Source: a virus
Virus record (IMG/VR): IMGVR_UViG_3300042121_000052
Location: 1-40,527 of that record
DNA: 40,527 nucleotides
Reading direction: 5' to 3' (one strand)
Below, in pieces: positions 1 to 40,527 of the stretch. Under the pieces are notes generated by a model. The model was not told where the DNA came from. It saw only the letters and a program-made list of their open reading frames with translations, and did no database searches. The translations under genes and the position numbers were made by a program. Numbering within the stretch: position 1 is the stretch's first letter; each line of letters opens with the position of its first letter.

Positions 1-72
1 TCCCTGTGCAACAAACGACGCGGCAACAAACCGCCGCCCCTGGGCCTCGGGCTGCTCTCACGGAACTGGTGA
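1..72 (+). CDS. HNH endonuclease, 3' end (duplicate of the gene end at 40401-40472)
   Basis: The first 72 bases read in frame 1 as the last 23 residues of the HNH nuclease, beginning SLCNKRRGNK and ending SRNW before TGA. They are identical to 40401-40472, so this is not a second gene but the overlap produced by linearising a circular sequence. The full gene is described at 40188-40472. Confidence 0.9.
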   Translation, partial: SLCNKRRGNKPPPLGLGLLSRNW

Positions 73-126
73 GCGTCCCCCCGGGGGTAAGGGGGTCTGA
101 ATCTCTGGGGGTGTGCCGGGGGACCC
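1..126. repeat. Terminal redundancy, left copy
   Basis: Bases 1-126 are identical to 40401-40526; the final base differs (G at 127, A at 40527). The natural reading is a circular assembly cut open with an overlap, which means the true genome is about 40,400 bp. A real terminal repeat of this length cannot be excluded from sequence alone. Confidence 0.85.
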
Positions 127-233
127 GAGTCGCCGGCAGTGGTCCGTCTCCCCCCGGGGGTCGGGCCGGGGTCGCGCGTCTAATAACTGTGGACGAAAAC
201 TGTGGAAACTGTGGACAAAGGGGGGGCGGCGCG
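73..233. other. Candidate packaging (cos) region between HNH and terminase genes
   Basis: This gap without a convincing gene lies exactly between the HNH nuclease and the small terminase gene, where cos-packaging actinophages and HK97-like phages carry their cohesive-end site. It contains two exact copies of TCCCCCCGGGGGT (76-88 and 149-161), each with a palindromic GC core, followed by a run of TGTGGA-type repeats (188-218). Location is seen; the cos function is inferred from gene order. Confidence 0.45.
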
Positions 234-252
234 GTGGTGCTGCGGTGGATAA
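188..252 (+). promoter_or_regulatory. Cluster of DnaA-box-like repeats
   Basis: TGTGGACGA (188-196), TGTGGAAAC (201-209), TGTGGACAA (210-218) and GGTGGATAA (244-252) lie in one orientation. TGTGGACAA is the exact complement of TTGTCCACA, the DnaA box preferred in high-GC actinobacteria; the others are degenerate. They could bind host DnaA as an origin or regulatory site, or be terminase-binding repeats next to cos. Function is inferred. Confidence 0.4.
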
Positions 253-344
253 CGGCCGGTCTGGTCCTGGCGGCCGGGCTGGTGTTGGCGGGGCTGGGGT
301 TCCTGCGGTGGTTCGTGCGGGAGCTGGCCCGGTGGGAGGACTGA
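234..344 (+). CDS. Small single-pass membrane protein
   Basis: About 36 residues (36 codons plus stop), mostly one hydrophobic helix (LRWITAGLVLAAGLVLAGLGFL) followed by a short charged tail (RELARWED). I chose GTG 234 (237 also possible) because a purine-rich AAAGGGGGG lies about 8 bases upstream; an in-frame GTG at 189 has no ribosome site and lies in the repeat cluster. The stop is 3 bases before the small terminase start, suggesting co-translation. The role is unknown; small membrane proteins upstream of terminase are seen in other actinophages. Confidence 0.45.
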   Translation: MVLRWITAGLVLAAGLVLAGLGFLRWFVRELARWED

Positions 345-347
345 GGC

Positions 348-662
348 GTGGACATATGGACGACGACGAATGACTCGGTTCAAGCGGCGAAGCAGGCCGG
401 GCAGATTACCGACGCGGACGAGGGCGCGGTTGCCGTGCTCTTGCAAATGGCCGAACGGCTGGACGATCCGGACTATCCGGTCATTGACGGCCGGTTCGAT
501 AACGTCACGCAGGCGCTGTATCTGAAGTACTGCGAACAGCTCGGGCTGACGCCGGCGGGCCGGAAGGCGCTGGACTCGAAGAAGGAGGCCGGTGGTGGCA
601 AGCTCGCGCAGCTCCGGGCGATCCAAGGCGGGGCCGGCGGGACGCGGAAGCGCTCCGGCTAG
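348..662 (+). CDS. terS: Terminase small subunit (P27-like)
   Basis: This 104-residue protein is expected to recognise the packaging site and load the large subunit onto phage DNA. Its middle (VIDGRFDNVTQALYLKYCEQL) and the following GLTPAGRKAL match the C-terminal 'GLTP' signature of P27-family small terminases, and the gene lies directly before the large terminase. GTG 348 is used; the 3' end overlaps the large-subunit start. The tail is basic (RKRSG). The assignment rests on the motif and gene order. A second P27-like protein is encoded at 36479-36880. Confidence 0.75.
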   Translation: MDIWTTTNDSVQAAKQAGQITDADEGAVAVLLQMAERLDDPDYPVIDGRFDNVTQALYLKYCEQLGLTPAGRKALDSKKEAGGGKLAQLRAIQGGAGGTRKRSG

Positions 663-2247
663 GCTCTACGGGGACGAGGTCCCGCGGATTTTCACGCCGC
701 CGCTGCGGCGCCTGACGCCGCGGACGTCGGCGGGGTTCGCGTGCATCGACTTCGCGGAGGGTGTCCTCGGCCTGGTGCTGTTCCCCTGGCAGAAGTGGTT
801 CCTGATCCATGCGCTGGAGCTGCTGCCGGACGGGTCTTTCCGTTTCCGGACGGTCGTGTTGCTAGTGGCGCGGCAGAACGGGAAAAGCACACTAGCGCAG
901 GTCCTCGCCCTGTTTTTCATGTATGTGCGGGCGGCGCGGCTGGTGATCGGCACGGCGCAGAACTTGGACATCGCGGAGGAGGTTTGGGCCGGCGCTGTTG
1001 AGATAGCGGAGGAATGCCCGGAGCTGGCCTCGGAAATCAAGCGGGTCAATCAGACGAACGGGAAAAAGTCCCTGGACCTGGTGCGGGGGGAACGGTACAA
1101 GGTGCAGACGGCGTCCCGGCGGGGCGGCCGCGGCCTGTCCGGGGACCTGATCCTGCTGGACGAGCTGCGGGAGCATCAAAGCTGGGACGCGTGGGGCGCG
1201 ATCACGAAAACGACGATGGCCCGGGCCCTGGCCCTGATCCTGGCCCTGTCGAATGCCGGGGACGCGTCCTCGCTGGTGCTGCGGTACCTGCGGAAAATGG
1301 CGCACGCCGCGCTCGGGGACCCGGACGGGATCAACGCGGACGGCCTCGGGCTGCTCGAGGTGGTCGAGGCGGTCCCGGAGGACCTGGTCGAGGACGCGCC
1401 GGACGCCGAGGACGATTCGCTGGGGATCTTCGAGTGGTCGGCGCCGCCGGGCTGCTCCCTGGATGACCGGGCCGGCTGGGCGGCGGCCAATCCGTCGCTG
1501 GGCTACGCGATCACGGAGCGGGCGATCGCCTCGGCACGCAAGACGGACCCCGAATGGGTGTTCCGGACGGAGGTCCTGTGCCAGTGGAACGACGGCACCA
1601 CGGAGGGACCGTTCCCCACGGGGTCCTGGGAGGCGGGCATCGATCCGGCCTCGGGCATCCCGGCGGCGGCACCGGTGACGTACTGCCTGGACACGGAACA
1701 CGACAGGACCCGGTCCTATATCGCGGCCGCGGGCCGCCGGGCAGACGGTGACGTGCACGTGGAAATCGTCGCGGCCCGGTACGGGGTCGAGTGGGCGCTG
1801 GACTGGTTCGCCGAACGCGCGGCCCCCGAGACCCCTTTGCGGGTGGTGGTGCAGGCGCGCGGCGCGCCGGTGTCGGCGCTGCTGCCGGAGCTGCAGGCGC
1901 TTGAGCACGTGGAAGTGGTCGAATGGGCCGGGCCGGCGCTGGGTGCCGGGTGCGGGAAGCTGTATGACGGGGTCAAGGCGCACCTGTGGGTGCCGGACCC
2001 GGTCGAGGGCGAGACGGAGGCGGACCGGCCGGTGCGGGTGTGGCATCTGCCGCAGCCGGTCCTGGACCTGGCGGCGGCGACGGCGGTGACGAAACCGCTG
2101 GGGGACGCGTGGTGCTGGAACCGGAAGGCGTCCCCGTACGGGGCGGCGGCGATCACGGCGGCGACGGGGGCGGCGTGGGACGTTCTGCTGCCGGTCGAGG
2201 CGGCGGCGGTGTCGGCGTATGAGGCCGGGGACCTGATGGTCGTCTGA
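592..2247 (+). CDS. terL: Terminase large subunit
   Basis: ATP-driven packaging motor and nuclease, about 551 residues, Terminase_1 type. The ATPase part carries a Walker A variant VARQNGKST, a Walker B LILLDEL followed by REH, and a coupling segment ALSNAG. The nuclease part contains the acidic strand YCLDTEHDRT and later conserved acidic positions. AAGGAGG at 582-588 supports GTG 592 or 595, giving a 68-71 base overlap with the small subunit; an Arg-rich lead of about 25 residues precedes the conserved LYGDEVPRIFTPP, so the exact start is uncertain. The stop is followed at once by the 8-bp repeat array. Confidence 0.93.
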   Translation: MVASSRSSGRSKAGPAGRGSAPARLYGDEVPRIFTPPLRRLTPRTSAGFACIDFAEGVLGLVLFPWQKWFLIHALELLPDGSFRFRTVVLLVARQNGKSTLAQVLALFFMYVRAARLVIGTAQNLDIAEEVWAGAVEIAEECPELASEIKRVNQTNGKKSLDLVRGERYKVQTASRRGGRGLSGDLILLDELREHQSWDAWGAITKTTMARALALILALSNAGDASSLVLRYLRKMAHAALGDPDGINADGLGLLEVVEAVPEDLVEDAPDAEDDSLGIFEWSAPPGCSLDDRAGWAAANPSLGYAITERAIASARKTDPEWVFRTEVLCQWNDGTTEGPFPTGSWEAGIDPASGIPAAAPVTYCLDTEHDRTRSYIAAAGRRADGDVHVEIVAARYGVEWALDWFAERAAPETPLRVVVQARGAPVSALLPELQALEHVEVVEWAGPALGAGCGKLYDGVKAHLWVPDPVEGETEADRPVRVWHLPQPVLDLAAATAVTKPLGDAWCWNRKASPYGAAAITAATGAAWDVLLPVEAAAVSAYEAGDLMVV

Positions 2248-2254
2248 GGATTTT

Positions 2255-2382
2255 ACGGGTTTACGTGGACGCGGGAACACGCTGACGCGTGGTTACGTGT
2301 TTGCGTGTGCACTTGGAAACGGGAAAACGTGGTGACGTGTTGACGGGATCACGTGGACACGTGGAAGGGGTTACGCGTGACG
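2255..2382 (+). repeat. 8-bp-phased repeat array; candidate distal partition site (parS)
   Basis: Starting at 2255 the sequence divides into consecutive 8-bp units with core RCGTG or close variants: ACGGGTTT, ACGTGGAC, GCGGGAAC, ACGCTGAC, GCGTGGTT, ACGTGTTT, GCGTGTGC, ACTTGGAA, ACGGGAAA, ACGTGGTG, ACGTGTTG, ACGGGATC, ACGTGGAC, ACGTGGAA, one degenerate unit (2367), then GCGTGACG. The phase never slips over 128 bp. Matching units flank parAB at 23516-23603 and 24502-24525. Phage parS sites made of direct 8-bp repeats bound by a ribbon-helix-helix ParB are known from mycobacteriophage RedRock. The array fills the gap between terL and the next gene, and the last units cover that gene's start. Confidence 0.75.
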
Positions 2383-2664
2383 GTGGAACTGTGGGTCCTC
2401 GCCGGGCTGGTGCTGCTGCTGGCCGCCGCCGGGGTCGCGGGCCGGTATGCGGCCGCGCACCTGGGCTGGCGGGTGCTGTACGCGCGGCGGGTGGTGGTGA
2501 ACCTGAAAACGGGCCGGGCCCTGGACGGGCTGCTGGTGCGGCGGGCCGGGGATCTGCTGTTCCTGCGGGAGGCGACGGCGCTGGAGCCGGGCGCGGAGCC
2601 GGTGCGGCTGGACGGGGACGCCGTCGTGGGCCGGGCCGATATCGACTTTATCCAGGCACTGTGA
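2377..2664 (+). CDS. Conserved small membrane protein between terminase and portal
   Basis: 95 residues: one N-terminal transmembrane helix (VLAGLVLLLAAAGVAGRY), then a soluble part with a small beta fold, NLKTGRALDGLLVRR and GRADIDFIQ. Proteins with a membrane anchor and a 'LKTGR..G.L..R..D' segment ending in 'DFIQ' sit between terminase and portal in many actinophages; their job is unknown. I chose GTG 2377 because GGAAGGGG (2363-2370) lies 6 bases upstream; GTG 2353 would begin inside the repeat array. Binding of a ParB-like protein to that array could block this ribosome site's transcript. Confidence 0.75.
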   Translation: MTVELWVLAGLVLLLAAAGVAGRYAAAHLGWRVLYARRVVVNLKTGRALDGLLVRRAGDLLFLREATALEPGAEPVRLDGDAVVGRADIDFIQAL

Positions 2665-2682
2665 GCGGGCGGGGGTGGACTA

Positions 2683-4617
2683 GTGGCTTTCGGGGTTTCT
2701 GAGGGCACGATGCGGGGCCTTGCACGGCCCGCGTCCCTGCCGGCGTCCTCGCTGCGCCTGGCGGACGACTTCACGGCGGACTATGCGGCGCTGTGGCGCT
2801 CCCAGGGCGCGGTGCGGACCGTGGTGGATTTTCTGGGCCGCAACATTGCCTCCCTCGGGCTGCATCATTACCGGCGGGTCTCGGACACGGACCGGGAGCG
2901 GCTGGCCGGCTCGGACGTGGCCCGGCTGCTGGGCCGGCCCAATCCGGCGACGACGCGGTACCGGATGCTGGACGCGCTGGTGCGGGACCTGGGCATCTAT
3001 GACCGGGCGTACTGGCTGAAGGGCAAATCGGAGGGCGGCCGGTTCCTGCTGCGGCTGCCCCCGAAGATGGTCAAGCCGGTGGGTGAGGCGTGGATGTGGC
3101 CGGACGCGTTCGAGGTCGCGGGGAACAAGGGCCGGAAGGTGTTCCCGGCCGATCAGGTGGTGCACTTTAGGGGCTACGCGCCGGACGGTGACCTGGCCGG
3201 GTCCCCCCCTATCGAGGCGCTGCGCCGGGTCCTGTCGGAGGAATACGAGGCCGGCCGGATGCGGGAGCAGACTCTGCGCAACGGGGCCCGGGCGTCCGGG
3301 TACCTGGAACGGCCGGCGGCGGCGCCGGTCTGGTCGGAGACGGCGTCGGAGCGGTTCAAGCGGTCCTGGCGGTCCCAGTACACGGGCGGCGGGCCGGAGG
3401 CCGGCGGGACCCCGGTACTCGAGGACGGCATGAAATTCGTGTCGGCGTCCCAGACGGCCGAACAGCTCCAGTACATCGAGGCGCGCAAGCTGACCCGGGA
3501 AGAGGTCGCGGCGGCGTTCTTCATCCCGCCAACCATGGTCGGGATCATGGACTCGGCCACGTTCTCGAACATCAAAGAACAGCACAAACACCTGTACCAG
3601 GACACGCTCGGGCCGTGGCTGTCGATGATCGTGGACGAGCTGAATCTGCAACTGCTGGGCGATTTTGACGACGCCGAAGACACCTATCTGGAGTTCAACC
3701 TCGCGGAGAAACTGCGGGGGTCCTTCGAGGAACAGGCCGCGCAGATTCAGGCCAGTGTGGGCGGTCCGTGGATGACCCGGAACGAGGCGCGGGCGATGAA
3801 CAATCTGCCGGCGATCGAGGGCGGGGACGAGCTGATTGTGCCGCTGAACGTGGTCGAGGGCGGGCAGGCGTCCCCCCAGGACTCGGCCCCGGACACGGGC
3901 GCTCTGGCCGGGCCGCGCCGTGCACTGAAGGCGCTGGCGCGGGTCAAGGACGGCCCCGAGTTGTCCGACGCGGACCGGGCCGCGGCGGTGGAGCTGTTCG
4001 CGGCGTACTTCGAGCGGCAGGGCCGGACCGTGGTCCCGGCTGCGGCCGCCGGTGCTGACTGGTGGGACGGCGAACGGTGGAACCGGGAGCTGGCGGCGGA
4101 CCTGGAGGACTTCGCGCTGACCCTGACGGCGAAGGTGGGCAGGGCGCAGGCGGAGGCGCTGGGCTTCGAGCCGGGCGAGTACGACACGGAGCGGACCCTG
4201 GCGTTCCTGGCCGCGGTGGCCCAATCCCGGGCGGAGCTGGTGAATGCGGCCACGGAGCGGCAAATCGCGGAGGCGCTGGACGGGGCGGAGGACACGGACC
4301 GGGCCGCGGCGGCGGGGGCGGTGTTCGCGGCTGCGGTCGCGCAGCGTGCCGGGGCGGCCGGCGGTGCCCTGGCGGTGAACCTGGCCTCCTTCGCCTCGGT
4401 GGAGGCGGGCCGGAAACTGGCCGGGGACTCGCTGGTCAAGACGTGGCGGACGACGTCGGCCAACCCTCGGGCGGCGCACCGGGCGATGAACGGGGAAACG
4501 GTGCCCATCGGGGAGCTGTTCTCGAACGGGCTGAACTGGCCGGGGGACCCGGCGGAGGGCGCGGACGACGTGGCCGGCTGCGAATGCACGGTCGTCATAT
4601 CGCGCGCGGACAACTAG
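2683..4617 (+). CDS. Portal protein fused to a MuF-like minor head domain
   Basis: 644 residues. The first 400 or so form an HK97-type portal (Phage_portal): SQGAVRTVVDFLGRNIASL, IYDRAYWLKG, FRGYAPDGDLAGSPPIEALR, and the C-terminal clip/wing region ending IPPTMVGIMD and NLPAIEGGDEL. A further 200 residues end in a MuF signature: KTWRTTSANPRAAHRAMNGE, then LNWPGDPAEGADDVAGCECT. In most phages these are two genes; here one chain gives twelve portals each with a tethered MuF domain inside the head, which is known in other actinophages. GTG 2683; only a weak GGGGG ribosome site is seen. Confidence 0.92.
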   Translation: MAFGVSEGTMRGLARPASLPASSLRLADDFTADYAALWRSQGAVRTVVDFLGRNIASLGLHHYRRVSDTDRERLAGSDVARLLGRPNPATTRYRMLDALVRDLGIYDRAYWLKGKSEGGRFLLRLPPKMVKPVGEAWMWPDAFEVAGNKGRKVFPADQVVHFRGYAPDGDLAGSPPIEALRRVLSEEYEAGRMREQTLRNGARASGYLERPAAAPVWSETASERFKRSWRSQYTGGGPEAGGTPVLEDGMKFVSASQTAEQLQYIEARKLTREEVAAAFFIPPTMVGIMDSATFSNIKEQHKHLYQDTLGPWLSMIVDELNLQLLGDFDDAEDTYLEFNLAEKLRGSFEEQAAQIQASVGGPWMTRNEARAMNNLPAIEGGDELIVPLNVVEGGQASPQDSAPDTGALAGPRRALKALARVKDGPELSDADRAAAVELFAAYFERQGRTVVPAAAAGADWWDGERWNRELAADLEDFALTLTAKVGRAQAEALGFEPGEYDTERTLAFLAAVAQSRAELVNAATERQIAEALDGAEDTDRAAAAGAVFAAAVAQRAGAAGGALAVNLASFASVEAGRKLAGDSLVKTWRTTSANPRAAHRAMNGETVPIGELFSNGLNWPGDPAEGADDVAGCECTVVISRADN

Positions 4618-4635
4618 GGCCGGAAGGGGCTAGTC

Positions 4636-5388
4636 ATGAAAACGAAGGACCTGGCGGTCGAGGTCAAGGCCGGGCCGGAGGACGGGCTGGAGGAGGGCCA
4701 GTTCGAGGCGTACGCGTCCGTTTTCGGGAACGTGGACAGTTACGGGGACGTCGTCCAGCGCGGCGCGTTCACGAACACGCTGGCGGAGTGGGCGGCGTCG
4801 GGCAATTTCCTGCCGGTCCTGTTCGGGCACAACATGGCCGACCCGGACTTCAACCTCGGGCACGTGGTCACCGCGGCGGAGGACGAACGCGGGCTGCGGG
4901 TGCGCGGGCAACTGGATATGGACTCGCCGAAGGCGGCGCAGGTGCACCGGATGCTCAAGGGCCGGCGGCTGTCCCAGCTGTCGTTCGCGTACGACGTCGT
5001 CCGCGGCTCCTGGGGGCAGCTTGACGGGGCGGACGTGTACGAGCTGCACGAGGTCAAGTTGTACGAGGTGTCGCTGGTGACGATCGGGGCGAATCAGGAA
5101 ACGGAGGTCCTGGCGGTGAAAACGGCGGCGGAGTCGCTGGCCGGCGGGGTCAAGGAGGGCCGGGTCATTTCGGCCGCGAACCTGGAGTCTCTGCGCAGCG
5201 CGCGGGATTCCATCGACAGTGTCCTGGCCGCCGCGGAGGCGGGCCAGGGTGAAGGCAAGGCCAGCGGTAATGGCCTCGAGGTCAAGGACGAGGGCGCCGA
5301 ACGCGTCAAGTTCGAGGACCCGGGCCCGAGTCCGTCCGTCTTGGCATGGGAGGCGCTGGAAGCGGAACTTGCCGCCGAAGGCGTCTAG
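4636..5388 (+). CDS. Capsid maturation protease (HK97 prohead protease, S78)
   Basis: 250 residues. It cleaves scaffold or delta-domain residues from the capsid protein during head maturation. The N-terminal ASVFGNVDSYGDVVQRGAF, His in LFGHN (about residue 65), Ser in RLSQLSFAYDV (about 113-116) and the acidic YELHEVKLYEVSLV segment fit the S78 Ser-His catalytic scheme. The last 80 residues are charged and helical and may act as scaffold. GGAAGGGG precedes ATG 4636 by about 8 bases. A terminator-like hairpin follows before the capsid gene. Confidence 0.93.
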   Translation: MKTKDLAVEVKAGPEDGLEEGQFEAYASVFGNVDSYGDVVQRGAFTNTLAEWAASGNFLPVLFGHNMADPDFNLGHVVTAAEDERGLRVRGQLDMDSPKAAQVHRMLKGRRLSQLSFAYDVVRGSWGQLDGADVYELHEVKLYEVSLVTIGANQETEVLAVKTAAESLAGGVKEGRVISAANLESLRSARDSIDSVLAAAEAGQGEGKASGNGLEVKDEGAERVKFEDPGPSPSVLAWEALEAELAAEGV

Positions 5389-5390
5389 GT

Positions 5391-5405
5391 ACAACACAAC
5401 ACAAC
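5391..5405 (+). repeat. Short tandem repeat (ACAAC)3
   Basis: Three tandem ACAAC units lie immediately after the protease stop codon, directly before a terminator-like hairpin. The C- and A-rich, unstructured stretch resembles a rho-utilisation or ribosome-clearance segment, but its role is not known. Confidence 0.5.
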
Positions 5406-5413
5406 ACACGGGA

Positions 5414-5446
5414 ACCGTCCGGGCAGGAATGCCGGGCGGTTTTTTC
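5414..5446 (+). terminator. Hairpin plus T-run between protease and major capsid genes
   Basis: Arms ACCGTCCGGGCA and TGCCGGGCGGT pair around the loop GGAA with one bulge, followed by TTTTTT. This is a standard intrinsic terminator on the + strand. It lies only 20 bases before the capsid start, so it may trim or stabilise the abundant capsid mRNA's 5' end rather than stop late transcription fully. Confidence 0.75.
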
Positions 5447-5465
5447 ATGCCACGAGGAGGGCATC

Positions 5466-6767
5466 ATGTCGGAGAAAATTCGCCGGCTGCAGGAGGCTGC
5501 GGCGGCGGCAGCGAAGCGGGCCCGGGAGGTCGCTGAAAAAGCGGACGCCGAAGGCCGGACCATGACGGAGGACGAGTCCGCCGATTACCGGAAGCATTTC
5601 GCGGAGGCGTCGGAGGGCCTGGAGCGTCTGCGGGCGGCCAAGGCCGACGAGGCGATCCTGTCCGATGCGCGGGCCCTGGCCGCGGAGATCGGGGAACCGG
5701 CGGCCGCGGACGTGGACGCGCAGAAGGAGGCGGGCGCCCTGCGCCGGGTCAAGAGTCTTGGCCTGCAGGTTGTGTCCTCGGCGCAGTTCAAGGCGGCCAT
5801 GGCACCGTTCGCGGGCCGGGTCCCGGAGAAGGCGCGATTCCAGACGGACCCCATCGCGGTCAAGGGACTGTTCACGGGCACGGATTCGGAGTCCGCGGGC
5901 GTGTTCGTCACGCCGGACGATACGGGGATTCTGGAGCTGTTGGGCCGGCGCGCGCTGACCCTGCGGGACGCCATTTCGGTGCGCCGGACGGGTTCGGACA
6001 CGGTGGAGTACGTGCGGCAGACTGCGCACACGAACAACGCCGCCCCGGTCCCGGAGGCCACGTCCACGGCGCCTATCGGTGACGGCACGGGCGGCACGGC
6101 CACGGCGGTCGAGGGCGGCGTCAAGCCGGAAGGCTCCTGGGCGTTCCAGCGGTTCACGGCCACGGTCAAGACCATTGCCGAATGGGTGCCGGCCACGAAG
6201 CGGGCCCTGGCAGACGTCGGGCAGCTCGAGGGCCTGATCAACGACGAGCTGCGCAAGGACATTGCCGAAGCGGAGGAAAACGAGATCCTCCTCGGCGACG
6301 GCACGGGCGAGCACCTGCCGGGCATCCTGACCACCTCGGGTATCCAGTCCCAGGCGTTTGACAGCAACATCTTTGTCACGGTGCGCAAGGCCATTACCAA
6401 GGCGCGGACCGTGGGGCGTGTCGTGCCGAACGCAGTGGCCCTGAATCCGGTCGACGTCGAAACGATCGATCTGGCCCGGGAAGGCACCAACTCGGGGCAG
6501 TTCCTCGGGGCGGGACCGTTCGCCATGGGTCCGCGGACCCTGTGGGGTCTGCCGGTGCTCGAAACGGAGGCGATCGCCGCCGGCCGCGGCCTGGTGGGCG
6601 ACTTTTCCAAGGCGGTCCTGTGGGACCGGGAGCAAACCACGGTGACCATGACCGATTCTCACGATGACTTTTTCATCCGGAACATGGTCGCGGTCCTCGC
6701 GGAGGAACGGGTCGCGTTCGGCGTGACCCGGCCCACGGCGTTCGTGGACACGGACGTCGCCGCATAA
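5466..6767 (+). CDS. Major capsid protein (HK97 fold)
   Basis: 433 residues. The N-terminal 100 or so residues are Ala/Glu/Arg-rich coiled coil (IRRLQEAAAAAAKRAREVAEKA), typical of an HK97 delta (scaffold) domain removed by the upstream protease. The remaining domain has HK97 features: TGTDSESAGVFVTPDD, the E-loop region with VPEATSTAPIGDG, WVPATKRALADV, and a C-terminal VAVLAEERVAFGVTRPTAFV. ATG 5466 is chosen for the strong GAGGAGG (5454-5460) upstream; the open frame extends further upstream but only through the terminator hairpin. Confidence 0.95.
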   Translation: MSEKIRRLQEAAAAAAKRAREVAEKADAEGRTMTEDESADYRKHFAEASEGLERLRAAKADEAILSDARALAAEIGEPAAADVDAQKEAGALRRVKSLGLQVVSSAQFKAAMAPFAGRVPEKARFQTDPIAVKGLFTGTDSESAGVFVTPDDTGILELLGRRALTLRDAISVRRTGSDTVEYVRQTAHTNNAAPVPEATSTAPIGDGTGGTATAVEGGVKPEGSWAFQRFTATVKTIAEWVPATKRALADVGQLEGLINDELRKDIAEAEENEILLGDGTGEHLPGILTTSGIQSQAFDSNIFVTVRKAITKARTVGRVVPNAVALNPVDVETIDLAREGTNSGQFLGAGPFAMGPRTLWGLPVLETEAIAAGRGLVGDFSKAVLWDREQTTVTMTDSHDDFFIRNMVAVLAEERVAFGVTRPTAFVDTDVAA

Positions 6768-6771
6768 GACC

Positions 6772-6814
6772 GGACGCGGGGCCCCTGCCCGGGGGTCGGA
6801 TGGGCCCCGCGTCC
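6772..6814 (+). terminator. Strong hairpin after the major capsid gene
   Basis: Perfect 13-bp inverted repeat GGACGCGGGGCCC (6772-6784) and GGGCCCCGCGTCC (6802-6814) around a 17-base loop, starting 5 bases after the capsid stop. No T-run follows, so it is either a T-less terminator, as often proposed in actinobacteria, or a 3' stabiliser of capsid mRNA. Confidence 0.65.
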
Positions 6815-6837
6815 CCTCAACGTAAGGGGGTTCGGTC

Positions 6838-7032
6838 ATGGCCGAACAGCTCACACACTACGACGTCGTCCTGAACGGGATACCGACGACGCTGCGCCTG
6901 TCGGACGCGGACGCGAAAGCGGCCGGGCTGCTGGTGCCCCGAAAGTCCCCGGAGCCGGCGGAGGTCACGCCGGCGGAGGTCAAGGAGGCGGCGCCGCCGC
7001 AGAACAAGTCGCGGAGCGCGGCCAGGAAATAG
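6838..7032 (+). CDS. Small head-region protein, unknown
   Basis: 64 residues. The first half reads like a small beta domain (THYDVVLNGIPTTLRLSDADA); the second half is Pro/Glu/Ala-rich and ends basic (NKSRSAARK). GTAAGGGGG precedes ATG 6838. Small proteins of this type often follow the capsid gene in actinophages and may decorate or complete the head; I do not recognise a specific family. Confidence 0.75.
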   Translation: MAEQLTHYDVVLNGIPTTLRLSDADAKAAGLLVPRKSPEPAEVTPAEVKEAAPPQNKSRSAARK

Positions 7033-7050
7033 GACGGCAGGGGGCGGACC

Positions 7051-7638
7051 GTGACGACGGAAATTATCGAGCCGGACCCGGACGCGTTCCGGTTGCCGCC
7101 CCTGGTCACGGCGGAGGAATTCGCGGCCTGGACCGGGGGGAAGGTCCCGGCCGCGGACCCCCGGGTCGCGCCGCTGCTGGCCGGTGCCTCGGCCGGTGTC
7201 CGGCGCTGGTGCGGCTGGCATATTGCGCCGGTGCTGGAGGAAACACTGACCGGGGACGGCCCGGGCGGGTCGCTGCTGCTGCTGCCCACGGGCCGTCTGC
7301 TCGAGGTGCTGTCGGCAACGAACGCCGGGACCGACGTGGACGTGTCCGGACTGGACTTTTCCCGGTACGGGATGGTCGAGCTACGGGACGGGTCCTGGGG
7401 GTCCCGGCTCGGTTCGGTGTCCCTGCGGGTGCGGCACGGCCATGACCTGGCGGACGTGGCGGAGGTCGCGCAAATCGTCAAGCAGGTCACGGCGAACGCG
7501 CTGGCCTCGCCGATGGGCGCGACTCGGGAACAGGCCGGGACGGTGTCGGTGTCCTGGGCGACGACGGCGCCGGGGGTGTCCGGCGGGCTGTCGCTGCTGC
7601 AGCGGGACTTCGACGTGCTGGCCGCATACCGGATTTAG
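7051..7638 (+). CDS. Head-to-tail adaptor (gp6-like connector)
   Basis: 195 residues. The N-terminal PPLVTAEEFAAWTGG and ADPRVAPLLAGASAGVRRWCGW are the typical helical start of head-tail connector proteins of the HK97 gp6 / SPP1 gp15 type, which form the ring under the portal. The C-terminal half holds VKQVTANALASPMGATREQAG and ends LQRDFDVLAAYRI, as in actinophage adaptors. GTG 7051. The position first after the capsid cluster agrees. Confidence 0.8.
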   Translation: MTTEIIEPDPDAFRLPPLVTAEEFAAWTGGKVPAADPRVAPLLAGASAGVRRWCGWHIAPVLEETLTGDGPGGSLLLLPTGRLLEVLSATNAGTDVDVSGLDFSRYGMVELRDGSWGSRLGSVSLRVRHGHDLADVAEVAQIVKQVTANALASPMGATREQAGTVSVSWATTAPGVSGGLSLLQRDFDVLAAYRI

Positions 7639-7641
7639 GGG

Positions 7642-8001
7642 GTGGCGTACGTGCTCGGTCTGTCGTTCGCGTCCCACACGGTCACGGTGATCCGGCCGGC
7701 CCGGGTCCTGGACCACGGGTCCTGGGTGGACGACTGGGAGCACCCGGCCGAACACGCGGTCACCGGGTGCGTGGTGTTCCCGGGCGTGTCGGTGGAGGAC
7801 AACTCCCGGCAGGACGCGCAACAGGTCACCTACACGGTGATCGCGCCGGCCGGCTCCGACGTCAAGGCCGGGGACCGGGTCCGGGTCGATATTGAACCGG
7901 AGCTGGACCTGGCCGTGTACGGCCGGCCCCGGCCGATCCGGTCCCCCACGGGGGCCCTGGACCATCTCCACTTCGAGCTCTCGGACTGGGAGGTGGTCTA
8001 G
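7642..8001 (+). CDS. Head-tail stopper / head closure protein
   Basis: 119 residues, mostly beta: SHTVTVIRPARVLDHGSWVDDWEHP, then VFPGVSVEDNSRQDAQQVTYTVIAP and KAGDRVRVDIEPELDLAVYG. Size, fold pattern and place after the adaptor fit the SPP1 gp16-type stopper that closes the portal after packaging. The GTG start lies 3 bases after the previous stop, with the ribosome site GGGGG close upstream. Confidence 0.72.
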   Translation: MAYVLGLSFASHTVTVIRPARVLDHGSWVDDWEHPAEHAVTGCVVFPGVSVEDNSRQDAQQVTYTVIAPAGSDVKAGDRVRVDIEPELDLAVYGRPRPIRSPTGALDHLHFELSDWEVV

Positions 8002-8250
8002 GTGGCGTTCAAGGTGAAACTGAACCGGCGCGGGGTCGAGAGCATCCTGAAGTCGGAGCGGGTGCAGGCTGACCTGCGGGCCCGGGCGTCCCGGATCGCG
8101 GCCGCGGCCGGGCCCGGCATGGTGGCCTCGGTGGGGGTGGGCCGGAACCGGGCCCGGGCGGCGGTCATCACGGGCACCGAAGCGGCCCGGGATGCTGAGG
8201 CCAGGGGCCGGGCCCTGACGCGGGCCCTGGACGCCGGGCGGCTGCGATGA
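8002..8250 (+). CDS. Small neck/tail-completion protein (gp10-like candidate)
   Basis: 82 residues beginning MAFKVKLNRRGVESILKSERVQ, then RASRIAAAAGPGMVAS and a basic helix near the C terminus. HK97 gp10-like proteins begin with this kind of 'v.ln..gv..lL....v...l...a..Ia..A' pattern and lie between stopper and tail terminator, as here; this copy is short. It starts on the base after the previous stop and overlaps the next gene by 4 bases. Confidence 0.68.
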   Translation: MAFKVKLNRRGVESILKSERVQADLRARASRIAAAAGPGMVASVGVGRNRARAAVITGTEAARDAEARGRALTRALDAGRLR

Positions 8251-8627
8251 ATTTTTACGACGTCGAACAGCTCCTGATTGATTACCTGGCCCCGGTCCTG
8301 GGTGTGCCGGTGGGCACGAAGGCGGCAGCGGCCCCCGAGTTCGTCCGGCTGGTCCGGACCGGCGGGCCGCGCGGGACCCCGGTCACGGACCGGCCCCAGG
8401 TCACGTTCGAGGCGTACGCGTCCCGGGGCTCGGCGGCGGCGGAGCTGGCGGACAAGACACGGGCGGCGGTGTTCGCCCTGGCCGGGACCCTGCTGGGGTC
8501 CGTCTCGATCAAGGAGGTCGGGGAAACCGGCGGTCCGGCGAACCTGCCGGACCCGGTGTTCCCGTCCCTGACCCGGTACACGTTCACCCTTGCCGTGCAT
8601 CTGCGCGGCCGATTGGAGGTCCCGTGA
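8247..8627 (+). CDS. Tail terminator protein
   Basis: 126 residues. DVEQLLIDYLAPVLGVPVGTK at the N terminus, RPQVTFEAYASRGSAAAELADKTRAA in the middle, and FPSLTRYTFTLAVHLRGR at the end match the fold pattern of tail terminators (lambda gpU / HK97 gp10-region type), which cap the growing tail tube and join it to the head. The ATG start overlaps the preceding stop by 4 bases; gene order supports the call. Confidence 0.78.
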   Translation: MNFYDVEQLLIDYLAPVLGVPVGTKAAAAPEFVRLVRTGGPRGTPVTDRPQVTFEAYASRGSAAAELADKTRAAVFALAGTLLGSVSIKEVGETGGPANLPDPVFPSLTRYTFTLAVHLRGRLEVP

Positions 8628-8866
8628 GGATCACATTTGCCAACGACTACACGACGGAGGACGGGCGCCTGCACAAGGCCGGCAGCTCGGCGGACCTGGA
8701 GTCCGGCGCGGCCCGTTCCCTGATCCTGCGCGGCAAGGCCGTGCCGGAACGCGGCGAGGCCGCGGCAACGGACGCGCCGTCACCGGTGCGTCCGGCCCGG
8801 AAACGGGCAGCACCTAAGACGGCGGGCGGCGCCGCCGGCTCAGCTGCGGCTGAGGAAAACCACTAA
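8624..8866 (+). CDS. Small tail-region protein, unknown
   Basis: 80 residues: a short fold MRITFANDYTTEDGRLHKAGSSADL... resembling the N-terminal 'v.f......g....aG......' module of small structural proteins, then a low-complexity Ala/Pro/basic tail. GTG 8624 overlaps the tail terminator stop by 4 bases. No family assigned. Confidence 0.7.
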   Translation: MRITFANDYTTEDGRLHKAGSSADLESGAARSLILRGKAVPERGEAAATDAPSPVRPARKRAAPKTAGGAAGSAAAEENH

Positions 8867-8881
8867 GGGAAGGAACTAGCC

Positions 8882-9442
8882 GTGGCTAAGAATTACGACA
8901 ACATCCGGGTATACGGGGACCTGGAATCCGAGGTGTTCATGGCCCCGAAGGGGTCCACGCTTCCGACCGCCATTACGGCGGACCCGGCGGACCCGTTCTG
9001 GGCGTTCGGCTGGATCAGCGAGGACGGGGTGTCCCTGGCGGTGGCCACGGACGTCGAGAAGTTCAAGGGCTGGCAGGGCGGCACGACGCTGCGCACCAAG
9101 GTCACCTCCACGGAGAAAACGATCAAGGTGCAGGCGCTGGAGGAAACGCCGGGAGTGACGGCCCTGTATTACGGGCACGGGGACCCGGTGGTCACCGGGA
9201 CCGGCACGTCGGCGGTGGCCAGGGTGGACCTGCCGGAGTCCGTCCCGACGATTGAGCGGGCGGCGGTGTTCAAGTTCGTGGACGGCGAGGTCGAGAAGTG
9301 GCTGTGCTGCGAGCTGGTGCAGGTCACGGACCGCGGCGAGGTCGCGCACCAAAACAGCTCCATGACGCTGTACGAGTTCACCCTGGAAATCATCGGGGAC
9401 GCGTACTGGCTGACGAACGCGCCGGCCTTCACGGCCGCGTAA
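8882..9442 (+). CDS. Major tail protein
   Basis: 186 residues, mostly beta. It forms the tail tube. NYDNIRVYGDLESEVFMAPKG, FWAFGWISEDGVSLAV, EKFKGWQGG and TLYEFTLEIIGDAYW are typical of actinophage major tail proteins, which start 'v.v...g.vy.Ap.gt..p' and contain 'w...G.is.dGv....'. AAGGGAAGGAAC gives a good ribosome site for GTG 8882. It is followed by structured non-coding sequence and a terminator, as expected for a highly expressed tail gene. Confidence 0.92.
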   Translation: MAKNYDNIRVYGDLESEVFMAPKGSTLPTAITADPADPFWAFGWISEDGVSLAVATDVEKFKGWQGGTTLRTKVTSTEKTIKVQALEETPGVTALYYGHGDPVVTGTGTSAVARVDLPESVPTIERAAVFKFVDGEVEKWLCCELVQVTDRGEVAHQNSSMTLYEFTLEIIGDAYWLTNAPAFTAA

Positions 9443-9448
9443 CGGGTG

Positions 9449-9526
9449 CCGCTGCCGGGGGTTTGTTCCTGGCGATGGATTCTTTCCCTCCGGCAGCGGT
9501 CCCAGCGCACCAAATGAATCCATCGC
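9449..9526 (+). other. Two interleaved perfect inverted repeats (possible RNA pseudoknot)
   Basis: Repeat A: CCGCTGCCGG (9449-9458) with CCGGCAGCGG (9490-9499). Repeat B: GCGATGGATTC (9472-9482) with GAATCCATCGC (9516-9526). The order is A-B-A'-B', so both can pair only as a pseudoknot, or as alternative hairpins. It lies between the major tail stop and the terminator at 9540. Pairings are seen; any RNA role is inferred. Confidence 0.6.
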
Positions 9527-9539
9527 CCTTAGTCTCTCT

Positions 9540-9565
9540 GCCCGGCCCCGAGTGCCGGGCTTTTT
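9540..9565 (+). terminator. Intrinsic terminator after the major tail gene
   Basis: GCCCGGC (9540-9546) and GCCGGGC (9554-9560) pair around a 7-base loop and are followed directly by TTTTT. It lies 28 bases before the tail chaperone start and probably reduces transcription of the chaperone genes relative to the tail tube gene. Confidence 0.8.
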
Positions 9566-9592
9566 CCGTCTCTAGTGAAAGAAGTCATCGCC

Positions 9593-9973
9593 ATGACAAC
9601 GATTCCGGATAAGGCCGTAGCGAAGCGGCGGGCATCGACGCCGCCGCCGGGGGTGAAGCGTCCGGCTGACCATCAGCCGGCGAAGGAGGACGTGACCGGG
9701 CCCAAGGACACGGTGGTGTACTGGCCGCCCCTGGAGGACGGCGGCCCGGCGTCCAAGTCGTACCTGATCGCCGGGGAGAACCTGGACGACGCCGAACTGC
9801 TGGAGTACTTCACGGACGAGAACTTCATCGGGGCGCTGCGGATCATGCTGGGCCGGGATCAGTGGAATGCGTACAAGGACGCGGCGCGGCTGGAGAACGG
9901 CCGGGTCACGGCGTCCGGGGCGGCGGAGTTCCTGAATCACATTCTGGGCGAGGTCAAGCGGGGAAACTCCTAA
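9593..9973 (+). CDS. Tail assembly chaperone, short form (G-like)
   Basis: 126 residues. It binds the tape measure during tail assembly. The body VTGPKDTVVYWPPLEDGG, LIAGENLDDAELLEYFTD and IGALRIMLGRDQWNAY resembles actinophage G proteins. ATG 9593 is used (an in-frame GTG at 9575 overlaps the likely ribosome site). The last codons run through the heptamer GGGAAAC (9961-9967, read G GGA AAC), where a -1 slip joins it to the downstream frame. Confidence 0.88.
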   Translation: MTTIPDKAVAKRRASTPPPGVKRPADHQPAKEDVTGPKDTVVYWPPLEDGGPASKSYLIAGENLDDAELLEYFTDENFIGALRIMLGRDQWNAYKDAARLENGRVTASGAAEFLNHILGEVKRGNS

Positions 9974-10344
9974 GCCTCGGCTATCTGCTGGTCAAGTACC
10001 CGGGCGAGGTCGAGGCGGACCTGCAGCGGTTCTACCAGGTGGATTTGGCGGACCTGTACCGGGGCCGGGTCACGGCCCGGCGGGTGTCGGTGCTGGTGCT
10101 GAACCTGCCGCGCGGGGCGCAGACGTGGGTCGCGGCCGGCGGTGCCGGGGCGGTGTCGGGGGAAGTCGAGGCGGCGTGGCTGATCGAGCACGCGCTGTAC
10201 CGGATCGCGCACGGCCAGGCCGGGGCGAAGGGCAAGGCGCCGGAGATGCGGCCCTACCCGCCGGGCCGTGACGAACAGGCGGTGAAGGCCGCCAAGGCGG
10301 TGGGCCGCGCCGAAGCGTTCCGGGCCAAACATCACGGAGGCTAA
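9967..10344 (+). CDS. Tail assembly chaperone, -1 frameshift extension (T part of GT)
   Basis: This frame has no good start of its own and is expressed as a fusion: translation from 9593 slips -1 on GGGAAAC at 9961-9967, re-reading base 9967 and continuing LLSLGYLLVKYPGEVEAD to the stop at 10344, about 250 residues in total. The T part contains YQVDLADLYRGRVTARRVSVLVLNLP, the usual 'l..DL...y...ls.r.l..ll..lP' signature of such extensions. G/GT pairs are conserved in long-tailed phages. It ends just before the tape measure ribosome site. Confidence 0.87.
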   Translation, partial: LLSLGYLLVKYPGEVEADLQRFYQVDLADLYRGRVTARRVSVLVLNLPRGAQTWVAAGGAGAVSGEVEAAWLIEHALYRIAHGQAGAKGKAPEMRPYPPGRDEQAVKAAKAVGRAEAFRAKHHGG

Positions 10345-10356
10345 GGAGGCGCACGC

Positions 10357-13300
10357 ATGGCCGTCGAACTGGCTACTGCCTATATCAGCCTTGTTCCGAC
10401 GACGGTGGGCCTGAAATCGGCCGTCGAGCGGCAGTTCGCGCCGGCGGCCCGGATCGCCGCGTCCTCGGGCCGGGATTCCGGGCACCGGTTCGCGGAGGGG
10501 TTCAAGGCGGCGACGTCGCGGGTCGGTGCGGCCCTGGGGTCTTCCCTGAAGGTCGGCATCGGGGTGGCCACGGCCGCCGTCGCCGCGGCGGGGGCGGTCG
10601 GGATCAAGACGGCCGCGAGCATGGAACAGTCCGAGATCGCGTTCACGACGATGCTGGGCTCGGCGAAGAAAGCGAAGGCGTTCCTGGGGGACCTGTCCAA
10701 GTTCGCGGCGAAAACACCGTTTGACCTGCCCGGGCTGCAAAAGTCGGCCTCGTCCCTGGTGTCGGCCGGGATCGAGGCGGACAAGGTCATCCCGATCATG
10801 ACGTCCCTGGGTAACGCCACGTCCGGGATGGGCACCGGTGCCGAAGGCGTCCAGCGCGCCACGGTGGCACTGCAACAGATGAATGCGGCCGGGAAGATCA
10901 GCGGCGAGGACCTGGCGCAGCTGCGGGACGCCGGGATCCCGGTGTTCGACCTGCTGACCGCGGCCACGGGCAAGACGACGGCGGAAATCGCGGAAATGGC
11001 CAACGCCGGCAAGCTGGGCCGGACGGAGCTGGACCAGCTCATGTCGGCGCTGGAGTCCGGGAAGGGCCTGGAGCGGTTCAACGGGCTCATGGAGAAACAG
11101 TCCGCGTCCCTGGCCGGGCTGTGGTCCTCGGCGAAGGACGCCTTCGAGATGGGCATGGCGGAGGCCGTCAAGCCGGCCATTCCGCTGCTGAAGGACGGGC
11201 TCGGCGGGGCCACGGCGTTCCTGACCAACACCGCCCTGCCGAAGATGAAGGTCGTCATGACGGAGGCCGCGGGCGGAATCCGGGCGTTCGGGGAAGCGTG
11301 GAAGGCCAACGACGGGGACATCACGTCCTCCGGGTTTCCCGGCTTCATGGAACTGGTCGCGTTCTGGCTCCGGCAGGCGTGGGACTGGCTGCACAAGCTG
11401 GACTTTTCGAGCCTGGACGGGTTCTTCGGCTCCCTGGCCCGGCAGGGCGGACCGCTTGGCACGATCCTGGCCGGCATCGGGGACTCGTTCCGGGACCTGT
11501 GGCCGGTGGTGCAGGAATTCGCGAAACAGGTCCCGGGCTTCGCCATGGGCGGCCTCGGGCTGCTGAACACGGCCCTGGGGTTCCTCGGGGACCATGTGCA
11601 GGACCTGATCGCGTGGATGCCGGTGATCGTGGCCGGGTTCGTGACCTGGAAGGCCGTCCAGATGGCCATGACGGTGGCCACGGTCGCGCAACGGATCGCG
11701 CAGGAGGCGGCGACGAACGCGTCCAAGATCGCCGCGGCCGCGCAGTGGCTCTGGAACGCCGCCCTGACGGCCAACCCTATCGGGATCGTGGTCGTTGCGA
11801 TCGCGGCCCTGGTCGCCGGGCTGGTGTGGTTCTTCACGCAAACGGAGCTGGGGCAGCAAATCATCCAAAACGTCTGGGGCGCTATCCAGGGCTTCATCGG
11901 GGCAACGGTCGCGTGGTTCCAGACGTACGTCCTGCCTACCGTGCTGGCGGTATTCCGCGCGGTGGGCGCCGTTTTCGAGTGGCTGTGGCAAAACGTCATT
12001 TCGCCGGTGTTCGGGTTCATCGGCGCACTGATCGGCGCCTGGTGGAAGGTCGTGTCGTTCATTTTCTCGGCCCTGGTCGCGGTGGTCCAGAAGGTCATCG
12101 CTCCGGCCCTGCTCTGGCTGTGGCGGAACGTCGTGCAGCCGGTCTTTGACGGCATCGCGGCCGTGGTGACCTGGTGGTGGAACAACATTGTGCAGCCGCA
12201 GCTCCGGGCGGCCGTGTGGTTCTTCCAGAATGTCCTGGCCCCGGTGTTCGCCTGGCTGTGGAAAACGATTATCAAGCCGGCCTTTGACGGGATCGGGACG
12301 GCGATCAAGTGGGTTTGGGAGAACGTCATTAAGCCGGTGTTTGACCGGCTGTCGGCGGTGATCCAGAAGGACGTCCCGAAGGCTTTTGACGAGGGCGTGA
12401 AATTCGTCAAAAAGGTGTGGGAGGGCCTGCAGGAGATTGTCAAGGCGCCTATCCGGTTCGTGGTCAACACGGTCCTGAACGACGGCCTGATCAACGCGAT
12501 GAACGGCATCGCGGACTTCCTGCATATCGACAAGCTGCCCAAGATCGCGCTGCCGCAGGGCTTCGCGGCGGGCGGCTGGACCGGGCCGGGCGCCAAGTAC
12601 ACGCCGGCCGGTCTGGTGCACGCGGACGAGCATGTGATCCGGAAGGAGTCCCGGCGCGCCATGGAACGGAGCGCGCCGGGGCTGCTGGATCACATCAACA
12701 GGTACGGCACCCTGGCCGGGTATGCCGGGGGCGGCCGGGTCAAGCCTTTGAAGGAGCTGTTCGTCACGAACGGCTGGAACCACGTACACAAGGGCATCGA
12801 CTACGCGGCGAGCGTGGGGACGCCGGTGTTCGCTACCCAGGACGGTGTGGTGACCCACGCCGGGCCGGGGGCCCGGGCTCCGGGGGTGTGGGGCGGCGAG
12901 GAGGTCCATATCGCCGGCGGCGGCTTCGAGACCTGGTTCGCGCACCTGTCCCGGATCATGGTCACGCTCGGGCAGAACATCCGGGCCGGGCAGCAAATCG
13001 CGCTGTCGGGCAACACGGGCATCAGCTCGGGCCCGCATCTGCATTTCGGGGTGTTCTCCGGCGGCTGGCCCAATGACCTGGACCCGTCCGGGTACCTGGG
13101 CGGGGCCGGGGTCCCGTCCGGGGGTGAGGGCTGGAATCCGATTAAGGACCTGATCGGCGGGCTGATGGACGCGTTCAAGGGCGCGTTCCCGGGTGGCGGG
13201 TTCCTGATTGACGTCGTGGGCGGGCTGGGCAAAACCATCCTGACCGGGGCTGCGGACTTTGTGGGCCGGCTGTTCTCCGGCGCCTCGGACAAGAAGGGCT

Positions 13301-13575
13301 CCCTGGCCGGGCCGGTGCTGTTCGACGGCGGCGGCTGGCTGGAGCACACGGGCGGGGCAGCGCTGGTGGCCCATCAGTCGCGGCGGCCGGACGCGGTGCT
13401 GACCGGGGCGCAGTGGGACACCATGGCCCGGATCGCGGCGAACGCGGACGGGCCCGGGGTGACCATCCACGGGAACGTGTACGGGGACCCGCAGGACATT
13501 GTGGACGAGCTGGAGGCGCGGAAGCGGCGGGCCGTGACGCTGCACAACCTGGGCGCGATCACGGTGGGAGGCTGA
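10357..13575 (+). CDS. Tape measure protein with M23 peptidase domain
   Basis: 1072 residues, the longest gene, as expected for the protein that sets tail length. The N-terminal TP901-type part contains KAFLGDLSKFAAKTPFDLPG and VQRATVALQQMNAAGKISGEDL. Residues about 400-700 have several hydrophobic segments and degenerate Trp-rich repeats (WLWQNVISPVF, WLWRNVVQPVF, WLWKTIIKPAF, WVWENVIKPVF). Residues about 795-910 form an M23 zinc endopeptidase with HxxxD (H811-D815) and HLH (894-896), which would cut peptidoglycan cross-links during DNA entry. The strong AAGGAGG lies before ATG 10357. Confidence 0.95.
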   Translation: MAVELATAYISLVPTTVGLKSAVERQFAPAARIAASSGRDSGHRFAEGFKAATSRVGAALGSSLKVGIGVATAAVAAAGAVGIKTAASMEQSEIAFTTMLGSAKKAKAFLGDLSKFAAKTPFDLPGLQKSASSLVSAGIEADKVIPIMTSLGNATSGMGTGAEGVQRATVALQQMNAAGKISGEDLAQLRDAGIPVFDLLTAATGKTTAEIAEMANAGKLGRTELDQLMSALESGKGLERFNGLMEKQSASLAGLWSSAKDAFEMGMAEAVKPAIPLLKDGLGGATAFLTNTALPKMKVVMTEAAGGIRAFGEAWKANDGDITSSGFPGFMELVAFWLRQAWDWLHKLDFSSLDGFFGSLARQGGPLGTILAGIGDSFRDLWPVVQEFAKQVPGFAMGGLGLLNTALGFLGDHVQDLIAWMPVIVAGFVTWKAVQMAMTVATVAQRIAQEAATNASKIAAAAQWLWNAALTANPIGIVVVAIAALVAGLVWFFTQTELGQQIIQNVWGAIQGFIGATVAWFQTYVLPTVLAVFRAVGAVFEWLWQNVISPVFGFIGALIGAWWKVVSFIFSALVAVVQKVIAPALLWLWRNVVQPVFDGIAAVVTWWWNNIVQPQLRAAVWFFQNVLAPVFAWLWKTIIKPAFDGIGTAIKWVWENVIKPVFDRLSAVIQKDVPKAFDEGVKFVKKVWEGLQEIVKAPIRFVVNTVLNDGLINAMNGIADFLHIDKLPKIALPQGFAAGGWTGPGAKYTPAGLVHADEHVIRKESRRAMERSAPGLLDHINRYGTLAGYAGGGRVKPLKELFVTNGWNHVHKGIDYAASVGTPVFATQDGVVTHAGPGARAPGVWGGEEVHIAGGGFETWFAHLSRIMVTLGQNIRAGQQIALSGNTGISSGPHLHFGVFSGGWPNDLDPSGYLGGAGVPSGGEGWNPIKDLIGGLMDAFKGAFPGGGFLIDVVGGLGKTILTGAADFVGRLFSGASDKKGSLAGPVLFDGGGWLEHTGGAALVAHQSRRPDAVLTGAQWDTMARIAANADGPGVTIHGNVYGDPQDIVDELEARKRRAVTLHNLGAITVGG

Positions 13576-13576
13576 G

Positions 13577-14545
13577 ATGTCGGCTGGGATTGTCTACGCG
13601 CTGCCGGCCCCGCCGCTGCCGCCGGAGGTGCCGCTGTTCGTCAAGACGGCGGTCACCTGGACAGGCTGGGACGGCTCGGTGTGGGACCTGACGGCCCCCG
13701 ACTCCGGGGTGGTGCTGGTCAACGAGGGGGTCGAGGGGCTGCACCTGCCCACGTTCCGGGCCTGGACCCGGCAGTCCCCGGCGGTGCCGGGGCAGACGTT
13801 CGCCGGGGCGATCGCCGAACCGCGGGACGTGGTGCTGCCGCTGCTGGTGTTCGAGGACGGGACGAGCCAGGAGTGGCTGGACCGGGACCGGGCGTTCTGG
13901 CGGTCGATGCACCCGGCCAGGTACGGGACCCTGACCGTCTCGCCGGCGGGCACGGGCACGTCCCGGTCCCTGCGGCTGCGCCTGGTCCCGGAGGATCACG
14001 CGTTTTCCATGGATCCGGTGTTCGCGTGCTGGGCGGCGTACGTGGTGCGCCTGGTCGCGGACCGGCCGTTCTGGGAGGGGCAGCCGGTCCGGGCGGCCTG
14101 GACGTCCCCGACGTCGCAGGAGTTCTACGAAACGACGGGGCCGCATCTGGTCAACATCAACTCCGGGCACGTCGCCGCGGACGCGGAGGTCACGAACGCC
14201 GGGGACGAGGACGCGTGGCCGGTGTGGACGGTGATCGGCCCGGTAACGGCCGCGCACATGGGCGTCGGGGACCTGGTGCTGGACGCGCCGGCGGTCGAGG
14301 CCGGGAAGGCTTTGGTGATCGACACGGACCCCCGGGTGCAGACGGTCATCGAATACGACTACGACGCCGGGGACGGCACGGAGCCGGAGGCGTTCACGGA
14401 CCCGGTGGACCGGACGGCGGACCTGGCCGGGGCGGTGGATTTTGCCGCGATCCCGGCCGGCGGTACGTCGCCGATCAACATTTCCATTACCGGCGGCGGG
14501 CTGCTGCGGGTGGAGCTGACGCCGCTGTACTGGAGGGCCTGGTGA
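13577..14545 (+). CDS. Distal tail (Dit-like) minor tail protein
   Basis: 322 residues. Its position right after the tape measure gene, with VTWTGWDGSVWDLTAPDSGVVL, EPRDVVLPLLVFED and WRSMHPARYGTLTVS, matches actinophage distal tail proteins: an N-terminal tail-tube-like domain binding the tube end, then a galectin-like C-terminal half (WPVWTVIGPV, INISITGGGLLRVEL). It should form the hub ring at the tail tip. ATG 13577 lies 1 base after the tape measure stop. Confidence 0.85.
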   Translation: MSAGIVYALPAPPLPPEVPLFVKTAVTWTGWDGSVWDLTAPDSGVVLVNEGVEGLHLPTFRAWTRQSPAVPGQTFAGAIAEPRDVVLPLLVFEDGTSQEWLDRDRAFWRSMHPARYGTLTVSPAGTGTSRSLRLRLVPEDHAFSMDPVFACWAAYVVRLVADRPFWEGQPVRAAWTSPTSQEFYETTGPHLVNINSGHVAADAEVTNAGDEDAWPVWTVIGPVTAAHMGVGDLVLDAPAVEAGKALVIDTDPRVQTVIEYDYDAGDGTEPEAFTDPVDRTADLAGAVDFAAIPAGGTSPINISITGGGLLRVELTPLYWRAW

Positions 14546-15669
14546 ACGGGCCGCCGCCGTTCCGGCTGGCGGCCTACAGCCGGGACTTTGTGCGGCAGGG
14601 CTGGATCGGGGAACCGGTCGCGGTGGCGTGCACGGTGGTGCATAACGGGATCTCGGAGGCGTCCGTGACGGTGGGCGCGGCGGACCCGAAACTGCCGCTG
14701 CTGCTCGATCCGGGGGCGCGGCTGGTGGTCGAGTACCTGGGCGAGGCGCTGCTCTCGGGCCCGGTGCGGGCCCGGTCCGGGAACGGTCCGGGAACGGCCG
14801 GGACGGTGACGGTGTCCGTGGTGGACGACTTCCGGCTGCTGCACCGGGTGCTCGGCTGGCCGGTGCCGGGCGCGGCGATCACGGCGCAGAACAGCGCGGA
14901 GTACTACACGCGCTCCGGGCCGGCGGAAACGGTCCTCAAGGACGTGGTCGCGGCGAACGCGGTGGCACGGCTCGGGGAACCGGTCACGGTGGCCCCGTCC
15001 CTGGGCCGGGGGGCGAACATCACGGCGGCGTTCCGCTTCCACCCTCTGGCGGACGTGCTGTTCCCGGCGGTGGACTCGGCCGGGATCGGGGTCACGGTCC
15101 GGCAGTCCGGGGCCGGGCTGGTCGTGGACTGCTACGTCCCGGAACTGTACCCGCGGACCCTGACGGAGGCCGGCGGGGCGGTCGCGGAATGGTCGTGGAC
15201 GTCCTCGGAGGCCGAAGCGACGCACGTGGTGGTCGGCGGGCAGGGCGAAGGCACGGCCCGGGGGTTCGCGGCGTACTCGGACGCGGCCCGGGTCGCGGCC
15301 CTGGGCGAACGGATCGAGGTGTTCCGGGATGCCCGGGACACGGGCACCGCGGCGGTGTATGCGGAGCGGGCCGCGGAAACGTTCGCCGAAACGGCCCCGA
15401 AGGCCGGCCTGTCGGTGAAGTTCTCCGAAACCTCGGTGTTCCGCTACGGCGGGCCGGGCGGGGTGCGGGTCGGGGACCGGGTCACGCTGCGGGTCGGGGC
15501 GGGCCTGGAAATCACGGACACGCTGCGGTCCGCGTCTTTCTCCTGGACCCGGGACGGCGGGCTGGAAGTCACGCCGGCCGTGGGGGACCTGGACGACAAG
15601 CCTGACAACCAAGTTGCGCGGGCCGTCGCGTCGATCGCGGCCGGCGTGCGGGATTTACGGAGGAAATGA
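14542..15669 (+). CDS. Minor tail protein (Gp37-like tail hub/Tal)
   Basis: 375 residues. LAAYSRDFVRQGWIGEPVAVACTV at the N terminus, VEYLGEALLSGPVRARS, VVDDFRLLHRVLGWPVPG, and the long middle with AETVLKDVVAANAV and TEAGGAVAEWSWTSSEAEAT are typical of the siphovirus ReqiPepy6 Gp37-like family of tail hub proteins. GTG 14542 overlaps the Dit stop by 4 bases (GTGA), so the two are probably translated together. Confidence 0.85.
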   Translation: MNGPPPFRLAAYSRDFVRQGWIGEPVAVACTVVHNGISEASVTVGAADPKLPLLLDPGARLVVEYLGEALLSGPVRARSGNGPGTAGTVTVSVVDDFRLLHRVLGWPVPGAAITAQNSAEYYTRSGPAETVLKDVVAANAVARLGEPVTVAPSLGRGANITAAFRFHPLADVLFPAVDSAGIGVTVRQSGAGLVVDCYVPELYPRTLTEAGGAVAEWSWTSSEAEATHVVVGGQGEGTARGFAAYSDAARVAALGERIEVFRDARDTGTAAVYAERAAETFAETAPKAGLSVKFSETSVFRYGGPGGVRVGDRVTLRVGAGLEITDTLRSASFSWTRDGGLEVTPAVGDLDDKPDNQVARAVASIAAGVRDLRRK

Positions 15670-16604
15670 CCGTGACCATTCTGAGCACCTTCTACGACAC
15701 GAGCGCGGGCGTTCCGTCGTCCCTGGTGAACGAGATCAAGTGGGCCAAGGCGCACCCGCATATCGGGGCGTCCCACTACGGGGTCGAGGGGCCGGGAGAC
15801 TATGCGGTCAGCGCTCACCCGTCGACGCCGTATGCGGTGAACGTCGCGGCCGGGAAGGCGTGGGGCCGGGGCGTCTTTGACGACTCGGACGGCATCGAAA
15901 CCGTGACCTGCGCGGCACCGGCGGCCGGGACGACGCGCTGGGACCTGATCTGCGTGCGGCGGAACTGGGGGCCGGTCGCGGGCGGGCCGTCGACGGTGAC
16001 CTCGGTGCCCGGCGGCACGGTGCGGGCGATCCCGGGGGACCGGCAGAACACGCCGGGCACCCTGGACGACCAGCCTCTTGCCCTGGTCCAGTGGACGGCC
16101 GGGCAGACTCAACCGACCGCGATCGCGGACCTGCGCTGCTGGGCCGGGAACGGCGGGATGCTCGCCAAGGACGAACTGGCGCTGTCCTACCTGGGGCAGC
16201 TCGGCGCCTCGGTGAAGATCGGCACCGATCACTGGTCCTATGAGCTGTTGACCAACGACGTCCCCGGCTGGGTGAACGAGGACGGCTCCGGGCCCTGGAC
16301 GCCGCTGACCCTGTCCGCGGGCTGGGCGTCGAACGGCATTGCCTCGGTGCGGACCGTGGGCCGGGGCGCGTTCATCCACGTGGCGATCGATGCCCGGTAC
16401 ACGGCCGGGTCGGTGATCGCCGAAGGCTGGATCATTGCGCCGCTGCCGGTGGGGATGCGGCCCACGGACCGTGTCTTTGTGCCCGGCACCACGAACACGT
16501 ACCGGAACGCGGCCATTTACTCGGTGCACGCCGGCGGGGTCGCGGTCGGCCCGTTCCCGGCCGGTACGGTCTGCCAGCTCAACGGCCTCGCGCCGCTGAA
16601 ATAA
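15666..16604 (+). CDS. Minor tail / baseplate protein
   Basis: 312 residues. The N-terminal part (LSTFYDTSAGVPSSLVNEIKWAKAHPH and YAVSAHPSTPYAVNVAAGKAWGRG) is a beta-rich baseplate module seen in actinophage minor tail proteins, with WDLICVRRNW and LALVQWTAGQ following. The C-terminal 100 residues look like a beta-sandwich (FIHVAIDARY, YSVHAGGVAVGPF) that could contact the cell surface. ATG 15666 overlaps the hub gene stop by 4 bases. Receptor binding is an inference. Confidence 0.78.
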   Translation: MTVTILSTFYDTSAGVPSSLVNEIKWAKAHPHIGASHYGVEGPGDYAVSAHPSTPYAVNVAAGKAWGRGVFDDSDGIETVTCAAPAAGTTRWDLICVRRNWGPVAGGPSTVTSVPGGTVRAIPGDRQNTPGTLDDQPLALVQWTAGQTQPTAIADLRCWAGNGGMLAKDELALSYLGQLGASVKIGTDHWSYELLTNDVPGWVNEDGSGPWTPLTLSAGWASNGIASVRTVGRGAFIHVAIDARYTAGSVIAEGWIIAPLPVGMRPTDRVFVPGTTNTYRNAAIYSVHAGGVAVGPFPAGTVCQLNGLAPLK

Positions 16605-16616
16605 GAGGAGGACCCG

Positions 16617-18209
16617 GTGACTGATTACCCGTTCGACATGCAACTGGTGGTGGACCCGAACAACCCCGAGAACATCGTCCGGGACGCCGCGGTGCAGATT
16701 TTCGCGTCCTCGGACACGGCCGGGGCCTCGCCGCTGGCGCTGACGTCCCCGGCCGGGGCGCCGCTGCTCAACCCTTTGATCAGCAACCCTAACGGGTTCC
16801 TGCAGCCTTTCGTGGCCACGGTCCCGCAGGTGATGTGGAAGTCCGGCCCGTACCAGGGCTACTTCAATTCCTATGTAGGGATGCGGGACGAGGCGGTCGC
16901 GGCCAGGGCTGCGGCCGAAGCGGCGGCCACGAGCGCGGCGGACGCGGCGGAGAACGCGCTGGCCCCCACGGACGCGGCCGTCGATGCGGGCATCGCGCGG
17001 GCGGACATTCCGGGCCAGGTGTCGGCGGCGACGTCGGCGGGCCTGGCGGCGAAGCTGGACACGGCCACGGCGGTCACCCTGTACGGGGACTTCCAGACGG
17101 CGCTGGCGAAATGGACCCCGAAGATTACGGCCTCGCGTCTCCAGACGGACAAGCTGACGGACTGGTTCACGGCCCTGGGCACGGGCAAGGCGCAAATGCT
17201 GGCGATCGGGGACTCGATCACGGAGGGCACCGGAGCGTCCACCATGGCGAACCGCTGGCAGACGCTGCTGCAGGCGCTGCTGCGGGAGCACAAGGGCTCC
17301 ATCGTGGGCGCGACATTCCCGTACATTGCCGCCAACCCTGTGACGAGCGTGGCCGGCAAACCGGTGGTCCTGTCCGGGACGATTACCCGGTCCAACACCT
17401 TCGGCGGCATCTCGGGGCGGTCCTCCAACATGTCGGCCGGGGCGTCGGAAACGTTCACGTTCTACGGGGACCAGTTCAAGTTGCTCTACTTCATGGGCTC
17501 CACGACGGCGTTCATGAACGTGGTCACGGACGGCGGCGCGCCGGTCATTTTCGACACGAACAGCACCCGGCTGGGGGTTATCGGGAACGCGGCGGCGGTG
17601 TATACGTCCCCGCTGCTGACCCTGGGCACGCATACCGTGGTGGTGTCCCGGGACGCGTCCACGCCGGTCGGCACGAACACGGTCGTCCTGGGCGGCATGG
17701 TGACCTACAACCAAGACCAAACCACGGGCGTCCGAGTCCTGGACGGCGGCTATCATGGCGCGAACTCCGGCACCGGGATCGACTGGAACCACACGGGCAA
17801 GAACACGGTCGCCGCCGGCGGCGCGGACCTGGTGGCCATCGCGTTCGGGATGAACGACGTCCCCACGAACGGGGTAGGCGGCACGCCGGTGGCCACGTTC
17901 AAGACGAACATCCTCTCGATCATCTCCAAGCTGCGGGCGGAGGGCCTGACGAAGTCCTACCTGCTGGTGGGCATGTACCAGGGCAACTCGAAGCTAACGG
18001 CGGACTGGACCCCGTACATGACGGCCCTGTCGGAGATAGCGGCCGCGGACTCGAAGGTCGCGTTCCTGAACCTGGGCCTGCACATGCCGGCCCCGCCCAA
18101 TCCGTACAACCTGGCCGGCGGGCTCGGGCTGTATGCGGACGGGCTGCACCCGTCCGATAACGGGCATTCCTGGATGGCGCAGACTGTCGGCTCGGCGCTG
18201 AAGGCATAA
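16617..18209 (+). CDS. Tail protein with SGNH/GDSL hydrolase domain
   Basis: 530 residues. Residues 1-90 are a tail-attachment module (DYPFDMQLVVDPNNPENIVRD), 91-150 an Ala-rich coiled coil, and 190-530 an SGNH hydrolase: GDSITEG (Ser about 200), the Gly block, GMND, and DGLHPSDNGH carrying the catalytic Asp and His. Such domains remove acyl groups from surface polysaccharides, so this is probably a receptor-processing fibre. AGAGGAGG precedes GTG 16617. Substrate cannot be told from sequence. Confidence 0.88.
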   Translation: MTDYPFDMQLVVDPNNPENIVRDAAVQIFASSDTAGASPLALTSPAGAPLLNPLISNPNGFLQPFVATVPQVMWKSGPYQGYFNSYVGMRDEAVAARAAAEAAATSAADAAENALAPTDAAVDAGIARADIPGQVSAATSAGLAAKLDTATAVTLYGDFQTALAKWTPKITASRLQTDKLTDWFTALGTGKAQMLAIGDSITEGTGASTMANRWQTLLQALLREHKGSIVGATFPYIAANPVTSVAGKPVVLSGTITRSNTFGGISGRSSNMSAGASETFTFYGDQFKLLYFMGSTTAFMNVVTDGGAPVIFDTNSTRLGVIGNAAAVYTSPLLTLGTHTVVVSRDASTPVGTNTVVLGGMVTYNQDQTTGVRVLDGGYHGANSGTGIDWNHTGKNTVAAGGADLVAIAFGMNDVPTNGVGGTPVATFKTNILSIISKLRAEGLTKSYLLVGMYQGNSKLTADWTPYMTALSEIAAADSKVAFLNLGLHMPAPPNPYNLAGGLGLYADGLHPSDNGHSWMAQTVGSALKA

Positions 18210-18222
18210 GGGGGCGGGTGTG

Positions 18223-18639
18223 ATGGGCAAGACGCGCGGCCGGTTTCATGCGCGGGAACCGGTGCTGATCAACGTGGCGCAGGTGGTGACGAACGTGTCC
18301 GCGGCCGGGGCCGGGCTGCTCGCCGCGGTGGGCGGGCTCCCGACCCTGGTGACGGGCACCATTGGGCCGGTGCTGGCCGTCGCGGTCGGCTCGATCCTGC
18401 TGGTGGGCGGGGTGCTGGGCACGGTGACGGTGCTGGCCGGGGTGTGGTGGCTGGAGCGGGTCGCGCTGCTGATCGTGGGTCTGGGCTGGGTGCTGCTGCT
18501 GCCGGCCTCCCTGACGGTGGCCATGTCCGGCCGCGGTTTCGCGGTGTGGCTCGTGGTCGCGCTGATCTTCGCGGCCCTGGGCGACGTGTTCAAACGGTAT
18601 CGCAGGATCGACTGGGCGTATCTGGACCCGGGCAGATAA
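18223..18639 (+). CDS. Multi-pass membrane protein
   Basis: 138 residues with about four hydrophobic segments (GAGLLAAVGGLPTLVTG, VLAVAVGSILLVGGVLG, VALLIVGLGWVLLLPA, FAVWLVVALIFAALG) and a charged end (KRYRRIDWAYLDPG). It sits between the tail genes and the lysis genes, where actinophages often carry extra membrane proteins that may assist lysis. ATG 18223 is preferred to the adjacent GTG 18220. Function unknown. Confidence 0.75.
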   Translation: MGKTRGRFHAREPVLINVAQVVTNVSAAGAGLLAAVGGLPTLVTGTIGPVLAVAVGSILLVGGVLGTVTVLAGVWWLERVALLIVGLGWVLLLPASLTVAMSGRGFAVWLVVALIFAALGDVFKRYRRIDWAYLDPGR

Positions 18640-18648
18640 GGGGCGGTG

Positions 18649-18942
18649 ATGAATCCGGAACTGATCACGGCGATTATCGGGGTCGGCGGCCTGGCCGCCC
18701 TGCTGCCGAAGCTGGTGGAGGGCTGGGTCGCGTGGCGGTCCGGGAAGGCGGTGGCCGAACGCGGCCGGAACCGTACCGCTTTGCAACGGCTGGCCGCAGC
18801 GGAGGTCCGGGCCGAAGCGGAGGCGGACTTCCGGCGGGCGCTGGAGGAATACGCGGGCGCGTTGCGGCTGCTGCTTGTCTCGGCCGGGGTCCCGGCGGAG
18901 CGGATCCCGGCGTGGCCGGTGCGCAGGAACGCGGAGAAATAG
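18649..18942 (+). CDS. Small protein with N-terminal membrane segment (lysis region)
   Basis: 97 residues: a possible single membrane helix (LITAIIGVGGLAALLPKLV), then an Arg/Ala/Glu-rich amphipathic helix suited to coiled coil. ATG 18649 is taken; GTG 18646 is directly before it. Its place just ahead of the endolysin suggests a lysis accessory role, but nothing in the sequence proves it. Confidence 0.7.
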   Translation: MNPELITAIIGVGGLAALLPKLVEGWVAWRSGKAVAERGRNRTALQRLAAAEVRAEAEADFRRALEEYAGALRLLLVSAGVPAERIPAWPVRRNAEK

Positions 18943-18951
18943 ACAAACCAA

Positions 18952-18996
18952 GGACACGGGGCCCGGGCTGACCCCCGAGGGCCCTTTGCCGTGTCC
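18952..18996 (+). terminator. Hairpin between tail/membrane genes and endolysin
   Basis: Outer arms GGACACGG (18952-18959) and CCGTGTCC (18989-18996) are perfect complements; inside them GGGCCC (18959-18964) and GGGCCC (18979-18984) can also pair. The stem lies 17 bases before the endolysin start and lacks a T-run, so it could be a weak terminator or a translation-control hairpin. Confidence 0.55.
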
Positions 18997-19012
18997 GGGG
19001 AAGGGGTGCGGG

Positions 19013-19987
19013 GTGAAGCTGTCCAACATGGCGGTGGTGTTGCGGCGTGCCGGGGTGTCCGTGGTCGAGACTCCCGGATGGGCGTCCCGTGGGTACAAAC
19101 CGGACGACAATATGCCGGCGCTTGACCTGCGGCAGGTCCGGGGGGTGCTGTGGCATCACACGGCCACGGGCCGGGACGCGTTCGTGCACGCGGACGCGCC
19201 GACCCTGGGTTTGTGCATCCACGGGCGGGCGGACCTGCCCGGGCCGTTGTGCCATATTTTGCTGGGCCGGGACGGGGCGGCGTACCTGGTCGCCGCGGGC
19301 CTGGCCAATCATGCCGGGGAAGGCCGGGCGCCGGGCATCCCGGAGGATCAGGGCAATTTCTACTTGATCGGCATCGAAATGGAGTCCTCGGGGGTGGTGC
19401 CGTGGGACTGGACGGCCGCGCAGCTGCGGGCCGCGCCGAAGCTCGGGGCGGCGCTCGAGGCGGCGTACCTGTCCGGTCTGCCGGAGGACGAACGGCTCCA
19501 GCTCGGACACAAGGAATATTCGACCGCAGGCAAGATCGACCCGGCCGGCTGGCCGGGGGACATGGACGGGCTGCGGGCGTCCATTAACAAGGTCCTGGCC
19601 GGGAGTTTGGCCCCGGCCGGGGACACAACAGGCGGCGTGGAAGGAGTCCTCGACATGGACGAGAAACAGCTTCGGGCCCTGGTGCGGGAAGAAACGGGCA
19701 AGGGCACGTGGGGATTCAGCGGCAAGCTCCCGGCGGAGAAAAACCAACAGACGATGTGGAACCGGACCGTGGTGGGGTCCGCGGCTGCGGTGCGGGCCGA
19801 AGCGAAGCTGGCCGCCCTGACGGCGGCGGTGGAGAAACTGGCCGAAGGTGCCGGGGCGGACGGTCCGGCGCTGCTGGCCCATATCGACGCGGCCGTCGAC
19901 GGGGCCGTGTCGGACATTAAGGCAGTGATCGAGTCCGGGGTCCTGGACGTCGATGTGACCCTGAACGCGCCGGAGGCCAGGCCATGA
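19013..19987 (+). CDS. Endolysin, N-acetylmuramoyl-L-alanine amidase
   Basis: 324 residues. It cuts the bond between MurNAc and the peptide stem to lyse the host. An Amidase_2 domain fills residues 20-205: zinc His in VLWHHTA, ANHAGEG, acidic IGIEMES, and the LGHKEYST..KIDPAG block with the second zinc His and catalytic Lys. The C-terminal 110 residues (DEKQLRALVREE..., then helical Ala/Glu-rich sequence) may be a wall- or oligomer-binding part. GTG 19013 has GGGGAAGGGG 10-15 bases upstream; ATG 19028 is an alternative. Confidence 0.92.
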   Translation: MKLSNMAVVLRRAGVSVVETPGWASRGYKPDDNMPALDLRQVRGVLWHHTATGRDAFVHADAPTLGLCIHGRADLPGPLCHILLGRDGAAYLVAAGLANHAGEGRAPGIPEDQGNFYLIGIEMESSGVVPWDWTAAQLRAAPKLGAALEAAYLSGLPEDERLQLGHKEYSTAGKIDPAGWPGDMDGLRASINKVLAGSLAPAGDTTGGVEGVLDMDEKQLRALVREETGKGTWGFSGKLPAEKNQQTMWNRTVVGSAAAVRAEAKLAALTAAVEKLAEGAGADGPALLAHIDAAVDGAVSDIKAVIESGVLDVDVTLNAPEARP

Positions 19988-20313
19988 CCGGCCGGCACGC
20001 GGCGGCGGCCGGGTCCGGCCCCGAGTTGTCCACGCAAGAGGCCAACCCAAGGTCGGCGGTGGCCCGGACCGTGCTCGCCGCGGTCCTGGCGCTGTTCCCG
20101 CTGCTGAACGGGGTCCTCGCGGTCACGGTCGAGGTCCTGGAACCGTACGGGGCGAACCTGCCCGGGTGGGTGTTCCTGGTCCTGAACGGGGCGCTGGCCG
20201 TGGTCACGGCGTTGGCGGCCCTGGTGACGCGGGTCCTCGCGGTGCCGGGGGTCAATGACTGGCTGCGGAAGTACGCGCCGTGGTTCGCGCCGGAGGACAA
20301 CGCCGCCGGCTAG
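19984..20313 (+). CDS. Holin candidate (two membrane helices)
   Basis: 109 residues with two hydrophobic segments, TVLAAVLALFPLLNGVLAVTV and VFLVLNGALAVVTALAALVTRVLAV, separated by a short loop, a hydrophilic N terminus and a charged C terminus. This is the layout of actinophage class II holins, which open the membrane for the endolysin. ATG 19984 overlaps the endolysin stop by 4 bases. The call rests on topology and location. Confidence 0.8.
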   Translation: MTGRHAAAAGSGPELSTQEANPRSAVARTVLAAVLALFPLLNGVLAVTVEVLEPYGANLPGWVFLVLNGALAVVTALAALVTRVLAVPGVNDWLRKYAPWFAPEDNAAG

Positions 20314-20447
20314 CGGTGGTCCTCGGTGTGCCAGTAATTGTCTTTGCAGTCGGGGCAGAACTGGAGCCCAAGCTCGGCTCTCCACCCTGCCGCGCCGGGT
20401 TCCTTGACGGTGTTGCAGTGGCCGCAGGTTACGACGTCGTCCCCCAT
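20310..20447 (-). CDS. Small zinc-ribbon protein
   Basis: 45 residues with two Cys pairs, VTCGHC and QFCPDC, the pattern of a small zinc ribbon. Minus-strand ATG at 20447 is chosen because GGGGA lies 5 bases upstream; a longer reading to 20576 runs through the terminator hairpin and is Pro/Gly-rich. Its stop codon overlaps the end of the convergent holin gene by 4 bases. Role unknown. Confidence 0.55.
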   Translation of the reverse strand: MGDDVVTCGHCNTVKEPGAAGWRAELGLQFCPDCKDNYWHTEDHR

Positions 20448-20506
20448 GAGTTCCCCATTCAGAGCGTTGCCGCCGGGCCTGGTGCTCGGGGGCGTGGACA
20501 CAGTGT

Positions 20507-20562
20507 AAACGGGCCCCGGCCCATTCCCCATTTGTGGCGGGGGATGGGTCGGGGCCCGTTTT
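20507..20562. terminator. Long bidirectional terminator hairpin
   Basis: Arms 20507-20529 and 20539-20561 pair at 21 of 23 positions around a 9-base loop; the right arm runs into TTTT on the + strand and the left arm gives a T-run on the minus strand. It separates the rightward late operon from the leftward operon that ends near 20626. Confidence 0.85.
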
Positions 20563-20625
20563 GGTGTGTCCAGCACCGGTGCGGCCCCGGCGGGGCTTCA
20601 CCTGGCGGGGGCCGCGCCGTCCAGC

Positions 20626-20811
20626 CTACCCGGTTCCGTCCTCGAGCACGGCCATGGCCAGGTCGTGCACGGCCCGGGCAAGCGTCGGCCATTCGGCCAA
20701 GAGCTTCACCTGCGCGGCGGCGTGGTACTCCGGGGCGGGCCCGGCGTCCAGCCATGCGAGGGCGACTCGGCCCGCAGCGGCACGGACGGCGATGTCTGTC
20801 GTGTCGCTCAT
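20626..20811 (-). CDS. Small acidic helical protein, unknown
   Basis: 61 residues: TDIAVRAAAGRVALAWLDAG, then AQVKLLAEWPTLARAVHDLAMAVLED. ATG 20811 overlaps the upstream HTH gene stop by 4 bases, so the two are probably co-translated. It is the last gene of the leftward operon before the terminator. No family recognised. Confidence 0.65.
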   Translation of the reverse strand: MSDTTDIAVRAAAGRVALAWLDAGPAPEYHAAAQVKLLAEWPTLARAVHDLAMAVLEDGTG

Positions 20812-21008
20812 TCCCGGCCCCTCGGCCGGGGGCCGGGCTTGCCGGGGGTCCGGGTCGCCTGCCACGCGTCGATTGTCTCGGGCAGCCACCCTTGCCGGGT
20901 GCCGATCAGGGCGTCCGGGTCCGGCAGTTTGTACCGGTTCAAGGTGTCCGGTTTGACCCCTATGCGCTCGGCGAATTCGGGGCGGCTGAGATACCGTTTC
21001 ACGCTCAT
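20808..21008 (-). CDS. AlpA/MerR-like helix-turn-helix protein
   Basis: 66 residues. YLSRPEFAERIGVKPDTLNRYKLPDPDALIG then GWLPETIDAWQATRTPG is the standard winged HTH of AlpA/excisionase-like regulators ('eiA..lGv...ti..y....p.pd..ig...gW...tid.W...RpG'). Since the genome has no integrase, a regulator role is more likely than excision. It overlaps the Lsr2-like gene stop by 4 bases. A candidate target is the 16-bp palindrome at 23492-23507. Confidence 0.82.
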   Translation of the reverse strand: MSVKRYLSRPEFAERIGVKPDTLNRYKLPDPDALIGTRQGWLPETIDAWQATRTPGKPGPRPRGRE

Positions 21009-21580
21009 TCCTCCGGGATCAGGCTGTCCTGCTCGGACGCGGCTCGCCGCTGCCGGCGGGATTCCTCGGCCCGGTGCTGCCGCAGCAGGTCCTGGTGCTT
21101 GTCGTATTCGTCAAGGTACATCTGAGGAATGCGGCCGAACTGGGGAATGTCGTACCCTTGCGCGGCGATCCATTCGCGGATCACGAGCCGTTCGGCTTTC
21201 GTCCGGCCCCCGAGTCCATTTCCGGGCTTGAGTTTCCCTTTCGGCCTCTTTGCCGGAGGGGCGGCAATCGAGCGCGCGGCGGCCCGGGTCGGTGTCCGCT
21301 CTACCTGGTGGAATGGTCCGTCCGCATCGTCCGTCTCGTTCAGTTCGTCGTCAATGGTTATCGACCCGTCAAGGATGCGCGCCATATTGCGGGCGTGCAC
21401 CGATGCCCCGACTTCGGCGGCATAGGCAAGGGCCCGGTCGATCCGGTGCTGTAGCTCGATCCGGGATTCGACGGACACGGCCGCAATGCGCGGCATCTGG
21501 TCCTCGGCCCCCATGGACACAAGGAGCGCATTCGCGGCGGCTAGGTCACTGAGACTCAGGGTTTTCTGCTGGCTGGGCAT
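21005..21580 (-). CDS. Lsr2-like DNA-bridging protein
   Basis: 191 residues. The C-terminal segment RTKAERLVIREWIAAQGYDIPQFGRIP is the Lsr2 DNA-binding module ('IR.WA...G..vs.rGRIP...'; RGR-like hook here FGRIP), followed by a charged helical tail. The first 95 residues do not look like the usual short Lsr2 dimerisation domain; they are helical (SRIELQHRIDRALAYAAEVGASV). Lsr2 silences AT-rich foreign DNA in actinobacteria; phage versions may counter or borrow this. ATG 21580 lies inside the preceding HTH gene. Confidence 0.78.
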   Translation of the reverse strand: MPSQQKTLSLSDLAAANALLVSMGAEDQMPRIAAVSVESRIELQHRIDRALAYAAEVGASVHARNMARILDGSITIDDELNETDDADGPFHQVERTPTRAAARSIAAPPAKRPKGKLKPGNGLGGRTKAERLVIREWIAAQGYDIPQFGRIPQMYLDEYDKHQDLLRQHRAEESRRQRRAASEQDSLIPEE

Positions 21581-21854
21581 GGATGTAGGTTACCTGTCGG
21601 GTCTGCGGAGGGGCGGGCCGTTTCACGGGGGCACCCTTCGGCGTGTGATAAACAATGGTCAAGATAAGGGACACGGAAACGCCGTATCTCTCGGCTAGTT
21701 CTTTGGTGCTGTATTTCCCTTTCGAGTATTCGCGCATAATCGCGGTCATGGCTCCCCTGGCGAGCTTCCGGGGGCGTCCCACACTGTCGTAATAGCGGGG
21801 TTCCGTTTCGTGCTGGGCTTGCTCTGATTCGTGGGCTACGGGCTGGGCTGTCAC
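21546..21854 (-). CDS. Helix-turn-helix DNA-binding protein
   Basis: 102 residues. The centre GRPRKLARGAMTAIMREYSKG then YSTKELAERYGVSVSLILTIVYH is an HTH resembling resolvase/Hin-type or homeodomain-like modules ('GRPrkl......i...y..G..s..eLA..ygvs...v..iv'). The flanks are hydrophilic. GTG 21854 has GAGG about 9 bases upstream. It overlaps the Lsr2-like gene by 35 bases. It is first in the operon downstream of a region with operator half-sites, so it may be a lysogeny-stage regulator. Confidence 0.75.
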   Translation of the reverse strand: MTAQPVAHESEQAQHETEPRYYDSVGRPRKLARGAMTAIMREYSKGKYSTKELAERYGVSVSLILTIVYHTPKGAPVKRPAPPQTRQVTYIHAQPAENPESQ

Positions 21855-21894
21855 GTCGTTAACCTCGCTTTTCTCGGAATGCTTGGGCCTTACC

Positions 21895-21932
21895 GTCTAC
21901 AAGCTACACGAGGAATAGACGGATTATTAGAC
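21895..21932. promoter_or_regulatory. Operator half-sites upstream of the HTH/Lsr2 operon
   Basis: GTCTA (21895-21899), TAGAC (21916-21920) and TAGAC (21928-21932) occur within 38 bases; the last two are 7 bases apart, the same spacing as in the full operators elsewhere but in direct orientation. On the minus strand TTGTCC and TAATAA are a possible -35/-10 pair overlapping them, for the leftward genes beginning at 21854. Confidence 0.45.
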
Positions 21933-21960
21933 GGGCGCGGTTTTGGACAAGGGTCCCTTT

Positions 21961-22158
21961 CTATTTTCCGTAGCGGGCGAGCATGGCGGCGCTGATCCGT
22001 TCGACGTCGGCGGCGGGCATGTCAGCGGCCCAGCCGATTCCAAGTTTCCGGGCCTCGCGCTGGGCTTCAAGGTGGGTGGTGAAGTCCAGATTCGGGGACC
22101 ACTTCGGGCCGTAGATGCGTTCGGCGAGAGCGGGGACCCATTCCTTAAGAGTGACCAT
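21961..22158 (-). CDS. Small protein, unknown
   Basis: 65 residues: VTLKEWVPALAERIYGPKWSPN, then LEAQREARKLGIGWAADMPAADVERI. Predicted helical, no cysteine pairs or membrane segment. AGGA lies upstream of ATG 22158. It overlaps the upstream gene by 14 bases, and is the last member of the 23443-21961 leftward set. Codon use fits its neighbours. Function unknown. Confidence 0.7.
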   Translation of the reverse strand: MVTLKEWVPALAERIYGPKWSPNLDFTTHLEAQREARKLGIGWAADMPAADVERISAAMLARYGK

Positions 22159-22507
22159 TTGCGGCGGTCCTTTCTTCGGGTTCGGCGGCGCGGAAAACGT
22201 CGATCGTTCGGGTATAGGCGGCGGTGAACAGCTCGCGCCAGACGGTGTTGTCGGTCATGTCCTGGGCGTAGAACCGGCCGTCGATCAGGGCGCGCAGGGC
22301 CCCGAATTGGCTGGACGCTTCGGCCAGCTCTTGGTGGCTGAGTCCGGTGACCTGGTGGCCGGAGGCCATGGCCAGTCGTTCGCGTTGCGTTCCGTCCTCT
22401 ATTGCGCGCAGGGTGCGGTGGTAGTTCCGGGCGGCATAGGCAAGGTCGGTAAGGTACTGGGCTTCGCGGCGGGTGAGCGGGACGGCTTGGAGTGCTTCGA
22501 GTTCCAC
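22145..22507 (-). CDS. Helical protein, unknown
   Basis: 120 residues, alpha-helical: LTRREAQYLTDLAYAARNYHR, ELAEASSQFGALRALIDGRF, WRELFTAAYTRTIDVFRAAE. GTG 22507 is preferred because AGGA lies about 9 bases upstream and the next gene's stop (22519) is close; the frame stays open to 22708 but that part overlaps the upstream gene. Unknown role in the parAB-linked leftward block. Confidence 0.65.
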   Translation of the reverse strand: MELEALQAVPLTRREAQYLTDLAYAARNYHRTLRAIEDGTQRERLAMASGHQVTGLSHQELAEASSQFGALRALIDGRFYAQDMTDNTVWRELFTAAYTRTIDVFRAAEPEERTAANGHS

Positions 22508-22518
22508 GGCGGGGGGTC

Positions 22519-22977
22519 CTATTCGGTGGCGGCGGTGATGATGCGGGCGAGACGGGCGGGCGGGGTTTTCGCGGCGTCGAGGTGGAATGTTTCGACTATG
22601 CCCTTGGGCCGGGACATGTGCACGGTGAGCGTTTCGGGGTAGTACTGGAAACCAAGGTCGAAAGCTGCGCCGTCCTGCTGCTCGAATGAATCGAAGCGGC
22701 GGGCCCATCCTGACTTCTGCAGGACGGTCTGGAGCTGGTCCCGGTACTCCCGGGCCATGGCGGGGGCGGCTTCCTTGCGGAGCCGGGCCGCTGCTTCATC
22801 GGCGAGGATGGGCAGGTAATCGGGGTGGGCCTGGCGGTTCTGGAGACCCAAGTCGTAGGCGGCGCGGCGGCAAATGTCGCGGATAGCGGCCTCGGTGAAG
22901 TGGCGGGCGACGTCCGGACCTGCGAGCTTGGCGGCAAGCGCGGCGGCGTCGGCGGGGTCGAGTGGTTCGGTGGTCAT
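22519..22977 (-). CDS. Hypothetical protein, 152 residues
   Basis: Acidic helical N terminus (PLDPADAAALAAKLAGPDVARHF), then IRDICRRAAYDLGLQN and a more beta-like second half (FDLGFQYYPETLTVHMSR). The AAGGAGG ribosome site before ATG 22977 is one of the best in this block. It overlaps the upstream gene stop by 4 bases. I recognise no family. Confidence 0.72.
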   Translation of the reverse strand: MTTEPLDPADAAALAAKLAGPDVARHFTEAAIRDICRRAAYDLGLQNRQAHPDYLPILADEAAARLRKEAAPAMAREYRDQLQTVLQKSGWARRFDSFEQQDGAAFDLGFQYYPETLTVHMSRPKGIVETFHLDAAKTPPARLARIITAATE

Positions 22978-23240
22978 GGTCGGCCCTCCTTGAGCCACGC
23001 GCTTACTTCACTGGATGCGGGGTTGAACACGTCGACCCATCGGTCGAGCTGTTCGCCTGTTTCGTCGTCGTCGTCAAGCTCCGGGAACAGGTCCTCGCCG
23101 AGCATGTTGGCGTCGATGTAGTCGTGCAGCTCGCTGAACGACGCCACGGACTCGGGGATGGTCCCGGCCTTGATAAGGTCGGAAATTTCGGCCTTCATGG
23201 CGGCGGCCAGTGCCGCCGCCGTGGGGTATTCGGTCGTCAT
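22974..23240 (-). CDS. Small acidic protein, unknown
   Basis: 88 residues with an acidic middle (GEDLFPELDDDDETGEQLDRW) after a helical N terminus (AAALAAAMKAEISDLI). Such small acidic phage proteins sometimes mimic DNA or block host enzymes, but nothing here proves that. ATG 23240; 8 bases after the previous gene stop on the same strand. Confidence 0.7.
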   Translation of the reverse strand: MTTEYPTAAALAAAMKAEISDLIKAGTIPESVASFSELHDYIDANMLGEDLFPELDDDDETGEQLDRWVDVFNPASSEVSAWLKEGRP

Positions 23241-23248
23241 GGCGGGGG

Positions 23249-23443
23249 CTACTTTCCGGATTCTTCGGTGATGAGGTCCGCCATGGCTTCGACCTGGCGG
23301 GGGGTGAACGGTGCGCGGTAGCCAAGGTCGGCGGCGAGGGCGGTGAACCGGGCGGACGCTTCCGGGAGGCTGAGGCCGGAGGCTTCGGCGACGGCGCGGA
23401 CGGCGTCCGGGCGGCTGACGGTGGGGGTGAGGTGTTCAAGCAT
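23249..23443 (-). CDS. Small helical protein, unknown
   Basis: 64 residues: DAVRAVAEASGLSLPEASARFTALAADLGY then FTPRQVEAMADLIT. The segment pattern resembles a small helical DNA- or protein-binding fold but is too weak for a call. GGAAGGAAA lies upstream of ATG 23443. It is the first gene after the parAB pair and is preceded by its own promoter candidate with a palindrome. Confidence 0.68.
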   Translation of the reverse strand: MLEHLTPTVSRPDAVRAVAEASGLSLPEASARFTALAADLGYRAPFTPRQVEAMADLITEESGK

Positions 23444-23485
23444 GGCGGGGGTTTCCTTCCGGGTGGTGTGCCTTCCTTGTCCTCT

Positions 23486-23516
23486 AAGTTTACACGGCTA
23501 GCCGTGTGATTGTCTA
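23486..23516 (-). promoter_or_regulatory. Promoter candidate with 16-bp palindromic operator
   Basis: On the minus strand TAGACA (-35) and TAAACT (-10) are 18 bases apart, and the spacer contains the perfect palindrome ACACGGCTAGCCGTGT (23492-23507). A dimeric regulator bound there would cover the promoter. It would drive the leftward genes 23443-21961. The -35 includes a TAGAC half-site (23512-23516) of the repressor operator family. Confidence 0.5.
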
Positions 23517-23603
23517 CTTATCTACGTACTTCCGTAACTACGTTTTTACGTGTTTAGTCGGTCACGTTCTCACGTATCCGCTTGGCTACGGACTTACGTA
23601 GCT
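23516..23603 (+). repeat. 8-bp-phased repeat array downstream of parB (parS-R-like)
   Basis: Consecutive 8-bp units from 23516: ACTTATCT, ACGTACTT, CCGTAACT, ACGTTTTT, ACGTGTTT, AGTCGGTC, ACGTTCTC, ACGTATCC, GCTTGGCT, ACGGACTT, ACGTAGCT. Eight-base phase is kept over 11 units; the last six lie within the 3' end of the ribbon-helix-helix gene. Position downstream of parB matches the parS-R site described for phage RedRock. The unit ACGTGTTT also occurs in the distal array at 2295. Confidence 0.72.
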
Positions 23604-23847
23604 CCGGGCTGTCGATCAGTTCCTCCACGAGGGCCCGGAACACTTCCACACTGGGGATCCTGGCCCGGCCGGTCGCGTCGGGCAGGGCCATGTCCTCCGG
23701 GAATGCCTTGACGGCCCGGTAGAGGTCCGGGGCAAGCTCCACGGTCATTTTCACGGGGTGGGAGCGTGGGGCCGGCGGCTTGGCCGGCTGCGCCGGTCGG
23801 GCCCCGAGTGCGGCGGCGCGGGCTTCGAGGCTGGTGGTCTTGCTCAT
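23554..23847 (-). CDS. parB: Ribbon-helix-helix ParB-like centromere-binding protein
   Basis: 97 residues. A disordered Ala/Pro-rich arm (residues 1-30) may stimulate ParA; then VKMTVELAPDLYRAVKAFPED, a beta strand plus helix typical of ribbon-helix-helix proteins, and SVEVFRALVEELIDSPEL. It is small and lacks the HTH of classic ParB, as in type Ib plasmid and actinophage partition systems. ATG 23847 overlaps the parA stop by 4 bases. It is expected to bind the 8-bp repeats at 23516-23603 (inside its own 3' end), 24502-24525 and perhaps 2255-2382. Confidence 0.83.
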   Translation of the reverse strand: MSKTTSLEARAAALGARPAQPAKPPAPRSHPVKMTVELAPDLYRAVKAFPEDMALPDATGRARIPSVEVFRALVEELIDSPELRKSVAKRIRENVTD

Positions 23848-24488
23848 GCGGTTTTCTCCAGTTCTTCGGCGGCGGACAGGTATCCGAACAGGTGCCCGGT
23901 CACGGGGGCGGTGTAGCTCTGGGCGAGCGGTTCGCGGCTGGGTATCTCGGCGGTGAGGACGTGCACGCCGGAGGATTCGAGGGCGCGGCGGATGACCTTG
24001 GTGCTCCGGGCGTTGCGCTTGGCCCGGTTGAACAGCACCCGGACCTCGGGCCCCGAGTCCCTGTGCGCGGCCGCCGTGGCGATCGCGGCCAGGTCGGGCG
24101 CGATGCTGTCCAGCTCCATCAGCGTGGGGGCCATGGGCACGACGACGGTGTCCGCGGCGCGCATGGCGGAGACGACGAGGCGGTGGGCTACGGGCTCGGC
24201 CTGGTCCCGGCCGGGCAGCTCATGGCTGGGCGGGGTGTCGATCACGACGACGTCGTAGCCTCGGCCGCGGGTGATGCCGGGCAGCTTGCGGTGCAGGGCC
24301 GGGTCCGGGAGCCACAGCACGGGCATGGGCCAGTCGGCTTGCTCGGCCCACTTGGTGGTTTTCTTCTGCGGGTCGGCGTCCACGACAAGGACGCTGAGGG
24401 ACATGGCGTGGAAGGCGTGGGCGAGGTAAGCAGTCGACGTCGTCTTGCCGCTGCCGCCCTTCAGGTTGGCCAGGGTGTACGTTTTCAT
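23844..24488 (-). CDS. parA: ParA partition ATPase
   Basis: 214 residues, small ParA/MinD type. Walker A KGGSGKTT (residues 10-17), Walker A' region VVDADPQKKTTKWAEQ, Walker B VVVIDTPPS, and late IPSREPLAQSY. No N-terminal HTH, so it is type Ib, where the small partner does autoregulation. With the ribbon-helix-helix gene and 8-bp repeats it makes a partition system that would keep the prophage as a low-copy plasmid. Its ATG at 24488 is preceded at 14-37 bases by three repeat units. Confidence 0.93.
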   Translation of the reverse strand: MKTYTLANLKGGSGKTTSTAYLAHAFHAMSLSVLVVDADPQKKTTKWAEQADWPMPVLWLPDPALHRKLPGITRGRGYDVVVIDTPPSHELPGRDQAEPVAHRLVVSAMRAADTVVVPMAPTLMELDSIAPDLAAIATAAAHRDSGPEVRVLFNRAKRNARSTKVIRRALESSGVHVLTAEIPSREPLAQSYTAPVTGHLFGYLSAAEELEKTA

Positions 24489-24501
24489 GCGGTCACCTTA
24501 T

Positions 24502-24525
24502 GCGTGTTTACGTGTTCACGGAACG
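24502..24525 (+). repeat. 8-bp repeat units upstream of parA (parS-L-like operator)
   Basis: GCGTGTTT, ACGTGTTC and ACGGAACG are consecutive 8-bp units starting 14 bases upstream of the parA start codon; GCGTGTCC at 24534 is in the same phase after one degenerate unit. In RedRock the upstream site mediates ParB repression of parAB. This copy has fewer units than the other two arrays, suiting an operator more than a centromere. Confidence 0.6.
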
Positions 24526-24857
24526 GGGCCTCGGCGTGTCCCGTGGAAGTTGCGGCGCGTCGTGCTTTTCGGGGCTGGTTTTTAAGAGAGCTGTGGGCCC
24601 CTCCTTCGCTTCGCTCAGTCGGGTCCTTAACTCCCAATCCAAACGTCACCCGCCTAGCACCTATAGACCGCCCCCGAAATGAGGGCAGTCTGTGCTCATG
24701 GTTGGCGCTCGATCGTTGCGCCGTCCCTGGGGCACCCGCCGGGGACATGATGTGTTTTAGGTGCGGCCTCTGAGCTTGTTTCCGCGGCTTTGCAATTGCC
24801 GGGGCGGGATGCCAGACGAGGAAATCCCGTAACGTCGTAGGGACTCCCGGCGGGCAC

Positions 24858-24893
24858 AAAAAAAATAGCCGGGAGCTTGAACGCTCGCCGACT
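24858..24893 (-). terminator. Leftward intrinsic terminator with T8 run
   Basis: On the minus strand the arms at 24893-24883 and 24876-24867 (AGTCGGCGAGC / GCTCCCGGCT) pair with one bulge around GTTCAA, followed by TATTTTTTTT. This is the clearest intrinsic terminator in the leftward region, yet no protein gene lies between it and the repressor terminator at 25068, so it should end a non-coding transcript. Confidence 0.72.
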
Positions 24894-25018
24894 CGGGGTT
24901 CCGGAACCGTGGACTGGTAAACTCGTACACGGAGGCGGATAGTTCAGAGCCGTAATCTGAACGTTCTAGCTTAGGAAGCTCTCAGACTTGCCGGTCTGGG
25001 AGCTTCTGCCACTTCTGG
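24858..25018 (-). ncRNA. Candidate structured small RNA between repressor and parA
   Basis: About 160 bases transcribed leftward. A possible promoter has TTGGAA (plus-strand 25047-25052) and TAAGCT (25025-25030) 16 bases apart. The body folds into successive hairpins: 24976-24987 with 24994-25005 (12 bp, one G-U), GTTCAGA/TCTGAAC (24942-24948, 24956-24962), the palindrome GGTTCCGGAACC (24897-24908), and the terminator. No open frame fits. It may regulate plasmid copy number, immunity or parA; that part is inference, and the promoter is weak. Confidence 0.42.
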
Positions 25019-25067
25019 AACCTTAGCTTAAATTCCAGCCATGTAATTCCAACGCGCCGAAAACGAC

Positions 25068-25103
25068 AGGGCCCGGTTCCCCATTCGAGGGGAACCGGGC
25101 CCT
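25068..25103 (-). terminator. Terminator downstream of the repressor gene
   Basis: Perfect 15-bp inverted repeat AGGGCCCGGTTCCCC (25068-25082) and GGGGAACCGGGCCCT (25089-25103) with loop ATTCGA. On the minus strand it is followed by GTCGTTTTCGG. It begins 20 bases after the repressor stop codon. Confidence 0.88.
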
Positions 25104-25122
25104 GATCTTGCGCTTGCGCCCT

Positions 25123-25533
25123 TTAGCCGGCCTTGGGCAGCCGGTGCCGTGACGTCAGGGATTGGATCACGGCAAACACGGTTTCGAGGTCGTCGTTGCT
25201 GAGGTCGCGGAGGGCGGCCACCACGAGGTCGAGGCGCTGCTCGCCGCTGTAGTCCTCGGGGGTGATCCCGGCGGAGGCCATGGCGGCCTGCTGGATCACG
25301 CGCAGCGGTACGCCGATGCCCTTGGCCAGGCGTTCGAGGGTGTCCACGCGGGGCATGTGGTTCTGCGTGGTGTTGGCGAGCTGCCCGATTTTCGCCTTCG
25401 ACAGTTCGGCGCGCCGGGCGATGGTTGCGTATGACTCGCCGGTGCGGTCCTGGTGCGATCGGATCAAGTCCGAGAGCGTCACCGGGGCCACCTGCGTATC
25501 TCGATCGTCATGCGTCATTGGTCGGTTCTCCAT
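25123..25533 (-). CDS. Immunity-type repressor (HTH)
   Basis: 136 residues. An XRE-type HTH covers about residues 20-80: TLSDLIRSHQDRTGESYATIARRAELSKAKIGQLAN, then DTLERLAKGIGVPLRVIQQAAM. The C-terminal 50 residues (QRLDLVVAALRDLSNDDLETVFAVIQSLTSRH) look like a dimerising helix pair as in other actinophage repressors. No LexA-like peptidase part, so induction would not use RecA cleavage. It is divergent from the Cro-like gene with operators GTCTA-N7-TAGAC between. GGGGGA precedes ATG 25533. Confidence 0.82.
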   Translation of the reverse strand: MENRPMTHDDRDTQVAPVTLSDLIRSHQDRTGESYATIARRAELSKAKIGQLANTTQNHMPRVDTLERLAKGIGVPLRVIQQAAMASAGITPEDYSGEQRLDLVVAALRDLSNDDLETVFAVIQSLTSRHRLPKAG

Positions 25534-25564
25534 GTTTCGTCCCCCTGTGGTTGGTCGCTGCTGA

Positions 25565-25593
25565 GTCTATAACTTGTAGACGGTGAGCGTCTA
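25565..25593. promoter_or_regulatory. Operator OL-like: GTCTA-N7-TAGAC-N7-GTCTA
   Basis: GTCTATAACTTGTAGAC (25565-25581) is a perfect 5-bp inverted repeat with 7-base spacer; a third half-site GTCTA follows at 25589-25593 with the same 7-base gap, so half-sites recur every 12 bases. It lies 32 bases upstream of the repressor start and probably controls the repressor promoter. A lone TAGAC lies at 25624. Confidence 0.68.
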
Positions 25594-25693
25594 GCGTTCC
25601 ATTACCCGGCGGGTCGGACATTTTAGACGCGGCGACGAGTGTTGGACGGGGCCGGGGATGGACGTTGTCGGTGGTCACTGCTATGGTCGGGGC

Positions 25694-25732
25694 GTCTAAA
25701 GAGTTTAGACGAACGGGGCGGAAGGTTTAGAC
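25694..25732. promoter_or_regulatory. Operator OR-like upstream of the Cro-like gene
   Basis: GTCTAAAGAGTTTAGAC (25694-25710) is a perfect copy of the 17-bp operator pattern, followed by TAGAC at 25728-25732, only 3 bases before the GTG start of the Cro-like gene. Binding here would block the rightward early promoter. Confidence 0.68.
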
Positions 25733-25735
25733 GAC

Positions 25736-26014
25736 GTGGGAAACGTTCGAGACGGGGTGAAGGTGTTCATCCAGCCGCTGCCGGGCGAAGGCGCGGACCC
25801 GGAAACCGGCCTTCCGACAGCATTGCGGCTGGCCATGGACTCGGCCGGCGTCGGCGTGTGGGTCCTGGAGCGGCGCTCCGGGGTGTCGCACCAGACGATT
25901 GCGAACCTGGCGAACGGCAAGGGCGGCATCGAACGGCGGAAGGCGGCTGACATTGCCGCGGCCCTCGGGGTCCCGGTGACGGAGCTGTTCCAGCATTCGG
26001 TGGACCCGGCATGA
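25736..26014 (+). CDS. Cro/CI-like helix-turn-helix regulator
   Basis: 92 residues. HTH: LPTALRLAMDSAGVGVWVLERRSGVSHQTIANLANGKGG then KAADIAAALGVPVTELFQ, a compact XRE fold without a C-terminal domain. First rightward early gene, divergent from the repressor, so the likely Cro counterpart that commits to lytic growth. GTG 25736; GAAGG is about 10 bases upstream. Its stop overlaps the exonuclease start (ATGA). Confidence 0.8.
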   Translation: MGNVRDGVKVFIQPLPGEGADPETGLPTALRLAMDSAGVGVWVLERRSGVSHQTIANLANGKGGIERRKAADIAAALGVPVTELFQHSVDPA

Positions 26015-27027
26015 GAACGGACGGCGTCCCGGAGGGGGTGGGCGGGGTCCTGGTCCTGCCGGCCTCGGCGTACCGGCGGGACCGGCCGCGCTGGCTGCGG
26101 GCCCGCCGGTACGGGCTCGGGGCCTCGGACACGGCCGCGGTCCTGGGCCTCTCGGAGTACCGGACGGCCCTGGACGTGTGGCTGGACAAGACGGCGGAGG
26201 CGGACCCGGACGACTCGGACGTCTCGGACGCGGCCCGCTACGGGCACCTGCTCGAGGGGCCGGTCGCGCGGGACACGGTCCGCCGGTACCCGGAGCTGGG
26301 CAAGCTGGTTCCCACGCCGGGACTGCTGGCCCATCCGGACTTCCCCTGGATGCTGGCGACGGTGGACTACTGCCTCGCGCCGCGCGGGCGCCGGGGTGCC
26401 CCGGTGTCGGCGCTGCTGGAGGTCAAGACAACCTCGGACGAGGCGTACCGGCGCAAATGGATTGGCGGGGTGCCGCCGGCCTCGGTGCAGGTCCAGTGCC
26501 AGCAACAGCTCGCGGTCACGGGCCTGGACACGGCGTGGGTGACCTGCTGGAAGCGCGGATCCGCGTCCCTGGCCGAACCGTACCCGGTGGCCCGGGACCC
26601 CCGGGTGATCGGGCAGATTATCGGCTATGCCGGTGCCTGGTGGGCCCGGCACATGATCGGCGGCGTACGGCCGGAGCCGGTGTTCGAGGACGCCGGGAAG
26701 CTCGCCGAACTGTTCCCGGCGGACCCGGCGGCGGACGCGCTGCAGGCGACTCCGGAACTGGAGGACACGTTCGCGGCGCTGCTGGACGCGCGGGCCAGGA
26801 TGCGGGCCGCGGAGGACGACATGGCGGCGGCGAAATTCCGGATCCAGGCCGCGCTCGGGGAACGGACCGCCCTGGCTTCGGCCGCGGGCGAGGTCCTGGT
26901 GACCTGGAATGCGGTGACGTCCCGGCGGTGGGACACGAAGGCGCTGGCCGCGGACCATCCGGAGCTGGCAGAGCATTACCGGCCGGCGAAAACGTCCCGG
27001 TCGTTCCTGGTCAAGGCGGAGGACTAA
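26011..27027 (+). CDS. YqaJ-family recombination exonuclease
   Basis: 338 residues, lambda-exonuclease-like (PD-(D/E)XK). RRYGLGASDTAAVLGLSEYRTALDVW and YGHLLEGPVARDTV at the N terminus, active-site LATVDYCLAP (Asp) and ALLEVKTT (E-x-K), then VQVQCQQQLAVTG, all standard YqaJ. It digests one DNA strand to make substrate for the RecT annealing protein encoded next, 4 bases downstream. A helical C-terminal part (TPELEDTFAALLDARARMRAAEDD) is also usual. Confidence 0.92.
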   Translation: MRTDGVPEGVGGVLVLPASAYRRDRPRWLRARRYGLGASDTAAVLGLSEYRTALDVWLDKTAEADPDDSDVSDAARYGHLLEGPVARDTVRRYPELGKLVPTPGLLAHPDFPWMLATVDYCLAPRGRRGAPVSALLEVKTTSDEAYRRKWIGGVPPASVQVQCQQQLAVTGLDTAWVTCWKRGSASLAEPYPVARDPRVIGQIIGYAGAWWARHMIGGVRPEPVFEDAGKLAELFPADPAADALQATPELEDTFAALLDARARMRAAEDDMAAAKFRIQAALGERTALASAAGEVLVTWNAVTSRRWDTKALAADHPELAEHYRPAKTSRSFLVKAED

Positions 27028-27031
27028 AAAC

Positions 27032-27817
27032 ATGAGCGAACCGGCAGGGGTCGAACTGTCGTCGGCGATCGCGGCGAAGCAGACGGCCGCGGGCAAGGCA
27101 ACGGCCGTGGACTTGGTGGCGTCCATGGCGGCGGAATTCGGCAAGGCGCTGCCCCCCGAAATGTCCCCGGAGAAATTCGTCCGGGACGCGATCACGGAAC
27201 TGCGGCAGCACCCGGAACTGCAAGCGTGCACGGGGACGTCCCTGCTGGGGGCGTTCATGACGGCGGCCCGGCTCGGGCTGGAGGTCGGCGGGCCGCTGGG
27301 GCACTTCTACCTGACGCCGCGGAACGTGAAAAACCGGGGCACCGGTGAGCACGAGCGGCAGGTCGTCCCCATCGTGGGATACCGGGGCCTGATCGAGCTG
27401 GCGCGCCGGGCCGGGGTCGGGGCGGTCAAGGCGTCCGTGGTCTACGAAGGGGATACGTTCCGGGAAGGTGCCAACTCCGAACGCGGGCCGTACTTCGATT
27501 TTGACAAGGTGCCCGGCGGGCCGGCCGGCCGGAAGCGGCTGGGCGTCGTGGCCTCGGCCCGGCTCGCCGGCGGGGACGTCCAGTACGTGTTCCTGACCAT
27601 GGACGAGGTCATGGCCCGGAAGGCGCGCGGCGCGGCCGGGGACTCGGGGCCGTGGAAAACGGACGAGGAGGCCATGATCCGCAAAACGGCCCTCCGGGCC
27701 CTGGCCGCGGAGCTGCCCCAGTCCTCGGCCCTGGCCCTGGCGCGGGCCGTGGACGAACAGGTCCAGACGTACCGGCCCGGGGACGTGGACACGGCCACGG
27801 GGGAACTGACGTCATGA
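27032..27817 (+). CDS. recT: RecT-family single-strand annealing protein
   Basis: 261 residues. MSPEKFVRDAITELRQHPELQACTG, SLLGAFMTAARLGLEVGGPLGHFYL, VVPIVGYRGLIELARRAG and WKTDEEAMIRKTALRALAAELP form the full RecT signature. It pairs with the upstream YqaJ nuclease for recombination-dependent replication or circularisation. ATG 27032; the stop overlaps the cytosine methyltransferase start (ATGA). Confidence 0.95.
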   Translation: MSEPAGVELSSAIAAKQTAAGKATAVDLVASMAAEFGKALPPEMSPEKFVRDAITELRQHPELQACTGTSLLGAFMTAARLGLEVGGPLGHFYLTPRNVKNRGTGEHERQVVPIVGYRGLIELARRAGVGAVKASVVYEGDTFREGANSERGPYFDFDKVPGGPAGRKRLGVVASARLAGGDVQYVFLTMDEVMARKARGAAGDSGPWKTDEEAMIRKTALRALAAELPQSSALALARAVDEQVQTYRPGDVDTATGELTS

Positions 27818-28386
27818 CGCTGACCGTGGGCGAGCTGTGCGCCGGGTACGGCGGGCTGGGCCGTGCCGTGGAGCAGGTGTTCGGCGCGGAGCTGCGCTGG
27901 TACTCGGAATTCGACCCGGCGCCCTCGGCGATCATGGCCCATCACTGGCCCGGCGTGCCGAACCTGGGCGACATGACGGCCGTGGACTGGGCGGCGGTGG
28001 AACCGGTGGACGTCCTGTCCGGCGGGACCCCCTGCCAGGACCTGTCCCACGCCGGGCGGCGGGCGGGCATGACGGAGGGGACCCGGTCGAATCTCTGGGT
28101 CGCCATGCGGGAAGCGATCGCGGTGATCCGGCCGCGGCGGGTGGTGTGGGAGAACGTGAGAGGAGCCTATAGTGCGGCAGCCGATAGCGCAGTGGAATTC
28201 TGCCCGGGATGTATGGGAGACGCCGGGGACGGCGAGCCTGTTCTGCGGGCACTTGGCCGCGTACTCGGGGACCTTTCCGACCTCGGGTATGACGCGCAAT
28301 GGCGCGGCCTTCGAGCTTCCGACGTGGGAGCCCCGCATGCCCGGTTCCGGGTCTTTGTCTCTGCTACGGACTCCCTGCGCGGCTGA
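27814..28386 (+). CDS. DNA cytosine-5 methyltransferase, catalytic (alpha) part
   Basis: 190 residues with motif I LCAGYGGLG, motif II-III, the catalytic GGTPCQDLS (motif IV, Cys nucleophile), WENVRGAY (VI) and the QWRGLRASDVGAPHARFRVFV block (VIII). The chain stops right after motif VIII; the target-recognition region and motifs IX-X are missing and appear in the overlapping frame 28172-29137. ATG 27814 overlaps the RecT stop by 4 bases. A two-subunit C5 enzyme, as known for M.AquI, is the likely arrangement. It would modify phage DNA against host restriction. Confidence 0.88.
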   Translation: MTLTVGELCAGYGGLGRAVEQVFGAELRWYSEFDPAPSAIMAHHWPGVPNLGDMTAVDWAAVEPVDVLSGGTPCQDLSHAGRRAGMTEGTRSNLWVAMREAIAVIRPRRVVWENVRGAYSAAADSAVEFCPGCMGDAGDGEPVLRALGRVLGDLSDLGYDAQWRGLRASDVGAPHARFRVFVSATDSLRG

Positions 28387-29137
28387 GGCTGAGGGCGGGC
28401 CGCGCAATCCGGACCGGCCCGGGGCCACGATGCGCCTGTCGGATCAGGTCCGGGAGGAAACTGCGGCCGGGCGGCTGCTGCCCACGCCGGAGGCCAAACT
28501 GTCGGACGCCGGCCCGGACTTCGCGCGGGCCGGCCGGGAAGGCTCCGGCGGGAATGATCTGGTCACGGCGCTGGCGTTGCTGCCCACGGTTACTGTGCAG
28601 GACGGCAAGAACACGGGCGGGCCGTCACAGTTCGAGCGGAACACGCCGCCGCTGAACACGGCCGTCCTTATGCTGCCCACGCCTCGGGCTTCGGACGGGG
28701 ACAAGGGCGGGCCGAACCAACGCGGCAGCAAGGGCGATCTGACCCTGCCCTCGGCGGCGGTGCTGCTCCAGACTCCCAGCGTGGCCGATGCCCTGGGCGG
28801 GCACCTGACCCGGGGCGGGGACCGCGCCGGGGAGGTGCTGTTGCCGGGCCAGGCGCAGGACATGGCGGTCGGCTGGGGCGAGTACGAGGCGGCGATCCGG
28901 CGCTGGGAAGCGGTGATGGGCCCGGCCCCGAGTCCCGTCGTCCCGGGTCCCCGGGGCGGGCCCCGGCTCTCGCCGATGTTCACGGAATGGATGATGGGGC
29001 AGCCGGCGGGCTGGATCACGGACCCGGCGATCGGGATCAGCCGCAACGAGCAAATCAAGGCGTGCGGGAACGGGGTAGTGACCCAGCAGGCCGTCGCCGC
29101 CCTGGCGGACATGCTCGAGGCGGAGGCGGCGGCATGA
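28172..29137 (+). CDS. Target-recognition/C-terminal (beta) part of the cytosine methyltransferase
   Basis: 321 residues in a frame overlapping the catalytic ORF by 215 bases. It begins MRQPIAQWNSARDVWETPGTASLFC and YSGTFPTSGMTRNGAAFELPTWEP, has repeated LPTP motifs (LLPTPEAKLSD, LLPTVTVQDG, LPTPRASDGDKGG, LQTPSVADALGG), and ends with RLSPMFTEWMMGQPAGWI (motif IX-like) and ACGNGVVTQQAVAAL (motif X). GAGAGGAG (28157-28164), inside the motif VI codons, is a strong ribosome site for GTG 28172, so it is separately translated. Partnership with the upstream ORF is inferred. Confidence 0.78.
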   Translation: MRQPIAQWNSARDVWETPGTASLFCGHLAAYSGTFPTSGMTRNGAAFELPTWEPRMPGSGSLSLLRTPCAAEAEGGPRNPDRPGATMRLSDQVREETAAGRLLPTPEAKLSDAGPDFARAGREGSGGNDLVTALALLPTVTVQDGKNTGGPSQFERNTPPLNTAVLMLPTPRASDGDKGGPNQRGSKGDLTLPSAAVLLQTPSVADALGGHLTRGGDRAGEVLLPGQAQDMAVGWGEYEAAIRRWEAVMGPAPSPVVPGPRGGPRLSPMFTEWMMGQPAGWITDPAIGISRNEQIKACGNGVVTQQAVAALADMLEAEAAA

Positions 29138-29286
29138 ACGTCACGCCGTACATGGTCCTCGAGCTGCTGCAACTGCTCGCCGCCGCGCTGTTGGCCGCCC
29201 TGGTCGCGCTGGCCCTGGCCGGGCTGATCGGTGTGCTGCTGCTGGCCGGGCTGGCGTGGCTGTCCGGGCGGAGGCGGGCACGGTGA
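29134..29286 (+). CDS. Small membrane protein
   Basis: 50 residues: VTPYMVLELLQLLAAALLAALVALALAGLIGVLLLAGLAW forms one long or two short membrane helices, ending SGRRRAR, a basic inside anchor. ATG 29134 overlaps the methyltransferase stop and its own stop overlaps the next start, both by 4 bases, which supports it as a real gene. Function unknown. Confidence 0.65.
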   Translation: MNVTPYMVLELLQLLAAALLAALVALALAGLIGVLLLAGLAWLSGRRRAR

Positions 29287-29783
29287 CGGCGGCGGTGACG
29301 GTGACGACGTCGGAACCGCGGGTGATGTTCACGGCCGCCGGCACGCCCATCCCGCAGGGCTCGAAAAAAGCGTTCCGGCACTCCAAGACGGGCGCCGTGG
29401 TGGTCCTGGACGACAATCCGCGGCTGGCCGGGTGGCGGGAGCTGGTGGCGTTCGAGGCGCGCCGGGCCATGGCGGCGGGCCCGGTCCGGCTGTCCGGGGC
29501 GTGCCTGGTGTTCATGCGGTTCTACCTGCCCCGGCCCGCCGGGCACTACGGGACCGGCCGGAACGCCGGCACGCTGCGGCCCTCGGCCCCGAAATGGCCC
29601 GCCGTGAAACCGGACCTGGACAAGCTCGAACGCGCCGTCCTGGACTCGCTCACGGCCGCCGGGGTGTGGAGCGATGACGCGGTGTGTTGCGCGGCCGTGG
29701 GCTGGAAACACTACGCGGACGACCACCCTGCCGGGGTGTTCGTGTCCGTGGCCGAACTGGGCTGGGCGGAGGAGGGGCTGTGA
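29283..29783 (+). CDS. rusA: RusA-like Holliday junction resolvase
   Basis: 166 residues. VMFTAAGTPIPQGSKKAF at the N terminus, FYLPRPAGHYG, then the acidic core WPAVKPDLDKLERAVLDSLTAAGVWSDDAVCCAAVGWKHYA, the D-x-D...D...D pattern of RusA catalytic residues. It cuts branched DNA made during recombination and replication, in keeping with YqaJ/RecT nearby. GTG 29283 overlaps the previous stop (GTGA). Confidence 0.92.
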   Translation: MTAAVTVTTSEPRVMFTAAGTPIPQGSKKAFRHSKTGAVVVLDDNPRLAGWRELVAFEARRAMAAGPVRLSGACLVFMRFYLPRPAGHYGTGRNAGTLRPSAPKWPAVKPDLDKLERAVLDSLTAAGVWSDDAVCCAAVGWKHYADDHPAGVFVSVAELGWAEEGL

Positions 29784-30550
29784 GTATCGAGGTTTTGTCG
29801 TGGGTGCTGAACCACGCGGACGTGAAGGACACGGGCGAGCTGGCCGTGCTGGTGGGGATCGCCAACCATGTGGACCGGACCGGCCGGGGGTCCTTCGCCG
29901 GGCAGGCAACCCTGGCCCGGTACGCGCGCTGTTCGGAGCGGACGGTGCGGCGCAAGCTCGCGGAGCTGGAGGCGCGCGGGGCGATCGCGCGCGGGGATCA
30001 GCGCATTGTGGAGCACTTCCCGGCGTCCACCCGCCCTGTCGTGTGGGACGTTATTTGGCCCGGACAAAATGACCGGGCGGCCAGCCTGTCCGGGGGTAGG
30101 GGGGACACGGTGTCCACCACGGGGGGTCAGTCTGTCCAAAGTGCCCGGACACGGGTGGCCGACAATACGTCCAATGAACCGTTAGATGAACCGTCCTTAA
30201 AAGACTTGGCCGGCGCGGTCGATTTCGGGACGTTCTGGGCGGCGTATCCGCGGCATGAAAAACGGGCGGAAGCGCTCAAGGCGTGGGGCAAGGCGATCAA
30301 GCGCGCGGCCCCGGCGGCGATCATCGCCGGCGCGCAGCGGTACGCGGCGGACCCTAACCGGCTCCCGGCGTACACGGCGCACCCGGCGTCCTGGCTGAAC
30401 GGGGACCGCTGGGAGGATGACCCGTTGCCGGCACGCTCGGACGGGCGGGCCTCGGACGTGTTCGCGGCGGAACTGGCCGCGGCGCAGGCGGCGGACTCGG
30501 CGGAGGCCGCAGCCCTGGTGGCGGAGTTGGAAGCGGGGCGGCCGTGGTGA
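29780..30550 (+). CDS. Replication initiator-like protein (winged helix, lambda O/DnaD type)
   Basis: 256 residues. Residues 1-85 are a winged helix of the HTH_36 type: VLNHADVKDTGELAVLVGIANHVD, FAGQATLARYARCSERTVRRKLAELEARGAI. A polar linker (about 95-140) covers DNA with six TGTCC/GGACA repeats. The C-terminal FWAAYPRHEKRAEALKAWGKAIK and PHPASWLNGDRWEDD-like ending (HPASWLNGDRW) is the usual phage replisome organiser tail. It probably binds the internal repeats to start replication. GGAGGAGGGG precedes GTG 29780. Confidence 0.82.
   Translation: MSIEVLSWVLNHADVKDTGELAVLVGIANHVDRTGRGSFAGQATLARYARCSERTVRRKLAELEARGAIARGDQRIVEHFPASTRPVVWDVIWPGQNDRAASLSGGRGDTVSTTGGQSVQSARTRVADNTSNEPLDEPSLKDLAGAVDFGTFWAAYPRHEKRAEALKAWGKAIKRAAPAAIIAGAQRYAADPNRLPAYTAHPASWLNGDRWEDDPLPARSDGRASDVFAAELAAAQAADSAEAAALVAELEAGRPW
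30062..30151 (+). other. Candidate replication origin inside the initiator gene
   Basis: Six GGACA/TGTCC elements lie in 90 bases: GGACA 30062, TGTCC 30087, GGACA 30103, TGTCC 30111, TGTCC 30133, GGACA 30147. GGACACGGTGTCC (30103-30115) is a perfect inverted repeat. The AT-richer GTTAGATGAACC...TTAAAAGA follows. Lambdoid origins lie within the O gene in just this way. The repeats are seen; origin function is inferred. Confidence 0.45.
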
Positions 30551-31977
30551 CGCCGTGGTTCGAGGACGACGCAGCCACGGTGTACGCGGGGGACTGCCTG
30601 GACGTGCTGCGGGAGCTGCCGGCGGACTCGGTCGACGCCGTGGTCACGGACCCGCCGTACGGGCTGGGGAACACGTCCCCGGGCCAGGTCGCGGACACCC
30701 TGACGGCGTGGGTCTGCGGGGACCGGGAGTACATCCCGGAGGGCCGGGGCTTCATGGGCCGGCCCTGGGATGCGTTCGTGCCGCCGGTCGCGGTGTGGGA
30801 CGAGGTCCTGCGGGTCCTGAAACCGGGCGGGCACGCGCTGGTGTTCGCCGGGTCGAGGACGCAGGACTTGATGACGCTGGGGCTACGGCTGGCCGGGCTG
30901 GACGTGCGGGACTGCATCATGTGGGCGTACGGGTCCGGGTTCCCCAAGTCCAAGGACGTCACGGCGGCCATGGGCCGGTTCCTGGCCGGGGACCGGCCCG
31001 AGGCCACTATCGCGCCGGAGCTGTACCGGGTGACGGGGTTCCTGCGGGCGGCCCGGGACGCGGCCGGCTGGACGAACCGGCAGATTGACGAGGTGTTCGG
31101 CACGAACGGGATGGCCGGGCACTGGACGTCCCAGGCGTCCCAGCCGGCGGTGCCCTCGGTGCGGCAGTGGGAGGTCCTGAAGGCGCTGCTCGGCTTCGGG
31201 GACGACATGGACGCACTGGTCGCGCAGCTCGGCGCGGTCGAGCGGCCGGAGGACTGGGGGGCCGGGGACGGGGACGCGGAGTTCCTGGACACGCTGCGCA
31301 AGAACGTGGTCTATGACTCGGCCGGAGGCTGGGGCACGGCCCTGAAACCGGCGTACGAGCCGGTGGTGGTGGCGCGCAAGAACGTGGTCGGGTCGATCAC
31401 GTCCAACGTGAACATGTACGGGACGGGGGCGCTGAACATCGACGGGTGCCGGGTCCCGGTCACGGACGCGGACGAGTCCGGGCGGTGGCCGACGAACGTG
31501 TGCCTGGACGAGTCCCAGGCCGCGGAGCTGGACCGGCAGTCCGGGGTGCTGGCCTCGGGGAAGGTCACGGCCGGACACGCCGGGAACGGCAAACCGGAGG
31601 GCATCTTCGGGGCCATGGCCGGTGTCCGCTCCGACCGGGGCTTCGGGGACGCCGGGGGCGCGTCCCGGTTCTTCCCGGTGTTCCGCTACGAAGCGAAGGC
31701 GTCCAGCGAGGAACGGCCCCGGGTGGACGGGATTGCGCACCCGACGGTCAAGCCTCTGGAGCTGATGCGGTGGCTGTGCCGGCTGGTCACGCCGCCGGGC
31801 GGGGTGGTCCTGGACCCGTTCGCCGGGTCCGGCACTACGGTCGAGGCCGCAGTGCTGGAGCACTTCCGGCCCATCGGGATCGAACGGGACCCCGGCTATC
31901 TGCCGCTGATCCGGCACCGGCTGGGCAAACCGCTGCAACAGGTCCTCGACCTGGGGGACTTGGGGGAGCTGCCGTGA
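30547..31977 (+). CDS. DNA amino-methyltransferase (N6-adenine/N4-cytosine, beta type)
   Basis: 476 residues. Catalytic DPPYG (motif IV, about residue 35) comes before the S-adenosylmethionine site DPFAGSGTT (motif I, about 435), the beta-class order. EVLRVLKPGGHALVFAGSRT and HPTVKPLELMRWLCRLV are further family motifs. The long middle (about 150-330) should hold target recognition, including a helical segment RQIDEVFGTNGMAGHW found in other phage enzymes. GTG 30547 overlaps the initiator stop. With the C5 enzyme it gives two layers of DNA modification. Confidence 0.92.
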   Translation: MTPWFEDDAATVYAGDCLDVLRELPADSVDAVVTDPPYGLGNTSPGQVADTLTAWVCGDREYIPEGRGFMGRPWDAFVPPVAVWDEVLRVLKPGGHALVFAGSRTQDLMTLGLRLAGLDVRDCIMWAYGSGFPKSKDVTAAMGRFLAGDRPEATIAPELYRVTGFLRAARDAAGWTNRQIDEVFGTNGMAGHWTSQASQPAVPSVRQWEVLKALLGFGDDMDALVAQLGAVERPEDWGAGDGDAEFLDTLRKNVVYDSAGGWGTALKPAYEPVVVARKNVVGSITSNVNMYGTGALNIDGCRVPVTDADESGRWPTNVCLDESQAAELDRQSGVLASGKVTAGHAGNGKPEGIFGAMAGVRSDRGFGDAGGASRFFPVFRYEAKASSEERPRVDGIAHPTVKPLELMRWLCRLVTPPGGVVLDPFAGSGTTVEAAVLEHFRPIGIERDPGYLPLIRHRLGKPLQQVLDLGDLGELP

Positions 31978-32432
31978 CCATGTCCAACCAGGAGGCGCTG
32001 GCCCTGACGACGTACCTGGTCCGGGCCGGGATGCTGCAGCCGGTGTCCGGGCAGGCGGCGGTGTGGCGGGACGCGCTGGCCGGGGTCCGGTACGAGGACG
32101 CGCAGGAGGCGGTGCGGGCCCTGGCGCGGCGTCCCGGGGTGGTGCTGGTCAAGCCGGGGGACCTGTTGTTCGAGGTCCACAAGCTGCGGGCGTCCCGGAT
32201 CGGCGGGCGCCGGCCGCCGGCGCCGCCGGTGGAGCTGTCCCCGGAGGCTGACGCGGAGTTCGGCCGGGTGTATGTGCGGGCCCTGGGGGACGGGGCGTCG
32301 GAGGCGGAGGCGGACGCGGCGGCGTGCGCGGCGGCGGGGGTGGTGCGCGGGGTGCTGCCGGCCCCGGAACCGGGCCGGTTGCGGGAGCTGCTGGCCGGGA
32401 TGCAACGGACCGACGAGCCGGAAGGGGTTTAG
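31974..32432 (+). CDS. Helicase-loader-like replication protein (tentative)
   Basis: 152 residues. ALALTTYLVRAGMLQPVSGQAAVWRDALAGVRYEDAQEAVRALAR then VLVKPGDLLFEVHKLR resembles the helical 'helicase loader/inhibitor' family in actinophages, where the pattern is 'yl....p........vW...L.......A..av..l.......p...d'. The C-terminal half is Ala/Glu-rich. GTG 31974 overlaps the methyltransferase stop. The call is by pattern and its place after the initiator; confidence in function is low. Confidence 0.62.
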   Translation: MTMSNQEALALTTYLVRAGMLQPVSGQAAVWRDALAGVRYEDAQEAVRALARRPGVVLVKPGDLLFEVHKLRASRIGGRRPPAPPVELSPEADAEFGRVYVRALGDGASEAEADAAACAAAGVVRGVLPAPEPGRLRELLAGMQRTDEPEGV

Positions 32433-33047
32433 GTGGGCGGGTACGGGCAGGAATGGGAAGCGGAGCAGGCGCGGGTCTTGGCCGCGCACGTGGCCAGGAC
32501 GTCGGCCCGGCTGGAGGCGTTGGCGTCCCGGTATGCGGAGCTGCGGGCCATGCTGGAGGACGGTCCGGGGATGCGGCCGGCGGTGGACGGCGGGCCGGTG
32601 CGCAGGTCCTCGGGGCCCCGAGTGCCCCTGCGGGTCGAGGTCCTGGACACGCTGGGCGAGATCGACAGGTTCCTGGTCGAGCTGCTGCCGCTGGTGCGGG
32701 GGACGCTGCGGCTGGGGCCGTTGCCGAAGCGGACGCCGGTGCGGGCGGTGCGGGCCCGGTCCGGGCTGCTGTTCATTGCCGGGGCCCTGGCTGGGGTGTA
32801 TGCGGAGGATCCGGTGTTGGGGGACGACGTCGCGCGGGGTGCCTGGCAGTTGGAGCGGCGGGCGGGCTGGATTTTCGGGGACCGTTCGAGGCCGTTCGCG
32901 TTGACGGAGGCGTGCGGGGCGTGCGGGATGCCGGCGCTGTGGGTGGTGCCGGAGCGGATGCTGATTGTGTGCGGGAATCCGGCCTGCCGGGTGTCCCGGC
33001 CGGTGCATGCGGCGTTGCCGGTGTACGTGTCGGAAGGGGTCGATTAA
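32433..33047 (+). CDS. Zinc-binding conserved phage protein
   Basis: 204 residues. A helical N terminus (EWEAEQARVLAAHVARTSARLEALASRYAELRAML) is followed by LGEIDRFLVELLPLVRGTL and a C-terminal zinc ribbon with CGACGMPALW and IVCGNPACRV. Similar proteins are common in the replication block of actinophages with no assigned job. GTG 32433 begins directly after the previous stop. It is the last gene before the operator-controlled promoter at 33169. Confidence 0.75.
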   Translation: MGGYGQEWEAEQARVLAAHVARTSARLEALASRYAELRAMLEDGPGMRPAVDGGPVRRSSGPRVPLRVEVLDTLGEIDRFLVELLPLVRGTLRLGPLPKRTPVRAVRARSGLLFIAGALAGVYAEDPVLGDDVARGAWQLERRAGWIFGDRSRPFALTEACGACGMPALWVVPERMLIVCGNPACRVSRPVHAALPVYVSEGVD

Positions 33048-33168
33048 TAGACGGCAAAACGGGTCGCGGGCCGGTTTCCGGCGGGGGATGTTACCCGGTT
33101 CACATGGGAAAACAAAAGAGACTGCGGGGCTTATGGTCCGGCGCGGCAGTGTACTAGATTAGCTCCTA

Positions 33169-33185
33169 GTCTATAAAACGTAGAC
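33169..33185. promoter_or_regulatory. Operator/promoter upstream of 33225 gene
   Basis: GTCTATAAAACGTAGAC is a perfect GTCTA-N7-TAGAC operator. TATAAA inside it could be the -10 of a rightward promoter, so repressor binding would cover RNA polymerase. It lies in a 177-base gap without genes (33048-33224), 39 bases upstream of the next start codon. Confidence 0.65.
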
Positions 33186-33224
33186 GGCGGGGGCGTTCGG
33201 GTGAAACGAAAGGAACCAGGAATT

Positions 33225-33458
33225 ATGACGCAGAATTGGGGGCCTGTCATGGACGGCTTCGCGGTCGGCCCGGAACACACGCTGGACCTGGGCGGCCGCA
33301 CAATCACGGTGGCCGCTGTCTGGTCGGACGAGGACGGCGTCTGTGTCAGTGTTGATGCCGGCGACGAACCTCTCCCGGCGTCCCTGGCCGAACGGCTGGC
33401 CGTGTCCATCATCCAACTGGCCGGGCTCCCGGCCCCGGAACCGGAGCTGGCAGCATGA
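33225..33458 (+). CDS. Small protein, unknown (repressor-controlled operon start)
   Basis: 77 residues, beta-rich: GPVMDGFAVGPEHTLDLGGRTITVAAVWSDEDGVCVSVDAG, then helix ASLAERLAVSIIQLAGL. ATG 33225 has AGGAACCAGGAA upstream; GTG 33201 in frame is less likely. First gene behind the operator at 33169-33185. Its stop overlaps the next start by 4 bases. Confidence 0.7.
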   Translation: MTQNWGPVMDGFAVGPEHTLDLGGRTITVAAVWSDEDGVCVSVDAGDEPLPASLAERLAVSIIQLAGLPAPEPELAA

Positions 33459-33877
33459 GCGGGCGCGCTTCGGCGTCCCCGGAACGTCTAAAAGCTTTGG
33501 ACGCCGGGACGGAAAAATTGGACGCCGCCCCGGGGCTGACGCTGTACGTGGCAGGGCCCATGACCGGGATCGAGGACTTCAACCGGCCGGCGTTCGGTGC
33601 CGCGGCGCTGCGGCTGCGCCGGGCCGGGTACACGGTCCTCAATCCCGGCCGGCTCCCGGCTCCGGTCCCGGACCCGGACTGGGCGGACTGGATGCGGCAG
33701 GCGCTGAGGATGATGCTGGACGCGGACGGCGTGGCCATGCTGCCAGGCTCCGAGTCCAGCCGCGGGGCCGCCCTGGAACGGCGGGTCGCGGTCGAGCTGG
33801 GCATCCCGGTGCGGACCGTGCCGGCCTGGCTGACCCTGGCCGGGCAGTCGGCGTACATGGAACGGCTGAGGGCATGA
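33455..33877 (+). CDS. DUF4406-like nucleoside deoxyribosyltransferase-fold protein
   Basis: 140 residues. LTLYVAGPMTGIEDFNRPAFGAAALRLRRAGYTVLNPG then WADWMRQALRMMLDADGVAMLPGSESSRGAALERRVAVELGIPV matches DUF4406, a fold related to nucleoside 2-deoxyribosyltransferases. It may act on nucleotides during replication. The first 28 residues are an extra lead whose codons contain a near-perfect repressor operator (33486-33502). ATG 33455 overlaps the previous stop. Confidence 0.82.
   Translation: MSGRASASPERLKALDAGTEKLDAAPGLTLYVAGPMTGIEDFNRPAFGAAALRLRRAGYTVLNPGRLPAPVPDPDWADWMRQALRMMLDADGVAMLPGSESSRGAALERRVAVELGIPVRTVPAWLTLAGQSAYMERLRA
33486..33502. promoter_or_regulatory. Operator-like site inside a coding region
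   Basis: GTCTAAAAGCTTTGGAC matches GTCTA-N7-TAGAC at 9 of 10 defined bases. It lies within codons for RLKALDA of the DUF4406-like protein, 300 bases downstream of the promoter operator. A repressor bound here could act as a roadblock, as stoperators do in Cluster A mycobacteriophages. Confidence 0.5.
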
Positions 33878-34068
33878 AAAAAGCTGCTGCTTACTGGCTA
33901 GCCGCATGGGCTGGCGGCACCCTCGGGCATCGTATGACTGACCCAGCTTGCGCCTGGCATGTGCGTCCGCGTGGGCGCCTGTCGTCGTGGTGGTTCAATC
34001 GTGGCCGCGGCAAGTACTGTCCGGTGTGCATGGCGAGACTTCGCCGGCTGAACGAGGGGCAGCCGTGA
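33874..34068 (+). CDS. Small Trp-rich protein with a CxxC pair
   Basis: 64 residues: YWLAAWAGGTLGHRMTDPACAWHVRPRGRLSSWWFNRGRG, then YCPVCMARLRRL. Four Cys/His positions could bind zinc. ATG 33874 overlaps the preceding stop by 4 bases and its stop overlaps the next start, supporting a real gene. Unknown function. Confidence 0.65.
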   Translation: MKKAAAYWLAAWAGGTLGHRMTDPACAWHVRPRGRLSSWWFNRGRGKYCPVCMARLRRLNEGQP

Positions 34069-34484
34069 CCCGGGGGGCGTTCCTGTACCACGGGGGCGTG
34101 CCGGACCTGCGGCCCGGGGACCTGCTGGCACCGGGGCACAAGCGGCGGCACCACGAGAACTGCCCGTGGTGTGACGCGCGCGCGTCCGGCGGGGCGTTCC
34201 TGGGCATCGACCCGCCCTCGGCCCTGGCCGCAGTGTATTTCACGCCGGTGCGGCTCTATGCCAAGTTCCACGCCTCGCTGTACGGACGGGGGGACCTGTA
34301 CCGGGTGGAGCCGGTGGGCCGGGCCGTGCTCTCGGCGGAGGACTCGATCGAGACGTGGGCGGCCCCGGCGGCGCGCGTCGTGTCGGTCTATGAGCGGGCG
34401 GTGCTGCTGACCGATACCGAACGGCGGCGCCTGGACCGGCTCTGGGCGGAAGCGGACAACGATGTGAGGGAGGGCCATGTCTGA
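34065..34484 (+). CDS. Arr-like ADP-ribosyltransferase candidate
   Basis: 139 residues. FLYHGGVPDLRPGDLLAPG at the N terminus, ALAAVYFTPVRLYAKFHAS in the middle, and GDLYRVEPVGRAVL near the centre line up with rifampin ADP-ribosyltransferases (Arr): 'yHGt...l..GdlL.pG', 'vYfT', 'iy.VEP.G'. Arr catalytic His and Tyr would be His 9 and the Tyr of VYFT. A CPWCDA insert (HHENCPWCDAR) is unusual. In an early phage operon it might modify a host protein or nucleic acid rather than rifampin. GTG 34065 overlaps the previous stop. Confidence 0.58.
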   Translation: MTRGAFLYHGGVPDLRPGDLLAPGHKRRHHENCPWCDARASGGAFLGIDPPSALAAVYFTPVRLYAKFHASLYGRGDLYRVEPVGRAVLSAEDSIETWAAPAARVVSVYERAVLLTDTERRRLDRLWAEADNDVREGHV

Positions 34485-34710
34485 GGCGGAGGCGATCGAC
34501 TTTTCGGACACGCTGGCCGGGCTGATTATCCGGCGGCACCCGGAGCGGGAGGACATGCTCCGGATCGATTCCTGGTCGAACGGGATCGGGAAACCGGAGG
34601 CGGCCGCGCTGCTGCGGCAGGTCGCGGACGCGTGGGACGCCGAAGCGGAAGGCAACGACGCGCCGGGGACCGTGCTGCGGCCCCGGCCAGGAATGGAAGG
34701 GCTGAACTAA
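34477..34710 (+). CDS. Small acidic protein, unknown
   Basis: 77 residues: SEAEAIDFSDTLAGLIIRRHPEREDMLRIDSWSNGIGKPEAAALLRQVADAWDAEAEG. A small alpha-beta fold with an acidic helix at the end. GTGAGGGAGGG before ATG 34477 is a good ribosome site. It overlaps the Arr-like gene by 8 bases. No family recognised. Confidence 0.68.
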   Translation: MSEAEAIDFSDTLAGLIIRRHPEREDMLRIDSWSNGIGKPEAAALLRQVADAWDAEAEGNDAPGTVLRPRPGMEGLN

Positions 34711-34967
34711 TGGAACAGGAACAGCCGGACCCTACCGGGCTGCGCTACTACGGCAGCGACATGACCATCCACGCGAACACGTCCCTGGACGTCGAAACGG
34801 ACGAGGCCGGGCACGTGGTGGCCGTGTGGTTCCGCTGCCAGCCGCTGCTGTTCAAGCAGGTCACCGTGGGGGCCCATCGCGCCGGGGAAATGCGGGCCAT
34901 GTATGCGGCGGGCGTCACGCCCGGTCTGGAGGCCGTGGTGCTGAAGGAGGACAATCGTGGCCGGTGA
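34710..34967 (+). CDS. Small protein, unknown
   Basis: 85 residues: [44 protein letters not shown] then [23 protein letters not shown]. The beta-rich centre is conserved-looking in actinophages near SSB, with no assigned role. ATG 34710 begins on the last base of the previous TAA. It overlaps the SSB gene by 11 bases. Confidence 0.68.
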
Positions 34968-35436
34968 AACGCTGATAACCGTTATCGGGAACCTGGCCGG
35001 GGACCCGGAGCTGAGGTTCACGCCGTCCGGGCAGGCCGTCTGCAACTTCACCATTGCGACGACGCCGCGCACCTATGACAAACAGGCGCAGGACTGGCGG
35101 GACGGGGAGACCCTGTTTCTGCGGTGCAACGTGTGGCGGGAAGCGGCCCAAAACGTCCACGACTCCCTGGTCAAGGGGGCGCGGGTGATCGCGCACGGCA
35201 AGCTCAAGGCGCGGTCCTTCGAGACGAAGGAGGGCGAGCGGCGGACGGTGTTCGAGCTGGAGGTCGAGGAAATGGGGCCCTCGCTGCGGTACGCGCAGGC
35301 GAAAGTGGAGCGCAACGGCGGCGGGGGCGGCGGGGCCCCGACTTCCTCCGGCGGGTCCGGGGACTGGAACACGGTCCCGGCCGGCGGCGGCCAGGATGAC
35401 CCGTGGGCGGTGCCGCAGGACGGCCCGGCCTACTGA
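34957..35436 (+). CDS. ssb: Single-stranded DNA-binding protein
   Basis: 159 residues. OB-fold domain 1-115: [79 protein letters not shown], the bacterial-type SSB pattern. A Gly-rich linker follows and the end [13 protein letters not shown] is a variant of the acidic SSB tip that binds partner enzymes. GTG 34957 with AAGGAGG upstream. Confidence 0.95.
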
Positions 35437-35483
35437 GGCGAGACACGCGCGGGCCGGGAACCGTTGTGCATCGGGCCCCGGGC

Positions 35484-35500
35484 GTCTAAATTCCATAGAC
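35484..35500. promoter_or_regulatory. Operator upstream of the PLD-like gene
   Basis: GTCTAAATTCCATAGAC is a perfect GTCTA-N7-TAGAC site in the 80-base gap after the SSB gene, directly before AGGAGGGG (35501-35508). Repressor bound here would block a start of transcription for the following operon. Confidence 0.66.
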
Positions 35501-35516
35501 AGGAGGGGTGGAAACT

Positions 35517-36245
35517 TTGGACGATACCGAACCATTGCAGACGTTCCGGACCGGGGACGCGCTGGTGCTGCGGCACGAAGCGGCCCCGGACGTCTCGGGG
35601 GTCCGGGGCCTGGTGCGGCCCCGGACGAAACGGCGGCACCGGATGCTCCGGACCACCTCGGCCCGGCAGGCACTCGAACCGTTCACGGAGGGCGTGGACT
35701 TCGAGGTCATGACCAACGGCGAGTTTTCCCTCCTGGACGCCGTCCTGGTCCTGCTCGAACGGACCGGGCCCGCGCACGTGTCCATCTGCACGTACTCGGC
35801 CGGGCTCTACGATGCGGAGGTCATGAACCGGTTCATCGACACGGGCAACATATTGAGCCTGCGCCTTGTCCTGGACGTCGCGTTCAAGACACTTGGCGGC
35901 TCGCGCGGCTACGCGGTGACCCTGATGGACGTGTTCGGGGAGGAATGCATCCGGACCACAAGGACGCACGCCAAGTTCGTGACCATCACGAACGACGCGC
36001 ACCAGCTCAGCATTTCGAGTACGGCGAACCTGAACGAGAACAAGCGGCTGGAGCTGTTCTATTTCTCCGATGATCCGGCCCGGGCCGCATGGTACGAGGC
36101 CATTGTGGGCGAGCTGTTCGGGGACGTGCTGCCGGGCTGGAATCCGGACACGGGCGCGCCGGCGCTGGGCCGGCTGGACCCGTCCGGGACGAAGATTCGA
36201 GCGAACAAGGGCGTGGCCATGGGCCGGGTCCGGATAGGGGACTGA
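35517..36245 (+). CDS. Phospholipase D-like (HKD) domain protein
   Basis: 242 residues. One HKD-type motif, THAKFVTITND followed by ISSTANLNENKRLELFYF, lies at about residues 151-185; the fold start resembles DAVLVLLERTGPAHVSICTYSAG. PLD-like nucleases need two such motifs, so it would act as a dimer, perhaps on DNA. TTG 35517 is chosen because AGGAGGGG at 35501-35508 is 8 bases upstream; GTG 35508 is too close to it. Directly controlled by an operator, it could be an early lytic gene. Confidence 0.72.
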   Translation: MDDTEPLQTFRTGDALVLRHEAAPDVSGVRGLVRPRTKRRHRMLRTTSARQALEPFTEGVDFEVMTNGEFSLLDAVLVLLERTGPAHVSICTYSAGLYDAEVMNRFIDTGNILSLRLVLDVAFKTLGGSRGYAVTLMDVFGEECIRTTRTHAKFVTITNDAHQLSISSTANLNENKRLELFYFSDDPARAAWYEAIVGELFGDVLPGWNPDTGAPALGRLDPSGTKIRANKGVAMGRVRIGD

Positions 36246-36482
36246 ATGGACACGGGGCAACTGGTGGCCCGGGCAGAACACGCGCTCCGGACCGGGCAAC
36301 CCAACCTGGCGGTGCTCTACATGCGCCGGGCACTCTCGGAGTCGCCGGAGGGCCGGGCCTGGCTCGCGTTCCATGACTTCCGGGCCGGGGTGATCGCCGC
36401 GGCCGCGGCGGTGGGGATGCTCTTTGACGGGTACTGGGATGCGGTGACCCGGGCCCTCGGCGGGGACGGTCCGCGGTGGTGA
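36246..36482 (+). CDS. Small helical protein, unknown
   Basis: 78 residues: LVARAEHALRTGQPNLAVLYMRRALSESPEGRAW has a TPR-like helix pair pattern, followed by a hydrophobic stretch VIAAAAAVGMLFDGYWDAV. ATG 36246 starts one base after the previous stop; its stop overlaps the next start by 4 bases. Function unknown. Confidence 0.68.
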   Translation: MDTGQLVARAEHALRTGQPNLAVLYMRRALSESPEGRAWLAFHDFRAGVIAAAAAVGMLFDGYWDAVTRALGGDGPRW

Positions 36483-36880
36483 CGGCGCGGGATTCGGCGG
36501 CGCGGCGGCAGGCCGCGGCGGACCAAGCGGAGATTCGGGACGCCGCAGCTGCGACGGCCGCGAAAACGGCCCGGCACGAGTTCCCGGCCCCGGCCCGGCT
36601 GGACCCGGCGGCCGCCGGGGTGTGGGAGGAGACAATCGCCGCCCATCACGAACCGGCGAAGATCGCCGGCCCGGACCTGGAGGCGTATGCGGGCCAGGTC
36701 GCGCTGCAGCGGGACCTGCGGGAGCGGATCGCGCGGGAAGGGTCGATAGTCGAGGACGAACGCGGCCGGCCCATGGCGCACCCGGCGATCGCGCTGGAGC
36801 GGGCGGCGCAGGCGGAGATTCGGGCGTGGGGGGACCGGTTCCGCGGCCGGGCACCTCGGCCGGATCGGCGGCCCCGGTGA
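36479..36880 (+). CDS. Second P27-type small-terminase-like protein
   Basis: 133 residues. After a basic helical lead (ARRQAAADQAEIRDAAAATAAKTAR) comes LDPAAAGVWEETIAAH, LEAYAGQVALQRDLRERIAREGSIVEDERGRPMAHPAIALERAAQAEIRAWGDRF. The 'G.ivede.GrpmaHPai..er.a..eir..g' block is a hallmark of P27-family small terminases. It is 36 kb from the first terS on the map, though only about 4.3 kb away across the circle join. GTG 36479 overlaps the previous stop. Role unclear: alternative terminase subunit or a DNA-binding relative. Confidence 0.68.
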   Translation: MTARDSAARRQAAADQAEIRDAAAATAAKTARHEFPAPARLDPAAAGVWEETIAAHHEPAKIAGPDLEAYAGQVALQRDLRERIAREGSIVEDERGRPMAHPAIALERAAQAEIRAWGDRFRGRAPRPDRRPR

Positions 36881-36960
36881 TGCACGGCTGGTGGGATAGT
36901 CCGGTGGCGGCGGCGCTGCTGCTGGTGGTCCTCGGCATTGTCGCGGGGGTGCTCCGGTGA
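36877..36960 (+). CDS. Membrane mini-protein
   Basis: 27 codons: HGWWDSPVAAALLLVVLGIVAGVLR, nearly all one membrane helix. GTG 36877 (or ATG 36880) overlaps the previous stop, and its stop overlaps the next start (GTGA), so it is embedded in a translationally coupled string. It is too short to classify. Confidence 0.5.
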   Translation: MMHGWWDSPVAAALLLVVLGIVAGVLR

Positions 36961-37172
36961 ACTACTTCGAGATGCGCTGGCCGGTCGAGGTCCCGGACAT
37001 GGACCGTTCGGAGCTGATCGCCGAAGCGCTCGAGGACCTGGCCCACGAGTTGCCGGGCTTCGGGCTGGTGCCCTTGTCCGCGCCGGTGTTCTCCTGGCTG
37101 ACCACGGGCACGGCCGGCCGGCATCCGGGGCCCTGGCTGCTGGCACGCTTCGCGGTCCGGGTGCTGGCATGA
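36957..37172 (+). CDS. Small protein, unknown
   Basis: 71 residues: YFEMRWPVEVPDMDRSELIAEALEDLAHELPGFGLVPLSAPVFSWLTTG then HPGPWLLARFAVRVLA. A small alpha-beta protein with 4-base overlaps on both sides. GTG start. No family recognised. Confidence 0.65.
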   Translation: MNYFEMRWPVEVPDMDRSELIAEALEDLAHELPGFGLVPLSAPVFSWLTTGTAGRHPGPWLLARFAVRVLA

Positions 37173-37621
37173 AAACGGCGGACGAAGGGGCCCTCGAGCT
37201 GGGCCGGCGGCTGGTGGAGCTGCGGGGGAGCCGGTCGCAAGAGTCGATAGCCAAGGCCATGCGGGACCGGGGCTGGAAGTGGTCACAGGCGGCGGTGTGG
37301 GGTGTCGAAACCGGGCAGCGGCACCTGAAGCTCCAGGAAGCGGAGGACCTGGCCGCGGTCCTGCGGGTGAACCTCGGGGAACTGCTCGGCACCGGGCAAC
37401 GGGTCCTGCCCGTTCCCGGGGTGGACGTGCACGCGTCCCCGGAAGCGGAGGAACGCGCCGCGGCGAAGGCGGACAATCCGGCCCTGGCGACGGAAACAAT
37501 CGACACGGCCGAACGCCGCAACAGGCAGGGCTGGCCCTGGCCGGTGTCCGGTGACGCGACGGCCCTGCTGGAGCCGGGCAAGATTCCCTGGGGGGTGAAA
37601 CGACGTGGCAGGATCAAATGA
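37169..37621 (+). CDS. XRE-family helix-turn-helix protein
   Basis: 150 residues. HTH at residues 8-70: LGRRLVELRGSRSQESIAKAMRDRGWKWSQAAVWGVETGQRHLKLQEAEDLAAVLRVNLGELLG, a variant with a longer turn. The rest (EAEERAAAKADNPALATETID...) is charged and the end PWPVSGDATALLEPGKIPWG is unusual. Probably an early transcription regulator. ATG 37169 overlaps the previous stop. Confidence 0.8.
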   Translation: MKTADEGALELGRRLVELRGSRSQESIAKAMRDRGWKWSQAAVWGVETGQRHLKLQEAEDLAAVLRVNLGELLGTGQRVLPVPGVDVHASPEAEERAAAKADNPALATETIDTAERRNRQGWPWPVSGDATALLEPGKIPWGVKRRGRIK

Positions 37622-37823
37622 ACGGCCCCGCCGGGTGCTGGTGGACTCGATCGCCGCGGCGGTGGCGGTGGACCGGCCCGAATCCACGATTCGGCGCTGG
37701 GCCCACGAGGGCCGGTTCGTCCGGAAGGGCGCAGACAAGCGCGGCCGGGCATTGTATGACCTGGCGGACGTGTACCGGGTGGCCGCGGCCCTGCGGTACC
37801 CGGAAGGGAAGGCGGGACGATGA
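37605..37823 (+). CDS. MerR/AlpA-like helix-turn-helix protein
   Basis: 72 residues: VLVDSIAAAVAVDRPESTIRRWAHEGRFVRKGADKRGRALYDLADVYRVAAAL is a winged HTH ('aa..l.v...tir.W...G.l...g.d..gr.lyd..dv'). GTG 37605 overlaps the XRE gene by 17 bases and its stop overlaps the next gene by 4. Such small proteins often regulate phage early genes. Confidence 0.78.
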   Translation: MAGSNERPRRVLVDSIAAAVAVDRPESTIRRWAHEGRFVRKGADKRGRALYDLADVYRVAAALRYPEGKAGR

Positions 37824-38077
37824 CGGCCTGGACGTACGACGATTGCTTTTGCACGGAGGCCGCTATCGTGCTGGGCTGCCCCATCCACGACGCGTCCGCG
37901 CGGCCGCCGCAACGGTTGCCGGTGTTCTCGCCGGACTGCCGGGACGGGAACCACCACAAGTGCGACGGCGCCGCGTGGGACCTGAACACGGACGCGCTGG
38001 CCCCGTGCGGCTGCGTCTGCCACGAGTACGACGTGTCGGAAGCTGAGCGGGTCGAATGTCCGGACTGCTGGACGTGA
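37820..38077 (+). CDS. Cys/His-rich zinc-binding protein
   Basis: 85 residues with many Cys and His: DCFCTEAAIVLGCPIHD, DCRDGNHHKCDGAAW, CGCVCHEYD, ECPDCW. The 'HxxCdG.aWd......pC.C.CH' pattern is common in small actinophage proteins. It should bind one or two zinc ions. ATG 37820 overlaps the HTH gene stop. Confidence 0.75.
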   Translation: MTAWTYDDCFCTEAAIVLGCPIHDASARPPQRLPVFSPDCRDGNHHKCDGAAWDLNTDALAPCGCVCHEYDVSEAERVECPDCWT

Positions 38078-38220
38078 GGACGTGCCGGCACTGCGGCTGG
38101 CCGATTGAATGGCTGGGCGTGATGTGGGGCCACGTGCACGGCCCCGGACACTACCTGAACCGGTGCCGTCCGGAGGACTCCGGGAAACCGTACGGCCTGG
38201 AGGCCGAACCGTGCGACTAG
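38074..38220 (+). CDS. Small zinc-binding protein
   Basis: 48 residues: VRTCRHCGWPIEWLGVMWGHVHGP then GHYLNRCRPED, a CxxC plus H/C site pattern ('C..C..pi......W.H......rC'). GTG 38074 overlaps the previous stop (GTGA); ATG 38056 would add six residues. Tight coupling and the conserved metal site support it although it is short. Confidence 0.62.
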   Translation: MRTCRHCGWPIEWLGVMWGHVHGPGHYLNRCRPEDSGKPYGLEAEPCD

Positions 38221-38335
38221 CGATCGCGGACCCGCCCTATCTGGGCCGGGCCGCGCGCTGGTACGGGCCGGCCGCGCCGCGGAATGGGATGACCCGGCCC
38301 GGCACACTGCCCTGGTCGCGCTGGGCTGGGCCTGA
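38211..38335 (+). pseudogene. Remnant of an MT-A70-like adenine methyltransferase
   Basis: GTG 38211 begins VRLAIADPPYLGRAARWYGPA, the usual N terminus of a small phage adenine methyltransferase (DPPY motif). After about 24 codons the expected continuation moves to another frame: bases 38282-38332 read EWDDPARHTALVALGWA, then TGA at 38333. The rest of the enzyme is missing and a different gene starts at 38354. So this looks like a frameshifted and deleted copy. A separate complete methyltransferase exists at 30547-31977. Confidence 0.6.
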
Positions 38336-38353
38336 CCGGATACCCTTGTCACT

Positions 38354-38728
38354 ATGTGGCCGCTGTATTACGACTGGGACGGGCAACCCATCACAATGGA
38401 ACAGTGGTCGGCGCTGCGCAAGGCCGGCGGCATTCACGTGGGCCTGACCCGGCTGGGGCAGCTCGGCGACGTCTCCACGGTCTGGCTTGGCCTGGACCAC
38501 GGGTACCCGGCACCGTGGGGCAACGACGAACGGCCGGTGATCTTCGAGACCATGGTTTTCGGCGGTCCCCTCGCCGGCGAAATGGTCCGCTACACGAGCC
38601 GGGAAGAGGCCAAGTTCGGGCACGACTTCATGGTCATGCGCCTAACGAACCTCGCCGGAGAACCGGAGCGGGCCCCGTCGCTGATCCATAACGGCGGGAA
38701 ACCGCGCGGCCGCGGATACCGGCGCTAG
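38354..38728 (+). CDS. Conserved phage protein, unknown
   Basis: 124 residues. PLYYDWDGQPITMEQWSAL, VSTVWLGLDHGYP, RPVIFETMVFGG and SREEAKFGHDFMV belong to a protein common in actinophages ('...yd..G.pi...eW..l......v..t......vSTVwlGldh.......p.ifEtmvfgg'). Function not known to me. ATG 38354. It converges with the minus-strand gene ending at 38725, with a 4-base overlap. Confidence 0.8.
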   Translation: MWPLYYDWDGQPITMEQWSALRKAGGIHVGLTRLGQLGDVSTVWLGLDHGYPAPWGNDERPVIFETMVFGGPLAGEMVRYTSREEAKFGHDFMVMRLTNLAGEPERAPSLIHNGGKPRGRGYRR

Positions 38729-38910
38729 TCCTCGGAGGACGGGAACGGCACCTTCGCCGGGTCGCGGCGGATGTAGATTCCGGCCACGGTAGGCTCGCCG
38801 CATTCGCAGCACTGCTTGGCGGGCTCGGTCGGGAGGGCGAAGCGGACCGGCAGGCGGCCGGGGTTCTCAGCGAACCAGCACCGCTCGCAAAACGGCTGGG
38901 TCCAGCTCAC
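38725..38910 (-). CDS. Small zinc-binding conserved phage protein
   Basis: 61 residues: PFCERCWFAENPG..PVRF, CCECGEPTVAGIYIRRDPAKVPFP. Two CxxC pairs form a zinc ribbon; 'CerCW........pvr.......CC.CG..t..GIyvR.dP..v.fP' is a frequent small protein in actinophages. Start 38910 overlaps the upstream gene stop. Role unknown. Confidence 0.8.
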   Translation of the reverse strand: MSWTQPFCERCWFAENPGRLPVRFALPTEPAKQCCECGEPTVAGIYIRRDPAKVPFPSSED

Positions 38911-39074
38911 GGTTTGCGATCTGCGGACGGCGGGCGCAGGAGAACGGCTAACCGGTCGCGCTGCTCCGGCGTTAGCGGCGGGGCCTCGGCAATGACGCGC
39001 TGAATGTAGGCGTCAAGCTTGGCGGCGGCAAGGTTGCGGCGGGCCTTGGCGATTTGCTCGGCGTCGGTCGTCAT
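38907..39074 (-). CDS. Small helical protein, unknown
   Basis: 55 residues: MTTDAEQIAKARRNLAAAKLDAYIQRVIAEAPPLTPEQRDRLAVLLRPPSADRKP. Two helices, the second with a 'pplt.eqr..la.ll' pattern often found in short actinophage proteins. ATG 39074 overlaps the upstream stop by 4 bases, and its stop overlaps the next gene, both signs of coupling. Confidence 0.7.
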   Translation of the reverse strand: MTTDAEQIAKARRNLAAAKLDAYIQRVIAEAPPLTPEQRDRLAVLLRPPSADRKP

Positions 39075-39415
39075 AGGACGAGTATTTCGAGGGCGCGCAG
39101 CACCGCACACCCGGCACACACGAACGACACAAGCGCGCAAACCAGCACGATACGCATGGACCGCCGGATGCGGGCCCGGTCCTTGCGCATAGTGGCCAGT
39201 AGTTCCTCGGCCTCGGCCAGGGCTTCGGCAGGCAGCGGGGGCGGGCCCTCGGCGATCGCCACGAGGCCGTTTCCGTACTGGTAGGTGCAGGGTCCGTCGT
39301 GTCCGGGGTCGCGGCGGCACGGCCCGAGATGGGCCAGTGGCCCGGGGGCGAGCTTCCCGCAGGAGACGACGCCGTACTCGGGGGCCGGGCGCTGGGGCTC
39401 AGTGCTTCGGGGCAA
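39071..39415 (-). CDS. Protein with C-terminal membrane helix
   Basis: 114 residues: a Cys/His-containing N terminus (SCGKLAPGPLAHLGPCRRDPGHDGPCTY), a helical middle (AEALAEAEELLATMRKDRARIRRSMR), and a C-terminal membrane segment IVLVCALVSFVCAGCAVLRAL. The start is TTG 39415, with AAGGA about 10 bases upstream. It overlaps the upstream gene by 17 bases. Function unknown. Confidence 0.65.
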   Translation of the reverse strand: MPRSTEPQRPAPEYGVVSCGKLAPGPLAHLGPCRRDPGHDGPCTYQYGNGLVAIAEGPPPLPAEALAEAEELLATMRKDRARIRRSMRIVLVCALVSFVCAGCAVLRALEILVL

Positions 39416-39614
39416 GGTGGATCCGTCCTTCGGGTATGCCCAAGCCTCTTAGGTGCTCGCCTATCTGGTGGGCGGCCGGGTCACACTTCCAGACGGAGTC
39501 CGCGCCGCATCCGGCGCACTGGTGGCCGTCGTTGTCCGGGTCGTCCCATTCGTGGTCCGGCCAGGGCAGGTTGCACGGGTTGGGCTGGGAAGTGATCACG
39601 GGTTCTACAGCCAT
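39399..39614 (-). CDS. Small zinc-binding protein
   Basis: 71 residues with DGHQCAGCGADSVWKCDPAAHQIGEH, a CxxC and C/H pattern, after an acidic DHEWDDPDND stretch. ATG 39614 overlaps the gene upstream by 10 bases. One of several small zinc proteins of this phage; role unknown. Confidence 0.7.
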   Translation of the reverse strand: MAVEPVITSQPNPCNLPWPDHEWDDPDNDGHQCAGCGADSVWKCDPAAHQIGEHLRGLGIPEGRIHLAPKH

Positions 39615-39856
39615 AGCCAGTGGGTGTTGACCCAGTTGACCCGGTCCGGCTGGAGCATGAGGAGCCCGGCGTACGCCTGGGCGCGGCCGTTCACGTCGGC
39701 CAATGCCTCGGACTGCGTGCCGCTATCGGTGGCGCGGGACCATTGCGGTTCCGTCAAGGCGAACACGCGCCGGTGTTCGTCCATGGCCTGGCCGGGCACG
39801 AGTCCGGCGGTCACTTCCACCATGAGGCGGGCACGGACGGTTTCTTCCTGCGGCAT
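39605..39856 (-). CDS. Small protein, unknown
   Basis: 83 residues: ETVRARLMVEVTAGLVPGQAMDEHRRVFALTEPQWSRATDSGTQSEALADVNGRAQAYAGLLML then VNWVNTHWLWL. ATG 39856 is chosen for AGGAAGGAA upstream. First gene of the short leftward set 39856-38725; a possible -10 TAGAGT lies at about 39893-39898 on the minus strand. No family recognised. Confidence 0.7.
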   Translation of the reverse strand: MPQEETVRARLMVEVTAGLVPGQAMDEHRRVFALTEPQWSRATDSGTQSEALADVNGRAQAYAGLLMLQPDRVNWVNTHWLWL

Positions 39857-40187
39857 TTGCGGGTTCCTTCCTGGGGGTGTCTGGACCCGGCTCACTCTAC
39901 CCGGGCACACGGCACGCGTCCCGGTTATTGCGAACGTTCCGCGCGTCCACCTTGACTAGACGACAGGGGTGCTGAACACTGGGGGGCAGGTGGCATACGT
40001 GTCGCCAGGTCCCCGGGTGGCTTGGGTTTCGCGGTTCGTCGTCCCCCATCGATGCACCTCTCACAACCTCTCTGATCCCGGGGACCGACCCCAGTAACCG
40101 GGGGCAGGGCATCCCACAACAAACCGTTCTGGCTGGGCCGGGTGGGACCCTGCCCGCCGGGAGGCGGAGGCGCGGGGGTGACGGCGC
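39857..40187. other. Intergenic regulatory region between leftward cluster and HNH gene
   Basis: About 330 bases without a gene. It should carry a leftward promoter for 39856 and sequences upstream of the HNH gene. It holds a TAGAC half-site (39957-39961, within TTGACTAGAC) and a long hairpin at 40102-40155. I see no tRNA or repeat array. Confidence 0.5.
40102..40155. other. Long hairpin upstream of HNH gene
   Basis: GGGCAGGG-CA-TCCCAC (40102-40117) pairs with GTGGGACCCTGCCC (40142-40155): 14 pairs, perfect except for a two-base CA bulge, around a 24-base loop. No T-run follows. It could be a terminator for transcription arriving from the early region or part of the packaging region. Confidence 0.5.
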
Positions 40188-40472
40188 ATGGCGGGTGAGG
40201 TCAACGCGCGGCGCACCAAACGGCAGAAGCGGCAGGCCGCGGAGCTGCGGGCCCGCCACGATCCCTGCTGGCTGTGCGGGCAACCCATCGACTACACACT
40301 GCCCTCCGATCACGACTGGGCGTTCTCGGTCGATCACATCAAACCGTGGTCCACGCACCCGGAACTGCGGGAGGACCCGGGCAACCTCGCCGCCGCGCAC
40401 TCCCTGTGCAACAAACGACGCGGCAACAAACCGCCGCCCCTGGGCCTCGGGCTGCTCTCACGGAACTGGTGA
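40188..40472 (+). CDS. HNH endonuclease (packaging-associated)
   Basis: 94 residues. A basic N terminus (RRTKRQKRQAAELRARH), then CWLCGQPID, FSVDHIKPWSTHP, NLAAAHSLCNKRRGNK: the HNH fold with a zinc-binding CxxC...CN pair and the DH..P catalytic strand. In cos-type phages with HK97-like packaging, an HNH protein next to terminase is needed for cutting at cos. ATG 40188 with GGCGGAGGCG upstream. Its last 72 bases are duplicated at the window start. Confidence 0.93.
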   Translation: MAGEVNARRTKRQKRQAAELRARHDPCWLCGQPIDYTLPSDHDWAFSVDHIKPWSTHPELREDPGNLAAAHSLCNKRRGNKPPPLGLGLLSRNW

Positions 40473-40526
40473 GCGTCCCCCCGGGGGTAAGGGGGTCTGA
40501 ATCTCTGGGGGTGTGCCGGGGGACCC
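40401..40526. repeat. Terminal redundancy, right copy
   Basis: Identical to bases 1-126. It contains the end of the HNH gene and the first part of the candidate packaging region. The last base of the window (A at 40527) does not match base 127 (G). Confidence 0.85.
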
Positions 40527-40527
40527 A

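What the first reader, a model, noticed from the sequence alone, without database searches (positions are those of the whole stretch)
2255..2382. Large 8-bp-phased repeat array, 21 kb from parAB: a third, distant partition site?
About 15 consecutive 8-bp units (core RCGTG) run without phase slip between terL and the next gene. The same phasing and core occur downstream of parB (23516-23603) and upstream of parA (24502-24525). Published actinophage parABS systems (RedRock) have 8-bp direct repeats flanking parAB; a longer array inside the structural operon, almost opposite on the circle, is not something I know of. It could be the main centromere, could bridge DNA with the parAB sites, or could let the prophage's ParB repress late genes beyond the terminase.
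Basis: partly seen in the sequence, partly recalled or inferred. Interest (0 to 1): 0.88.

Follow-up and report, generated by a model that had tools for sequence, protein, structure and literature searches.

The report
Extra phage centromere inside structural genes
This virus of soil bacteria, which appears to live in its host as a free DNA circle, carries about 15 copies of an 8-letter DNA word between two particle-building genes; the word matches the docking sites of the virus's own DNA-segregation machinery 21 kb away, and unrelated cultured phages have the same kind of misplaced site, so its role can be tested.

Summary
The array is real: 16 consecutive 8-bp units (2253-2380), 13 of 13 RCGKG cores in one phase (at most 5 in 5,000 shuffles). 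It is the most 8-bp-periodic stretch of the genome; the parB-side array is second. A matrix built only from the parB-side units scores it far above everything else in the genome. So it is very probably a third binding array for this phage's ParB.

79 related terL loci lack it. Its position is not conserved, but the phenomenon recurs: G004 (ParA 55% identical) has a comparable array between protease and capsid genes, with conserved cores and diverging spacers; Gordonia A15 phages, with an unrelated ParB, have one between two minor tail genes. RedRock, LadyBird and Jeeves have none; relatives G001 and G005 have only par-flanking arrays.

Best explanation: an auxiliary centromere adding ParB-ParA contacts for a small ParB that probably cannot spread, placed where lysogens are silent. 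Main rival: ParB silencing of late genes. Binding and function are untested. New variant of a known kind; the cultured Gordonia phages make it testable.

The parts
2253..2380 (.). Distal 8-bp-phased array, 16 units (one deviant unit over the RBS); proposed third parS / ParB-binding array in the terL-gp4 gap
23514..23609 (.). parB-side array, 12 units; overlaps the 3' end of parB (23554-23609) and runs 40 bp beyond; proposed parS
24500..24523 (.). parA-upstream array, 3 units, 12-35 bp upstream of the parA start codon; proposed ParB operator for autoregulation
23554..23847 (-). parB-like gene (97 aa); member of a family found next to ParA in related phages and contigs; AlphaFold2 model helical, weak resemblance to RHH proteins
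23844..24488 (-). parA gene (214 aa, Walker-type ATPase without N-terminal HTH; nearest solved relatives ParF of TP228 and ParA 5u1g)
592..2247 (+). terminase large subunit, upstream neighbour of the distal array
2377..2664 (+). gp4, small gene downstream of the array (relatives annotated 'RNA binding protein'); likely RBS GGAAGGGG at 2363-2370
   Evidence: start codon inferred from sequence and relatives
2683..4617 (+). portal protein gene (structural operon context)

Best explanation
The array is an additional centromere-type site (a third parS) of this phage's own type Ib ParABS system. ParB dimers bind its contiguous 8-bp units and form a complex like the one on the parAB-flanking arrays; the complex contacts nucleoid-bound ParA and helps segregate the extrachromosomal prophage. 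A small ParB of this kind probably cannot spread from its site, so the number of contiguous repeats sets how many ParB molecules the replicon carries. Adding an array in a gap of the structural operon, presumably silent in a lysogen, raises that number without disturbing coding, and the exact position matters little, so it turns over between phages. Shown: array, motif identity with the par-proximal arrays, recurrence, core conservation. Inferred: ParB binding, non-spreading, extrachromosomal lysogeny, segregation role.
For: Motif and phase shared with the par-proximal arrays, genome-wide and against an 803-kb real-sequence null (best 8-unit null 11.5; 43.3 at terL with the parB-side + parA-upstream matrix). 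The window and its complete parAB relatives lack a tyrosine integrase (PF00589) that all eight integrase-type relatives tested have. The array is absent from all 79 terL-gp4 gaps of relatives; in annotated ones the gap is 12-30 bp. G004 carries an analogous array between protease and major capsid genes, 17 kb from parAB, which a matrix from its own parA-upstream array finds (49.1; null maximum 21.4). G004 versus L029, 14 units: 19 substitutions, none at core positions A4/C5, 9 at column 2, no indel (adjacent empty columns P=0.019; hot column P=0.0003). Gordonia phage Remus: a parS-R-derived matrix ranks an array between minor tail genes 30 and 31 (47.9) with parS-R (47.1) and parS-L (38.2), next 6.9; the homologous gap is 84 bp against 13-16 bp in six other cluster A parABS phages. 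The lag-8 method recovers exactly the two published RedRock arrays. RHH-ParB of pSM19035 cannot spread and needs at least 4 contiguous repeats to activate ParA (PMC9499535); the parA-upstream array here has 3, the distal one about 15. Changing position argues for a position-independent role.
Against: No binding or stability data. G001 and G005 manage with par-flanking arrays only; RedRock-type cassettes work without a distal site (PMC7157519). All clear distal arrays lie in structural operons, which a silencing role would also predict. Matrix scores do not fully separate specificities between phages (cross-table). Lysogeny of this phage is unobserved, and only tyrosine integrases were searched for.
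Confidence: 0.58

Rival explanations
1. ParB-dependent silencer: ParB bound to the array is a roadblock that stops leaky transcription of the late operon in the lysogen, analogous to the repressor-bound stoperators of cluster A phages or to omega repressing promoters on pSM19035.
For: Three clear cases sit in intergenic gaps of structural operons. RHH-ParBs regulate promoters in pSM19035 (PMC9499535); A15 phages carry 21-22 intergenic stoperators (PMC5559632); parABS is expressed in lysogens (PMC6550527).
Against: Position within the operon differs (after terL; before capsid; between tail genes), so different genes would be protected; no sigma-70-like promoter or terminator in 2100-2700; relatives with parAB but no distal array exist.
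Confidence: 0.24
2. Bridging or handcuffing site: ParB joins the distal and parAB arrays, looping the prophage or pairing copies to limit copy number or exclude a superinfecting relative.
For: Distal array nearly antipodal in the window and G004; handcuffing was raised for parS-linked copy-number changes in PMC7157519.
Against: Remus has it only 4 kb from parAB; no direct evidence of looping.
Confidence: 0.1
3. The repeats serve something unrelated to ParB (packaging site, replication iterons, another regulator) or are a neutral relic.
For: Binding is undemonstrated.
Against: Motif and phase match the par arrays; relatives with the same terminase lack it, so it is not a packaging site; core conservation in G004/L029 argues against a neutral relic; 8-bp units are short for iterons (own knowledge).
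Confidence: 0.08

Closest known systems
RedRock-type parABS of cluster A actinobacteriophages (parS-L and parS-R, 8 x 8 bp each; PMC7157519)
   Same: ParA plus small ParB, 8-bp direct repeats flanking parAB, no integrase found, extrachromosomal lifestyle presumed
   Different: ParB is not detectably related (hhalign probability 1.9); ParA about 34% identical; RedRock, LadyBird and Jeeves have no distal array
Third parS of Miko and Rachaly (5 repeats just downstream of repA; PMC7157519)
   Same: an extra parS locus besides parS-L and parS-R
   Different: adjacent to the repA/parAB cassette, not in the structural operon; fewer repeats
Gordonia cluster A15 phages (Remus, Strosahl, Waits, Soups, KatherineG and others)
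   Same: distal 8-bp array with the phage's own parS motif inserted in a normally tight gap of the structural operon
   Different: between minor tail genes, 4 kb from parAB; belongs to the cluster A parABS lineage; not described in the papers that could be read
pSM19035 delta/omega system (six parS sites of 7-10 heptads at copS, delta and omega promoters; PMC9499535)
   Same: several repeat arrays on one replicon bound by a small non-spreading ParB with partition and regulatory roles
   Different: 7-bp heptads; sites overlap promoters of maintenance genes, not structural genes
Stoperators of cluster A phages (PMC5559632)
   Same: intergenic binding sites scattered over a prophage genome
   Different: single 13-bp sites bound by the immunity repressor, not repeat arrays bound by ParB

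Membership tests
Type Ib ParABS partition system | ParA of the small Walker type without N-terminal HTH, ParF-like | tested here: met
   214 aa; best solved relatives ParF 4dzz (3.6e-17) and ParA 5u1g (4.5e-17); PHROG ParA-like
Type Ib ParABS partition system | small DNA-binding partner gene directly downstream of parA | tested here: met
   97-aa gene overlapping the end of parA, conserved beside parA in related phages and contigs; DNA binding itself not tested
Type Ib ParABS partition system | partner has a ribbon-helix-helix fold | tested here: inconclusive
   no significant Pfam, NCBIfam or PDB sequence match; model pLDDT 80; three of six PDB fold hits are RHH proteins but E > 1
Type Ib ParABS partition system | repeat array(s) next to parAB | tested here: met
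   23514-23609 and 24500-24523
Type Ib ParABS partition system | partner binds the arrays and the cassette stabilises a replicon | not testable with these tools
   needs gel shift and plasmid-loss assay
RedRock-type actinophage parABS | ParB homologous to RedRock ParB | tested here: not met
   hhalign A3 vs A4 probability 1.9
RedRock-type actinophage parABS | 8-bp direct repeats flanking parAB in an integrase-less genome | tested here: met
   (PF00589 only)
parS site (the terL array itself) | same motif, unit length and phase as the par-proximal arrays | tested here: met
parS site (the terL array itself) | at least four contiguous repeats (pSM19035 requirement) | tested here: met
   about 15 units in sequence; the requirement itself is borrowed from PMC9499535
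pSM19035 delta/omega family | 7-bp heptad repeats | tested here: not met
   period is 8

The most novel reading that the evidence does not exclude
In extrachromosomal phages the partition protein is also a prophage-silencing protein: arrays of its site, evolved independently in several lineages and inserted into late-operon gaps, let ParB act both as centromere binder and as roadblock on virion genes, coupling segregation to lysogenic silence.
Probability: 0.18. Interest if true: 0.82.

Novelty: new variant of a known kind. Interest (0 to 1): 0.62.

Why it matters
How many parS arrays a replicon with a non-spreading ParB needs is stated as open in PMC9499535, and whether their place matters goes with it. 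Phages that add a full-size array far from parAB, in separate lineages and different gaps, are natural experiments on that question. The Gordonia A15 phages are isolated and grown in the laboratory, so the site can be removed or moved. If ParB also silences late genes there, partition and prophage silence would be linked.

Tried and rejected
(1) Distal hits in L113 (3334) and L116 (5128): they lie in a conserved reading frame (LIHSFTxxHKHC...), so withdrawn. (2) Pattern RCGKG(N3RCGKG)x4 over viral contigs: the matches listed are mostly microsatellites; one useful result, the Gordonia A15 contig. (3) Packaging-site or iteron reading: rejected because relatives with the same terminase lack the array. 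(4) Antipodal placement as a rule: not met in Remus. (5) First AlphaFold2 model of ParB was poor (pLDDT 61); a deeper alignment gave 80 but no significant fold match. (6) G002's short distal clusters (40096, 22031, 9003) exceed controls but have only 2-4 units; kept as weak. (7) Actinobacterial plasmids with related ParA (L265, L266) have arrays only near parA. (8) Dedrick et al. 2016 (PMC4998052) is not held, so whether it mentions the A15 distal site is unknown.

Full report
What is there. The window is an IMG/VR virus record of 40,527 bp whose terminase is about 81% identical to Arthrobacter phages such as Kepler and Coral. Between terL (ends 2247) and the next gene lie 16 consecutive 8-bp units, 2253-2380. 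The next gene most likely starts at GTG 2377 with GGAAGGGG at 2363-2370 as its ribosome-binding site, which coincides with the one strongly deviant unit. All 13 RCGKG cores are in one phase; in 5,000 dinucleotide shuffles no phase holds more than 5. In a lag-8 scan this stretch ranks first in the genome and the parB-side array second.

Same motif as the par arrays. A matrix from the 12 parB-side units alone gives 10-unit phased sums of 82.4 (itself), 38.9 (terL array), then -7.9. In 803 kb of related sequence the best 8-unit sum is 11.5, against 43.3 at terL with a matrix that also uses the three parA-upstream units. The parA-upstream array (24500-24523) has three units just upstream of the start codon, which suits autoregulation. 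The parB-side array overlaps the 3' end of parB; G004 shows a similar coding overlap.

The genes. ParA is of the small ParF type. The 97-aa partner belongs to a family present beside ParA in related phages and contigs but matches nothing significantly in Pfam, NCBIfam or PDB sequences. A model with pLDDT 80 is helical, and its nearest solved folds include ribbon-helix-helix proteins, not significantly. It is not detectably related to RedRock-type ParB.

Relatives. Eight integrase-type relatives have a tyrosine integrase and no ParA match; the window, G001, G002, G004 and G005 have ParA and no tyrosine integrase. None of 79 related terL loci has an array in the terL-gp4 gap; the gap is 12-30 bp in the annotated ones. 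The array is therefore peculiar to this phage at this place. But G004 has a comparable array between its protease and major capsid genes, 17 kb from parAB, and a matrix from G004's own parA-upstream array finds it (49.1; null maximum 21.4). A near relative, L029, has the same array: over 14 units there are 19 substitutions, none at core positions 4 and 5, nine at column 2, and no indel. The sample is small (adjacent empty columns anywhere P=0.019; a column as hot P=0.0003), but it is what selection on a phased binding core predicts. G001 and G005, and the partial contigs L007 and L008, have long arrays next to parAB and none detected elsewhere. G002 has only short clusters.

Independent recurrence. 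Gordonia A15 phages (26 near-identical records) have an array of the phage's own motif between minor tail genes 30 and 31 (Remus 20847-20925), about 4 kb from parAB. A matrix from parS-R ranks it 47.9; the best non-par site is 6.9. The homologous gap is 84 bp against 13-16 bp in RedRock, LadyBird, CRB1, Jeeves, Steamy and Gail. The lag-8 scan recovers exactly the two published RedRock arrays and nothing distal, which serves as positive control; it finds none in the late regions of CRB1, Steamy and Gail. The cluster A ParB family being unrelated makes independent origin likely (inference).

Mechanism. Established for pSM19035: RHH-ParBs do not spread and need at least four contiguous repeats to activate ParA (PMC9499535). 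By analogy the three-unit site at parA is an operator and the 12- and 15-unit arrays are centromeres. An extra array raises the number of ParB molecules per replicon. Structural operons are, by the lysogen expression data for cluster A (PMC6550527), silent in lysogens, so an array there would not be swept by RNA polymerase. That the position changes between phages fits a position-independent role better than repression of particular genes. Silencing remains a real rival because all clear distal arrays are in structural operons.

Limits. Binding, lysogeny and segregation are untested; other recombinases were not searched for; cross-specificity between phages is only partly separated by the matrices; the key 2016 paper on actinophage parABS is not held, so novelty of the Gordonia site is provisional.

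Noticed in passing
L387 20847-20925 (Gordonia phage Remus) and 25 further A15 records: Third 8-bp array with the parS motif between minor tail genes 30 and 31; no feature is annotated there.
   Followed up: yes
window 23554-23609; L101 15759-15823: The parB-side array runs into the 3' coding end of parB in the window and in G004, so codons and 8-bp phase are accommodated together.
   Followed up: partly
L026 5200-6198 versus L029 4848-5843: Near-identical DNA left of the distal array, diverged capsid gene (about 8%) to its right: a recombination boundary close to the array.
   Followed up: partly
L007 6010-6290; L104 3284-3580 (G005); L109 3562-3810; L097 17011-17240 (G001): Very long 8-bp arrays (about 200-300 bp) downstream of parB in relatives.
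   Followed up: partly
L265 12912 and 13957; L266 6090 and 6700: Actinobacterial plasmids (Mycetocola, Brachybacterium) with related ParA also have 8-bp-phased arrays beside parA.
   Followed up: no
window 38366-38704; L099 5819-6199; L104 5257-5580; L097 15656-15964; L101 13895-14194: A small conserved gene (motif FETMxFGGPLDG) lies near parAB in the parAB relatives; in the window it is far away, and it is not detected in the integrase phages L001-L003.
   Followed up: partly
L113 3334-3420; L116 5128-5200: Strong 8-bp periodicity inside a conserved reading frame, in phages that carry a distant ParAB; whether it is coding only or also an embedded site is unclear.
   Followed up: partly
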